43,348 nucleotides of DNA from Elusimicrobiota bacterium. Lineage in GTDB: Bacteria > Elusimicrobiota > Elusimicrobia > 2-02-FULL-39-32. Of this stretch, positions 1 to 43,348 are shown one piece after another; the first letter of the stretch is position 1; every line of letters starts with the position of its first letter. Location of the stretch: assembly GCA_016180425.1 (NCBI GenBank), contig JACPBF010000020.1, positions 1 to 43,348 on the forward strand, read 5' to 3'. The notes under the pieces are model-generated. The model did not search any database. It worked only from the letters and a program-made list of their open reading frames with translations, and was not told the origin of the DNA. The position numbers and the translations under genes are program-made.

Positions 1-55
1 CCTTTCTAAAATGGATGTAAAGATTGCCTTAAAATTTTTCCTCCAAAAATAATAT

Positions 56-742
56 ATGAATGCCATAAAATTTATACTGATTTTATTTGTCTTTATTTCT
101 GGCTGCGCTAGAACAACAGCTCAATTTTCTGAAGGCAAAGCTCATTTTGTTGGTTATGGATGTAATACTTGCCATAGAGTTGCTGAGGTTGGAGGCATTC
201 TTGGGCCTGACCTTACAACCATAGGATTTAGAAAAAAGGAAGAATGGTTAGATCTTTGGCTTAAAAACCCGCCGGAATGGAAAAAAAATACGCTCATGCC
301 TAATTTTTATTTAAAAGATCATGTGCGCAAAGCTCTTGTGGAGTATCTTTCCAGCCTTAAAGGAGAAGATTTTAGAAAAGGAACTGCTCCTTGGGATCAT
401 CCAGAACTCATGCAAAATCCTATTAAAAGAGGAGAGGTTATTTTTAATAGGGTGGGTTGTGTGGGCTGTCATGCAAAGGAAGGAAAAGGAGGGTATCCAA
501 ATAATAATGTGTCAGGAGGAGAGATCCCTTCCTTAACTTTCGTGGCAGATGGTTTTTCTAAAGAAGAATTAAAAGATAGATTAAAAAAAGGTTCTAAACC
601 GCTCTCACAAGATCCGCATGCGCCTGATCCAATGATTGAAATGCCTGCCTGGGGCGCGTATTTAAAAGAAGATGAGTTAGACGCTTTAGTAGAATATCTT
701 TATTCTCTAAGGCCAGCGCTTTCAGCAGAAGAGGCTTGGTAA
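56..742 (+). CDS. Dihaem cytochrome c, probable lipoprotein
   Basis: This is an electron-carrying c-type cytochrome of 228 residues. Two haem-binding motifs are visible, CNTCH at residues 36-40 and CVGCH at 135-139. Each is followed by a likely distal methionine in a Met-Pro context (Met81, Met196), so there are two class I cytochrome domains in tandem. The N-terminus is hydrophobic and ends in ISGC (14-17), a lipobox, so the protein is probably anchored at the outer face of the inner membrane. It lies 12 bp before ctaA and opens the oxidase cluster. By position it is probably the electron donor to the oxidase, or links it to an upstream complex outside the window. No strong Shine-Dalgarno precedes the ATG. 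Confidence 0.85.
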   Translation: MNAIKFILILFVFISGCARTTAQFSEGKAHFVGYGCNTCHRVAEVGGILGPDLTTIGFRKKEEWLDLWLKNPPEWKKNTLMPNFYLKDHVRKALVEYLSSLKGEDFRKGTAPWDHPELMQNPIKRGEVIFNRVGCVGCHAKEGKGGYPNNNVSGGEIPSLTFVADGFSKEELKDRLKKGSKPLSQDPHAPDPMIEMPAWGAYLKEDELDALVEYLYSLRPALSAEEAW

Positions 743-754
743 AATTAAAATTTA

Positions 755-1615
755 ATGGAACGAACAAAATTAAATCATTTTGCGATTTTCGTATCTGTAA
801 TTACTTTTTTTCTGATTATAGCTGGCGCCATGGTTACCTCTACAGGTTCTGGTCTTGCAGTGCCAGACTGGCCATTATCCTTTGGAAAATTTTTTCCACC
901 CATGACAGGAGGCGTGCTCTTTGAACATAGCCACAGGATGATTGCTGGAACCGTAGCAATTTTAACTGTTCTATTATCAATCTTTCTCTGGTTTAAAGAA
1001 GAGCGAAAATGGCTGGCATGGATCGGAACTGGCGCTGTTGGGATTGTATTTTTGCAAGCCCTGTTAGGAGGCGTAACAGTTCTATACGGGCTTCCCCCAT
1101 TTATTTCTATTGCCCATGCGGTTTTAGCGCAAACTTTTTTTTGTTTAATGATAAGCATTGCGCTTTTCACAAGCCCTTCCTGGAACAGGAAAGAGCCGCT
1201 TGCTCTTGAGAAACAAACTCATTTAAAAACTTTATTTTCACTTGCCTTGACAGCTAATATCCTTATTTATATTCAACTTATTTTAGGGGCAGGGTTCCGC
1301 CATGGATTGGGGATAAAACCTATTCAATGGCACATGCTGAACGCGTTTTTTATTCTTTTAATCTCTATTTTTGTTGTCAGTAAAATTTTTAAACAATTTA
1401 AAACTGAAAAAGGACTTTTGATTTCAGCTTGGGTCTTAATCTCTTTACTGCTTTTACAGAATTTATTAGGAATAGAAACGATTCTTCCCATGTTTGGGGT
1501 TTCTATTTATTTTGATAGAAGATGGATCAGCGCTTTGCATGTTGCCTGTGGAGCTCTTATCTTTGCTGTTTCAATTAAAATTACATTGGAAAGTTTTCGT
1601 TTAAAAAATTTATGA
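755..1615 (+). CDS. ctaA: Haem A synthase (COX15/CtaA)
   Basis: This integral membrane enzyme oxidises the C8 methyl of haem O to make haem A for the oxidase. The 286 residues show about eight hydrophobic segments in two similar halves. The family motif GSGLAVPDWP is at residues 31-40. Histidines typical of haem ligands are at EHSHR (58, 60), His121, His193 (QWHM) and His262 (ALHVACG). The stop overlaps the start of the subunit II gene in ATGA, which points to translational coupling. With ctaB further down, it supplies the A-type haem for the oxidase encoded between them. Confidence 0.93.
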   Translation: MERTKLNHFAIFVSVITFFLIIAGAMVTSTGSGLAVPDWPLSFGKFFPPMTGGVLFEHSHRMIAGTVAILTVLLSIFLWFKEERKWLAWIGTGAVGIVFLQALLGGVTVLYGLPPFISIAHAVLAQTFFCLMISIALFTSPSWNRKEPLALEKQTHLKTLFSLALTANILIYIQLILGAGFRHGLGIKPIQWHMLNAFFILLISIFVVSKIFKQFKTEKGLLISAWVLISLLLLQNLLGIETILPMFGVSIYFDRRWISALHVACGALIFAVSIKITLESFRLKNL

Positions 1616-2352
1616 ACCAAAATTATGGTTGGGGATTACCTGTTCAAGCATCCAGCTATGCAGGCAAACTGGATGGATCTCTTTTTTTGCTCCATGGCGT
1701 TATGATTTTAATCTTTGTTCTCTGGGCCTTTTACATGATTTTTTGTTTAATCCGCTACCGTCAAAAAAACAGCGGCCGAGCCCTTTATTCCCATAAAACT
1801 CCTTTGTCATCTTATATTCCAGATGCATTAATGCTGATTTTTGAAATTTGGCTTATTTTTTTTGTGGGAATCCCAATTTGGGCTCATATTCGCGAAGAAC
1901 TGCCAAAAGAAGAAACATCAGTGGCGCTCCATATTGTGGCTGAACAATTTGCCTGGACCATGCATTATCCTGGTCTGGATGGAAAATTCGGCAAACAGAA
2001 TCCTTCCCTTATTAATGCGGATAACCCTCTGGGTTTGGATGAAAATGATCCAGACAGCTTAGATGATATTGTGAGCGTAAATGAACTCCATCTTCCTTTA
2101 GGAAAACCCGCTCGCATCCTGCTTTCCTCTAAAGATGTGATCCATAGTTTTTTTGTTCCAGAATTTAGAATGAAACAGGATGTTGTGCCTGGGATGAATA
2201 TCCCGATCTGGTTTGAGCCAACAAAACTTGGGGCATTTGAAATTGGCTGCGCCCAGCTTTGCGGCACAGGCCATTACCGCATGAGAGGAGATGTTATTGT
2301 TCAATCTCCAGAAGAATTTGAGAACTGGACTAAGAGTAAAACAAAATCTTAA
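1612..2352 (+). CDS. ctaC: Cytochrome c oxidase subunit II
   Basis: This is the CuA-bearing subunit that accepts electrons from cytochrome c. It has 246 residues with two transmembrane helices (about 25-47 and 70-92) and a periplasmic cupredoxin domain. The aromatic stretch EQFAWTMHYPG (111-121) is typical. CuA ligands are visible as His178, Cys213, Cys217, His221 and Met224. The motif reads CAQLCG, with Gln where most subunits have Glu; that residue binds through its backbone carbonyl, so copper binding should survive. An acidic loop around residues 138-152 precedes the CuA fold. There is no fused cytochrome c domain, unlike true caa3 enzymes. A 109-bp gap separates it from subunit I. Confidence 0.94.
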   Translation: MNQNYGWGLPVQASSYAGKLDGSLFLLHGVMILIFVLWAFYMIFCLIRYRQKNSGRALYSHKTPLSSYIPDALMLIFEIWLIFFVGIPIWAHIREELPKEETSVALHIVAEQFAWTMHYPGLDGKFGKQNPSLINADNPLGLDENDPDSLDDIVSVNELHLPLGKPARILLSSKDVIHSFFVPEFRMKQDVVPGMNIPIWFEPTKLGAFEIGCAQLCGTGHYRMRGDVIVQSPEEFENWTKSKTKS

Positions 2353-2461
2353 AATCGTCATTGAATTTAATGCCTCTTGATTATTTTGAATCTGGAATAT
2401 AAAGAAAGTAAAAAATGTAGGATTCGTCCAAAAACTTTTATTTGTTATAGGAACTTTAATA

Positions 2462-4186
2462 ATGCAAACTGAACATTTAGAATCTCATCCAGAAACTTTT
2501 ATTCGTAAGTGGATTTTCTCTCTAGACCATAAAACTATTGGTTTACAGTATATGTTTACTTCCCTCATCTTTCTACTCTTTGGATTTTCACTTGTTTTGC
2601 TGATGCGCTGGCAGCTAGCCTATCCGGGCAGCGCTCTTCCTCTTATTGGATATTATCTTCCTGATTCTATTGCTGCCGGAGGAGTCATGCACCCTGCGGG
2701 ATACAATGCCCTAGGCGCCATGCATGGCACTATCATGATTTTTCTTGGGGTGGTGCCTTTAGGAGTAGGAGCCTTTGGCAACTATTTTCTCCCTTTACAA
2801 ATTGGAGCCAAAGACATGGCTTTTCCTAGAATTAATATGACCTCTTATTGGGTTTATTTTATTGGCGGTGTTTTAATGCTGGCAAGTTTTTTTGTTCCTG
2901 GTGGAGCAGCCCAATCCGGCTGGACATCTTATGTTCCTCTTTCAATCCTTTCTCCAGGTCAAACCATGTGGTTACTTGCAATGACTTTTTTAATTACCTC
3001 CTCTCTTTTAGGATCCATTAATTTTATAGTGACCACATTAAATCTGCGCGCGCCGGGACTTACATGGTCCCGTTTACCTTTATTTGTTTGGGCGCAGTTT
3101 GTTACAGCGCTTTTACTTTTATTCGCTTTTCCAGTTCTGCAAGCTGGAGCGATTTTACAGCTTTTAGACCGAATAGCAAAAACAAGCTTTTTTATTCCTT
3201 CAGGTCTTATAGTAGGCGGCGCTCCTGTGGAATATGCTGGAGGAGGCAGCGCTTTACTCTGGCAGCATCTTTTCTGGTTTCTAGCTCATCCAGAGGTTTA
3301 TGTGCTTCTTTTGCCTGCCATGGGAATTGTTGCTGAAATCTTAGCGAATGGCACAAGAAAGCCGATTTTTGGCTATAAAGAGATTGCCGGCTCTTTTTGT
3401 TTTATCGGCGTACTCTCCTTTATGGTTTGGGCTCACCATATGTTTGTCAGCGGCATGAAAACCTCTTTAAGCTATCTATTTATGACCACAACCATGATTA
3501 TTTCCGTGCCTTCAGTAGCGATTATCACCTGTTTTCTCTTAAGCCTAAAAGGAGCTTCTATCCAATTTAAACTTCCCATGCTTTTTGCCCTTGCTTTTTT
3601 ACCCATGTTTGGAATTGGCGGTTTAACAGGCCTGCCTTTAGGATTTACCCCCACAGATGTTTACCTGCATGACACTTATTACGTGATTGGACACTTTCAT
3701 TATGTGGTCGTCACAGGATCTCTGATCGCTTTAATGGGAGGCATCTATTATTGGTTTCCAAAAATGTTTGGCAGAAAAATGAACGAATTCTGGGGAAAGA
3801 TTCATTTTTGGACTACCATTGTTTTTATGAATGGAATATTTTTTCCCATGTTCATACAAGGGTTAGCCGGGGTTCAAAGAAGGCTCTACGATCCAACCGT
3901 GCAAGCGCATAATTTAGTAGTCCAGCCTACTAATGTTTTAATGACCTATTCCGCGATTCTCTTAATGATCGCTCAAATTCCATTTATTGTAAATTTCTTT
4001 GTTAGTATTTTTAAAGGAGAAAAAACTGAAGACAACCCTTGGCAAGCAACCACTTTAGAATGGGCATGCCCTTCCCCTCCCTTGCCTCACAAAAATTTTG
4101 AAAAAATTCCAACAGTTTATAAAGGCCCTTATGAATATAATGTGCCGGGAGAAGCAAAAGATTTTTCTCCCCAGCATTTACCTTAA
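2462..4186 (+). CDS. ctaD: Cytochrome c oxidase subunit I
   Basis: This is the catalytic haem-copper subunit that reduces O2 and pumps protons. It has 574 residues and about twelve helices. CuB ligands are His276 in HPEVY and the pair His325/His326, and Tyr280 is the residue normally cross-linked to the CuB histidine. Haem ligands are His88, His411 and His413. D-channel residues are present (Asp118, Asn125, Glu278), which places it in the A1 type. By gapless alignment to the helix VIII motif Pro-Thr-Gly-x-Lys, the K-channel lysine position holds Ile354 in the stretch VPSVAIITCF. That makes the proton route to the active site unusual, if the alignment is right. Confidence 0.95.
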   Translation: MQTEHLESHPETFIRKWIFSLDHKTIGLQYMFTSLIFLLFGFSLVLLMRWQLAYPGSALPLIGYYLPDSIAAGGVMHPAGYNALGAMHGTIMIFLGVVPLGVGAFGNYFLPLQIGAKDMAFPRINMTSYWVYFIGGVLMLASFFVPGGAAQSGWTSYVPLSILSPGQTMWLLAMTFLITSSLLGSINFIVTTLNLRAPGLTWSRLPLFVWAQFVTALLLLFAFPVLQAGAILQLLDRIAKTSFFIPSGLIVGGAPVEYAGGGSALLWQHLFWFLAHPEVYVLLLPAMGIVAEILANGTRKPIFGYKEIAGSFCFIGVLSFMVWAHHMFVSGMKTSLSYLFMTTTMIISVPSVAIITCFLLSLKGASIQFKLPMLFALAFLPMFGIGGLTGLPLGFTPTDVYLHDTYYVIGHFHYVVVTGSLIALMGGIYYWFPKMFGRKMNEFWGKIHFWTTIVFMNGIFFPMFIQGLAGVQRRLYDPTVQAHNLVVQPTNVLMTYSAILLMIAQIPFIVNFFVSIFKGEKTEDNPWQATTLEWACPSPPLPHKNFEKIPTVYKGPYEYNVPGEAKDFSPQHLP

Positions 4187-4262
4187 AAATGAAAATTAAA
4201 AATAAAATTCTAGATTTTTTTTCATTAAATCCATTTTCTAATTATTACATATAGGTTTAATT

Positions 4263-4847
4263 ATGAATCAACCAGAGACGATTGAAGAAACAGTGACTGG
4301 AATCCCTAACGGCAAGTTAGGAATGTGGGTATTTTTATCCTCGGAAGTAATGCTTTTTGGAGGATTTATCAGTTCCTATGTGGTGCTGCGCACAGGGAGC
4401 GGATTTTTTCCAATTCCCGCAAAAGAATTATTAGGAATTCCCCTTGCCACTCTTAACACTTTTGTTCTGATCACTAGCTCAGTCACCATGGTTTTAGCTT
4501 TAGACGCGATTCAAAAAGCAAACCAAAAAGGACTTATTCGAAATCTGGCTATAACCATTCTCTTAGGATTTTGTTTCTTAGCCATTAAATCCTATGAATA
4601 CCCGCATAAATGGCATGAAGGCATTACCATTTCCAGCAATCTTTTTGGCTCTTTTTATTTTACCCTTACAGGCCTTCACGGCTTACACGTGATTGGCGGA
4701 ATAGCTTTTAATATCTATATCCTTGTCAATGCAATCAAAGGCTGCTATACTCAAGATCATTGTGAAAGAGTGGAGTATGCCGGGCTTTATTGGCACTTTG
4801 TGGATCTGGTCTGGGTCATTCTATTTCCAATTTTTTATTTACTATGA
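4263..4847 (+). CDS. ctaE: Cytochrome c oxidase subunit III
   Basis: This is a non-catalytic membrane subunit that stabilises the oxidase and the entry of its proton pathway. It has 194 residues and five hydrophobic helices, so it is the short bacterial form without the first two helices of the mitochondrial protein. Recognisable stretches include GMWVFLSSEVMLF near residues 20-32, TGLHGLHVIGG around 138-148, and a C-terminal YWHFVDLVW. It sits 76 bp after subunit I and 72 bp before subunit IV, in the same direction. Confidence 0.93.
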   Translation: MNQPETIEETVTGIPNGKLGMWVFLSSEVMLFGGFISSYVVLRTGSGFFPIPAKELLGIPLATLNTFVLITSSVTMVLALDAIQKANQKGLIRNLAITILLGFCFLAIKSYEYPHKWHEGITISSNLFGSFYFTLTGLHGLHVIGGIAFNIYILVNAIKGCYTQDHCERVEYAGLYWHFVDLVWVILFPIFYLL

Positions 4848-4919
4848 ACAAATGCTACTGCGCTGCAAAAAAGGTATTTTCTTGAAAAAAATCTTTTGGC
4901 TGCGCTTTAAAAATCTTCC

Positions 4920-5183
4920 ATGAAAAAAACCTATCTTACTGTTTTTGGAACGTTAGCTGTTTTAACCTTACTCACAGTAGGAGTATCTTATCTTCATTTA
5001 AATCGGGCAGGAGCTATTACAGTAGCGCTTTTAGTGGCGGGAATTAAAGTTTCTCTGATCGCGGCCTTTTTTATGCATCTTAAATTTGAAAAAAAAGTGA
5101 TTCATGGAATTTTTTACACCGCTCTATTTTTTGTCCTAATACTTCTTTTTTTAATTTTTCCAGATATTGGATTGAGCCAATGA
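4920..5183 (+). CDS. ctaF: Cytochrome c oxidase subunit IV (prokaryotic type)
   Basis: This small membrane protein of 87 residues has three hydrophobic helices. The sequence KVSLIAAFFMHLKFEKK near residues 43-59 is characteristic of the prokaryotic COX4 family (COX4_pro). Its role is probably structural, supporting subunits I and III. The stop overlaps the start of the next small gene in ATGA, so the two are likely translated together. Family recognition rests on size, position and this motif. Confidence 0.85.
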   Translation: MKKTYLTVFGTLAVLTLLTVGVSYLHLNRAGAITVALLVAGIKVSLIAAFFMHLKFEKKVIHGIFYTALFFVLILLFLIFPDIGLSQ

Positions 5184-5386
5184 AAGTTCTAGCCTTGGCC
5201 ATTGCGCTGGCCGCAACGATTCTAAAGAATCTCCCCTCCCTCTATGCCTGCTCAGTTTGTTTTGGCAAAGGAAGCGAAGATTTACAAAAAGGGTTTTATT
5301 GGGGAATCCTTTTACTGCTTTTGCTGCCTGTTGTTTTAATTGGAACCATAGGAACAGCCATTATTTATAGTTCAAGAAAAAAATGA
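5180..5386 (+). CDS. Small membrane protein with a CSVCFG motif, oxidase-associated
   Basis: This protein of 68 residues has unknown function. An N-terminal hydrophobic stretch, possibly a signal peptide, is followed by ACSVCFGKGSED (residues 23-34) and a second helix at about 41-63. The CxxC sits just outside the membrane on the predicted periplasmic side, where it could bind copper or act in thiol exchange; this is inference. The gene overlaps subunit IV by 4 bp at its start and ctaB by 4 bp at its end, so it is locked inside the oxidase operon. I recall similar short CSVCFG proteins beside oxidase genes in other phyla, which would support an assembly role. Confidence 0.7.
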   Translation: MKVLALAIALAATILKNLPSLYACSVCFGKGSEDLQKGFYWGILLLLLLPVVLIGTIGTAIIYSSRKK

Positions 5387-6285
5387 CAAAAAGTCTAGCT
5401 ATTTCTCCTTTGCAAAAAAATTCAATAGCAGCGGCAAGACTCTTAGACTATTTCCAACTCTCTAAACCCGGAATTCTATTTGCTGTTTTAATTTCTACTT
5501 TCACTGGTTTTTCTTTAGGAAGTTCAAATGGTTTAGATCTAGCCAAACTCATCCATACTCTTTTAGGCACTGCCCTGGTCGCAAGCGGAGCCGGCGCTTT
5601 AAACATGCTGCTTGAACATAAAGAAGACTCGCTTATGGAACGCACAAAAAATAGGCCCCTTCCTTCAGGAAGAGTTTCACTTGAAGAGGCTTTTTTCATT
5701 GGGATAGTTAGTTCTTGCTTTGGGATCGTGCATCTTGCAGCAATGGTCAATCTGCTTGCAGCCTTTTTTGCGGCAAGCAGCTTAACCCTTTACCTTGTCT
5801 TCTACACCCCTCTTAAAAAAAGCAATTTTTTTGGCGCAATCGTGGGAGCAATCAGCGGCGCCATTCCTCCTATGATTGGCTGGAGCGCTAGTCATGGCGC
5901 GCCTGAAGTTCAAAGCTGGTCTTTGTTTGCAATAGTTTTTTTCTGGCAATTTCCTCATATCCTTTCTCTTTTCTGGCTCTATAAAGAAGATTTTGAAAAA
6001 GCGGATTTTAAAATGGCTTTGTTCAAAGATAAAACAGGCTCTACCCTTGCAAAAATCGCTCTGATTTTTTCTTTTATTTTAATCTGTACAAGTTTTATTC
6101 CCTACTTGCTGGGATTAGCAGGAACTCCTTATTTTATTAGTTCCATGGTTCTTGGTTTTTCCATGATAGCTTGCTCTATCTACTTTCTAAAAAAACTTCA
6201 ACCCTTCTCTGCAAAAATATTATTTTTTAACTCTATCTTCTATCTTCCTCTCCTATTGCTTATTTTGGTTTTAAACTCCAATTAA
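5383..6285 (+). CDS. ctaB: Protohaem IX farnesyltransferase (haem O synthase)
   Basis: This UbiA-family membrane prenyltransferase attaches farnesyl to haem B to give haem O, the substrate of CtaA. It has 300 residues and about eight helices. The first Asp-rich loop is recognisable from residue 74: Asn74, then LEHKED (77-82), MERT (85-88) and RPLPSG (91-96). Most homologues carry two aspartates where this has Glu78 and Asp82. The second loop has FYTPLKK and IPPMIGW. The start overlaps the upstream small gene by 4 bp. Confidence 0.93.
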   Translation: MTKSLAISPLQKNSIAAARLLDYFQLSKPGILFAVLISTFTGFSLGSSNGLDLAKLIHTLLGTALVASGAGALNMLLEHKEDSLMERTKNRPLPSGRVSLEEAFFIGIVSSCFGIVHLAAMVNLLAAFFAASSLTLYLVFYTPLKKSNFFGAIVGAISGAIPPMIGWSASHGAPEVQSWSLFAIVFFWQFPHILSLFWLYKEDFEKADFKMALFKDKTGSTLAKIALIFSFILICTSFIPYLLGLAGTPYFISSMVLGFSMIACSIYFLKKLQPFSAKILFFNSIFYLPLLLLILVLNSN

Positions 6286-6298
6286 TCTAGAAAATAGC

Positions 6299-7234
6299 AT
6301 GATTCGCATCCAGTCCCTCTCCTATCAATATCCCCATGCCTCCTCTAATAAAAAAATGGCTTTGGAGAATGTAAGTTTTAATGTGGAAAAAAATACGATT
6401 TTTGGTCTTTTAGGACCTAATGGCGGAGGGAAAACCACTCTTTTTAAAATCCTGACCACCTTTTTTCTTCCAACCTCAGGATCTGTTGAAATTTTTGGAT
6501 TAGATATTTTTAAAAAAATGTCTGAAGTGCGAAAAAAAATTGGAGTGATTTTTCAAAACCCAAGTTTAGATAAAAAACTTTCTGTAAAAGAAAATCTAAC
6601 GCACCAAGGACATCTTTATGGTCTTTCTGGCTTAGAATTAAAAGAAAGAATTCTTCTTCTTCTTCTGCAAGGGGGCCTTTTGGAAAGAGCCAATGAGCGA
6701 ATAGAAACTCTTTCAGGAGGCATGCAAAGAAGAGTAGATATCCTAAAAGGAATGATTCATAACCCAAGCTTGCTCCTGATGGATGAACCTACTTTTGGCT
6801 TAGACCCTGCGGCAAGAATCGCTCTCTGGGAAATTTTAAAAAAATTAAAACAAAATGGAACTACCATTGTTTGTACCACGCACCTTATGGAAGAGGCAGA
6901 AAAATGCGATTGTTTAGCTATTTTAAATGAAGGAAAGTTAGTGGCTCTGAATTCTCCCTCAAATCTTAAAAAAGAGATTGGAGGGGATGTGATTGCCATA
7001 GAGACCAACAACGCAACCTCTCTTAAAGAAGAATTAAAGAAAAAATTTAATCTTCAAACCATGCTGCTGGATGAACAAACCCTTCACATAGAAAAAGAAA
7101 AAGGGGTTGAATTAATCACAGAGCTCATTCAAACTTTTGGCGAGAAAATAATTTCCATTAGTTTAAGTAAACCCAGTCTGGAAGATGTCTTTATCCATAA
7201 AACAGGACATAAATTTCATACTAATTCCAGATAA
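6299..7234 (+). CDS. ABC transporter ATP-binding protein
   Basis: This is the ATPase subunit of an ABC-2 type exporter, 311 residues. Walker A is GPNGGGKT (39-46), the Q-loop glutamine is Gln86, the signature is LSGGMQRR (138-145), Walker B is LLLMDEP (158-164) and the switch histidine is His195. After residue 215 comes a C-terminal extension of about 95 residues, typical of the DrrA/CcmA-like subfamily. It starts 13 bp after ctaB and pairs with the permease downstream. The location between haem O synthase and a SCO protein suggests export linked to oxidase assembly, but the substrate cannot be read from the sequence. Confidence 0.88.
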   Translation: MIRIQSLSYQYPHASSNKKMALENVSFNVEKNTIFGLLGPNGGGKTTLFKILTTFFLPTSGSVEIFGLDIFKKMSEVRKKIGVIFQNPSLDKKLSVKENLTHQGHLYGLSGLELKERILLLLLQGGLLERANERIETLSGGMQRRVDILKGMIHNPSLLLMDEPTFGLDPAARIALWEILKKLKQNGTTIVCTTHLMEEAEKCDCLAILNEGKLVALNSPSNLKKEIGGDVIAIETNNATSLKEELKKKFNLQTMLLDEQTLHIEKEKGVELITELIQTFGEKIISISLSKPSLEDVFIHKTGHKFHTNSR

Positions 7235-7337
7235 AAATTATAGATGAACGGAAAAAAAATCTTTTCGATTTTGGGCTCTTCATGGTGAAATTTAAATCAC
7301 AAAAAACACGCCTTATTATAGTAGAGAGGAATTGCAG

Positions 7338-8114
7338 GTGAAGAATCTATTTTTAGCTAGCGCTAGCTTATGGGAAAGAGAAGTGATCCGTTTTTTACGG
7401 CAACCCTCTAGAGTGATCGGAGCTCTTGTTCCACCCATCCTCTTTTGGTTTTTTATTGGCTCTGGACTAGGAAAATCTCCTTTTCAAACTTTTAGCCCGG
7501 AAGAAAATTACATGCAGTATCTTTTCCCTGGAACCATTCTCATGATTGTGCTCTTTACCTCTATTTTTTCCACCATTTCAATCATTGAAGATAGAAAAGA
7601 TGGTTTTCTTCAATCTGTTATTATCTCTCCCATTCCAAGAAGCTCTATTGTTCTAGGCAAAATTTTAGGAGGAGCTACTTTAGCTTTTTTTGAAGCTTTA
7701 ACTTTTTTGCTTTTAGCCCCCTTGCTTAAGATTCATCTTAGCTGGAACTCGCTTTTTATTGCCCTTTTACTGCTTTCTCTGATTTCAATAGGTTTAACAG
7801 GGATGGGATTTATCCTTGCCTGGCAAATGGATTCTACTCAAGGGTTTCATTCTGTTATGAATCTTTTTCTTATGCCGCTTTGGTTTCTTTCCGGAGCTCT
7901 TTTTCCTTTAGAAAGCGCCTCCCCTTGGTTACGGCTTCTCATGATTTTAGATCCTTTAACCTATAGCGTAGCTGGGTTAAGAACTGCTTTTTATTCTCAA
8001 TCTTTATACTCCAGCGGAAACTTTCCCTCCTTAACTCTTTGCCTATTTTCTAGTTTCATCTTTTGTTTGTTTACTTTCACTCTTTCGCTTTTAGTCTGCA
8101 AACGAAAAACATAA
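7338..8114 (+). CDS. ABC-2 type transporter permease
   Basis: This is the membrane subunit of the exporter, about 258 residues with six hydrophobic segments. A charged N-terminal stretch (WEREVIRFLRQPSR) is typical of ABC-2 permeases of the NodJ/DrrB kind. The start is set at the GTG at 7338 because the purine-rich GAGAGGA at 7324-7330 lies 7 bp upstream. A TTG at 7332 would overlap the spacing window. It partners the ATPase 100 bp upstream. The sequence EDRKDGFLQSVIISPIPRSS (about residues 86-105) is the conserved cytoplasmic loop of this family. Confidence 0.85.
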   Translation: MKNLFLASASLWEREVIRFLRQPSRVIGALVPPILFWFFIGSGLGKSPFQTFSPEENYMQYLFPGTILMIVLFTSIFSTISIIEDRKDGFLQSVIISPIPRSSIVLGKILGGATLAFFEALTFLLLAPLLKIHLSWNSLFIALLLLSLISIGLTGMGFILAWQMDSTQGFHSVMNLFLMPLWFLSGALFPLESASPWLRLLMILDPLTYSVAGLRTAFYSQSLYSSGNFPSLTLCLFSSFIFCLFTFTLSLLVCKRKT

Positions 8115-8152
8115 CTAGAATAACCTAGTGATATGCAGTTGACCAATTCATT

Positions 8153-9214
8153 ATGAATGATTCAAACTTAATGAAAAATAATTCTTTTTTTCGTTTACGA
8201 TTTTTAATTCCTTTTTTTGCGATCGGCTTCCTTTTTTGTTTTTCTTTTGTTTTTAATCCAGGATCAGCCTTGTCTAAAACTCTCGATTCTCGACTTTCAA
8301 ACTACGGAAAGATAACTCCCTTTTCTTTAATAGAAAGGAATGGAAAAATCATTGGTAATAAAGAGCTTTTAGGAAAAATTTGGCTGGTTAATTTTATTTT
8401 TACCCGCTGTAATGGCCCTTGCCCAATTTTAAGTTCTAGAATGTCTCAGTTACAAGAGGAACTTTCCAAAGATATCCGGCTTGTCTCTATTACGGTAGAT
8501 CCAAATTATGATTCTCCTCAAGTGTTAAAAGAATACGCTGAACGATTCAACGCAGATGAAAACCGCTGGCTCTTTCTTACAGGAGAAAAAAAAGAAGTTT
8601 ATGATTTATTAATTAAAGGTTTTCATATCGGGATAGAAGAAGATGTGGGGCAAACTAATCCTCAAGAGAGATTCATCCACTCCCAAAACTTTCTTTTGAT
8701 TGACCAAAATGGATTTATTCGAAAAATTTATCATGGAGAAGATTGGCAGGATTTAAAACAAACCCTAACAGACACAAAATTATTATTGCTAGAAAAAAAT
8801 AAACCTTGGGTCTTAAAACTTCCTTCCCTAAACGCTTTACTGAATGGCAGCTGCATATTTTTCCTTATGAATGGTCTTTATTTTATTAAAAAAAAGATGA
8901 TCCCATTTCACAAAGTTTGCATGGGTACTGCATTTATAGTTTCCCTAGGATTTCTTGCTTCCTATTTAATTTATCATTACCATGCGGGTTCTATCCCCTA
9001 TCAAGGTCAAGGCTGGATAAGAATTTTATATTTTGGAATTCTTATTTCCCATACCATTCTAGCGGCATTTGTTCCTGCCCTGGCGCTTCTAACTCTTTAT
9101 CAGGCTTGGAAAGGACATTTTGAAAAACATGTAAAGTTAGCCCATTGGACTTTTCCAATTTGGCTCTATGTTTCCTTTACTGGTATTATTGTCTATCTAA
9201 TGGTTTATCATTAA
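8153..9214 (+). CDS. SCO1/SenC copper chaperone fused to a DUF420 membrane domain
   Basis: This is a two-part oxidase assembly protein of 353 residues. After an N-terminal anchor (about 17-34), residues 50-215 form a thioredoxin-like SCO domain with Cys86 and Cys90 (CNGPC) and His176 as the copper ligands; SCO proteins deliver copper to CuA. Residues about 225-353 form four helices rich in histidine (His253, 275, 277, 300, 331) and match the DUF420 family (CtaM/YozB-like), which is tied to oxidase maturation in Firmicutes. The two are normally separate proteins. The frame is open throughout, so the fusion looks genuine. It lies 38 bp after the ABC permease. Confidence 0.86.
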   Translation: MNDSNLMKNNSFFRLRFLIPFFAIGFLFCFSFVFNPGSALSKTLDSRLSNYGKITPFSLIERNGKIIGNKELLGKIWLVNFIFTRCNGPCPILSSRMSQLQEELSKDIRLVSITVDPNYDSPQVLKEYAERFNADENRWLFLTGEKKEVYDLLIKGFHIGIEEDVGQTNPQERFIHSQNFLLIDQNGFIRKIYHGEDWQDLKQTLTDTKLLLLEKNKPWVLKLPSLNALLNGSCIFFLMNGLYFIKKKMIPFHKVCMGTAFIVSLGFLASYLIYHYHAGSIPYQGQGWIRILYFGILISHTILAAFVPALALLTLYQAWKGHFEKHVKLAHWTFPIWLYVSFTGIIVYLMVYH

Positions 9215-9255
9215 TAGGCTAACTTTAAATTTAGATTCTATAGAGGCCCAGCTAA

Positions 9256-9271
9256 AGCGGGCTCTCCCGCT
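9256..9271. other. Short GC-rich hairpin before the ferredoxin-like gene
   Basis: A 6-bp perfect stem (AGCGGG/CCCGCT) with a 4-base loop stands out in AT-rich surroundings 22 bp upstream of the start at 9293. No T run follows, so it is not a classical terminator. It could be a processing or regulatory structure in the transcript; this is inference. Confidence 0.4.
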
Positions 9272-9292
9272 GCAAAGAGTGGAGTTTAAAAA

Positions 9293-9601
9293 ATGAAAGA
9301 AGCTCAAATTCCTTTTAAAAAAATAATTTTTGTCTGCACTAATGTGCGGGAAGGAGAAGAGGCCTGCTCTAATCCTGAACGCGGCTCTAACTGCGGAATG
9401 AGTTTACTTGAAACTTTAAGAGAGGAGGTTAAAAAGCGAGGCTTAAAAGGAAAAATTAGAGTGGCAAAATCTGGCTGCATGGATCTATGCGCAGCAGGGC
9501 CGAACATCATGGTTTTTAATTCAAACGGCTCTCAAAAATGGGTTAGCCGCATAAGCCAAGCAGAACTTCCTCATTTTATTGAGGAACATCTAAAAATATA
9601 A
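9293..9601 (+). CDS. Thioredoxin-like [2Fe-2S] ferredoxin
   Basis: This soluble protein of 102 residues has the layout of thioredoxin-like [2Fe-2S] ferredoxins, related to NuoE C-terminal and Shethna-type proteins. An N-terminal strand ends in VCTN with Cys15, further cysteines are at 25 and 34, and the second ligand pair is SGCMDLC (Cys62, Cys66) followed by AAGPNIMVF. Five cysteines are present for four ligand positions, so Cys25 or Cys34 is spare. It closes the respiratory cluster, 78 bp after the SCO fusion. Its electron partner is unknown. Confidence 0.85.
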   Translation: MKEAQIPFKKIIFVCTNVREGEEACSNPERGSNCGMSLLETLREEVKKRGLKGKIRVAKSGCMDLCAAGPNIMVFNSNGSQKWVSRISQAELPHFIEEHLKI

Positions 9602-9648
9602 AATCTCACCTAAAAGTCAAAATTGAATCCTTATGAGGTGCTATGGGT

Positions 9649-9670
9649 GGGGAGACACTGTGCCCCTTTT
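9649..9670 (+). terminator. Possible weak terminator after the ferredoxin gene
   Basis: GGGG (9649-9652) and CCCC (9663-9666) can pair, with CAC/GTG inside the loop extending the stem, and TTTT follows at once. The stem is short and bulged and the T run is only four bases, so this is tentative. It lies just before the vapBC promoter. Confidence 0.35.
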
Positions 9671-9676
9671 CGTCCC

Positions 9677-9705
9677 TTGAAAATGATGCATATCTAATAT
9701 ATAAT
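9677..9705 (+). promoter_or_regulatory. Sigma70-type promoter of vapBC
   Basis: TTGAAA (9677-9682) and a perfect TATAAT (9700-9705) are separated by 17 bp, close to the sigma70 consensus. Transcription would start near 9712, about 80 bases before vapB. Type II toxin-antitoxin promoters are usually repressed by the toxin-antitoxin complex. I did not identify a clear operator palindrome here. Confidence 0.7.
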
Positions 9706-9792
9706 TCGTATGTATTGACCCATTGGCTTGACATTCACAGTGCCAAAATCCGGGTTGAAGTTAATAAGAGGCTATAAAATGAGGAAAATAGT

Positions 9793-9987
9793 ATGAGAAC
9801 AACGTTAAATCTTCCAAACGATTTAATTAAACAGGCTCAACAGATACTAGGAACAAAAACAAAAACTGAAACCATTTTAGCAGGACTCTATCAAATCTTA
9901 CGGACTGAAAAAATCCATGGACTCCTTTCATTAAAAGGCAAACTCAATTTAAATATTGATCTTCCTAAATCTAGAAAGAGAGCTTAA
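9793..9987 (+). CDS. vapB: VapB-type antitoxin
   Basis: This small protein of 64 residues has the N-terminus MRTTLNLPNDLIKQAQ, a ribbon-helix-helix type start for dimerisation and operator binding. A C-terminal tail (about 45-64) would wrap the toxin. It matches the short VapB/DUF2191 class. It pairs with the PIN-domain toxin 53 bp downstream. The gap is filled by a mini open reading frame starting directly after the vapB stop. The name is assigned on family and pairing. Confidence 0.8.
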   Translation: MRTTLNLPNDLIKQAQQILGTKTKTETILAGLYQILRTEKIHGLLSLKGKLNLNIDLPKSRKRA

Positions 9988-10044
9988 ATGATGGTCCCGG
10001 CGCCCGCAGGGGCTGCACTATCCTACAAAGGGAACCTCGAATGA
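9988..10044 (+). CDS. 18-codon open frame bridging vapB and vapC
   Basis: The vapB stop TAA is followed without a gap by ATGATG, which opens 18 sense codons. Its TGA overlaps the ATG of vapC (ATGA at 10041-10044). The stretch is GC-rich in an AT-rich setting and encodes a Pro/Ala/Gly-rich peptide beginning MMVPAPAGAA. It could be a coupling leader that feeds ribosomes to vapC, or simply inserted spacer DNA that happens to stay open. Protein function is not claimed. Confidence 0.35.
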   Translation: MMVPAPAGAALSYKGNLE

Positions 10045-10442
10045 AAACCAGCCCATTAGTTATCGCAGACACTTCCACATGGATTGACTTTTTTCGTTTT
10101 GGAAAATCTAGTTCAGCCCAAAAATTAATGGAATATCTAGAGCAGGATAGGGTTTGCCTTACCCATGTGATTCAAGCTGAAATTCTATCAGGCGCGAGAA
10201 CTGAAGTAGAATATGAAAGACTTAAAAATTGGTTATCCGCCCTGCCAATCTTGGAAGATTTTCCAGGATTTTGGGATAGAATAGCCCGCTCAAGATTTCA
10301 GTTGGCAAGAAAAGGAATTCAAACATCTATCACAGATTTGATGATTGCAGTTTCTGCAAGTCATTATGGCTGTAGATTGCTAAGCCTTGACAAAGAATTT
10401 CGTCAAATTAGCGCTGTTGTTCCTTTTCAACTAGAACAATAG
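10041..10442 (+). CDS. vapC: VapC-type PIN-domain toxin ribonuclease
   Basis: This PIN-domain endoribonuclease of 133 residues is the probable toxin of the pair. The acidic active-site set is visible: Asp10 (IADTSTWIDFF), Glu47 (QAEILSG), Asp99 (SITDLMIA) and Asp117 (SLDKEF). VapC toxins cleave RNAs such as initiator tRNA or rRNA; the target here cannot be predicted. All catalytic positions are intact, so it should be active when free of antitoxin. It ends 26 bp from the convergent gene on the other strand. Confidence 0.88.
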   Translation: MKTSPLVIADTSTWIDFFRFGKSSSAQKLMEYLEQDRVCLTHVIQAEILSGARTEVEYERLKNWLSALPILEDFPGFWDRIARSRFQLARKGIQTSITDLMIAVSASHYGCRLLSLDKEFRQISAVVPFQLEQ

Positions 10443-10467
10443 CTGCCCTATCTGCCTAAAGGATGAT

Positions 10468-13371
10468 TTAAAAATGCGGACCGAGAGTAAAGTAAAAGAC
10501 CTGTTCGCCATCAGAAGTTCTTCTTGCCCAGTCTAGCTGCAAAACCACAGGAAAGGTTTGCAGCACAAAAGCCTGAAATCTTAATCCCAACCCAAAAGAA
10601 TTGCGTAGATCGTCTAATTTATAACCTAACAACTGATCTCGGCTGCTCCAAACAATTCCATTGTCTGTAAAGATGGAACCATAGACATTTTTAAAAAGAA
10701 AATCAGGAAATAAAAACCAGATGTGATAGTTTAAATCAAAAAATAAAGGAAACCTCCACTCTAAATTTGAAATCAGAAAGCGATTCCCAACTGAATCCAA
10801 ATCAAAACGGCTGTAACCCCTAAGAAGATCATCCCCTCCTACTCTAAAAATCTGCTTATCCCTGCCAAAACTGGAAGCGCCAAAAGCTCTGAATGCTAAA
10901 GCGCTTTCTTTAGGCAAAGGCGCAAACTGGTGCAGGGTCACAAAGATATTTCTGTAATCTACCTGGCTCCTCCACTGGTCATTAGACTCTTCTCCAGTCA
11001 GAATGATCCTATGGCCAGCAGTTGTTTCTAAATATCTTCCCTGCGTCACATCTTTAAAATAAGTCAATGAAAATACATTTTCCCTTCCTACTGACCGCAA
11101 AGAACCTAAGGAATCATCTGTAAATTGAACGCGCCTTTGCGTGGTTAAAAAGCGCGCTGCCAATTTTTCAAAGCGGTTTAAAGGATATTCTACTCCCACA
11201 AATTGAGCCTCTTCCCTGCGCACTTCCCGAGTGGTTAAGAGCACATTTTCTTCTGTATCCCCGGCAAAACCAAAGAAAATCTGAGGCCTGAACCGCAAAT
11301 AAGAATAAAGGATTTGATAGTTCAAAAAATCTAAGCGCGAAGCATAACTAAAAGATGTCTGCATCTGGTGATTGCCTAACATTTCAGAAGCTCTCCAATA
11401 AGCGGAAAGAAATAAACCATCTGTGGAAGAATAAAAAAGAATTGGAAAGAAAAAATCAGTGGAGGCTTTAAAAACATAATCTTCTTTTGCATGAAAAGAG
11501 ATGGGAGATTTTTCTGGTTTTTCTTTATTAAAAGCTTGGCTAGAATTTAATTTAAAATCTTTAACCTCTCTTGCTTCGCTAAATAGCGACTTAAGCTCAG
11601 CCCTATAAATTTGATGTTCTCCCGCTCTATAAGAAACAAAAAGTACCTGTTGGCTATCTGGGGAAATAGCAGGATTAAAATTTCCTCCAATAATTTCAGT
11701 AAGTTTTAAGACTTTTCCTTCTTTAAGTAAAAAAGCATAGAGGTTATAAATATTTGCTGTGTCATTGATGAATAAGATCGAATCTCCCAAAGGAGAAATA
11801 GAGGGTTGAGTTTCGTTCCCTGCAAGCTCTAAAAGTTTAGATTCTTTTCCAGTCTCTAAGGAATAAGACCATAAATCCCGTTCATAGAGATGGCTGGGAT
11901 TATCCCAATCCCCATGAATCTTGATTGGTTGTAAAGATTGAGATGCGTTCCAAAAACCAATGTCAGTCCTCGAAATATTTTCCCTTGAAAAAAGAATTGA
12001 CTTCCCATCTGGAAAAAAACGCAGATCATTTTCATCTTCAAGCGTATGGGTTAATTGTTGGAGCTCCTTCCCATTTTTATAAGAAATATAAATATCAGAA
12101 ATTCCCTCTTTCATCCCAATAAAAATAATCTTCTTTCCGTCCGGAGAAAATTGAGGGGAATAGACGCTTTCTAAAGGGAACTTTAATTTTTTAAGCCGAT
12201 CTCTTTTAAGGTCATAAAGATATAGAAAATCTTGCTGGCGCATTTCCCCGGAAAAAATAACTGTTGCGCCGTCCGGAGAAATAGAAAGAGCAGAACCAGT
12301 TCTTTTAATATTTTCAATCTCTTTAGAAAAACGCGCTTGAATGTTTAAAGACAGGGAACGATTTAAAAGAAGATCATGAATAAAAAGTTCAGTTACTCCA
12401 GAATGATCAGAAAGATAAAGGAATTCTTTCCCTCCCGGCATAAAAACAGGGTGGGTATTAAAAACAGGATAAATTTGGTCAGAAGTGGTCAGCTTTTTTG
12501 CGTAATGAGCAGGCTCTTTTAATTGAGAGGATTCTTCTTCATATTTTTCTTCCAGAGATTCTTTAAATTTCTGATCTAATTCAAAAATATTTAGCCCTAA
12601 CAATTCCTGTAAAGCATTGTTTATGTCGAATTTTTCAGAAATGCTTTTAAGCAAGAGCCCCACTTTTTCAGGTCCATACTCTTGCGCTATAAAGTCTAAA
12701 GCAGCGTTGCCGGTTTTATAAGCTAATGTGATTTGGTTTGGTTTTAGATGACTAAAACCATGCAGCATGGTTAAAGAAAGTAGGGTATGAGATGTAACCG
12801 CATCTCGCAAAAGCATCTCTTTTTGAGGATCATCTATCTCCCCGCTGGCATATTCTGCCATGCCTTCCATAAACCACAAAGGATATAATACGGATTTAAG
12901 CAGCTTAGCAGACTTCCAAAAGCCTGAGTAAAGCACATAAAACTGAACTTCATGAGTAAATTCATGTTTAATCACATGTTCCAGCCATCTCTGACTGCCG
13001 TCATTAAAAATAAGGAACCTGTTTTTAAACGCTTCTGTAACCCCGCCGGTTCCTTCTCCCACATCCACAATATTATTTTGCTCAAAATCATTGTGGTTCA
13101 AAAAGAAAAAAAAGGGAAGACGGCCTTTAACAGGAATATTGAGTCGTTCTGTGACCTCTTCATACGCATGCTCCAGATGCTCCGCCACAAAGGGGAGTAA
13201 AAGATCTGCCCCTTGATAATGATATAAATCAAAATGAGCTGTTTTTAAAATACGCCATTTGAATTTCTTGGCAATCAGTTTATTTTGACTGGCAGAATGA
13301 GAGGATTGAATAAAAAGTAAAAAAAAGAAAAAAGGGATGAGCGCGTAAATTTTTTTTACGCGCGCCATCAT
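10468..13371 (-). CDS. Metalloprotease-like, beta-propeller and outer-membrane barrel protein
   Basis: This large secreted or outer-membrane protein of 967 residues has three parts. After a signal peptide (about 1-27), residues 40-290 form a peptidase_MA-like domain with the zinc motif HEFTH (136-140) and a downstream FMEGMAEY (third ligand Glu169). Residues about 295-610 hold at least five TolB/PD40-type propeller repeats, each marked by SPDG-like turns such as FSPDGKKIIF. The last about 330 residues resemble a bacterial surface antigen (BamA-like) barrel and end in an aromatic residue (LGPHF), as barrel proteins do. Its ATG overlaps the stop of the TPR gene by 4 bp. The substrate is unknown. 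The combined architecture, not any one domain, is the unusual part. Confidence 0.82.
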   Translation of the reverse strand: MMARVKKIYALIPFFFFLLFIQSSHSASQNKLIAKKFKWRILKTAHFDLYHYQGADLLLPFVAEHLEHAYEEVTERLNIPVKGRLPFFFFLNHNDFEQNNIVDVGEGTGGVTEAFKNRFLIFNDGSQRWLEHVIKHEFTHEVQFYVLYSGFWKSAKLLKSVLYPLWFMEGMAEYASGEIDDPQKEMLLRDAVTSHTLLSLTMLHGFSHLKPNQITLAYKTGNAALDFIAQEYGPEKVGLLLKSISEKFDINNALQELLGLNIFELDQKFKESLEEKYEEESSQLKEPAHYAKKLTTSDQIYPVFNTHPVFMPGGKEFLYLSDHSGVTELFIHDLLLNRSLSLNIQARFSKEIENIKRTGSALSISPDGATVIFSGEMRQQDFLYLYDLKRDRLKKLKFPLESVYSPQFSPDGKKIIFIGMKEGISDIYISYKNGKELQQLTHTLEDENDLRFFPDGKSILFSRENISRTDIGFWNASQSLQPIKIHGDWDNPSHLYERDLWSYSLETGKESKLLELAGNETQPSISPLGDSILFINDTANIYNLYAFLLKEGKVLKLTEIIGGNFNPAISPDSQQVLFVSYRAGEHQIYRAELKSLFSEAREVKDFKLNSSQAFNKEKPEKSPISFHAKEDYVFKASTDFFFPILFYSSTDGLFLSAYWRASEMLGNHQMQTSFSYASRLDFLNYQILYSYLRFRPQIFFGFAGDTEENVLLTTREVRREEAQFVGVEYPLNRFEKLAARFLTTQRRVQFTDDSLGSLRSVGRENVFSLTYFKDVTQGRYLETTAGHRIILTGEESNDQWRSQVDYRNIFVTLHQFAPLPKESALAFRAFGASSFGRDKQIFRVGGDDLLRGYSRFDLDSVGNRFLISNLEWRFPLFFDLNYHIWFLFPDFLFKNVYGSIFTDNGIVWSSRDQLLGYKLDDLRNSFGLGLRFQAFVLQTFPVVLQLDWARRTSDGEQVFYFTLGPHF

Positions 13372-14300
13372 CTTTTCTTAAGTTTCTTTTTTAATGTTCT
13401 TACTTTTTGATTTAAAAGGGAATTTTTAGGGGCTTTTTCCAGCGCTTTTGAATAAATTTCAAGCGCTTGTTCTTGTTTGCCTAATGCCTCATAAGAAGAT
13501 CCTAAGATAAGAAAAAGCTCCTGCTCTTCTGGAAATTTTTTAAGCAAGTTTAAAGAAAAAGAAACAGCCTTTTCCCAATCCTGATGCGCCTTATAAAGCT
13601 GCGCAAGAGTTAAAGAGACCTCTTTAGTTAAAAGATGACCAGGGGAACTGGGTTCTAAAAAAGAAGCTGATTCTAAATTAGAAATGGCTTGAGCAAGGAA
13701 GGAGTCTAGCTGAACTTTTTCCTGTTCAGACAATTTTTTTTTCTTTAATAAAAGTTCCGCATTTTTTTGAAAAGCTAAACCACAATTGACCAAAGAAGTA
13801 ATATCTTTTGGGTCTTCTTTCAATAGTTCCTGATATTTTAAAATCGCCTCATTCCATTTTTCCATTTTCCAAAGAAGTCTGGCCAACCTTAAACGAATCT
13901 GCCTCTCTTTTGGTTCATGCTTTAAAAACCTCTCATATTGCTTTTGAGCTTCCTCTAAAAGGGAAAGGTTTTCATAGAGAACGCCAGAGTAATAAAAAAT
14001 CCTTTTATCAAAAGCCCCCTGTCTCCAGGCCAAATTAAAACTATTTAAAGATTGGGCATAAGTGTCTTTGCCCATAAAAAAATAAGCTACGCCTTGATCC
14101 ACTAAAGAGACAAGATCATTTGCGTTTTTGGAATAGAGCTCTTGGCTTTTTTTAAGTTTTTTCTCTAGGTTGGTTTGCGAAGGGGGAGACTCTTCTAAAC
14201 GAGGAAAAAATTGGGGTTCCGGCCTATGAGGCGCAAAATAATAAATCCCTAAAAATAAAAATGGAGCAAGATAAAGATAGGAACGAGTGTTCCAGTTCAA
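13368..14300 (-). CDS. Membrane-anchored TPR-repeat protein
   Basis: This protein of 310 residues has one N-terminal transmembrane helix (about 8-24), a linker, and tetratricopeptide repeats across about 50-305 (for example LVDQGVAYFFMGKDTYAQSL, and NCGLAFQKNAELLLKKK with a short insert). TPRs mediate protein contacts. The start is a TTG placed immediately after the rpsA stop (TAA then TTG). No better start exists nearby, so translation probably depends on ribosomes leaving rpsA. It overlaps the next gene by 4 bp. It may act with that outer-membrane protein, but this is inferred only from linkage. Confidence 0.8.
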   Translation of the reverse strand: MNWNTRSYLYLAPFLFLGIYYFAPHRPEPQFFPRLEESPPSQTNLEKKLKKSQELYSKNANDLVSLVDQGVAYFFMGKDTYAQSLNSFNLAWRQGAFDKRIFYYSGVLYENLSLLEEAQKQYERFLKHEPKERQIRLRLARLLWKMEKWNEAILKYQELLKEDPKDITSLVNCGLAFQKNAELLLKKKKLSEQEKVQLDSFLAQAISNLESASFLEPSSPGHLLTKEVSLTLAQLYKAHQDWEKAVSFSLNLLKKFPEEQELFLILGSSYEALGKQEQALEIYSKALEKAPKNSLLNQKVRTLKKKLKKR

Positions 14301-15992
14301 TTAGGAATTAAATAGTTGCCCTAAAGCAGGACCAGGAGATTTTTTAGAATATTTTTCCGCTGCTGCCCGCTGCAATTGGTGTTCCAAACGTTTAATGGAA
14401 AGATAAACTCTTCTTTCTTTTGCGTTTACGTCAGTCACCACAGCCTCAATTTCTTCTCCTACTTTTATAACGTCCGTGGGATGAACAAATTTTTCTGAGG
14501 AAAGCTCTTGGTTTGGAATAAATCCTTGGAGCTGGCGGTCTAAATCAATAGTGGCGCCAGATGATTCGATTGCAATTACTTTACCCTTTAATTTAGACTT
14601 TTTTCTAATCGCTTCAAAAGGGTTGGGCTCTTTTTGTTTTAAACCAAAAGATATTTTTTCTTTTTTTGGGACGATCTCTAAAACTTTCACCTCACACATC
14701 TCTCCAACTTTTAAAAATTTTTCAAGGTTCTCAATTTTTTGAGTCCAGGAAAAATCAGAAATATGAATAAGCCCTTCTGGACCTTCTGGCAAACTAGCAA
14801 AAGCGCCAAAAGAAGCTAAAGAACTGATGCGCACTTGAACCAGAGAACCCACTCGATATTTAGTGGGGATAAGTTCCCATGGGCTTTGGCCCGCACGTTT
14901 AATGGAAAGAGAAATTTTTTCTTTTTCCCTATCTATCGCTAAAATTTTAACCTTTACTTTCTGGCCTGCTTTTAAGAGTTCTTTGGGTTTCTTTTTATCG
15001 CTATTCCATGAAATTTCAGAAATGTGCACTAAACCTTCTACATTGGGACAAATTTCCACAAAAGCGCCAAAATCTGTAAGGTGAGTTACCCTTCCATCTT
15101 GAATGGAACCTAAAGGAAATCTCTCCTCAATTTTTTCCCAGGGATGAGTGAGGAGAGTTTTTCTGGAAAGCGCTATTTTTTGGGATTCCTGATTAATCTC
15201 AATGACTTGCACTTCAATTCTTTGACCGATTTTTAAAACATCTTTTACTCTTTTCGTATGAGCCCAATCTAATTCCCCAATGTGTAAAAGCGCTTCCATC
15301 CCGCCAATGTCTATAAATGCTCCATAAGAAGTAATCCCGCGCACAATCCCCTCTCTCTTATCCCCTACTTTTAAAACACTTAAGATCTCTTCCCTTTTTT
15401 TCTGGTCTTCTTCGCTTTTCCATAATTTTCTGGATAAAACTAAATTATTCTTGCGCGCATCAAAATCCATAATATAAACTGTGATTTTTTGACCCATCCA
15501 TTTTTTTAAATCCCGCACAGGCCGAACATCTATTTGCGAAGCCGGTAAAAATCCTCTTAAACCATTTTCACACTCAACTACCAATCCGCCTTTTATTTCA
15601 AGAACAATTTTAGCTTGAAGAGGGGTTTTTGTCCTTAATGCTTGCTCTACTTCTTCCCATGCAATCTGTTCCTGTGCCCTTTTCCATGAAACTTTTGCAT
15701 GCCCATCGCTACTGTTTCCTTGAACCTTGCAAACAGGGATCATTTCCCCCGCTTTAAAAGGAATATTAGTTCCAAATTCTTCCATAGGAATTAACGCTTC
15801 CATTTTTCTGCCTGTATCCACTAAAACCCCGTCCTTAACAATACTAACTATTTCTGCCATAAATATGGGATTTTGATTTAAGGATTGAGCAGCGCTTTCC
15901 TGCTCAAGTAGTTCTGCCATTCCGATTTCTTCTTCTGGAGAGTCTGAACTTGCGGACAAAGGAGGTTCTGTTGCTTTAAGCTCTTCTATCAT
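14301..15992 (-). CDS. rpsA: 30S ribosomal protein S1
   Basis: This protein of 563 residues is made of six S1 RNA-binding domains in tandem (roughly 42-108, 124-188, 207-276, 293-362, 380-447 and 462-532), the length and layout of full bacterial S1. Repeated signatures such as GAFIDIGGMEALLHIGEL and ISLSIKR mark the units. S1 helps recruit mRNAs with weak Shine-Dalgarno sites, which matters here because many genes in this window lack a clear one. The usual partner order cmk-plsC-rpsA is kept, though a gap of about 106 bp with its own -10 element precedes it. Confidence 0.93.
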   Translation of the reverse strand: MIEELKATEPPLSASSDSPEEEIGMAELLEQESAAQSLNQNPIFMAEIVSIVKDGVLVDTGRKMEALIPMEEFGTNIPFKAGEMIPVCKVQGNSSDGHAKVSWKRAQEQIAWEEVEQALRTKTPLQAKIVLEIKGGLVVECENGLRGFLPASQIDVRPVRDLKKWMGQKITVYIMDFDARKNNLVLSRKLWKSEEDQKKREEILSVLKVGDKREGIVRGITSYGAFIDIGGMEALLHIGELDWAHTKRVKDVLKIGQRIEVQVIEINQESQKIALSRKTLLTHPWEKIEERFPLGSIQDGRVTHLTDFGAFVEICPNVEGLVHISEISWNSDKKKPKELLKAGQKVKVKILAIDREKEKISLSIKRAGQSPWELIPTKYRVGSLVQVRISSLASFGAFASLPEGPEGLIHISDFSWTQKIENLEKFLKVGEMCEVKVLEIVPKKEKISFGLKQKEPNPFEAIRKKSKLKGKVIAIESSGATIDLDRQLQGFIPNQELSSEKFVHPTDVIKVGEEIEAVVTDVNAKERRVYLSIKRLEHQLQRAAAEKYSKKSPGPALGQLFNS

Positions 15993-16029
15993 TTTTTAAT
16001 TGCTGTTTTCTTATAAAATTTGGTTTTTA

Positions 16030-16038
16030 ATTATAACA
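16030..16038 (-). promoter_or_regulatory. Extended -10 promoter element before rpsA
   Basis: On the minus strand TGTTATAAT is a perfect extended -10 (TGn then TATAAT), 37 bases upstream of the rpsA start. No good -35 is seen 17 bp further up, which is normal for extended -10 promoters. It would let rpsA be expressed apart from cmk and plsC. Confidence 0.5.
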
Positions 16039-16098
16039 TATCTGAAGGCCTTGCGCTCATCCCTAGTCCTTGGTTTGAAGTGAAGTATCCAACGCTTT

Positions 16099-16722
16099 TT
16101 AGATCATCATTCTAGATTTTAGTTCCGCAATAGAACTTAAAACCTGTTCTGAAAAACTCTGGTAATAGAGTTTCTGATTTTCTACCTCTGGAGCTTTTAT
16201 GGGTTTGCCAATAAAAACTTTTATTTTCTTAAAACTAAAAATTTTATAAGAATTAGAGATATATATTGGCACAACAGGAACCCCTGTTTTCAAGCTAAGC
16301 ATCCCCACACCTGCTTTGGCTTTGCCCAGTTCCCCGGTTTTACTTCTTCTCCCCTCAGGGAAAAGAACCACTGCTTCTCCTTGGGTAAGGAGCTTTTGCG
16401 CTTTTTTAAAAGCGCCAATATCATGCTCAAATCGCTTCACAGGAAAAGCATTCACCTGACTAATAAACCAGCCTATAACAGGCATGTGAAACAATTCTTC
16501 CTTTGCAAAAAAATGAATGAAGCGATCTACTGAAGCGGCAACCAAAGGCGGATCCGCGTAAGAAACATGGTTTGAAGCTAAAAGAACTCCTCCATTTAAA
16601 GGCACATTTTCCTTGCCAACAATCTCAAGCCTCCAAACAATTTTAAATAATAAAAAAGTCGCATTTTTTGCAAATAAATATAGAAATTTCTGAAACCCTT
16701 TTATTTTTTGATCCTCTTTCAT
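16099..16722 (-). CDS. plsC: 1-acyl-sn-glycerol-3-phosphate acyltransferase
   Basis: This inner-membrane acyltransferase of 207 residues makes phosphatidic acid in phospholipid synthesis. The catalytic NHxxxxD motif is NHVSYAD (51-57) with His52 and Asp57. The glycerol-phosphate binding motif FPEGRRS is at 121-127. A hydrophobic N-terminal region (about 10-30) anchors it. The start overlaps the end of cmk by 4 bp. The cmk-plsC-rpsA linkage is common in bacteria. Confidence 0.9.
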   Translation of the reverse strand: MKEDQKIKGFQKFLYLFAKNATFLLFKIVWRLEIVGKENVPLNGGVLLASNHVSYADPPLVAASVDRFIHFFAKEELFHMPVIGWFISQVNAFPVKRFEHDIGAFKKAQKLLTQGEAVVLFPEGRRSKTGELGKAKAGVGMLSLKTGVPVVPIYISNSYKIFSFKKIKVFIGKPIKAPEVENQKLYYQSFSEQVLSSIAELKSRMMI

Positions 16723-17396
16723 AAATCCTTTGAACCGATCCGATCTAAAATTTTTTGAACCACTTCTTCTAACCCCAAAGAGGTAGAATCTAACACAATC
16801 GCTCCTTTAGCTATTTTTAAAGGTGAAGCTCTTCTCAAAGAATCGGACTGATCTCTTTGTTTTAAAGCTTGGCTCAGAGAACTTAGAGAAACTTGTTCCC
16901 CTTTTAATTTTAATTCCTTAAATCTGCGTTTTGCCCTTTCTTCAGGAGCCGCGTCCAAATAAAATTTAAATTTGGCTTTAGGAAATACAACAGTTCCAAT
17001 ATCCCTTCCCTCCATCACTACTCTTTGATTTTTTCCCAATTTTCTTTGATGATCCACCAATATTTTACGGATTTGTGGAATTTGAGCTATTGCTTTAGCC
17101 CATTGGCTGATGGTTTCTGTGCGAATATTTTTGGAAACATTTTTTTGATCTACAAAAACTTGGAGTTTTGCCGCATCATCGGCTTTTAAATTAATTTGAG
17201 TTTTTAAAGCCATGGGAATAAGTTTTTTTAAATCATTCAAATCTATTTTTTTAGAATAAGCTTTCCAGGCTAAAGCTCTATACATGGCTCCGGTATCCAC
17301 ATAAAGAAACCCTAATTTTTTAGCAACCAGCCTTGCCACACTGGACTTGCCAGCTCCAGCAGGCCCATCAATGGCAATGACAAAATTTTTTTTCAT
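16719..17396 (-). CDS. cmk: Cytidylate kinase
   Basis: This enzyme phosphorylates CMP and dCMP to the diphosphates. It has 225 residues with a P-loop GPAGAGKSS (11-19), the YVDTGAMYR motif (about 32-40) and MEGRDIGTVVFP (about 128-139), all diagnostic of bacterial Cmk. Its end overlaps plsC. The 141 bp upstream to aroA carry no gene, and I see no convincing promoter there. Confidence 0.94.
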   Translation of the reverse strand: MKKNFVIAIDGPAGAGKSSVARLVAKKLGFLYVDTGAMYRALAWKAYSKKIDLNDLKKLIPMALKTQINLKADDAAKLQVFVDQKNVSKNIRTETISQWAKAIAQIPQIRKILVDHQRKLGKNQRVVMEGRDIGTVVFPKAKFKFYLDAAPEERAKRRFKELKLKGEQVSLSSLSQALKQRDQSDSLRRASPLKIAKGAIVLDSTSLGLEEVVQKILDRIGSKDL

Positions 17397-17537
17397 ATCA
17401 TTCTACATGAATATTGCAACTAGCTTTCTGTGGAATTCCATTTTCTGTTATGAAAATAGCCAAAAGATGTATTATATTCTTCATTTTCATCCTTCAGGGT
17501 GTGCGTCAGCTCATGACAACTAATGCAATATTCGGGT

Positions 17538-18860
17538 TTAATCAATGAGTTTATTTAACTCCTTTAAAAAATTTGGGAAAGAGATATTGACACAGTCAAA
17601 ATCAATAATTTTAGTTTCCCCTTCTGCCAGAAGAGCAGCAATCGCTAAAGACATGGCGATGCGGTGGTCTTGATAGGAATTTAGTTTTGTCCCTTTTAAA
17701 AAAACAGGGCCAGAAATCAGAATGCCATCTTTTTTCTCCTCAACCTCTGCCCCCATTTTTTTTAATTCCGACACCATAGAAGCGATCCTGTCTGATTCTT
17801 TTACCCTTAATTCTTCAGCCCCGCTAATGGAGGTTTCTCCTTTGGCTTGAGTGGCTAAAACAGCCAAAATTGGAATTTCATCTATTAAAAAAGGGATCTC
17901 CTCTCTTTGAATAGAACATGCTTTTAAGCTAGAAGCTCTTACTTCTAAATCTCCTAAAGGTTCATTAAATCTCTCCTTTAGATTTTTAATTTTAATGTTC
18001 GCTCCCATTTTTTTTAAAACTTTTAAAAAACCTGTCCGGGTTGGATTTAAGTTCACATTTTTTATAACCAATAAAGATTCAGGAACTAAAAGAGCAGCTG
18101 CTATAAAAAACGCTGCGCTGGAAAAATCTCCCGGGACTTTTAGATCTAGTCCCTCGAGAGACCCCCCACCCCAGACACTCACCTTTCTTTCATTGCTCGT
18201 TATCTTGATGCCTAAAGCTTTTAAGAAACGTTCTGTATGATCTCGAGATTTTACAGGCTCTTCAATAGTGGTTTTGCCAGAAGCAAAAAGAGCTGCCAAA
18301 AGAATAGAAGATTTTACTTGAGCGCTCGCCACAGAACTTTTCCAATCAATAGGTTTAAGATTGGGATTCCCTTCGACTCTTAAAGGAGCATAATTATCTT
18401 TAAAAGCCTGGATCAAAGCTCCCATCTTGGTTAAAGGTTCAATCACCCGTTTCATGGGTCTCTTAGATAAAGAGGAATCCCCTGTTAAACAACTTTTAAA
18501 ATTTTGAGCTGCAGCCACTCCTGATAAAAGGCGCATGGTTGTTCCGGAATTCCCGCAATTTAAATTTGAATTAGGCTTTAAAAAGGATCGAAACCTGGAG
18601 GTAGAACTTTCTTTTCCTCTAGAGACGATTAAAGCCTCTTTATGAATTTCTATGGGAACTCCCAATTTTTTAAAACAAGCGATGGTAGAAAGACAATCTG
18701 CGGAAAGCAGGGGATTTTTTATGCGGGATTCCTTAGGTGAAAGAGAGGATAAAAAAATAGCCCTATGAGTGATGGACTTGTCAGGAGGAGGAAAAAATTC
18801 CCCTTTAATTTTCTTTTTAGCCAAAATTAAAGAAGAAAATTGCGTTGGTTTCAAATTCAC
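17538..18860 (-). CDS. aroA: 3-phosphoshikimate 1-carboxyvinyltransferase (EPSP synthase)
   Basis: This is the sixth shikimate-pathway step, joining phosphoenolpyruvate to shikimate-3-phosphate. It has 440 residues. Motifs include PPDKSITHR (25-33, with catalytic Lys28), GNSGTTMRLLSG (103-114), catalytic Asp327 in LIDEIP, and LRVKESDRIA (351-360). The start codon is GTG. It sits 64 bp after tyrA, and with aroF, hisC and pheA forms a cluster for phenylalanine and tyrosine synthesis. Confidence 0.94.
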   Translation of the reverse strand: MNLKPTQFSSLILAKKKIKGEFFPPPDKSITHRAIFLSSLSPKESRIKNPLLSADCLSTIACFKKLGVPIEIHKEALIVSRGKESSTSRFRSFLKPNSNLNCGNSGTTMRLLSGVAAAQNFKSCLTGDSSLSKRPMKRVIEPLTKMGALIQAFKDNYAPLRVEGNPNLKPIDWKSSVASAQVKSSILLAALFASGKTTIEEPVKSRDHTERFLKALGIKITSNERKVSVWGGGSLEGLDLKVPGDFSSAAFFIAAALLVPESLLVIKNVNLNPTRTGFLKVLKKMGANIKIKNLKERFNEPLGDLEVRASSLKACSIQREEIPFLIDEIPILAVLATQAKGETSISGAEELRVKESDRIASMVSELKKMGAEVEEKKDGILISGPVFLKGTKLNSYQDHRIAMSLAIAALLAEGETKIIDFDCVNISFPNFLKELNKLID

Positions 18861-18924
18861 AATATTAAAAAAAATTTACACCTGAAACATATTTAAATTT
18901 TTATTGCCTTCCATTTTCTAATGC

Positions 18925-19821
18925 TTATCCCAACTTAGGATTTTTTTTAAGCAGCTCTTTTCTTGCTTTTTTAGCTCCAGAAAAAAAACTTTCCCATTCA
19001 GAAAAACTATTTTTAGAATTCTCAATCTGGTTTATAATTCTGGTTAAAAGGTCTCGATAGGATCTAATGGATCCTAAAATAAAATTTTCATTTTGAGAGC
19101 AGATTTGGGCCCATTGGATTGGATCAGAATCCGCTATGCGGGTTAAGTCTCTAAAAGAACCTGCTAAAAGCTGTATGGAATTTGAATCCTGTTTGATTAA
19201 GCGCTCAATAAACCGCACAAGTCCACTAGCTAAAATATGAGGTAAATGGCTGGTTTGGGCCACTAAAATATCATGGATTTCAGGTTCTAAAATAATAGTT
19301 TTAGCGCCTAAACCCTTCCAAAAATTTCTTAATTCAATTAAATATTTTTTTATCGGCTGAGATTCCAAAGGACAAAGGACCACAGTAGAGCCTTGATAAA
19401 GATCAGGGCTTGAATTGACCGCGCCTGTTTTTTCTGAACCTGCCAAAGGATGGCCTCCAATAAAAATCGGAGGATTCTTTAAAGTAAAGTAGAATGCCTC
19501 AACTTCTTTTAAAAGCTTCCCTTTTGTGCTGCCCACATCTGTAAGAATAGCTCCGGGTTTTAAATAGGAATAAATTTTTTTAATAGTAGGAACTATTTCT
19601 TCTACCGGCGTACAAATAATAACTAATTCCGCATCTTTTACGCCTTGAACCAGATCAGTTGTTACCTGATCGCAGATTCCAAATTTTAAAGCTTTGGACA
19701 AACGCGCCCTGTTTCTGCCAATGCCAACTACATGATAAGGAAGCTTTAACTTCTTTATGCTTAAACCTATGGAGCCCCCCATCAGTCCAACACCTATGAT
19801 GCTAAGATTTTTCTTTTTCAT
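18925..19821 (-). CDS. tyrA: Prephenate dehydrogenase (TyrA family)
   Basis: This NAD(P)-dependent oxidative decarboxylase acts in tyrosine synthesis. It has 298 residues with a Rossmann motif GVGLMGGSIG (10-19), GGHPLAGSE (122-130, His124) and QTSHLPH (189-195) at the substrate site. There is no ACT domain, so feedback control, if any, would act elsewhere. It may use prephenate or arogenate; the sequence alone does not decide. It lies 70 bp after aroF. Confidence 0.9.
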   Translation of the reverse strand: MKKKNLSIIGVGLMGGSIGLSIKKLKLPYHVVGIGRNRARLSKALKFGICDQVTTDLVQGVKDAELVIICTPVEEIVPTIKKIYSYLKPGAILTDVGSTKGKLLKEVEAFYFTLKNPPIFIGGHPLAGSEKTGAVNSSPDLYQGSTVVLCPLESQPIKKYLIELRNFWKGLGAKTIILEPEIHDILVAQTSHLPHILASGLVRFIERLIKQDSNSIQLLAGSFRDLTRIADSDPIQWAQICSQNENFILGSIRSYRDLLTRIINQIENSKNSFSEWESFFSGAKKARKELLKKNPKLG

Positions 19822-19891
19822 TCCTTAAAAGAGTTGAGAAAGTCATACTTTAGTTGATCCCAAATTTTGCGCCATGTTTCATAAGCGCAGT

Positions 19892-20905
19892 TTAGGCAAA
19901 TCTGCCAATAGCAGCAGCCACTTTTCTTAAATCATTCATCATCTTGTCAAACATCACTGGCAGCAAAGCTTGCATGCCGTCAGATAAAGCCTCTGTTGGT
20001 TTAGGGTGCACTTCTACCATAATCCCATCCGCTCCAGCGGCAATGGCTGCTAAAGCTATTGCAGGGATATAGTCCCTTACTCCCACTCCATGAGAAGGAT
20101 CTACAATAATAGGCAGATGGGTTAAATGTTTTACCACTGGGATCGCGTTTAAATCAATGGTAAAGCGGGTAGAATTTTCAAAAGTGCGGATGCCCCGCTC
20201 ACACAAAATAACATTTCTGTTCCCTTTAGAAACAATATATTCCGCGGACATCAGCCATTCCTCAATTGTATTAGCCATGCCTCTTTTTAACATGATCGGA
20301 TTCTTTATTTGCCCCAGCTCTTTTAGCAAATCAAAATTTTGAGAATTTCTCGCTCCCACCTGCACAATATCCGAGTAACGAGCCACGACTTCTACCTGCC
20401 GGGTATCCATCACCTCGCTAATCACAGGTAAATTGGTTAATTTCTTTGCTTCTGCCAGAATTTTAAGAGCTGCAACTCCATGCCCCTGAAAAGAGTAAGG
20501 AGAAGTTCTGGGTTTAAAAGCTCCGCCTCGCAAAATATGAGCGCCAGAACTTTTTATCGCCTTAGCGCAGGTAAAAAGATTCTCTTTAGTATCTACAGAA
20601 CAGGGTCCAGCCATGACCACCACGCCTTTTCCGCCAATTTTCACTCCATCAATCTCAATGACACTATCTTCTTTTTTAAATTCTCTGCTCACCAACTTAT
20701 AGGGTTTAACAATTGGCGTAGCGCTTTCCACAATATCATAAGATTCAAAAATTTCCTTAAATTTATTTTCCCCCTCCCCAATCACGCCAATGATTGCTTT
20801 CACTGCTCCCCGGGAAATGTGCGGAGTAAAGCCCAATTTCTTAATTTTATTTGTCAAAGCCTCTATTTCATTTTTTTTAGCGCCTGTCTTTAATGTAAGA
20901 ATCAT
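19892..20905 (-). CDS. aroF: 3-deoxy-7-phosphoheptulonate synthase (DAHP synthase)
   Basis: This is the entry enzyme of the shikimate pathway. It has 337 residues: an N-terminal ferredoxin-like regulatory domain (about 1-70) precedes the TIM-barrel, the Thermotoga-type class I-beta layout. Motifs are VVMAGPCSV (about 94-102), ILRGGAFKPRTSPYSFQG (about 124-141) and IVDPSHG (about 271-277). The N-terminal domain is the known site for feedback by aromatic amino acids in this subtype. The start overlaps the hisC stop by 4 bp. Confidence 0.93.
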   Translation of the reverse strand: MILTLKTGAKKNEIEALTNKIKKLGFTPHISRGAVKAIIGVIGEGENKFKEIFESYDIVESATPIVKPYKLVSREFKKEDSVIEIDGVKIGGKGVVVMAGPCSVDTKENLFTCAKAIKSSGAHILRGGAFKPRTSPYSFQGHGVAALKILAEAKKLTNLPVISEVMDTRQVEVVARYSDIVQVGARNSQNFDLLKELGQIKNPIMLKRGMANTIEEWLMSAEYIVSKGNRNVILCERGIRTFENSTRFTIDLNAIPVVKHLTHLPIIVDPSHGVGVRDYIPAIALAAIAAGADGIMVEVHPKPTEALSDGMQALLPVMFDKMMNDLRKVAAAIGRFA

Positions 20906-22074
20906 CCTTTTAAAGCCTCCTGGTTCTTAAGTATCTGATTAAAATCTGTAGAAACTTTTTTACACTTTAAAACCATTTTGAATTTTTCTAAAAAAAATTC
21001 ATTTTCTTCTTTTAAGCCAATGGTAACTCGAATATGGTTGGGAAACCCATATTCATCAATGGCGCGAACAATCACTCCTTGTTCCATCAGTTTTAAAAAA
21101 ATTTCTTTCCCTTTCCATGGAAAAACATGGACCATTAAAAAATTCCCTGAGGAAGGAAGAGTTTCAACTCCCAGTTTTTTAAATTCATGGGTTAAATAAT
21201 TCATCCCCTCTTTTACTAAAGCCAAACTCTTTTTTACATGCGTCTGGTCCTTTAAAGCTCCTATCGCCGCATTTTGAGCTGGGATAGAGACATTAAAGGG
21301 AGGCCTAATTCTATCCAAAGCCAAAACTATATCTCGGCGCATAATCCCATACCCTATTCTTAAACCAGCCAAACCATAAATTTTAGAAAAAGTTCTTAAT
21401 AGTATGAGGTTCAATCCTTGCTTAAAATATTCTAAAGATTCTGGATAATCTGGAGACAAAAATTTAGAATATTCATAATAAGCCTCATCAAAAATAATAA
21501 AAGGGGAGAGCCTCCTTCTTTTTAAAAAAGAAAAAAATTCATTGACCTCTCTTCTATTCACATAAGTGCCTGTGGGGTTATTGGGGTTAGCAATAAACAG
21601 AGCTTTTGTGCTGGGGTTTATTTTTTTAAGCATGCCCATTAAGTGATGCTTATTATCTTTCATAGGAACTTGAATGGTTTTAGATCCCATGAGATCCGCA
21701 GCCATTTTATAACGAATAAAAGCATGCTCTGAAACTATCACGTTATCCCCTTTATTAAAAAAAGCCTTGCCTAAAAGCTCAATGATCTCATCAGACCCCG
21801 CGCCAAGAATAATTTCATTTAAATGTACTTTTAAATGTTTGGCTAAAGCCTTGCGAACATTTAAACCAGAACTTTCTGGATACCTGTAAATCTCTTTTCC
21901 GCAATCTAAATACGCGCCTAAAGCGCTGGCAGAAACGCCTAAACTATTTTCATTGGACGCAAGTTTTACAATTCTCTTTAAACCAAATTTTTTGCGAACC
22001 TCCTCAATTGGTTTGCCTGGGAGATAGGGTTTAAACCCATGAATTTCTGGTCTTAAAATTTTTGAAAGATTCAT
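20902..22074 (-). CDS. hisC: HisC-like aminotransferase in the aromatic operon
   Basis: This PLP aminotransferase of fold type I has 390 residues. GAGSDEI is at 91-97, NPNNPTGT at 163-170, FDEAYYEY at 195-202, and the PLP lysine is Lys231 in RTFSKIYG. By sequence it is a histidinol-phosphate aminotransferase. Its place between pheA and aroF suggests it also, or mainly, transaminates phenylpyruvate and hydroxyphenylpyruvate, closing the Phe/Tyr pathway. The name is by family; the substrate is inference. Confidence 0.87.
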   Translation of the reverse strand: MNLSKILRPEIHGFKPYLPGKPIEEVRKKFGLKRIVKLASNENSLGVSASALGAYLDCGKEIYRYPESSGLNVRKALAKHLKVHLNEIILGAGSDEIIELLGKAFFNKGDNVIVSEHAFIRYKMAADLMGSKTIQVPMKDNKHHLMGMLKKINPSTKALFIANPNNPTGTYVNRREVNEFFSFLKRRRLSPFIIFDEAYYEYSKFLSPDYPESLEYFKQGLNLILLRTFSKIYGLAGLRIGYGIMRRDIVLALDRIRPPFNVSIPAQNAAIGALKDQTHVKKSLALVKEGMNYLTHEFKKLGVETLPSSGNFLMVHVFPWKGKEIFLKLMEQGVIVRAIDEYGFPNHIRVTIGLKEENEFFLEKFKMVLKCKKVSTDFNQILKNQEALKG

Positions 22075-22110
22075 TTGATTTTTTTTAAAAACTAGGATTC
22101 TTAACCTGGA

Positions 22111-23175
22111 TTATTCTTTCGGATAAGAGCCAAGGACTTTTAAGGAAAGACAAACTTTCTTTAGTTCAGCCAGGGCTTTTCCTATTTTTTCTTCTTTATA
22201 ATGGCCAAGAAAATCCACAAAGAAAAAGTATTCCCAGGCTTTTTTCTTAGTTGGACGAGATTCGATTTTGGTTAAATTAATCTCAAAATTTTTGAAAATC
22301 CCTAAAATTTCATTTAAAGCTCCTACCTTATCCTTGATTGAAAGTAGAATAGAAGTTTTATCTTTTCCCGAAGGCGGAGGCGATTTTTTGCCTACAATTA
22401 AAAACCGGGTAAAATTTTCCTCAACATCCTCTATCCCGGGAGCAACTATTTTAAGATGGTGCAACTTTGCAGCTAAAGGAGAAGCGATCGCAGCAGCGCT
22501 GCCGTCTAAAGAAGCCTGACAAGCAGCATCCGCAGTGGAACGAGATTCATGGATTTCCACATTTGGCAGATGACTTTCCAGATAACGCCTGCATTGAGCC
22601 AGAGCCTGGGGATGAGAATAAACCCTTTTAATTTTTGCAATTTTGCCAGAAGCAGAAAGCAAGTAATGAGAGATGGGTTCTTCTCTTTCCGCGCAAATCA
22701 CTAAATCTGATTCCACAAACATGTCTAAGGTGTGGTTCACAACCCCTTCAGTTGAATTTTCAATTGGAACCACTCCATAATCAGCCCTATTTTTCTCAAC
22801 CTCTACAAAACAGTCGCTAATCGCCTTTTGAGGCAGCAAATCAGAACCCTTGCCAAAATGTTTGATAGCTAACTGATGCGTGAAAGTGGCTTCGGGCCCA
22901 AGAAAAGCGATTCTTAATTTTCTCTGCGCGTTTCTGCAAACATTAAAAATCTCCTGAAAAATCGTCTCCAAATCTTCTGGTCTAAGAGGCTTGAGATTTT
23001 TAGCGACTAAACGGTCTAATATTTCCCGTTCCCTTGAACTGGAATAAATAGAATCCCCGCTCTTATCTTTTTCCTTGCCAATCGCTTTAGCGCATTCCGC
23101 TCTCTTTTTAAGAGCTTCTAAAATGCGCTCGTCAATCTGGTCAATTTCTTTTCTAATGGAATCAATTTTTTTCAT
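22111..23175 (-). CDS. pheA: Bifunctional chorismate mutase / prephenate dehydratase
   Basis: This is the P-protein of phenylalanine synthesis, 354 residues. An AroQ chorismate mutase helix bundle (about 1-85, RKEIDQIDERILEALKKR) leads into prephenate dehydratase (about 88-270, AFLGPEATFTHQLA, and ENSTEGVV). An ACT domain (about 272-350, with ESRPTKKKAWEYFFFVDF) binds phenylalanine for feedback inhibition. All three parts look whole. It begins the aromatic section, 5 bp after pgeF. Confidence 0.94.
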   Translation of the reverse strand: MKKIDSIRKEIDQIDERILEALKKRAECAKAIGKEKDKSGDSIYSSSREREILDRLVAKNLKPLRPEDLETIFQEIFNVCRNAQRKLRIAFLGPEATFTHQLAIKHFGKGSDLLPQKAISDCFVEVEKNRADYGVVPIENSTEGVVNHTLDMFVESDLVICAEREEPISHYLLSASGKIAKIKRVYSHPQALAQCRRYLESHLPNVEIHESRSTADAACQASLDGSAAAIASPLAAKLHHLKIVAPGIEDVEENFTRFLIVGKKSPPPSGKDKTSILLSIKDKVGALNEILGIFKNFEINLTKIESRPTKKKAWEYFFFVDFLGHYKEEKIGKALAELKKVCLSLKVLGSYPKE

Positions 23176-23180
23176 ATTTT

Positions 23181-23849
23181 TTATCGCTGCGCTAAAAAAG
23201 ACAACATTCTATTGTCAGAAGGTTCTCTCCTATAAGAAAAAAAATTAGGGCTGCAATAAGTGCATTGTTTAGGAGCTAAAATATTGATTAAAGATACTTT
23301 GTATTCTAACAATTGCTCTAATACAGCTTTTTTTAAACTAAGTTTAATTTTTTTTCCATCGCTTCCAAACCAACTGTTTTTAGGGAATAAAGATGCGACC
23401 TCCTCTCCCACTTCATAACAACATTCCTCAATATGCGGCCCTAAATAAATCTGTAAACTAGATGCATTTACCTTAAAAAAATCTTTTAAAGAAACTAAAC
23501 AAGAGCGCACAATGCCGCTTTGAATCCCCCTCCACCCCGCATGTAAAAGCGCTGTAACTTTTTTTGTTGGATCATAAAGAAAAATTGGCATGCAGTCTGC
23601 TGTAAAAATTCCTAAGATCAAATCTGGTTGTTCAGTGATTAACCCATCCGCATTCAGAATTAATTTTTCCCTACAATCCTCTACTATGACAACTTTGTTG
23701 CTATGAATTTGTTTGCAGCAAATTAAATTCTTTTGGGACAATCCAAATTCTTGAAGCGCTATTTTTTGGATCTCTGGTTCTTTGGCGTTTCCCTGTTCTT
23801 TACAGCTAGTCCCTCCTAAAAGAGAATTTTTCTTAAAAAAATCCCGCAT
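23181..23849 (-). CDS. pgeF: YfiH/PgeF-family laccase-domain protein
   Basis: This is a member of the multicopper-oxidase-like YfiH (LACC1) family, 222 residues. The metal and catalytic residues are His49 (KQIHSN), Cys86 (TADCMPIF), His103 (HAGWRG) and His139 (GPHI). Family members are described as purine nucleoside phosphorylases or adenosine deaminases, and in Escherichia coli as a peptidoglycan editing factor. Its seat right after ftsZ in a cell-wall run fits the latter. It lies 15 bp after ftsZ. Confidence 0.86.
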   Translation of the reverse strand: MRDFFKKNSLLGGTSCKEQGNAKEPEIQKIALQEFGLSQKNLICCKQIHSNKVVIVEDCREKLILNADGLITEQPDLILGIFTADCMPIFLYDPTKKVTALLHAGWRGIQSGIVRSCLVSLKDFFKVNASSLQIYLGPHIEECCYEVGEEVASLFPKNSWFGSDGKKIKLSLKKAVLEQLLEYKVSLINILAPKQCTYCSPNFFSYRREPSDNRMLSFLAQR

Positions 23850-23864
23850 GCAAAATGAATAACT

Positions 23865-25013
23865 CTAATCACCAATTAGTCTTGGCCGACGACGCAAAAA
23901 AGCGGGTTTTTTTAAACTCTCTAAATCAATGCCATGATTAAAATTCTTATGTTCCAGCTCATTTTCTTGGTCATCCTGAGGCGGTTCCTGCAATTTCTTA
24001 TGTTCAACCACTCTTCTATCCCTAAATGAGTTAATTGTTTTTTGCGCTGGGATACCTGTGGCGATCACAGTAATACGAATAGAATCATCTAAGGTGTCCT
24101 CAGCGCCTAAACCGCCAAAGACTCTTGCGTCTGGAGAAACCGCAGAATAAATAAAATTCATCGCATCCCGCACTTCGTGCATGGTGACTGTTCTTCTTTT
24201 ACCAGAAATGTTAACCAAGAGTCCCTTTGCGCCATTGATCGAAACATTTTCTAAAAGAGGACTATCTATCGCTTGCTGGGCAGCGCGAATAGCTCGATCT
24301 TTGCCAGAAGCCTCTCCAATTCCCATTAAAGCCACTCCTGCATTAGCCATCAGCGCTCTTACATTCGCAAAATCCATATTCACTTCCTGCGGACGGGTAA
24401 TGACGTCAGATATGGCTTGCACTGCTTTGCGCAAAACATCATCCACAATTCTAAAACAATCTTCCCAAGGGGTATTTTGTTCCACAACAGAAAATAAACG
24501 ATCATTGGGAATAACAACCAAAGTATCTGTAAATTGGCGCATATTCCCAATACCAGATTCAGCCTGATGCGCCCGAGCCCTGCCTTCAAACTCAAATGGT
24601 CTGGTGACAACCCCTACAGTTAAAATCCCTAATTCCCTTGCGAGTTTCGCCACAATAGGAGCAGCGCCTGTGCCAGTGCCGCCTCCCATTCCAGCAGTGA
24701 TGAAAACCATGTCAGCTCCAGTTAAAACATTTCTTAAATCCTCTTCGCTTTCTAAAGCTGCTGCATTGCCTTTTTCTGGATCCCCGCCCACTCCTAATCC
24801 TTTGGTTAATTTAGTTCCTAACTGCAGACGCATAGGCGCTAAAGAGGAATGCCTTAGCCACTGCGCATCTGTATTGGCTGCGATGAATTCCACATTTTTA
24901 ATTTCACTTTGGATCATGCGGTTCACGGCATTTCCTCCTCCACCCCCAACCCCAATCACTCGTAAAACCGCAGGCTGATCTGTAAACTCTTCAGAAAATT
25001 TTATTTTAACCAT
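23865..25013 (-). CDS. ftsZ: Cell division protein FtsZ
   Basis: This is the tubulin-like GTPase that forms the division ring, 382 residues. The glycine-rich loop GVGGGGGNAVNRM (21-33), the tubulin signature GGGTGTG (110-116) and NTDAQ (48-52) are all present. The C-terminal linker is short and ends with KKPAFLRRR, the conserved peptide that binds FtsA and ZipA-like partners. The start overlaps the ftsA stop (TAATG), so the two are translationally coupled and their ratio is likely controlled. Confidence 0.97.
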   Translation of the reverse strand: MVKIKFSEEFTDQPAVLRVIGVGGGGGNAVNRMIQSEIKNVEFIAANTDAQWLRHSSLAPMRLQLGTKLTKGLGVGGDPEKGNAAALESEEDLRNVLTGADMVFITAGMGGGTGTGAAPIVAKLARELGILTVGVVTRPFEFEGRARAHQAESGIGNMRQFTDTLVVIPNDRLFSVVEQNTPWEDCFRIVDDVLRKAVQAISDVITRPQEVNMDFANVRALMANAGVALMGIGEASGKDRAIRAAQQAIDSPLLENVSINGAKGLLVNISGKRRTVTMHEVRDAMNFIYSAVSPDARVFGGLGAEDTLDDSIRITVIATGIPAQKTINSFRDRRVVEHKKLQEPPQDDQENELEHKNFNHGIDLESLKKPAFLRRRPRLIGD

Positions 25014-26239
25014 TAAAGCAACTCATCCAGCCAGTTCTTAAATTTTTTGTACATGGAGGGCTGGCCTAAAGAACGATTACTTTTTGACCATTCCCCAAAG
25101 TGACGATACTTTAAAAGGCCAATCGCGGTGGAATAAATTGGATCCATCACAATTTCCGTAGCTCCTTCTACGGAAACAGGCCGGCCGCAATGCACATTCA
25201 TTCTAAAAAGCTCTTCTGCTAATTTATCAATCCCTGGCAATTTAGAACATCCCCCTGTTAGAATAATTCCGCCCGGAACAACATCCGCATAATTAGATTT
25301 TTGAATCTCCTGATGGATCAATTCAAAAATTTCCTCCATGCGGCTTTGAATAATCTCTGTTAATGCCCGTATGGAAACTTGTCTGGGAGTGTGCCCATCC
25401 ACTGCCACAAATTCTATTTTTTCATCCCCTGAAACCATGTTGGTCAGAGCCATGCCATATTTCTCTTTTAATCCTTGAGCCATGGCAAAAGAAGTTTTTA
25501 AACCATACGCGATATCTTTGGTAATGAGTTCTCCGCCGATAGGGAGCTCTTTTGCGTAACGCACGCTGCCATCAGCATAGATCACAATATTCGTTGTTTG
25601 TCCTCCCATGTCTAATAAAGCCACCCCTAAATCTTTTTCCTCTTCTCCAATCACGCAATCTCCCACGGCAAAAACACCATAGATCAGATCATCGCAGGTA
25701 AATCCAGAAAGATTAATTGATTTTACAATATTGCTTACATGGCTGGAGGAAGCCACTGCAATATGCACATCCACAGATAAATGCGAACCTTCCATCCCCA
25801 CAGGATCTGCCACCCCTGCCTGTTTATCCACAGAAAAATCTTGAGGAACTGTATGCAAAATTTCACGATCCGTAGAGAGCTGAATCGCTTTTGCATTCAC
25901 AATTACATGATCCACATCTTCCTCTGTAATTTCCTTATCCGTGCGGGAGATATTAATCGCTCCGCGATGGTTAAAGGTCTCTATATGCGGGCCGCGAATC
26001 CCCACCAAGAGACTTGAGATCGTTTCTTGGGATTGTTCTTCTGCCTCCTCTATGGCGCGGGTAATGGCAACTTTTGATTCTGGAATATTGACCACCACCC
26101 CGCCTTTTAAGCCCCGGCACGGAGCCCGGCCTGCTCCCAGAATAGTAAGAGCTCCATTTTTTTCATCCCGCTTGCCGATCACAGCAACTGTTTGAGAACT
26201 GCCTATATCTAAACCCACAGTAACAATAGATTTTCCCAT
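25013..26239 (-). CDS. ftsA: Cell division protein FtsA
   Basis: This actin-like ATPase ties FtsZ to the membrane, 408 residues. GLDIGSSQTVAVIG (about 9-22) is the phosphate-1 loop, DMGGQTTNIV (about 210-219) phosphate 2, and GGIILTGGCSKLPG (about 328-341) the adenosine loop. The C-terminal tail YKKFKNWLDELL is an amphipathic helix of the membrane-targeting type. It starts 11 bp after ftsQ. Confidence 0.96.
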   Translation of the reverse strand: MGKSIVTVGLDIGSSQTVAVIGKRDEKNGALTILGAGRAPCRGLKGGVVVNIPESKVAITRAIEEAEEQSQETISSLLVGIRGPHIETFNHRGAINISRTDKEITEEDVDHVIVNAKAIQLSTDREILHTVPQDFSVDKQAGVADPVGMEGSHLSVDVHIAVASSSHVSNIVKSINLSGFTCDDLIYGVFAVGDCVIGEEEKDLGVALLDMGGQTTNIVIYADGSVRYAKELPIGGELITKDIAYGLKTSFAMAQGLKEKYGMALTNMVSGDEKIEFVAVDGHTPRQVSIRALTEIIQSRMEEIFELIHQEIQKSNYADVVPGGIILTGGCSKLPGIDKLAEELFRMNVHCGRPVSVEGATEIVMDPIYSTAIGLLKYRHFGEWSKSNRSLGQPSMYKKFKNWLDELL

Positions 26240-26250
26240 AAGCTCCTTCC

Positions 26251-27156
26251 TTAATGAAGTAAAATTTTCTCCTGTAATGTTTGCGTAAATTCCCTGGGCC
26301 GCACAATCACCCGGCCAACCACCTCTTTTTGATTCAATACTACAGGAGTTTCTTGTGGAACTCCTCTTAAATTAACAGTTTCTGCTTGCATGGATTTCAT
26401 CCTTAAATCTTTCCAAACCGCTTCCAGGGCGCTCATCTTTTCAGCAAAAGTTTTTTCTTCAAAAATTCCCCAAAAAATCTCCGCAGGATGCCCCGTCCTC
26501 GAAGGTTCTAATAGCTCTGCTGTAAATTCTCCCCACTGATTCACTCTTATTTTTTTTAAAGAGGCAAGAAAAATTTGAAATTCCTCAGTTCCATTTTCTT
26601 TATACCAAAGTTTTATAAATTGAAGAGTGGGAGTTAAAAAATTTAAATTTGGCAATTCAATTTCAGGCGCAGAACTGTTTTTTTCTAAAAACTCTCCTGA
26701 AAAAAAGATCCCTTCCTCATCCACATAACGAACCTGCCCATTTTTTTCTTTTAAATTCAAAACGACTTTAGCCGCTGGTTTTCTCAAATGATATTCCAGG
26801 ATGACTCGATCAGGAAAAAAACGTTTAAACTTCACAGTTTGGATTTGAGGAACATTATCTTTTATCTGTCTAACGATCTTCCTTGAAGAAAAATTTAAGA
26901 TAGATTTTCCTTTTAAATGCGCGATTTGGTTAAAAATTTTTGAGGATAAAATTCCTTCTTGAGGCTTAACCTCCACTGATTTAATAATAAAAGTTTCCAG
27001 TTTTGAAATTCTATGCCAGGTAAAGATGAGACCTAAAAGCACGGATATGAAAGCTAAACTTTTAAAGGACCTATAAAAAAAATGCGCCAAACCTCTCCAT
27101 CTGGCAGATCGGATTTTGGTTCTTAAAACAACCTTTTGTTTACGATGTCTTTCCAT
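26251..27156 (-). CDS. ftsQ: Cell division protein FtsQ/DivIB
   Basis: This bitopic divisome protein has 301 residues: a basic cytoplasmic tail, one transmembrane helix (about 31-48), a POTRA domain (about 52-120, with IKSVEVKPQEGILSSKIF), and a FtsQ/DivIB beta domain after it. Sequence conservation in this family is low. The call rests on topology, the POTRA start and its place between ddl and ftsA. It overlaps ddl by 17 bp. Confidence 0.87.
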   Translation of the reverse strand: MERHRKQKVVLRTKIRSARWRGLAHFFYRSFKSLAFISVLLGLIFTWHRISKLETFIIKSVEVKPQEGILSSKIFNQIAHLKGKSILNFSSRKIVRQIKDNVPQIQTVKFKRFFPDRVILEYHLRKPAAKVVLNLKEKNGQVRYVDEEGIFFSGEFLEKNSSAPEIELPNLNFLTPTLQFIKLWYKENGTEEFQIFLASLKKIRVNQWGEFTAELLEPSRTGHPAEIFWGIFEEKTFAEKMSALEAVWKDLRMKSMQAETVNLRGVPQETPVVLNQKEVVGRVIVRPREFTQTLQEKILLH

Positions 27157-28063
27157 CTGCTATAGAATATTTAACCATCTCCAAGATCATCCCTGAAAAA
27201 TCTAAACCAGCGGCTTTTGCCGCTTCCGGGTATAAAGAGGTTTCAGTCATCCCTGGGATTGAATTTAACTCTAAAATCCACGGTTTATTTTTTTTATCTA
27301 TTATAAAATCAACTCTGGAAAAAGCCCTACAGCCTAAAATGCAATGCGCTTCGTAAGCTAATTCTGAAACTGCTCTGGCGCACCTATAAGAAAGTCTAGC
27401 AGGAATAAGGTGCTGAGACATTCCTATTTCGTACTTAGACGCATAATCATAAAAATCATGTTTGGGAATAATCTCAATCAGAGGCAATACTTTTTTCCCA
27501 AGGATCGGCGCTGTGATCTCTTTCCCCTCAATAAATTCCTCTATCAAAACCTGTTTGGAATATTTTAAGGCTTGAGCAACCGCTTTTTTTAAATCAGGCT
27601 CTTTTTTTACAATCGCTATTCCAATGGCTGACCCTCCGTCATTTGGCTTAACCACAACTGGAAACCTTAAACAAGATCTGGAAGAACTAACCAGTTCGAA
27701 CCTTGGCGTTGGCAGCCCTGATTCTTTAAAAATAATCTTAGACTGCGCTTTATCCATGGAAAGAGCGCTGGCAAGAACTCCAGAGCCTGAGTAAGGGATT
27801 CCCATGATTTCGCACAAACCTTGCACGGTTCCATCTTCCCCAAACTTGCCATGCAATGCGATAAAACAAAAACCAATTTTTTCTTTTTTTAATTTTTCTG
27901 GCAAATCATGGCTTAACTCAATCCCCACAGCATTTAGACTAAGATCTTTAAAAGCTTTCAGAACGCTAAGGCCTGTGCGTCTGGAAATTTCCGCTTCTTC
28001 CGACCAGCCGCCGTAAAGAACAGCAATTCGTTTTTTTTGCAGCCAGAGAACTGTAGAATCCAT
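27140..28063 (-). CDS. ddl: D-alanine--D-alanine ligase
   Basis: This ATP-grasp ligase makes the D-Ala-D-Ala terminus of peptidoglycan, 307 residues. The N-terminal loop reads GGWSEEAEIS (about 18-27) where most have GGxSxEREVS. ATP-grasp motifs are VVKPNDGGSAIGIAIV (about 136-151), EEFIEGKEIT (about 175-184) and ILELNSIPGMTETSLYP (about 268-284). Nothing suggests a D-Ala-D-Lac change that I can read with certainty. It lies 31 bp after murB. Confidence 0.93.
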   Translation of the reverse strand: MDSTVLWLQKKRIAVLYGGWSEEAEISRRTGLSVLKAFKDLSLNAVGIELSHDLPEKLKKEKIGFCFIALHGKFGEDGTVQGLCEIMGIPYSGSGVLASALSMDKAQSKIIFKESGLPTPRFELVSSSRSCLRFPVVVKPNDGGSAIGIAIVKKEPDLKKAVAQALKYSKQVLIEEFIEGKEITAPILGKKVLPLIEIIPKHDFYDYASKYEIGMSQHLIPARLSYRCARAVSELAYEAHCILGCRAFSRVDFIIDKKNKPWILELNSIPGMTETSLYPEAAKAAGLDFSGMILEMVKYSIADGKTS

Positions 28064-28094
28064 TTAAAAAATTTATTATCTAAAAATTATTTTC

Positions 28095-28976
28095 TCACTG
28101 TCCCACAAACTTAATTTCTGGTTCAAGATGGATTCCAAACTTTTTCTCTATTGCCCGCTGAATTTCAAAGATCAAATCTTTCATCTCCTTAGCTTTAGCC
28201 CCGCCCAAGTTTACAATAAAATTAGCATGTTTAGGCGATACTTGAGCCTGTCCGATTTTAAAGCCTTTTAAACCTGCGTTTTCAATTAATTGAGCTGCAA
28301 AATGTCCTTTAGGATTCTTAAAAATAGAGCCTACGTTTAAGGTTCCAATAGGCTGCGTTTTTAGACGATATGAAAGAAATTCTTGAACGATTCGGATTAT
28401 ATCATCTTTGTTTTTTTCTTGCAATTGAAGGGTTGCAAAACAAATGATGGATCCAGCAAGGGAAGAACAGCGGTATTGGAAATTAATCTGCTTAGAATCC
28501 AATTTTTTTTCAATGCCCTGCAAAGAAACTATTTCAACTGATTTAACAAGGGTTCCAATTTCTAAATCTCTAGTTCCTGCATTCATCATTAAAGCTCCGC
28601 CCACAGTCCCTGGAACCCCAACCAGAGCTTCTGCTCCCCCAAGCCCTTGTTCAGCGCATTTTTTAACCAGCGTGGGCAAGAATACCCCTGCCCCTGAGCG
28701 CGCGCAAGAGCCGCTAAAACTAACCATTTCAAATTCTCCTAAAAGACGGACTATAAAACCATCCAACCCCTGATCGCTAACTAAGATATTAGATCCTGCC
28801 CCCAGAAAAAAAATCGCCTTTTTTTTAGTATGAGTGATGCTCAAAAATTTTTTTAACTGTTCCAAAGAAAAAATTTCCAGATACCACTCTGCTGGACCGC
28901 CAATGGCTAAAGTCGTATGTTTAGACATCGGCTCATTCTCTTTTACACTGATTCCTAACTCTTTCAATTCTTTCAT
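28095..28976 (-). CDS. murB: UDP-N-acetylenolpyruvoylglucosamine reductase
   Basis: This FAD enzyme finishes UDP-MurNAc synthesis. At 293 residues it is the shorter type II form. Motifs include NEPMSKHTTLAIGGPA (14-29), GAGSNILV (59-66), GVPGTVGGALMMNAG (120-134), QYRCSS (167-172), GSIFKNP (216-222, Ser217 as proton donor) and EPEIKFVG (285-292). It is the first gene of the division run. murC and murG, which often precede it, are not here. Confidence 0.94.
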   Translation of the reverse strand: MKELKELGISVKENEPMSKHTTLAIGGPAEWYLEIFSLEQLKKFLSITHTKKKAIFFLGAGSNILVSDQGLDGFIVRLLGEFEMVSFSGSCARSGAGVFLPTLVKKCAEQGLGGAEALVGVPGTVGGALMMNAGTRDLEIGTLVKSVEIVSLQGIEKKLDSKQINFQYRCSSLAGSIICFATLQLQEKNKDDIIRIVQEFLSYRLKTQPIGTLNVGSIFKNPKGHFAAQLIENAGLKGFKIGQAQVSPKHANFIVNLGGAKAKEMKDLIFEIQRAIEKKFGIHLEPEIKFVGQ

Positions 28977-28985
28977 TGAAAAATG

Positions 28986-29015
28986 ATACTACAAAATAGA
29001 GTAAGAGTGTGTCAA
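28986..29015 (-). promoter_or_regulatory. Likely promoter of the murB-to-division-gene run
   Basis: On the minus strand TTGACA (29010-29015) is a perfect -35, and TAGTAT (28986-28991) stands 18 bp downstream as a 4/6 match to the -10. Transcription would start only about 3 bases before the murB ATG, implying a nearly leaderless mRNA. It lies in the 79-bp gap between divergent murB and bioA. Confidence 0.45.
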
Positions 29016-29055
29016 AATTTGTTAAAAGCAGGACTTTTTTGTTACTCTTTTTAAG

Positions 29056-30519
29056 ATGGAATCTTTAGAAAAATTAGATAAAAAATTTATCTGGCATCCT
29101 TTTACCCAAAGCAAAGAATGGGAAAAAGAGATTTTTGAATTTCCTGTGGTGATCTCTAAAGGCAAAGGAGTCTATTTATATGACTCCAAAGGGAAAAAAT
29201 ATATTGACGGCATCTCTTCACTTTGGGCGAATTTGCACGGACACCAGCACCCGAGCTTAGATAAAGCGCTTTCTAATCAGCTTAAAAAAATTGCTCATTC
29301 CACATTTCTTGGGCTTACCCATGAACCCGGCATTCGACTGGCCAAAGAACTGATTGAAGCCGCGCCTAAAGGACTCACGCGGGTCTTTTATTCAGACAAT
29401 GGCTCCACCGCGGTAGAAGCGGCTTTAAAAATGTCCTATCAATACCAACTTCAAAAAAATAATAGTAAGAAATCTAAATCGAAAAATCCAAAAAAAGTAG
29501 AATTTCTGGCTTTAAAAAATTCCTATCATGGAGACACTCTTGGATCTGTCTCTGTAGGCGGCATAGAACTTTTTCAAAAAAAATATAAACCTTTACTTTT
29601 TAAAACTAATTTTGTGATGTCCCCACATTGTTTAAGATGTCCTTTTAGAAAAAAAAATCATTCAGCGATAGAACAACAAGTTTACTCCTATTCCAATCAA
29701 AAGCCAAAGCCGGGAAATTTTAGACCAGAGACTGGTTGCCATTGGCAATGTTTAAAACAGGTGGAAGATGTTTTGAACAAAAAAAATAAAAAGATCATAG
29801 CAGCGATCTTAGAGCCAATTGTTCAGGGGGCTGGCGGAATGATTGTCATGCCAGAAGGCTACCTTTGGGGATTTGCGAATTTATGCAAAAAATATAATGT
29901 GCCTTGGATTGCGGATGAAGTAGCTGTGGGTTTTGGCAGAACAGGGACCCTATTCGCCTCAGAACAAGAAAAAGTTACTCCTGATTTTCTCTGTTTAGCC
30001 AAAGGAATCAGCGGAGGTTATTTGCCTCTGGCCGCCACAATTACGCAAGAAAAAGTGTATCTTGCTTTTAAAGCGGAATATAAAAAATTTCAAACTTTTT
30101 TTCATGGACACACCTATACGGCAAACCCTCTAGCTTGCGCGCTAAGCCGGGCAAACTTAAAAATTTTTAAGGAAAAAAAAGTTCTTTCGCATGTGAAAAA
30201 ATTAGAGGTTGTTCTTGCCAGTCATTTAAAAGAATTGCTTCAACTGCCTCAAGTTGGGCAGGTGAGGCAAGCAGGCCTTATGGCAGGAATTGAACTTGTG
30301 CAAGACAAAAAAAATTTAAAACCTTTTCCTTTATCCCTGCGCATGGGAAGGCAAATATGTTTAAAAGCCAGAAAAAAAGGGTTGATCTTAAGACCTTTAG
30401 GAGATGTGATCGTGGTCTTGCCGCCCCTTGCAATTAAAGAGAAAGAATTAGTTTTTCTTATGCGTGGAATTAAACAAACGATACGGGAATTTTTTATCTC
30501 CCAAAAATTTAGCGGCTAG
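29056..30519 (+). CDS. bioA: Adenosylmethionine-8-amino-7-oxononanoate aminotransferase, long form
   Basis: This PLP enzyme of biotin synthesis uses SAM as amino donor. It has 487 residues, about 50 more than usual. Motifs are WHPFTQ (13-18), YSDNGSTAVEAA (112-123), ADEVAVGFGRTG (286-297) and Lys316 in LAKGISGGYLPLAA. The extra length lies at about residues 188-236 and carries CLRC (192-195) and CHWQC (228-232), a CX2C plus CX3C set that could bind a metal. No other biotin gene is in the window. It is divergent from murB. Confidence 0.9.
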   Translation: MESLEKLDKKFIWHPFTQSKEWEKEIFEFPVVISKGKGVYLYDSKGKKYIDGISSLWANLHGHQHPSLDKALSNQLKKIAHSTFLGLTHEPGIRLAKELIEAAPKGLTRVFYSDNGSTAVEAALKMSYQYQLQKNNSKKSKSKNPKKVEFLALKNSYHGDTLGSVSVGGIELFQKKYKPLLFKTNFVMSPHCLRCPFRKKNHSAIEQQVYSYSNQKPKPGNFRPETGCHWQCLKQVEDVLNKKNKKIIAAILEPIVQGAGGMIVMPEGYLWGFANLCKKYNVPWIADEVAVGFGRTGTLFASEQEKVTPDFLCLAKGISGGYLPLAATITQEKVYLAFKAEYKKFQTFFHGHTYTANPLACALSRANLKIFKEKKVLSHVKKLEVVLASHLKELLQLPQVGQVRQAGLMAGIELVQDKKNLKPFPLSLRMGRQICLKARKKGLILRPLGDVIVVLPPLAIKEKELVFLMRGIKQTIREFFISQKFSG

Positions 30520-30637
30520 TCTGGAAGATTTATTGCCGCCTCCCTAGCTATCGAATGCTTACTTGAAAAGCTATCTCTTGAATAAAAATTACCTACGCTA
30601 ATAGTTGTACGAAATTTCTGGTAAACTTTACTAGCGA

Positions 30638-30666
30638 TTGACAAAAATTAGAACTAGTGGTATATC
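30638..30666 (+). promoter_or_regulatory. Sigma70-type promoter of the membrane histidine kinase
   Basis: A perfect -35 TTGACA (30638-30643) is followed after 17 bp by TATATC (30661-30666), a 4/6 match to the -10. It lies in the 229-bp gap after bioA, which otherwise holds nothing I can identify. The transcript would have a leader of about 75 bases. Confidence 0.55.
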
Positions 30667-30748
30667 TAAATAGCTTTTGCTTAGAAAGTTTCAAAATCCA
30701 AAATTCCTCTATGAAGACACTTTCTAACCATAAGCTAAATAATCAGCC

Positions 30749-32524
30749 ATGAAAATAAAACCAATCCTTAACCTTGAGGGAAAATATTCCCTCATCACCT
30801 TTAGATTTGTCATCCTTTTGCTTTTAATATTCTTCATGCTTTATGGTCAGCGTGAAGCGAGTCTCCGTCTGGACATTCACTCGGAAATAATGAAATGGAT
30901 CTTGATCATCGCCTCCATTCATATTGGCAGCAATTTTCTCTTATTTTTTATTCCGAACCAATGGATCACAAAAAATTTATCCGCAGGCTTATTCTTTTTT
31001 GATACGGTCCTTATCTCTCTTGCGCTTTACAAAATTCAAGGTTTTGAAAGCGATATTTTCTTGGTTTATTTTCTAGTTGTTTTTATGACTGTGATTGCAA
31101 GAAAGCCAAGTTTAAGTTTTCTAGTTTCCGGGCTCGCCTGCTTACTTTATGGATTTTTATTTTTAAAAAATCACAGCATAGAAGATCTCATGCAGCCGGA
31201 AGTGATGATTCGGTTTCCACTGCTTTTAGTTGTCGCCTTTTTTTCCTCCATCATTGTCTATGAATCTGAAAAAACAGAATTTAAAGCTGTGTTTGCCCTT
31301 TATGAAATGAGTAAAGCGCTTTTTTCCAAACTTAAACTAGAAAATCTGCTTCCGCTTTTAGTAGAACATTCCCTTAAACTGTTAAAGGCAGATGATATTT
31401 CCATTATGTTATTAGATCAGGATAAAAATCTTTTTCTAGCTGCTGCCACTCCTCAACCTCATTTCCAAAGCAATGAACATAAAAAAACCACTCGCTTGGC
31501 TATTGGAGAAAGAGTTGCTGGTAAGGTCGCAGAATGGCAAGAAAGCGTGCTAATTGTAGGGCCTTTAGCAAACGACCCACGATTCTCTGGTATAGAAAGC
31601 AGGGAAGAGATACACTCTTCTCTTATTTATCCCCTACTTTCAAAAACGGATATTCTAGGTGTGCTTTGCGCTACCCGCACAAAAAATAAAATTCCTTTTA
31701 ATCAATCGGACCAGCAATACGCGGATATTTTTGTCTCTTTAGTTTCTCAAGCGATTGATAATGCCAGACTTTATCAGGAACTGGAACAAAAAATTGAGAT
31801 GTTGGATAAATCCTACAAACAACTTTCAGATACTCAATACCAGCTGATTCAATCAGAAAAACTATCCGGCATTGGACAATTAGCCGCAGGGGTTGCTCAT
31901 GAACTGAACAATCCTCTCACTTCAGTGATTGGTCTGGTGGACCTTTTGTTGAGTGATGAGGGAGAGGATGATCCTTTGCAAAAAAAAGAGGATTTAAAAA
32001 TTGTGAGGGAGCAAGCCGTGCAATGCAGCCGGATCATTTCCCATCTCCTTCAATTTTCTAAAAAACATCCTCCTCATAAGGAATTAAGTTCAATCAATCA
32101 AATTTTGGAAAAAACTTTGACTTTAGTGCAATACAAATTTAAATCTGAAATAAAAATAATTAAGGAGTTAGATGCAACGAACCCTTTGCTGCGGATAGAT
32201 CCTTACCAAATACAACAGGTTTTTATAAATATTTTAAATAATGCTTATGACGCTTGCTTGGGAAAACTTGAAGCTCAAGTTCTGATTAAAACAACTGTGG
32301 ATTCCAATAAAATAAACATTATTTTTAAAGACAATGGGGCGGGAATTTCAGAAATAAACATTCGTAAAATATTCGATCCTTTTTTTACCACCAAAGAGGT
32401 GGGAAAAGGGACAGGACTAGGTTTAAGCGTTTCTTACGGCATTATCAAAGAACATGGAGGCGATATCCTAGTCAATAGTAAGGTTGGCGAAGGATCAGAA
32501 TTTATCATCCAACTTCCCGTGTAA
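30749..32524 (+). CDS. Membrane GAF-domain sensor histidine kinase
   Basis: This sensor kinase has 591 residues. About six hydrophobic segments (about 18-172) form an integral sensor. A GAF domain (about 195-340) follows, then a coiled coil (about 340-370) and a HisKA domain with the phospho-acceptor His384 in AAGVAHELNNP. The HATPase domain has N-box NILNNAYDAC, G1 DNGAGIS, F-box FDPFFTTK and G2 GTGLGLS. The HELNNP motif places it in the NtrB-like group. Its signal is unknown. It precedes a receiver-kinase and a lone receiver in the same direction, likely partners. Confidence 0.9.
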   Translation: MKIKPILNLEGKYSLITFRFVILLLLIFFMLYGQREASLRLDIHSEIMKWILIIASIHIGSNFLLFFIPNQWITKNLSAGLFFFDTVLISLALYKIQGFESDIFLVYFLVVFMTVIARKPSLSFLVSGLACLLYGFLFLKNHSIEDLMQPEVMIRFPLLLVVAFFSSIIVYESEKTEFKAVFALYEMSKALFSKLKLENLLPLLVEHSLKLLKADDISIMLLDQDKNLFLAAATPQPHFQSNEHKKTTRLAIGERVAGKVAEWQESVLIVGPLANDPRFSGIESREEIHSSLIYPLLSKTDILGVLCATRTKNKIPFNQSDQQYADIFVSLVSQAIDNARLYQELEQKIEMLDKSYKQLSDTQYQLIQSEKLSGIGQLAAGVAHELNNPLTSVIGLVDLLLSDEGEDDPLQKKEDLKIVREQAVQCSRIISHLLQFSKKHPPHKELSSINQILEKTLTLVQYKFKSEIKIIKELDATNPLLRIDPYQIQQVFINILNNAYDACLGKLEAQVLIKTTVDSNKINIIFKDNGAGISEINIRKIFDPFFTTKEVGKGTGLGLSVSYGIIKEHGGDILVNSKVGEGSEFIIQLPV

Positions 32525-32664
32525 TTCACTTTAAACAATAAGCAATATAACTAAACCAATAATCTGCGATAAATCGATTGAATTTAACCATGCGTAAACC
32601 AAGGGGATAAAAAATTATCTTGCCTAGAGAGTTTTACGGAAGTGTTGAGGGGGATAAATTGATC

Positions 32665-32693
32665 TTGACAAAAATAGATTCTCGCCCTATACT
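32665..32693 (+). promoter_or_regulatory. Near-consensus sigma70 promoter of the receiver-kinase
   Basis: Perfect -35 TTGACA (32665-32670), a 17-bp spacer and TATACT (32688-32693, 5/6) form one of the best promoters in the window. It sits in the 267-bp gap before the ATG at 32792 and would give a leader of about 90 bases. The receiver-kinase and response regulator can thus be made apart from the upstream kinase. Confidence 0.75.
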
Positions 32694-32791
32694 TATTTGT
32701 AGGTTTGCCCTCAATGGAATTCCCTCCCTAAAGTGACCCCTTTACAAAGAACAGAGTTTGTAAAGTGAAAAGTTTTAAAAAAGGAGACATC

Positions 32792-34051
32792 ATGAACCCT
32801 ACATCTTCTATCAACGGCCAAAGTCAGAACACCGCCCGAATCCTATTACTTGATGATGATCGAAATATTCTCCACTTTCTTTTAAGAGCTCTTTTTAAAC
32901 AGGGCTTTACCGTGCAGGCTGTGGACCAGCCAACCAAAGCCTTAGACCTTCTTGCACGCAATCGCTTTGATTTAGTGATTACAGATTTAAAAATGCCGGA
33001 AATGGATGGCATTGTTTTTCTTAAACGAATTAAAGAATCTTCTCCAACTACAGAAGTAATTCTAATGACAGCTTTTGCAACTGTAGAAACTGCTTTAGAG
33101 GCGATGAAATTAGGGGCTTTTGATTTTTTGGTAAAGCCTTTTAATTTAGAAGAACTTACGCAAGCAGTGCAAAGAGCTTTGCGCTATCTTTCCACTCGCA
33201 ATGACCTAAACCAATTTAAAGATTTAGATCGGATAAAAAATGAATTTTTAAGCAACGTAACGCATGAATTGCGCTCCCCGCTTACTTCTATTAAGGCTTC
33301 CTCTAAACTTCTCTTGGAAGAATTTAAAAGTAAAGGAATGGACGTTCCCCTACATATTGTGCTGCAAATGCTTTCCATGATTGACAAAAATTCAAATAAG
33401 ATGATTGGGCTGGTGGATGACCTTCTGGATACCTTCCGCTATCAGACCAATAAAATAACGCTAAATAACATGCCTTTTTCAGTTGAAAAACTGATTGCAA
33501 AATGCGTGGAGGAATTCTTGCTGCCTTGTCAGGAAAGAGGTTTGACTTTAAGCTGCCATATCGAAGGAGCCCTGCCAAATCTGACAGCAGATCCCATAGA
33601 AATAAAACAAGCAATTTTGAACCTTCTGGGGAATTCCATGAAATTCACGCCTGAAGGAGGCAAAATTATCATAGGAGCCCAATTCAAAAACCAACATGGG
33701 AATGGCGAAGAAAAATCCGCTGAGGGAATAGAAAAAAAAGAGATGATTGAAATTTTTGTAGAAGACACAGGAATTGGCGTCCCTGAAGAAGAGCAAGAAA
33801 AAATCTTTGAGAAATTCTATCAAGTGGACGGCTCTATTAGACGAAAACAAAATGGGATTGGGCTGGGTTTAAGCCTCACAAAATCCATTGTGGAAGCCCA
33901 TCATGGAAAAATTAAATTAGAATCCAGCCCTGGAAAAGGAAGCATCTTTTACATGCAGTTTCCTTTGAAGAATGGTGCTTCAGAATCCTATGATATGCGC
34001 CGTTCTAAAAACTCCAAAAGCGAAAAACCATCTTCCCTGACTGCTGTTTAA
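32792..34051 (+). CDS. Receiver domain-histidine kinase hybrid (REC-HisKA-HATPase)
   Basis: This soluble signalling protein has about 419 residues with the receiver first. Receiver: acidic pocket LLDDD, phospho-acceptor Asp65 in VITDLKMPEMDG, and Lys115 in VKPF. Kinase: His158 in SNVTHELRSP, then N-box LNLLGNSMKF, G1 EDTGIGVP and G2 GIGLGLS. Such proteins receive phosphate on the receiver and then control their own kinase domain. The start is put at the ATG at 32792 because AAGGAG (32781-32786) lies 5 bp upstream. A GTG 27 bp earlier has no such site. There is no membrane segment. Confidence 0.9.
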   Translation: MNPTSSINGQSQNTARILLLDDDRNILHFLLRALFKQGFTVQAVDQPTKALDLLARNRFDLVITDLKMPEMDGIVFLKRIKESSPTTEVILMTAFATVETALEAMKLGAFDFLVKPFNLEELTQAVQRALRYLSTRNDLNQFKDLDRIKNEFLSNVTHELRSPLTSIKASSKLLLEEFKSKGMDVPLHIVLQMLSMIDKNSNKMIGLVDDLLDTFRYQTNKITLNNMPFSVEKLIAKCVEEFLLPCQERGLTLSCHIEGALPNLTADPIEIKQAILNLLGNSMKFTPEGGKIIIGAQFKNQHGNGEEKSAEGIEKKEMIEIFVEDTGIGVPEEEQEKIFEKFYQVDGSIRRKQNGIGLGLSLTKSIVEAHHGKIKLESSPGKGSIFYMQFPLKNGASESYDMRRSKNSKSEKPSSLTAV

Positions 34052-34063
34052 AGAGGAAAAATA

Positions 34064-34438
34064 ATGGCTGAAACAATTAAAACAAAAAAAATAATGATTT
34101 TGGATGATAATGCAAATGTGCTAAAAATTCTAAAAAGAATTTTAGAAAAAAAAGGGTATGAAATTATAACCTTTGAAAGGCCATCTCATGCTTTAAAGTA
34201 CGCTTTAGAAGAACCCCTAGATTTAATCATTACAGATTTAAAAATGCCAGAAATGGATGGGCTTGAATTTTTAGTTCAAATGAAAACAAATTTTCCTGAA
34301 CTAGAAGTGATTATGATGACCGCCTATGCCACAGTAGATTCTGCGGTAACCGCCACAAAATGGGGAGCTTTTAATTACCTAAAAAAACCCTTTGAGGTTC
34401 AGAAACTCTACGATACTGTAGCCCAAGCCCTGCACTAA
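34064..34438 (+). CDS. Single-domain response regulator
   Basis: This stand-alone receiver of 124 residues has no output domain. Asp14 and Asp15 form the acidic pocket, Asp58 in IITDLKMPEMDG is the phosphorylation site, and Thr86 and Lys108 complete the switch. It lies 12 bp after the receiver-kinase. Its sequence is close to that protein's own receiver (the stretch ITDLKMPEMDG is identical), suggesting duplication. It probably shuttles phosphate or acts through protein contacts. Confidence 0.9.
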   Translation: MAETIKTKKIMILDDNANVLKILKRILEKKGYEIITFERPSHALKYALEEPLDLIITDLKMPEMDGLEFLVQMKTNFPELEVIMMTAYATVDSAVTATKWGAFNYLKKPFEVQKLYDTVAQALH

Positions 34439-34482
34439 CCTAAAAGTTCTCCCTGCCTTAAAATTTAACGAAAAAATCATGG

Positions 34483-34511
34483 TTGCAAAAGTGTTGAGAG
34501 AGTGTTAAAAT
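34483..34511 (+). promoter_or_regulatory. Possible promoter of tRNA-Ser(CGA)
   Basis: TTGCAA (34483-34488), a 17-bp spacer and TAAAAT (34506-34511) preceded by TGT make an extended -10 promoter. It would start about 100 bases before the tRNA, so a long 5' leader would be trimmed off. The rest of 34439-34621 shows no gene. Confidence 0.45.
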
Positions 34512-34621
34512 TCTACCACTTAATTAGTTTATGTTTAGAAAGTACTTTCGTAGTATAAATGACTCTTCATCCAAAGACTCATCATCCTTAATTTGAGAAA
34601 AAATTTATATATCGTACAATA

Positions 34622-34713
34622 GGAGGGGTGCTGGAGCGGATGATCAGGCCAGTCTCGAAAACTGGTAGGCCTTTTATCGGGCCTCGTGAGTTCGAATCTC
34701 ACCCCCTCCGCCA
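34622..34713 (+). tRNA. tRNA-Ser (anticodon CGA)
   Basis: This is a class II tRNA of 92 bases including an encoded CCA end (34711-34713). The acceptor stem GGAGGGG pairs with CCCCTCC. The anticodon stem CCAGT/ACTGG encloses the loop CTCGAAA with anticodon CGA at 34656-34658. A long variable arm and the T loop GTTCGAATC are clear. The anticodon reads UCG serine codons. The restriction-modification island begins directly downstream. The CCA itself takes part in a CCAAGTTTT/AAAACTTGG inverted pair reaching into the island. Confidence 0.93.
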
Positions 34714-34735
34714 AGTTTTCTAAAAGAGAAATTTA

Positions 34736-34938
34736 GCGGTCTGTCGCTAACAATGTTCGAACCGCTATTTAAAAAAACTTGGATGACATTTCGGGATAAT
34801 GAATTTTAAAAACAGCGTTTATCATGCTCCCCATGGTCGCTTCGTTCCCTTCCCTTCGGCTTCGCCGTAAACCAAATAGGAAGTTATGCTTAATAAAAGA
34901 AAAACTTCCTTGCGGTCAAAAATTCCTTCCCCCTTCCT
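34736..34938 (+). repeat. Left inverted-repeat arm of the R-M island
   Basis: This 203-bp arm begins GCGGTCTGTCGC and ends near TTCCCCCTTCCT. Bases 34736-34832 match the reverse complement of 37034-37130 without a mismatch. The rest matches with small indels: 13 bp and one 5-bp TTCCC unit absent here, plus a few substitutions. Within it AGCGGT and ACCGCT (34735-34740 and 34761-34766) form a local hairpin. Confidence 0.88.
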
Positions 34939-34968
34939 ATCTTTATGCTTTACATTTTAATAATAAAT

Positions 34969-35012
34969 GCTAACTATAGTATGTAGCACTAAAGTTAGCA
35001 AATAACTATACT
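34969..35012 (+). promoter_or_regulatory. C-box operators of the controller gene
   Basis: GCTAACTATAGT (34969-34980) and ACTAAAGTTAGC (34988-34999) form an inverted repeat with 11 of 12 bases matching, separated by 7 bp. Each half holds a smaller palindrome-like box (ACTATAGT, ACTAAAGT), centred 15 bp apart. TATACT (35007-35012) may be the -10 of the controller promoter, with the boxes where a -35 would lie. This is the usual layout by which a C protein activates and then limits its own operon. The 13-mer ACTAAAGTTAGCA recurs at the methyltransferase promoter. Confidence 0.7.
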
Positions 35013-35030
35013 AATAACAAGTCAATTTTT

Positions 35031-35249
35031 ATGAAAAGAGAAATTTTAATTAAATTTGGTCAAAAAGTGCGTAACGAACGCAATCGGCTAGGATTGTCTC
35101 AAGAGGAATTAGCTTCACGTGCTAATGTTCATCGAACATATATCGGCATGATTGAGAGAGCTGAAAAAAATATAACACTAGAAAATATTGAAAAAATTGC
35201 CAATGCCCTTGAGATACCACTTAATAAGCTAATGAACTTAAAAAAATAA
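35031..35249 (+). CDS. XRE-family controller (C) protein of the R-M system
   Basis: This small DNA-binding regulator of 72 residues is a single helix-turn-helix domain: FGQKVRNERNRLGLSQEELA, then the recognition helix VHRTYIGMIERAEKN and a dimerisation tail IANALEIPLNKLM. This is the form of C proteins, which delay endonuclease synthesis until the host is methylated. The C-box repeats 30-60 bp upstream support that. It is followed after 4 bp by the endonuclease gene, so both share a transcript. Confidence 0.9.
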   Translation: MKREILIKFGQKVRNERNRLGLSQEELASRANVHRTYIGMIERAEKNITLENIEKIANALEIPLNKLMNLKK

Positions 35250-35253
35250 GTTT

Positions 35254-35853
35254 ATGGGAACAAGAGAATTAAGTAAAAGAAAAAAGTGGCAACATATTAG
35301 CGGTGGAAAAGCTGGAACTGCGGAGAAGAATTTTTACAAAGTATTCTCAAAACACTTTAAAGGTTCTGATTTTAAAATAAGAAAAAGACCTAAAGAGTTT
35401 AATAATATTTACTTTAATGTAAAGCTCAGTGAAGAAGTGTTATCTAAAATTTATACTCCGAATATTGAAGAATGGAAGCATGGAGTAGCACCGGACTATG
35501 CCATAGATAATATGAAAACCAAAAAAACACTGTATGTTGAAGTCAAGAGACAGGATGGATGGGTAGAAGGAAAACCTCGTAGCGCAGGCAGAGGAAATGC
35601 CCATGAGAGATCTTGTAAATTTTTTACACCAGGACTGCTAAGAATAATGAGAGGGCAAGGAAATCTTGGCAATAATGTTTTGCCATTTTGGACTGTGTTT
35701 CAAGGTGATATTACGCGTGATCCATGTCGCGTAAGAGAAATAACCTGCTGGTATGATGACTACTCTGCGCATTTTTTTATGTGGAGAAACTCAGCAGATA
35801 GCGAATCACTAATCAATCATTTCAACGAAAAACTAAAACATCTTTTAATTTAA
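35254..35853 (+). CDS. MunI-like type II restriction endonuclease (predicted site CAATTG)
   Basis: This endonuclease of 199 residues closely resembles MunI in length and motif order. The PD-(D/E)xK centre is Asp81 (APDYAI), Glu96 and Lys98 (VEVKRQDGW), offset by two from MunI Asp83, Glu98 and Lys100 as I recall them. The recognition segment GRGNAHERSCK (112-122) carries the GNAxERS motif shared by MunI and EcoRI, both of which read an AATT core. I therefore infer cleavage at CAATTG. All motif residues are intact. It follows the C gene by 4 bp and is convergent with the methyltransferase, 41 bp apart. Confidence 0.9.
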   Translation: MGTRELSKRKKWQHISGGKAGTAEKNFYKVFSKHFKGSDFKIRKRPKEFNNIYFNVKLSEEVLSKIYTPNIEEWKHGVAPDYAIDNMKTKKTLYVEVKRQDGWVEGKPRSAGRGNAHERSCKFFTPGLLRIMRGQGNLGNNVLPFWTVFQGDITRDPCRVREITCWYDDYSAHFFMWRNSADSESLINHFNEKLKHLLI

Positions 35854-35894
35854 GAATTACCTATACCCTATTTTATTTCTTCCAGCCATTTTTT

Positions 35895-36674
35895 TTAAAC
35901 GAGAACTGACTCACGAGAGTTAAACAACTCGAGTTCGGACTGACTTAACTTGGATGGCAACGATTCTTCAATTTCTTTAAGTACATCTAATCCCCATGTT
36001 GACCAACCTTTAAATTTTCTTCTTGCGAATAATTCAATGCGTTCCTGAGTCGGAAACATTTCTTCTATTGCTCGCATTACCTCTATTGGCTTCTCGCTAT
36101 GTTCTTTTCTTGGGCTTCGCACTAATTGTTGTATATTTCTCACACCTCTTGGTTTTGGTATTTTACCTCGCTTGAACACCAAACATAATTCACAATTTGA
36201 AAGAGTGTATTGCCCAGGATTGTGATTCATTTTGTCCCAAACAAAGGCAACTGTTTTATAATCAAATCCCCATGCTCCACCTAACTCTATAGCTTGATCT
36301 AAATGTGGATTTGTCGCCCACATAAATAAAAGACAATCATCTTTTGAGATTTCTTGAATGGGAATTTTCATCATTTCGCTCGTTTTTAATGTTGGGTATT
36401 TAAATGTAGCTGAACTGATGAATATTTTTTTTGAAAGGTCGATTTTTTCTATACTTTTACTGCTTTTATCGAATTGTAATTTTCCATTATAGTGCCATGG
36501 TGGATCAGCATAAATTATGTCAAATTTTTTATTTGGCAACTCGGGATAAAGATTCGGCAATGTGTTTTGTTTTATTCGTTTTTTGGTTTCCTCATTATAA
36601 ATCGAATATCCAGTTTGTTTATTTAATAAACTGATTTTGTTTCGCGATTCCTTTTTCATAAATATAGAATTCAT
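35895..36674 (-). CDS. Adenine DNA methyltransferase, MT-A70-like (M.MunI type)
   Basis: This is the protective methyltransferase of the system, about 259 residues from the chosen start. The catalytic motif is DPPW within FDIIYADPPWHYNG, followed by LLFMWATNPHLDQAIELGGAWGF split by helices, and a C-terminal EHSEKPIEVM and RIELFARR that bind SAM. This is the MT-A70 fold used by M.MunI to methylate adenine. The frame extends to a TTG at 36710, but a promoter-like TATATA/TATAAT (36699-36706) and a C-box (36680-36692) lie in that extension. The ATG at 36674, or the one at 36659, is therefore more likely. Confidence 0.88.
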   Translation of the reverse strand: MNSIFMKKESRNKISLLNKQTGYSIYNEETKKRIKQNTLPNLYPELPNKKFDIIYADPPWHYNGKLQFDKSSKSIEKIDLSKKIFISSATFKYPTLKTSEMMKIPIQEISKDDCLLFMWATNPHLDQAIELGGAWGFDYKTVAFVWDKMNHNPGQYTLSNCELCLVFKRGKIPKPRGVRNIQQLVRSPRKEHSEKPIEVMRAIEEMFPTQERIELFARRKFKGWSTWGLDVLKEIEESLPSKLSQSELELFNSRESVLV

Positions 36675-36679
36675 TTTAG

Positions 36680-36730
36680 TGCTAACTTTAGTATACATAT
36701 TATATATCAAATATTCAAGCTAACCGTCAA
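36680..36730 (-). promoter_or_regulatory. Methyltransferase promoter with overlapping C-box
   Basis: On the minus strand TTGACG (36725-36730) and TATATA (36701-36706) are 18 bp apart. Just downstream, across the expected start of transcription, lies ACTAAAGTTAGCA (36680-36692), the same 13-mer as in the controller operator. Binding there would block transcription, so the C protein probably represses the methyltransferase as it activates the endonuclease. Confidence 0.6.
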
Positions 36731-36840
36731 ATGAATACTATAGCAATATTTTTAACTTTTGATTATCACTCCTAAAATAATTTGATAGAATACAGCAATC
36801 AGATTGCCTAAATGATTTTCCTTCTTACCTGCGAGCAAAA

Positions 36841-37130
36841 AGGAAGGGGGTTAGGGGGAAGGAATTTTTGACCGCAAGGAAGTTTTTCTTTTATTAAACA
36901 CAATTTCCTATTTGGTTTACGGCGAAGCCGAAGGGAAGGGAAGGGAACGAAGCGACCGTGACAGGAGGGCATGGGGAGCATGATAAACGCTGTTTTTAAA
37001 ATTCATTATCCCGAAATGTCATCCAAGTTTTTTGGGGAGCATGATAAACGCTGTTTTTAAAATTCATTATCCCGAAATGTCATCCAAGTTTTTTTAAATA
37101 GCGGTTCGAACATTGTTAGCGACAGACCGC
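36841..37130 (-). repeat. Right inverted-repeat arm of the R-M island
   Basis: This 290-bp arm is the reverse complement of the left arm, longer because of a 61-bp tandem duplication, a 13-bp insertion (near 36958-36970), an extra GGGAA unit and about 8 bp near the inner end. It ends at ACCGC (37126-37130), after which the similarity fades. The stretch 36711-36840 between the methyltransferase and this arm holds no gene I can support. Confidence 0.88.
36973..37094. repeat. 61-bp tandem duplication inside the right arm
   Basis: Two copies beginning GGGGAGCATGATAAACGC start at 36973 and 37034, exactly 61 bp apart, and are identical apart from the length of the T run. The left arm has one copy. 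The duplication therefore arose after the arms were formed. Confidence 0.93.
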
Positions 37131-37250
37131 CAATCTTCAAAGAATAAAGCTCCGCACAGCAAGTTCTGCGATATCAAAGGAGGTTACGCGCAGCAGGTTA
37201 CTCAGAATTATCAAGGTAAAATTTTTCCAAAAGGTATCAAATAAAAAACT

Positions 37251-39410
37251 GTGAAAAAATTCTTTAAAATATTAATCAGCACTTTGGCCATTTTAGCTCT
37301 TCTTTTGGCGCTAGGCATAATCCTAATCAAACAGATGCTTCCCCCTGAAAAAGTGAAGGAATTTCTTGCCCTGCAGGTGAATCAAAAACTTAAAAGGGAG
37401 CTGACCTTAGGTGAAATAAAAATCGGAATTTTTAGCGGGATTTCCATAAAAGATTTTGCTCTTTCTGAATCCCCAAATTTTAAAAACGGCACTTTTGTGG
37501 AAAGCAAAAATTTTACTTTAAAATTCCAACTGCTTCCTTTGCTGCAAAAAAAGGTGCTGATTGATGAAATCACTTTGGAATCCCCAAAAGTTAGAATCGT
37601 GCAAAATAAAGATGGTAAAACATTCAATTTTTCAGATTTAGTTAGTTCATCCGCTGCGGCTCAAAAAACAGAAAAAACAGTTAAAGAAAGCTCTCCAGAC
37701 CAACCCATTGCCTTAATGCTTTCCAAAGCAAAAATTTCTAAAGGAAAGATAGAGTTCGTTGATAAGAGCCCTAAAAAAATTAAAATTGTAATTAGCCCTT
37801 TAGACATCAATATTACCGGAACCGCGCTAAACAAACCCATGCTTGTAGAATGTTCTTTTACGTTGGATAGTTTACTTCTTGGCAAAAATCTTGCGGGAAC
37901 TTTATCCACTAAAGCGAACCTTGACTTGCCTAAACAATCTGTTGAAATTGAAAATTTCAAATGGAAAATGAATGCTCTTACTTTGGAGCTAAAAGGAAAA
38001 ATAGAAAATTTCCAAAAACCATTGTTTGAGATTAGTAGCCAAATCAAGGATCTTAATTTAAAAGAACTCTCTCCCTGGGTAGTTCTACCAAAAACAGTTG
38101 AACTTAGCGGGTCTCCTCAAATAGGAGTTAATTTAAAAGGCACTCAAGAGGATTTAGAATCTTCCATCAATTTAGATTTTTCTAACAACAGTTTAAAATT
38201 TTCCAATTTATTTACAAAAAAAGAGGGAACCCGGTTTCTGGCATCCCTGCAAGCAAGGCTTAAACAAAACAAAAATCTTGACTTACAATCCTTGAATCTA
38301 GAATTAGCAAATTGCCAAACCCAGGTTCAAGGCCAAATTCTAGATTTTAGTTCTACCAACCCCTTGCTGCATTTAAAAATTGAAATTAAACCTTTTGAAC
38401 TTAGAGAATGCGCGGCTTTAAGCCCTTTAGCCGCACAATATTCCCCTCAAGGAACCATTGCTTTAAAAGCCCAGGCAGAAGGGCATTTAAAAACTTTGCG
38501 AGCAAAAGGAACTTTAAAGTTAGAAAATTTAAAAGCTCAATATGAAAAATTTATAGCTGCAAGTTTAAATGGTTCCATTGAATTTACTGAAAACTCTGTT
38601 CATATACCGGAACTTAAAGGAAAGTTAGGAACATCTGAAAATATTTTTTCAGAATTCCAAATAAAAAGTAGCGTAGAAAATTTTCTAAAACCAGAACTGA
38701 CCCTAACTGCGCATCTGGGAGCTTTGGATCTTGGCATGTTTATGACAGAAAAAAAGAAAGGGGCTGAAAATAAAGAAGCCGCGCAAAAAGAAACAACCCC
38801 AGCTCCCCCCTATAAAGGACCAGAAATTAAAGCCAAGGGAAAAGTGACTATCGGCAAAATTGTTTATACAAAGTTTGAGGGACAAAATAATTCCTTTGAA
38901 TGGAACTTAACTAAAATAACTCCTCTTTTGGATAAATGCAGTGGCGCTTTTAAATTTGAAATGAATCAAGGCAAAATAAAAAATGTTCCTTTATTAAACG
39001 CTTTAGATCCATTTTTAAAAATTGACCCAAATTCATTCTCCTATTCTCGGATGGGAGGCCATTGGGACGTTCAACAGGGAACAGCTAAAACTGAGGATAT
39101 GGAAGTGCTCTCCCCATCCATAGACCTCTTTGCCAAAGGCGCTCTCCATCTTCCCACGAAAAAGCCAGACATGACCCTGACTGCTAAACTACCTAAAGGA
39201 TCCTTAGGAGGAAGTGTGGGAGAATTTTCAAGCGATAAAGAAGGAAGACCTACTTTTGTCTTTAAATTAAAAAATGATTGGAAACCTTCCCTAGATGCCT
39301 CTCATGTTCAAAAACAAGTTGTGGAAAAAGCCAAAGAGGAGATAAAGAAAAAGGCTTCGGACCTCTTACAAAAAGAAGGCAAAAAATTGCTGGAAGGCTT
39401 ATTTAAATAA
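37251..39410 (+). CDS. AsmA-family protein
   Basis: This protein of 719 residues has one N-terminal transmembrane helix (about 6-28) and a long periplasmic body rich in beta-strands, typical of AsmA/DUF748 proteins. These are now viewed as bridges that move phospholipid toward the outer membrane. The N-terminal chorein-like start is seen in LALQVNQKLKRELTLGEIKI. A charged, Pro-rich linker (about 503-525) precedes the AsmA-like C-terminal part, and the protein ends in an amphipathic Lys-rich helix. The start is a GTG. It is followed after 4 bp by a histidine kinase. Confidence 0.82.
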   Translation: MKKFFKILISTLAILALLLALGIILIKQMLPPEKVKEFLALQVNQKLKRELTLGEIKIGIFSGISIKDFALSESPNFKNGTFVESKNFTLKFQLLPLLQKKVLIDEITLESPKVRIVQNKDGKTFNFSDLVSSSAAAQKTEKTVKESSPDQPIALMLSKAKISKGKIEFVDKSPKKIKIVISPLDINITGTALNKPMLVECSFTLDSLLLGKNLAGTLSTKANLDLPKQSVEIENFKWKMNALTLELKGKIENFQKPLFEISSQIKDLNLKELSPWVVLPKTVELSGSPQIGVNLKGTQEDLESSINLDFSNNSLKFSNLFTKKEGTRFLASLQARLKQNKNLDLQSLNLELANCQTQVQGQILDFSSTNPLLHLKIEIKPFELRECAALSPLAAQYSPQGTIALKAQAEGHLKTLRAKGTLKLENLKAQYEKFIAASLNGSIEFTENSVHIPELKGKLGTSENIFSEFQIKSSVENFLKPELTLTAHLGALDLGMFMTEKKKGAENKEAAQKETTPAPPYKGPEIKAKGKVTIGKIVYTKFEGQNNSFEWNLTKITPLLDKCSGAFKFEMNQGKIKNVPLLNALDPFLKIDPNSFSYSRMGGHWDVQQGTAKTEDMEVLSPSIDLFAKGALHLPTKKPDMTLTAKLPKGSLGGSVGEFSSDKEGRPTFVFKLKNDWKPSLDASHVQKQVVEKAKEEIKKKASDLLQKEGKKLLEGLFK

Positions 39411-39414
39411 AAGC

Positions 39415-41268
39415 ATGGACCATCCCACTCAAAATATTAAAGCGTACGAAGAATTTTTTATCAGTTTTGGAAAAACACTGAATCGCACTAAACTTTATTC
39501 CTTTACCCATCCCATGACAGTAGAATCTATTGCCTATACCTATCAGTCCCTGATCAGCTGTTTCTCTGAAGAAAAGGAAATGACAATCTCAATCTCTGAA
39601 GAAAAACCATTAGTCAATGGAATTGCCATTTTAGGAGCAGGATCCACGAATTTGACTTTAACTAATCTTTTTGGCAAGTACAGCCTGCAAAGCTTAAACT
39701 TTCAAAAAGAGATTTCCATCAGTGAGCTGACCTCTTTCTTTAAATTTCTTATATCCAAAGAGGGGGAGGCAAAAGATCCTCTTAACCTTAAAAAATTTCT
39801 TGAAAAAGAGAATATAAAAAATGTGCGGATTAATAGCACATTTTATACAAAAATTTCTGAAGGAGAGGGGGTTAGGGCTGGAGCTGGAGCTGGCGTAAAG
39901 CTAGATAGTCCAACATCTAAAGAAACAGTAAAACAGGAAGATAAAGCAGAAGAATGGCATGAAAAAATTGAAGAGATGCCTTTGGAATCCAGCCTCTGGG
40001 AAATTACCAGCCGGTCCATACAAGACCCTAAAGAACAAAAAAAAATTTATGAAATTATATTAAAACAATTAAAAAATGAATTAGAAACATATGTACAAAA
40101 AGCAACTGAAACCATAGAAAAGGATAAACAGATTTTAACGCAGGAGCAGGTGAGAACAAAATCAGTCATTAACAATGTGGCGGACGGAAGTGTGGTGGTC
40201 AATGAAAAAGGTGAAATTGTGATGCTCAACCAGCAAGCCGAACAGATGTTAGGCACCACCTTAAGCCTGACAAAGGGAAAACATGTTCAAACTCTTTCTA
40301 AACAAGAAGTTGTCATTGCTTTAGCTAAAGAAATAGGACAAAATCTACAAGATGAAACAACTGGCGCGACTGTCATACAAAGCTCAGAAAATACTAAAGA
40401 AATTATAAAAAATAGCACCGCAGTGGTGCAAAATCCTGAAGGAAAAATTGTGGGAATTATTGCGATGCTGAATGATATTGCAAAACAAAAAGAGCTGCAA
40501 AGAATGCAGGATGACTTTGTGGGACATGTAACCCATGAACTGCGTTCCCCTCTTACCGCTGTAAAAATAGCCATAGGAACATTGATAGAAGAGCTAAACC
40601 CTACGCAACAACAAATCGTAACCATCGCGGATAAAAACATAGACCGCTTAGCAAGATTAATTAATGATTTATTAGATGTGACTAAAATCGGAAGCGGTAA
40701 AATGAAAGTGAACCCAAAGCCAACAGACCCAACTCCGCTAATACAGGAAACAGTTAAAAGTTTAGAATCCTGGGCCAAAAATAAACAAATTTCTCTAATT
40801 TTTGATTCTAAAAGCAACCTTCCTTATATTTACGCGGATTATGATCGCGTTATCCAAGTACTGATAAATTTTATATCTAACGCAATCAAATTTACTCCTG
40901 CAAATGGTAAAATCACGGTTAAAGCTATACCGATGGGAAACTCCTATTTAAAAATTTTAGTTGGAGACACAGGGCCAGGACTTTCAAAAAAAGATTGCCA
41001 GCATTTATTTGAAAAATTTTTCCAAGCAGAGCAGCTGACAAAATCTGACTCGCCCGGGACAGGCCTTGGGCTCTATATCGCTAAAACCATCGTAGAACTC
41101 CATAAAGGCCAAATTGGTTTAGAAAGCGAGGAAGGTAAAGGATCTACCTTTTATTTTACCCTGCCAATAGCTCCAGAACCAGAAAAAAAAGCGATCTCTG
41201 CAATTCAAACCTCAAGCTCTATAAAAAGGAGTTGGCTTTCAAAATTATTCGGTAAAAATAAATCTTGA
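39415..41268 (+). CDS. PAS-domain histidine kinase with an unrecognised N-terminal domain
   Basis: This kinase has 617 residues with no obvious transmembrane helix. Residues 1-145 form a domain I do not recognise. A low-complexity linker (AGAGAG, 155-160) and a coiled coil (about 205-248) lead to a PAS domain (about 248-360, NVADGSVVVNEKGEIVMLN). HisKA has His374 in GHVTHELRSP. The HATPase domain has N-box NFISNAIKF (485-493), G1 GDTGPGLS (517-524), F-box and G2 GTGLGLY (548-554). It is likely cotranscribed with the AsmA gene 4 bp upstream. No regulator follows, so it may act on the receivers at 32792-34438. Confidence 0.88.
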   Translation: MDHPTQNIKAYEEFFISFGKTLNRTKLYSFTHPMTVESIAYTYQSLISCFSEEKEMTISISEEKPLVNGIAILGAGSTNLTLTNLFGKYSLQSLNFQKEISISELTSFFKFLISKEGEAKDPLNLKKFLEKENIKNVRINSTFYTKISEGEGVRAGAGAGVKLDSPTSKETVKQEDKAEEWHEKIEEMPLESSLWEITSRSIQDPKEQKKIYEIILKQLKNELETYVQKATETIEKDKQILTQEQVRTKSVINNVADGSVVVNEKGEIVMLNQQAEQMLGTTLSLTKGKHVQTLSKQEVVIALAKEIGQNLQDETTGATVIQSSENTKEIIKNSTAVVQNPEGKIVGIIAMLNDIAKQKELQRMQDDFVGHVTHELRSPLTAVKIAIGTLIEELNPTQQQIVTIADKNIDRLARLINDLLDVTKIGSGKMKVNPKPTDPTPLIQETVKSLESWAKNKQISLIFDSKSNLPYIYADYDRVIQVLINFISNAIKFTPANGKITVKAIPMGNSYLKILVGDTGPGLSKKDCQHLFEKFFQAEQLTKSDSPGTGLGLYIAKTIVELHKGQIGLESEEGKGSTFYFTLPIAPEPEKKAISAIQTSSSIKRSWLSKLFGKNKS

Positions 41269-41292
41269 TTTAATCCAGAAATGCATTAGTCC

Positions 41293-41321
41293 AAATAATT
41301 CAGTTGGTTGCGGAATTATTT
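41293..41321. repeat. Perfect 9-bp inverted repeat (hairpin)
   Basis: AAATAATTC (41293-41301) and GAATTATTT (41313-41321) are exact inverses around an 11-base loop, 24 bp after the kinase stop. No T run follows. It stands 3 bp before a second, longer inverted repeat, so the two probably belong to one element. Confidence 0.75.
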
Positions 41322-41324
41322 GAG

Positions 41325-41406
41325 CTAGTGTGGTGTAACAGTAACGGCTTTACAATGGTCATCGTTGACGACATTCTGTAATGTTTTTTCGGATACACCA
41401 CACTAG
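41325..41406. repeat. 13-bp inverted repeat enclosing an imperfect hairpin
   Basis: CTAGTGTGGTGTA (41325-41337) and TACACCACACTAG (41394-41406) are perfect inverses. Inside, TTTACA/TGTAA and GTC/GAC segments pair further, so the 82 bases can fold into one long interrupted stem. It ends 5 bp before tRNA-Ser(GGA). It could be a small inverted-repeat element or a structured leader of the tRNA transcript. Confidence 0.75.
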
Positions 41407-41411
41407 TTAGA

Positions 41412-41501
41412 GGAGGAGTGCGTGAGTGGCTTAAACGGCCCGCCTGGAAAGCGTGTGTACCTTAACGGGTACCGTGGGTTCGAATCCCACCTCCTCCGCC
41501 A
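41412..41501 (+). tRNA. tRNA-Ser (anticodon GGA)
   Basis: This class II tRNA of 90 bases has an encoded CCA (41499-41501). Acceptor stem GGAGGAG pairs with CTCCTCC. The anticodon loop CTGGAAA carries GGA at 41446-41448, reading UCC and UCU. The anticodon stem CCCGC/GCGTG has one C-U mismatch where typical tRNA-Ser(GGA) has an A-U pair. A long variable arm and T loop GTTCGAATC are present. Like the other tRNA-Ser it is followed at once by AAGTTTT. Confidence 0.9.
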
Positions 41502-41574
41502 AGTTTTTGGGTAGATTCCAAATATAAGAAACAGCTAATTTACAATAAAAAATAAGGCAAAAGAAAGATTATTA

Positions 41575-42615
41575 ATGCACTCATTCAAAGAAGATAATCC
41601 AAAAATCCCTTTAGGCTCTGTATGGTTAATGAATTCCATTTCCGAATTCAAGGGTAAACAGGACATTTATACGAAACAATCTCCGCAGATTTTAAAATCC
41701 ATGATCGAGATCGCGCTTATTGAAAGCGCTGAATCATCCAATCGTATTGAGGGCATAACGGTTGAAAAAAACCGCCTAAAACCGCTCATTATCGGCAAGA
41801 GCAAGCCGCGAGATCGTTCGGAAGAGGAAGTAGCCGATTATCGCAAGGCGCTGGATTGGATTCACAAAAAATATGCGAGCTTGCGCATCTCACCAGAAGT
41901 CATTCAAGAATTGCATTGCCTCTGCCGCGGGGAATCATGGGACGCAGGCAAGTGGAAAGATAAAGACAACAACATCGTCAAAAAGCACGCAAACGGATGT
42001 ATTGAAGTGATCTTTAAGCCGTTGAGCTCAAAAGAAACCCCAAGAGCCATGGAACAATTATGCCTCGTGTATGAAAATAGCATTACTCAATTAAAATATC
42101 CGGATCTTTATTCCATTGCTTGTCTCATCCTTGATTTCCTTTCCATTCATCCGTTTCGAGATGGCAATGGCAGAGTTTCCCGCCTATTGATGCTTTTAGC
42201 CTTATATCAACATAACTATCAGGTGGGTAAGTACATCAGCCTTGAACGCATTATCGAACAATCCAAAGAAACATATTATGAAACGCTCAACAAGAGTTCG
42301 CAAAAATGGCATCAAGCCAAGCACGATATTTATCCGTGGTTTAATTATTTTTTAGGGACAATCCTAGACGCTTATAAAGAATTTGAACAAAGAGCTGGAA
42401 CAGTGAAACCAGCGCGAGGGGCAAAAACATCAATTGTGGAACATGCCATAAAAAACCAAGTAGGCAAGTTTACACTTTCAGACATTATAGGTGATTGCCC
42501 GAGCGTTAGCCGTGATATGGTACGCAACGTCTTTAAAAGGTTGGCAAAGCAAAAACGCATTCAATGTCTTGGCAAAGGCCAGTCCGCAAAATGGGAATTA
42601 GTTGCCAAGGAATAG
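41575..42615 (+). CDS. Fic-domain protein (predicted AMPylating enzyme) with self-inhibitory motif
   Basis: This Fic-family enzyme of 346 residues usually transfers AMP from ATP to a target hydroxyl. The catalytic loop is HPFRDGNGR (192-200), a full match to HPFx(D/E)GNGR. An N-terminal inhibitory motif (S/T)xxxE(G/N) is seen as Ser55 to Gly60 (SNRIEG), the class II arrangement in which the Glu blocks ATP. The C-terminal 70 residues look like a winged helix (SDIIGDCPSVSRDMVRNVFKRL), suggesting DNA binding. It lies 73 bp after tRNA-Ser(GGA). Target and role are unknown. Its base composition is richer in GC than the R-M island. Confidence 0.88.
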   Translation: MHSFKEDNPKIPLGSVWLMNSISEFKGKQDIYTKQSPQILKSMIEIALIESAESSNRIEGITVEKNRLKPLIIGKSKPRDRSEEEVADYRKALDWIHKKYASLRISPEVIQELHCLCRGESWDAGKWKDKDNNIVKKHANGCIEVIFKPLSSKETPRAMEQLCLVYENSITQLKYPDLYSIACLILDFLSIHPFRDGNGRVSRLLMLLALYQHNYQVGKYISLERIIEQSKETYYETLNKSSQKWHQAKHDIYPWFNYFLGTILDAYKEFEQRAGTVKPARGAKTSIVEHAIKNQVGKFTLSDIIGDCPSVSRDMVRNVFKRLAKQKRIQCLGKGQSAKWELVAKE

Positions 42616-42679
42616 GGTAAGAATAAGCTAAATAAGGTAATGAATAGGGTAATAATAATTGTCAGGAATTGACGTTGAA

Positions 42680-43194
42680 ATGACCCATCCTCTTATCCCA
42701 ACTGAAAGCATAGAAAGAAAAATCTTTATTATTAGAGGACATAAAGTTATGTTGGATAAAGACTTAGCCAAGCTTTATGGGGTGACAACCAGTAATCTAA
42801 ATCTGGCTGTAAAAAGAAACATATACCGATTTCTCAGCGATTTTATGTTTCAACTTTCAAAGAATGAATTTAAAAACTTGATATTGCAATTTGAAACATC
42901 AAGATGGGGGGTACACGTAAATTGCCAAACGCCTTTACTGAACAAGGGGTAGCAATGCTTTCAAGCGTATTAAATAGTAAAAGAGCGATTTTGGTTAACA
43001 TACAAATTATGCGAACATTTACCAAGTTAAGAGAAATGATTTCCACCCATAAGGAACTTGCCCAAAAATTTGCAAAATTGGAGAGAAGGTTAGAGAATCA
43101 TGATCAACACATCCATTCGCTTTTCGAAGCGATTCGTCAATTAATGTCTCCACCTGAACCAAGAAGAAGGCATATCGGTTTTGGTAAAAACTAA
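42680..43194 (+). pseudogene. ORF6N-domain protein gene broken by a frameshift in a G tract
   Basis: The first part (to 42952) has the ORF6N domain of phage-like regulators: IERKIFIIRGHKVMLDKDLA, LYGVTTSNLNLAVKRN and FMFQLSKNEF. The second frame (from 42904) carries on with the family's next segment, RKLPNAFTEQGVAMLSSVLN, and the C-terminal EAIRQLMSPPEPRRRHIGF. The break falls at six G bases (42906-42911), where seven would restore SRWGGTRKLP. The start is set at the ATG at 42680; a TTG at 42659 is less likely. It could be a real mutation, a phase-variable tract or a sequencing error. Confidence 0.8.
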
Positions 43195-43230
43195 AAATAT
43201 CTCTAAATTTTTAAAATCAGGAGATGATGA

Positions 43231-43257
43231 AATGAAAATGGAAGCGTTAAATGCGTA
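43231..43257 (+). other. Eight-codon open frame with a good ribosome site, possibly a gene start cut off
   Basis: AGGAG (43218-43222) lies 8 bp before an ATG at 43231 that runs for eight codons to TAA at 43255. The repeats of the putative insertion element begin near here. It may be the head of a gene truncated by insertion. I do not claim a product. Confidence 0.3.
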
Positions 43258-43348
43258 ATTCACTCCAAACCTGCCACTAATTTAATTCATGGTTGCCACC
43301 AATTTAACGCAAGCCTGCCACTAATTTAATCCAAAGTTGCCACTTTTT
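43251..43348. repeat. 22-bp tandem repeat array, probable terminus of an IS21-type element
   Basis: TGCCAC units start at 43272, 43294, 43316 and 43338, exactly 22 bp apart; the first three continue (T/C)AATTTAA. A degenerate copy may precede them at 43251. The array runs off the window. Spaced multiple terminal repeats of this size are typical of IS21-family ends, where the transposase binds. The transposase genes would lie beyond 43348, so the family is inferred. Confidence 0.6.

Follow-up and report, generated by a model that had tools for sequence, protein, structure and literature searches.

The restriction endonucleases MunI and EcoRI have in common a PD-ExK active site and a GNAxER segment, which reads only the inner AATT of the target. 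The sites of the two enzymes differ solely in the outer base pair (PMC5896346). A further paper (PMC2630997) lists the partner methylase M.MunI as a beta-class N-MTase and cites an MT-A70 family paper for it. In the convergent system Esp1396I the controller (C) protein binds operators before both the R and the M gene (PMC3758141, PMC5333194), and for mobile restriction-modification (RM) units insertion with a long target duplication as well as IS-linked movement of PaeR7I have been described (PMC3031569).

Studying the window, i.e. the whole stretch of 43,348 nucleotides from an Elusimicrobiota bacterium, reveals what is very probably a complete and horizontally acquired MunI-type Type II RM cassette, whose endonuclease is predicted to have CAATTG as its target, cleaved as C^AATTG. 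The gene order is C-R→ ←M, with C and R co-directional and M convergent (Table 1). All three genes are open in the window and the catalytic residues are intact.

Table 1. Features of the RM cassette and its surroundings (positions in the window).
Feature	Position	Strand	Remarks
tRNA-Ser(CGA), insertion target	34622..34713	+	ARAGORN
Direct repeat CCGCCAA, left copy, 7 bp	34708..34714	+	overlaps tRNA 3' end
Left long inverted-repeat arm	34728..34934	+	sub-arms 34728-34833, 34837-34934
Predicted C-protein operator 1	34968..34982	+	TGCTAACTATAGTAT; upstream of C-R, motif match
Predicted C-protein operator 2	34986..35000	-	TGCTAACTTTAGTGC; upstream of C-R, motif match
C gene, HTH controller, 72 aa	35031..35249	+	precedes R by 4 bp
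R gene, MunI-family Type IIP restriction endonuclease	35254..35853	+	199 aa, ATG; predicted C^AATTG
Codons of D81, E96, K98 (PD...ExK, catalytic)	35494..35547	+	alignment to MunI
Codons of R113 and G114-N-A-H-E-R-S120	35590..35613	+	R113-G-N-A-H-E-R-S identical in MunI
M gene, MT-A70-class DNA adenine methyltransferase, 259 aa	35895..36674	-	likely start ATG 36674
Predicted C-protein operator at M promoter/start	36680..36694	+	TGCTAACTTTAGTAT; motif match
Right long inverted-repeat arm	36853..37138	-	complementary to left arm
Direct repeat CCGCCAA, right copy, 7 bp	37127..37133	+	sequence

Among PDB chains the R protein matches MunI (1d02) with an E-value of 2.4e-68 (phmmer, 233 bits, residues 1-197), and the two proteins are 55% identical from end to end, the remaining 45% of the residues being different. 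The Pfam profile RestrictionMunI (PF11407) is matched with 253.9 bits (E 1.2e-75, profile positions 8-190 of 193), about ten times the curated cut-off of 25 bits. MunI is the sole restriction enzyme among the PDB matches, and EcoRI does not appear among them up to an E-value of 10. These values bear out the high overall similarity to MunI which the original prediction had stated, and Asp81, Glu96, Lys98 and the GNAxERS segment (GNAHERS, 114-120) are all found in the reading frame where it had placed them. In the alignment to MunI, which had been proposed as a check, E96 and K98 are identical in both proteins, as are R113 and residues 114-120. D81 aligns with position 83 of the chain 1d02, where an Ala is found; we take this chain to be the crystallised D83A mutant of MunI. 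In this column Asp is found in every full-length homologue from another genome. The stretch R-G-N-A-H-E is invariant across the full-length homologues, residue 120 varies, and R119 is replaced by Gly in a single archaeal homologue (L008). Near-identity with MunI is also seen in the segment KRQDGWVEGK..SAGRGNAHERSCK.FTPGLL. Judged by its sequence, the R protein is an orthologue-grade MunI homologue.

The EcoRI/MunI motif that had been cited as the basis for CAATTG reads AATT only and cannot alone separate CAATTG from GAATTC. The predicted C·G/G·C outer pair is instead derived from R113 and from the orthology of the whole protein with one characterised reference, MunI. R113 corresponds to MunI Arg115, which we take to read the outer C.G pair; full-text literature searches found no statement on this contact. 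Because R113 and its neighbours are identical to MunI and EcoRI-type chains are absent up to E 10, CAATTG is the likely target of the R protein, and the orthologue-grade homology together with the complete C-R-M cassette makes it the best prediction. A closer enzyme of other specificity, which had been named as a possible refutation, is not present among the PDB matches.

The CAATTG counts in the host DNA are evidence neither for nor against this specificity. The 2.6-Mb genome contains 622 sites, and the window 10 compared to 20.9 expected from dinucleotide shuffles; the site noticed earlier near 22761 is present at 22761-22766. In sampled stretches of the host genome (409 kb) the observed/expected ratio is 0.94 under a maximal-order and 0.63 under a third-order Markov model, while a congener without the RM system gives 0.73 and 0.50, respectively. 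Avoidance of CAATTG was therefore dropped as support for the specificity, as the host ratio is no lower than that of the congener. It had further been concluded that the host needs the methylase. One is indeed present and intact, and with 622 sites and no avoidance it would be needed if R is active, but the frequency of CAATTG, which is no lower than in the congener, gives no independent support for the predicted specificity.

Among 196 sampled genomes of the host class no other carries the MunI family, and in this respect the earlier description as a very distant host holds. The closest relatives are those of an Omnitrophota MAG (R 80%, M 76%), a woesearchaeote (R 78%, M 80%) and a Kapaibacterium (R 60%, M 65%), followed by those of Clostridia-type MAGs (R 52-53%) and of viral contigs (R 55-62%, covering most of the protein). 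In L007-L013, L088, L092 and L093 a homologue of M occurs together with R. The archaeal (Woesearchaeota) locus, L008:4001-5333, has no C gene, and in its R protein, 78% identical, GNAHEG replaces GNAHER; this enzyme is possibly inactive or altered. The MunI-type systems of the Clostridia-type MAGs (L010-L013) are divergent, with M facing away from C-R. Seven IMG/VR viral contigs (L088-L094) harbour MunI-type endonucleases, three of them with a methylase near R (L088, L092, L093) and two with a controller (L088, L093). In the plasmid collection no match was found, and the phage records yielded one fragment (51%).

The C protein matches the PADLOC model Control_protein (E 9.1e-23), and its nearest structures are C.BclI (E 1.1e-14) and C.AhdI (E 8e-13). 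The M protein is assigned to PF05063 (E 4.5e-23) and to the PADLOC model MTase_II PDLC03262 (E 1.8e-61), and its DPPW motif is intact; the longest reading frame of the M gene begins at TTG 36710. Because M adjoins R and belongs to the MT-A70 class like M.MunI, it is counted in favour of a CAATTG RM system.

A control-box motif, TGCTAAY-NN-TAGTRY, is found in two copies before C and in one copy just before the likely M start, where shuffling leads to an expectation of 0. It also occurs upstream of C in the distant relatives L007, L009 and L088, and upstream of M these three have a box copy that deviates from TGCTAACNNTAGTATG in no more than one position. No match was found in 733 kb of other DNA, and the motif is absent from the C-less archaeal L008 as well as from the divergent Clostridia copies L010-L013. 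Since three of the systems served to define the motif, L088, which is outside that set, is the only independent match. Since three distant relatives likewise have the boxes at both promoters and the 733 kb contain none, the C protein probably controls both the C-R and the M unit via the predicted boxes, as in Esp1396I.

One could argue that the outer base pair has drifted and that this MunI-family enzyme reads AATT in another or relaxed context (GAATTC, RAATTY or AATT). The motif named in the original prediction is the AATT-reading part common to EcoRI, only the outer pair distinguishes the EcoRI from the MunI site (PMC5896346), and 45% of the R residues are unlike MunI. However, R113 and its flanks are identical even in relatives at 52-80%, and EcoRI is missing from the phmmer matches at any E-value up to 10, so that we consider such a drift very improbable. 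The cassette could also be a decaying or silent remnant, in which R is inactive and M is retained as a protective or orphan methylase. The archaeal L008, which lacks the C gene and carries an R-to-G change in GNAHER, indicates that decay may take place in this lineage, but in the window three open genes, intact catalytic residues and conserved promoter boxes speak against it, and for the cassette itself we regard it as unlikely. We thus keep the reading as a complete MunI-type cassette directed at CAATTG; the original prediction of the specificity is sound, partly for other reasons than those given.

Directly behind tRNA-Ser(CGA), the RM cassette forms an insertion of 2.4 kb (34715-37133). These limits follow from CCGCCAA at both ends and from the congener G001, in which the tRNA is directly followed by the downstream flank with a single CCGCCAA, i.e. 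an empty site. Complementarity to the right arm amounts to 97% for the first and 94% for the second of the two left sub-arms. The right arm contains a perfect 61-bp tandem duplication (36972-37093). Between the arms no integrase or transposase was found, C, R and M being the sole recognisable genes there.

A second island is located on another contig behind tRNA-Ser(TGA) (L014:5958-9300, G000:C1 ~98957-102300) and is likewise missing from G001. Its 191-nt inverted repeats (98%) are partly like the arms of the RM cassette, and its cargo consists of HEPN-like and ORF6N genes, with Bro-N outside the arms. Across about 145 further genomes of the class the repeats as such are absent, and only two marginal matches of very short length were seen. 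The carrier might, as a rather doubtful possibility, represent a so far undescribed family of small, non-autonomous elements, which insert behind tRNA-Ser genes, lack their own integrase and carry defence-like cargo. Such elements would have terminal inverted repeats of ~190-290 bp with GTTAGCGACAGACCGCC near the outer end, and would differ in cargo, a MunI-type RM system in one case and HEPN-like/ORF6N genes in the other.

In the proposed working of the cassette, the endonuclease would work as a dimeric enzyme with a PD-(D/E)XK site, recognising CAATTG and cutting C^AATTG, while the MT-A70-class methylase would place m6A at CAATTG in the host DNA and so protect these sites. The controller, bound to the conserved boxes before C-R and M, would allow methylation ahead of restriction in a newly entered cell. 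The cassette would have arrived horizontally, in the form of the 2.4-kb insertion that is bounded by the inverted repeats and lies at the tRNA-Ser(CGA) 3' end.

As a bacterial defence system the cassette is genuine but of an ordinary kind, and it leaves the understanding of Type II systems unchanged; less ordinary is its carrier. The MunI family is extended to an uncultured lineage, for which an exact and cheap prediction can be offered, namely m6A at CAATTG and C^AATTG cutting. In addition, the conserved boxes provide an operator of MunI-type controllers that can be tested, and the second inverted-repeat island, taken together with the empty site, suggests how such cassettes could spread between phyla.

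In comparison to known systems, the R protein shares the active-site and recognition segments with the MunI RM system (1d02, M.MunI, CAATTG), and the partner methylase is of the MT-A70 class in both, whereas the host lineages are unrelated and the R sequences are 45% diverged. With EcoRI and RsrI (GAATTC) it has the PD-ExK site and the GNAxER logic for AATT in common, but pairwise similarity is undetectable (phmmer, E up to 10) and the outer base pair differs. Esp1396I and AhdI, both convergent and C-regulated, have the same layout and a homologous C protein, although their enzymes are unrelated to those found here, and the box TGCTAAY-NN-TAGTRY differs from the common GACT..AGTC type. Like the mobile RM units described before (PMC3031569), these RM genes would have moved as a unit and have left an identifiable insertion; in contrast to those units, however, the insertion has no transposase or integrase inside and is marked by long inverted repeats, a 7-bp direct repeat and its position at the 3' end of a tRNA-Ser.
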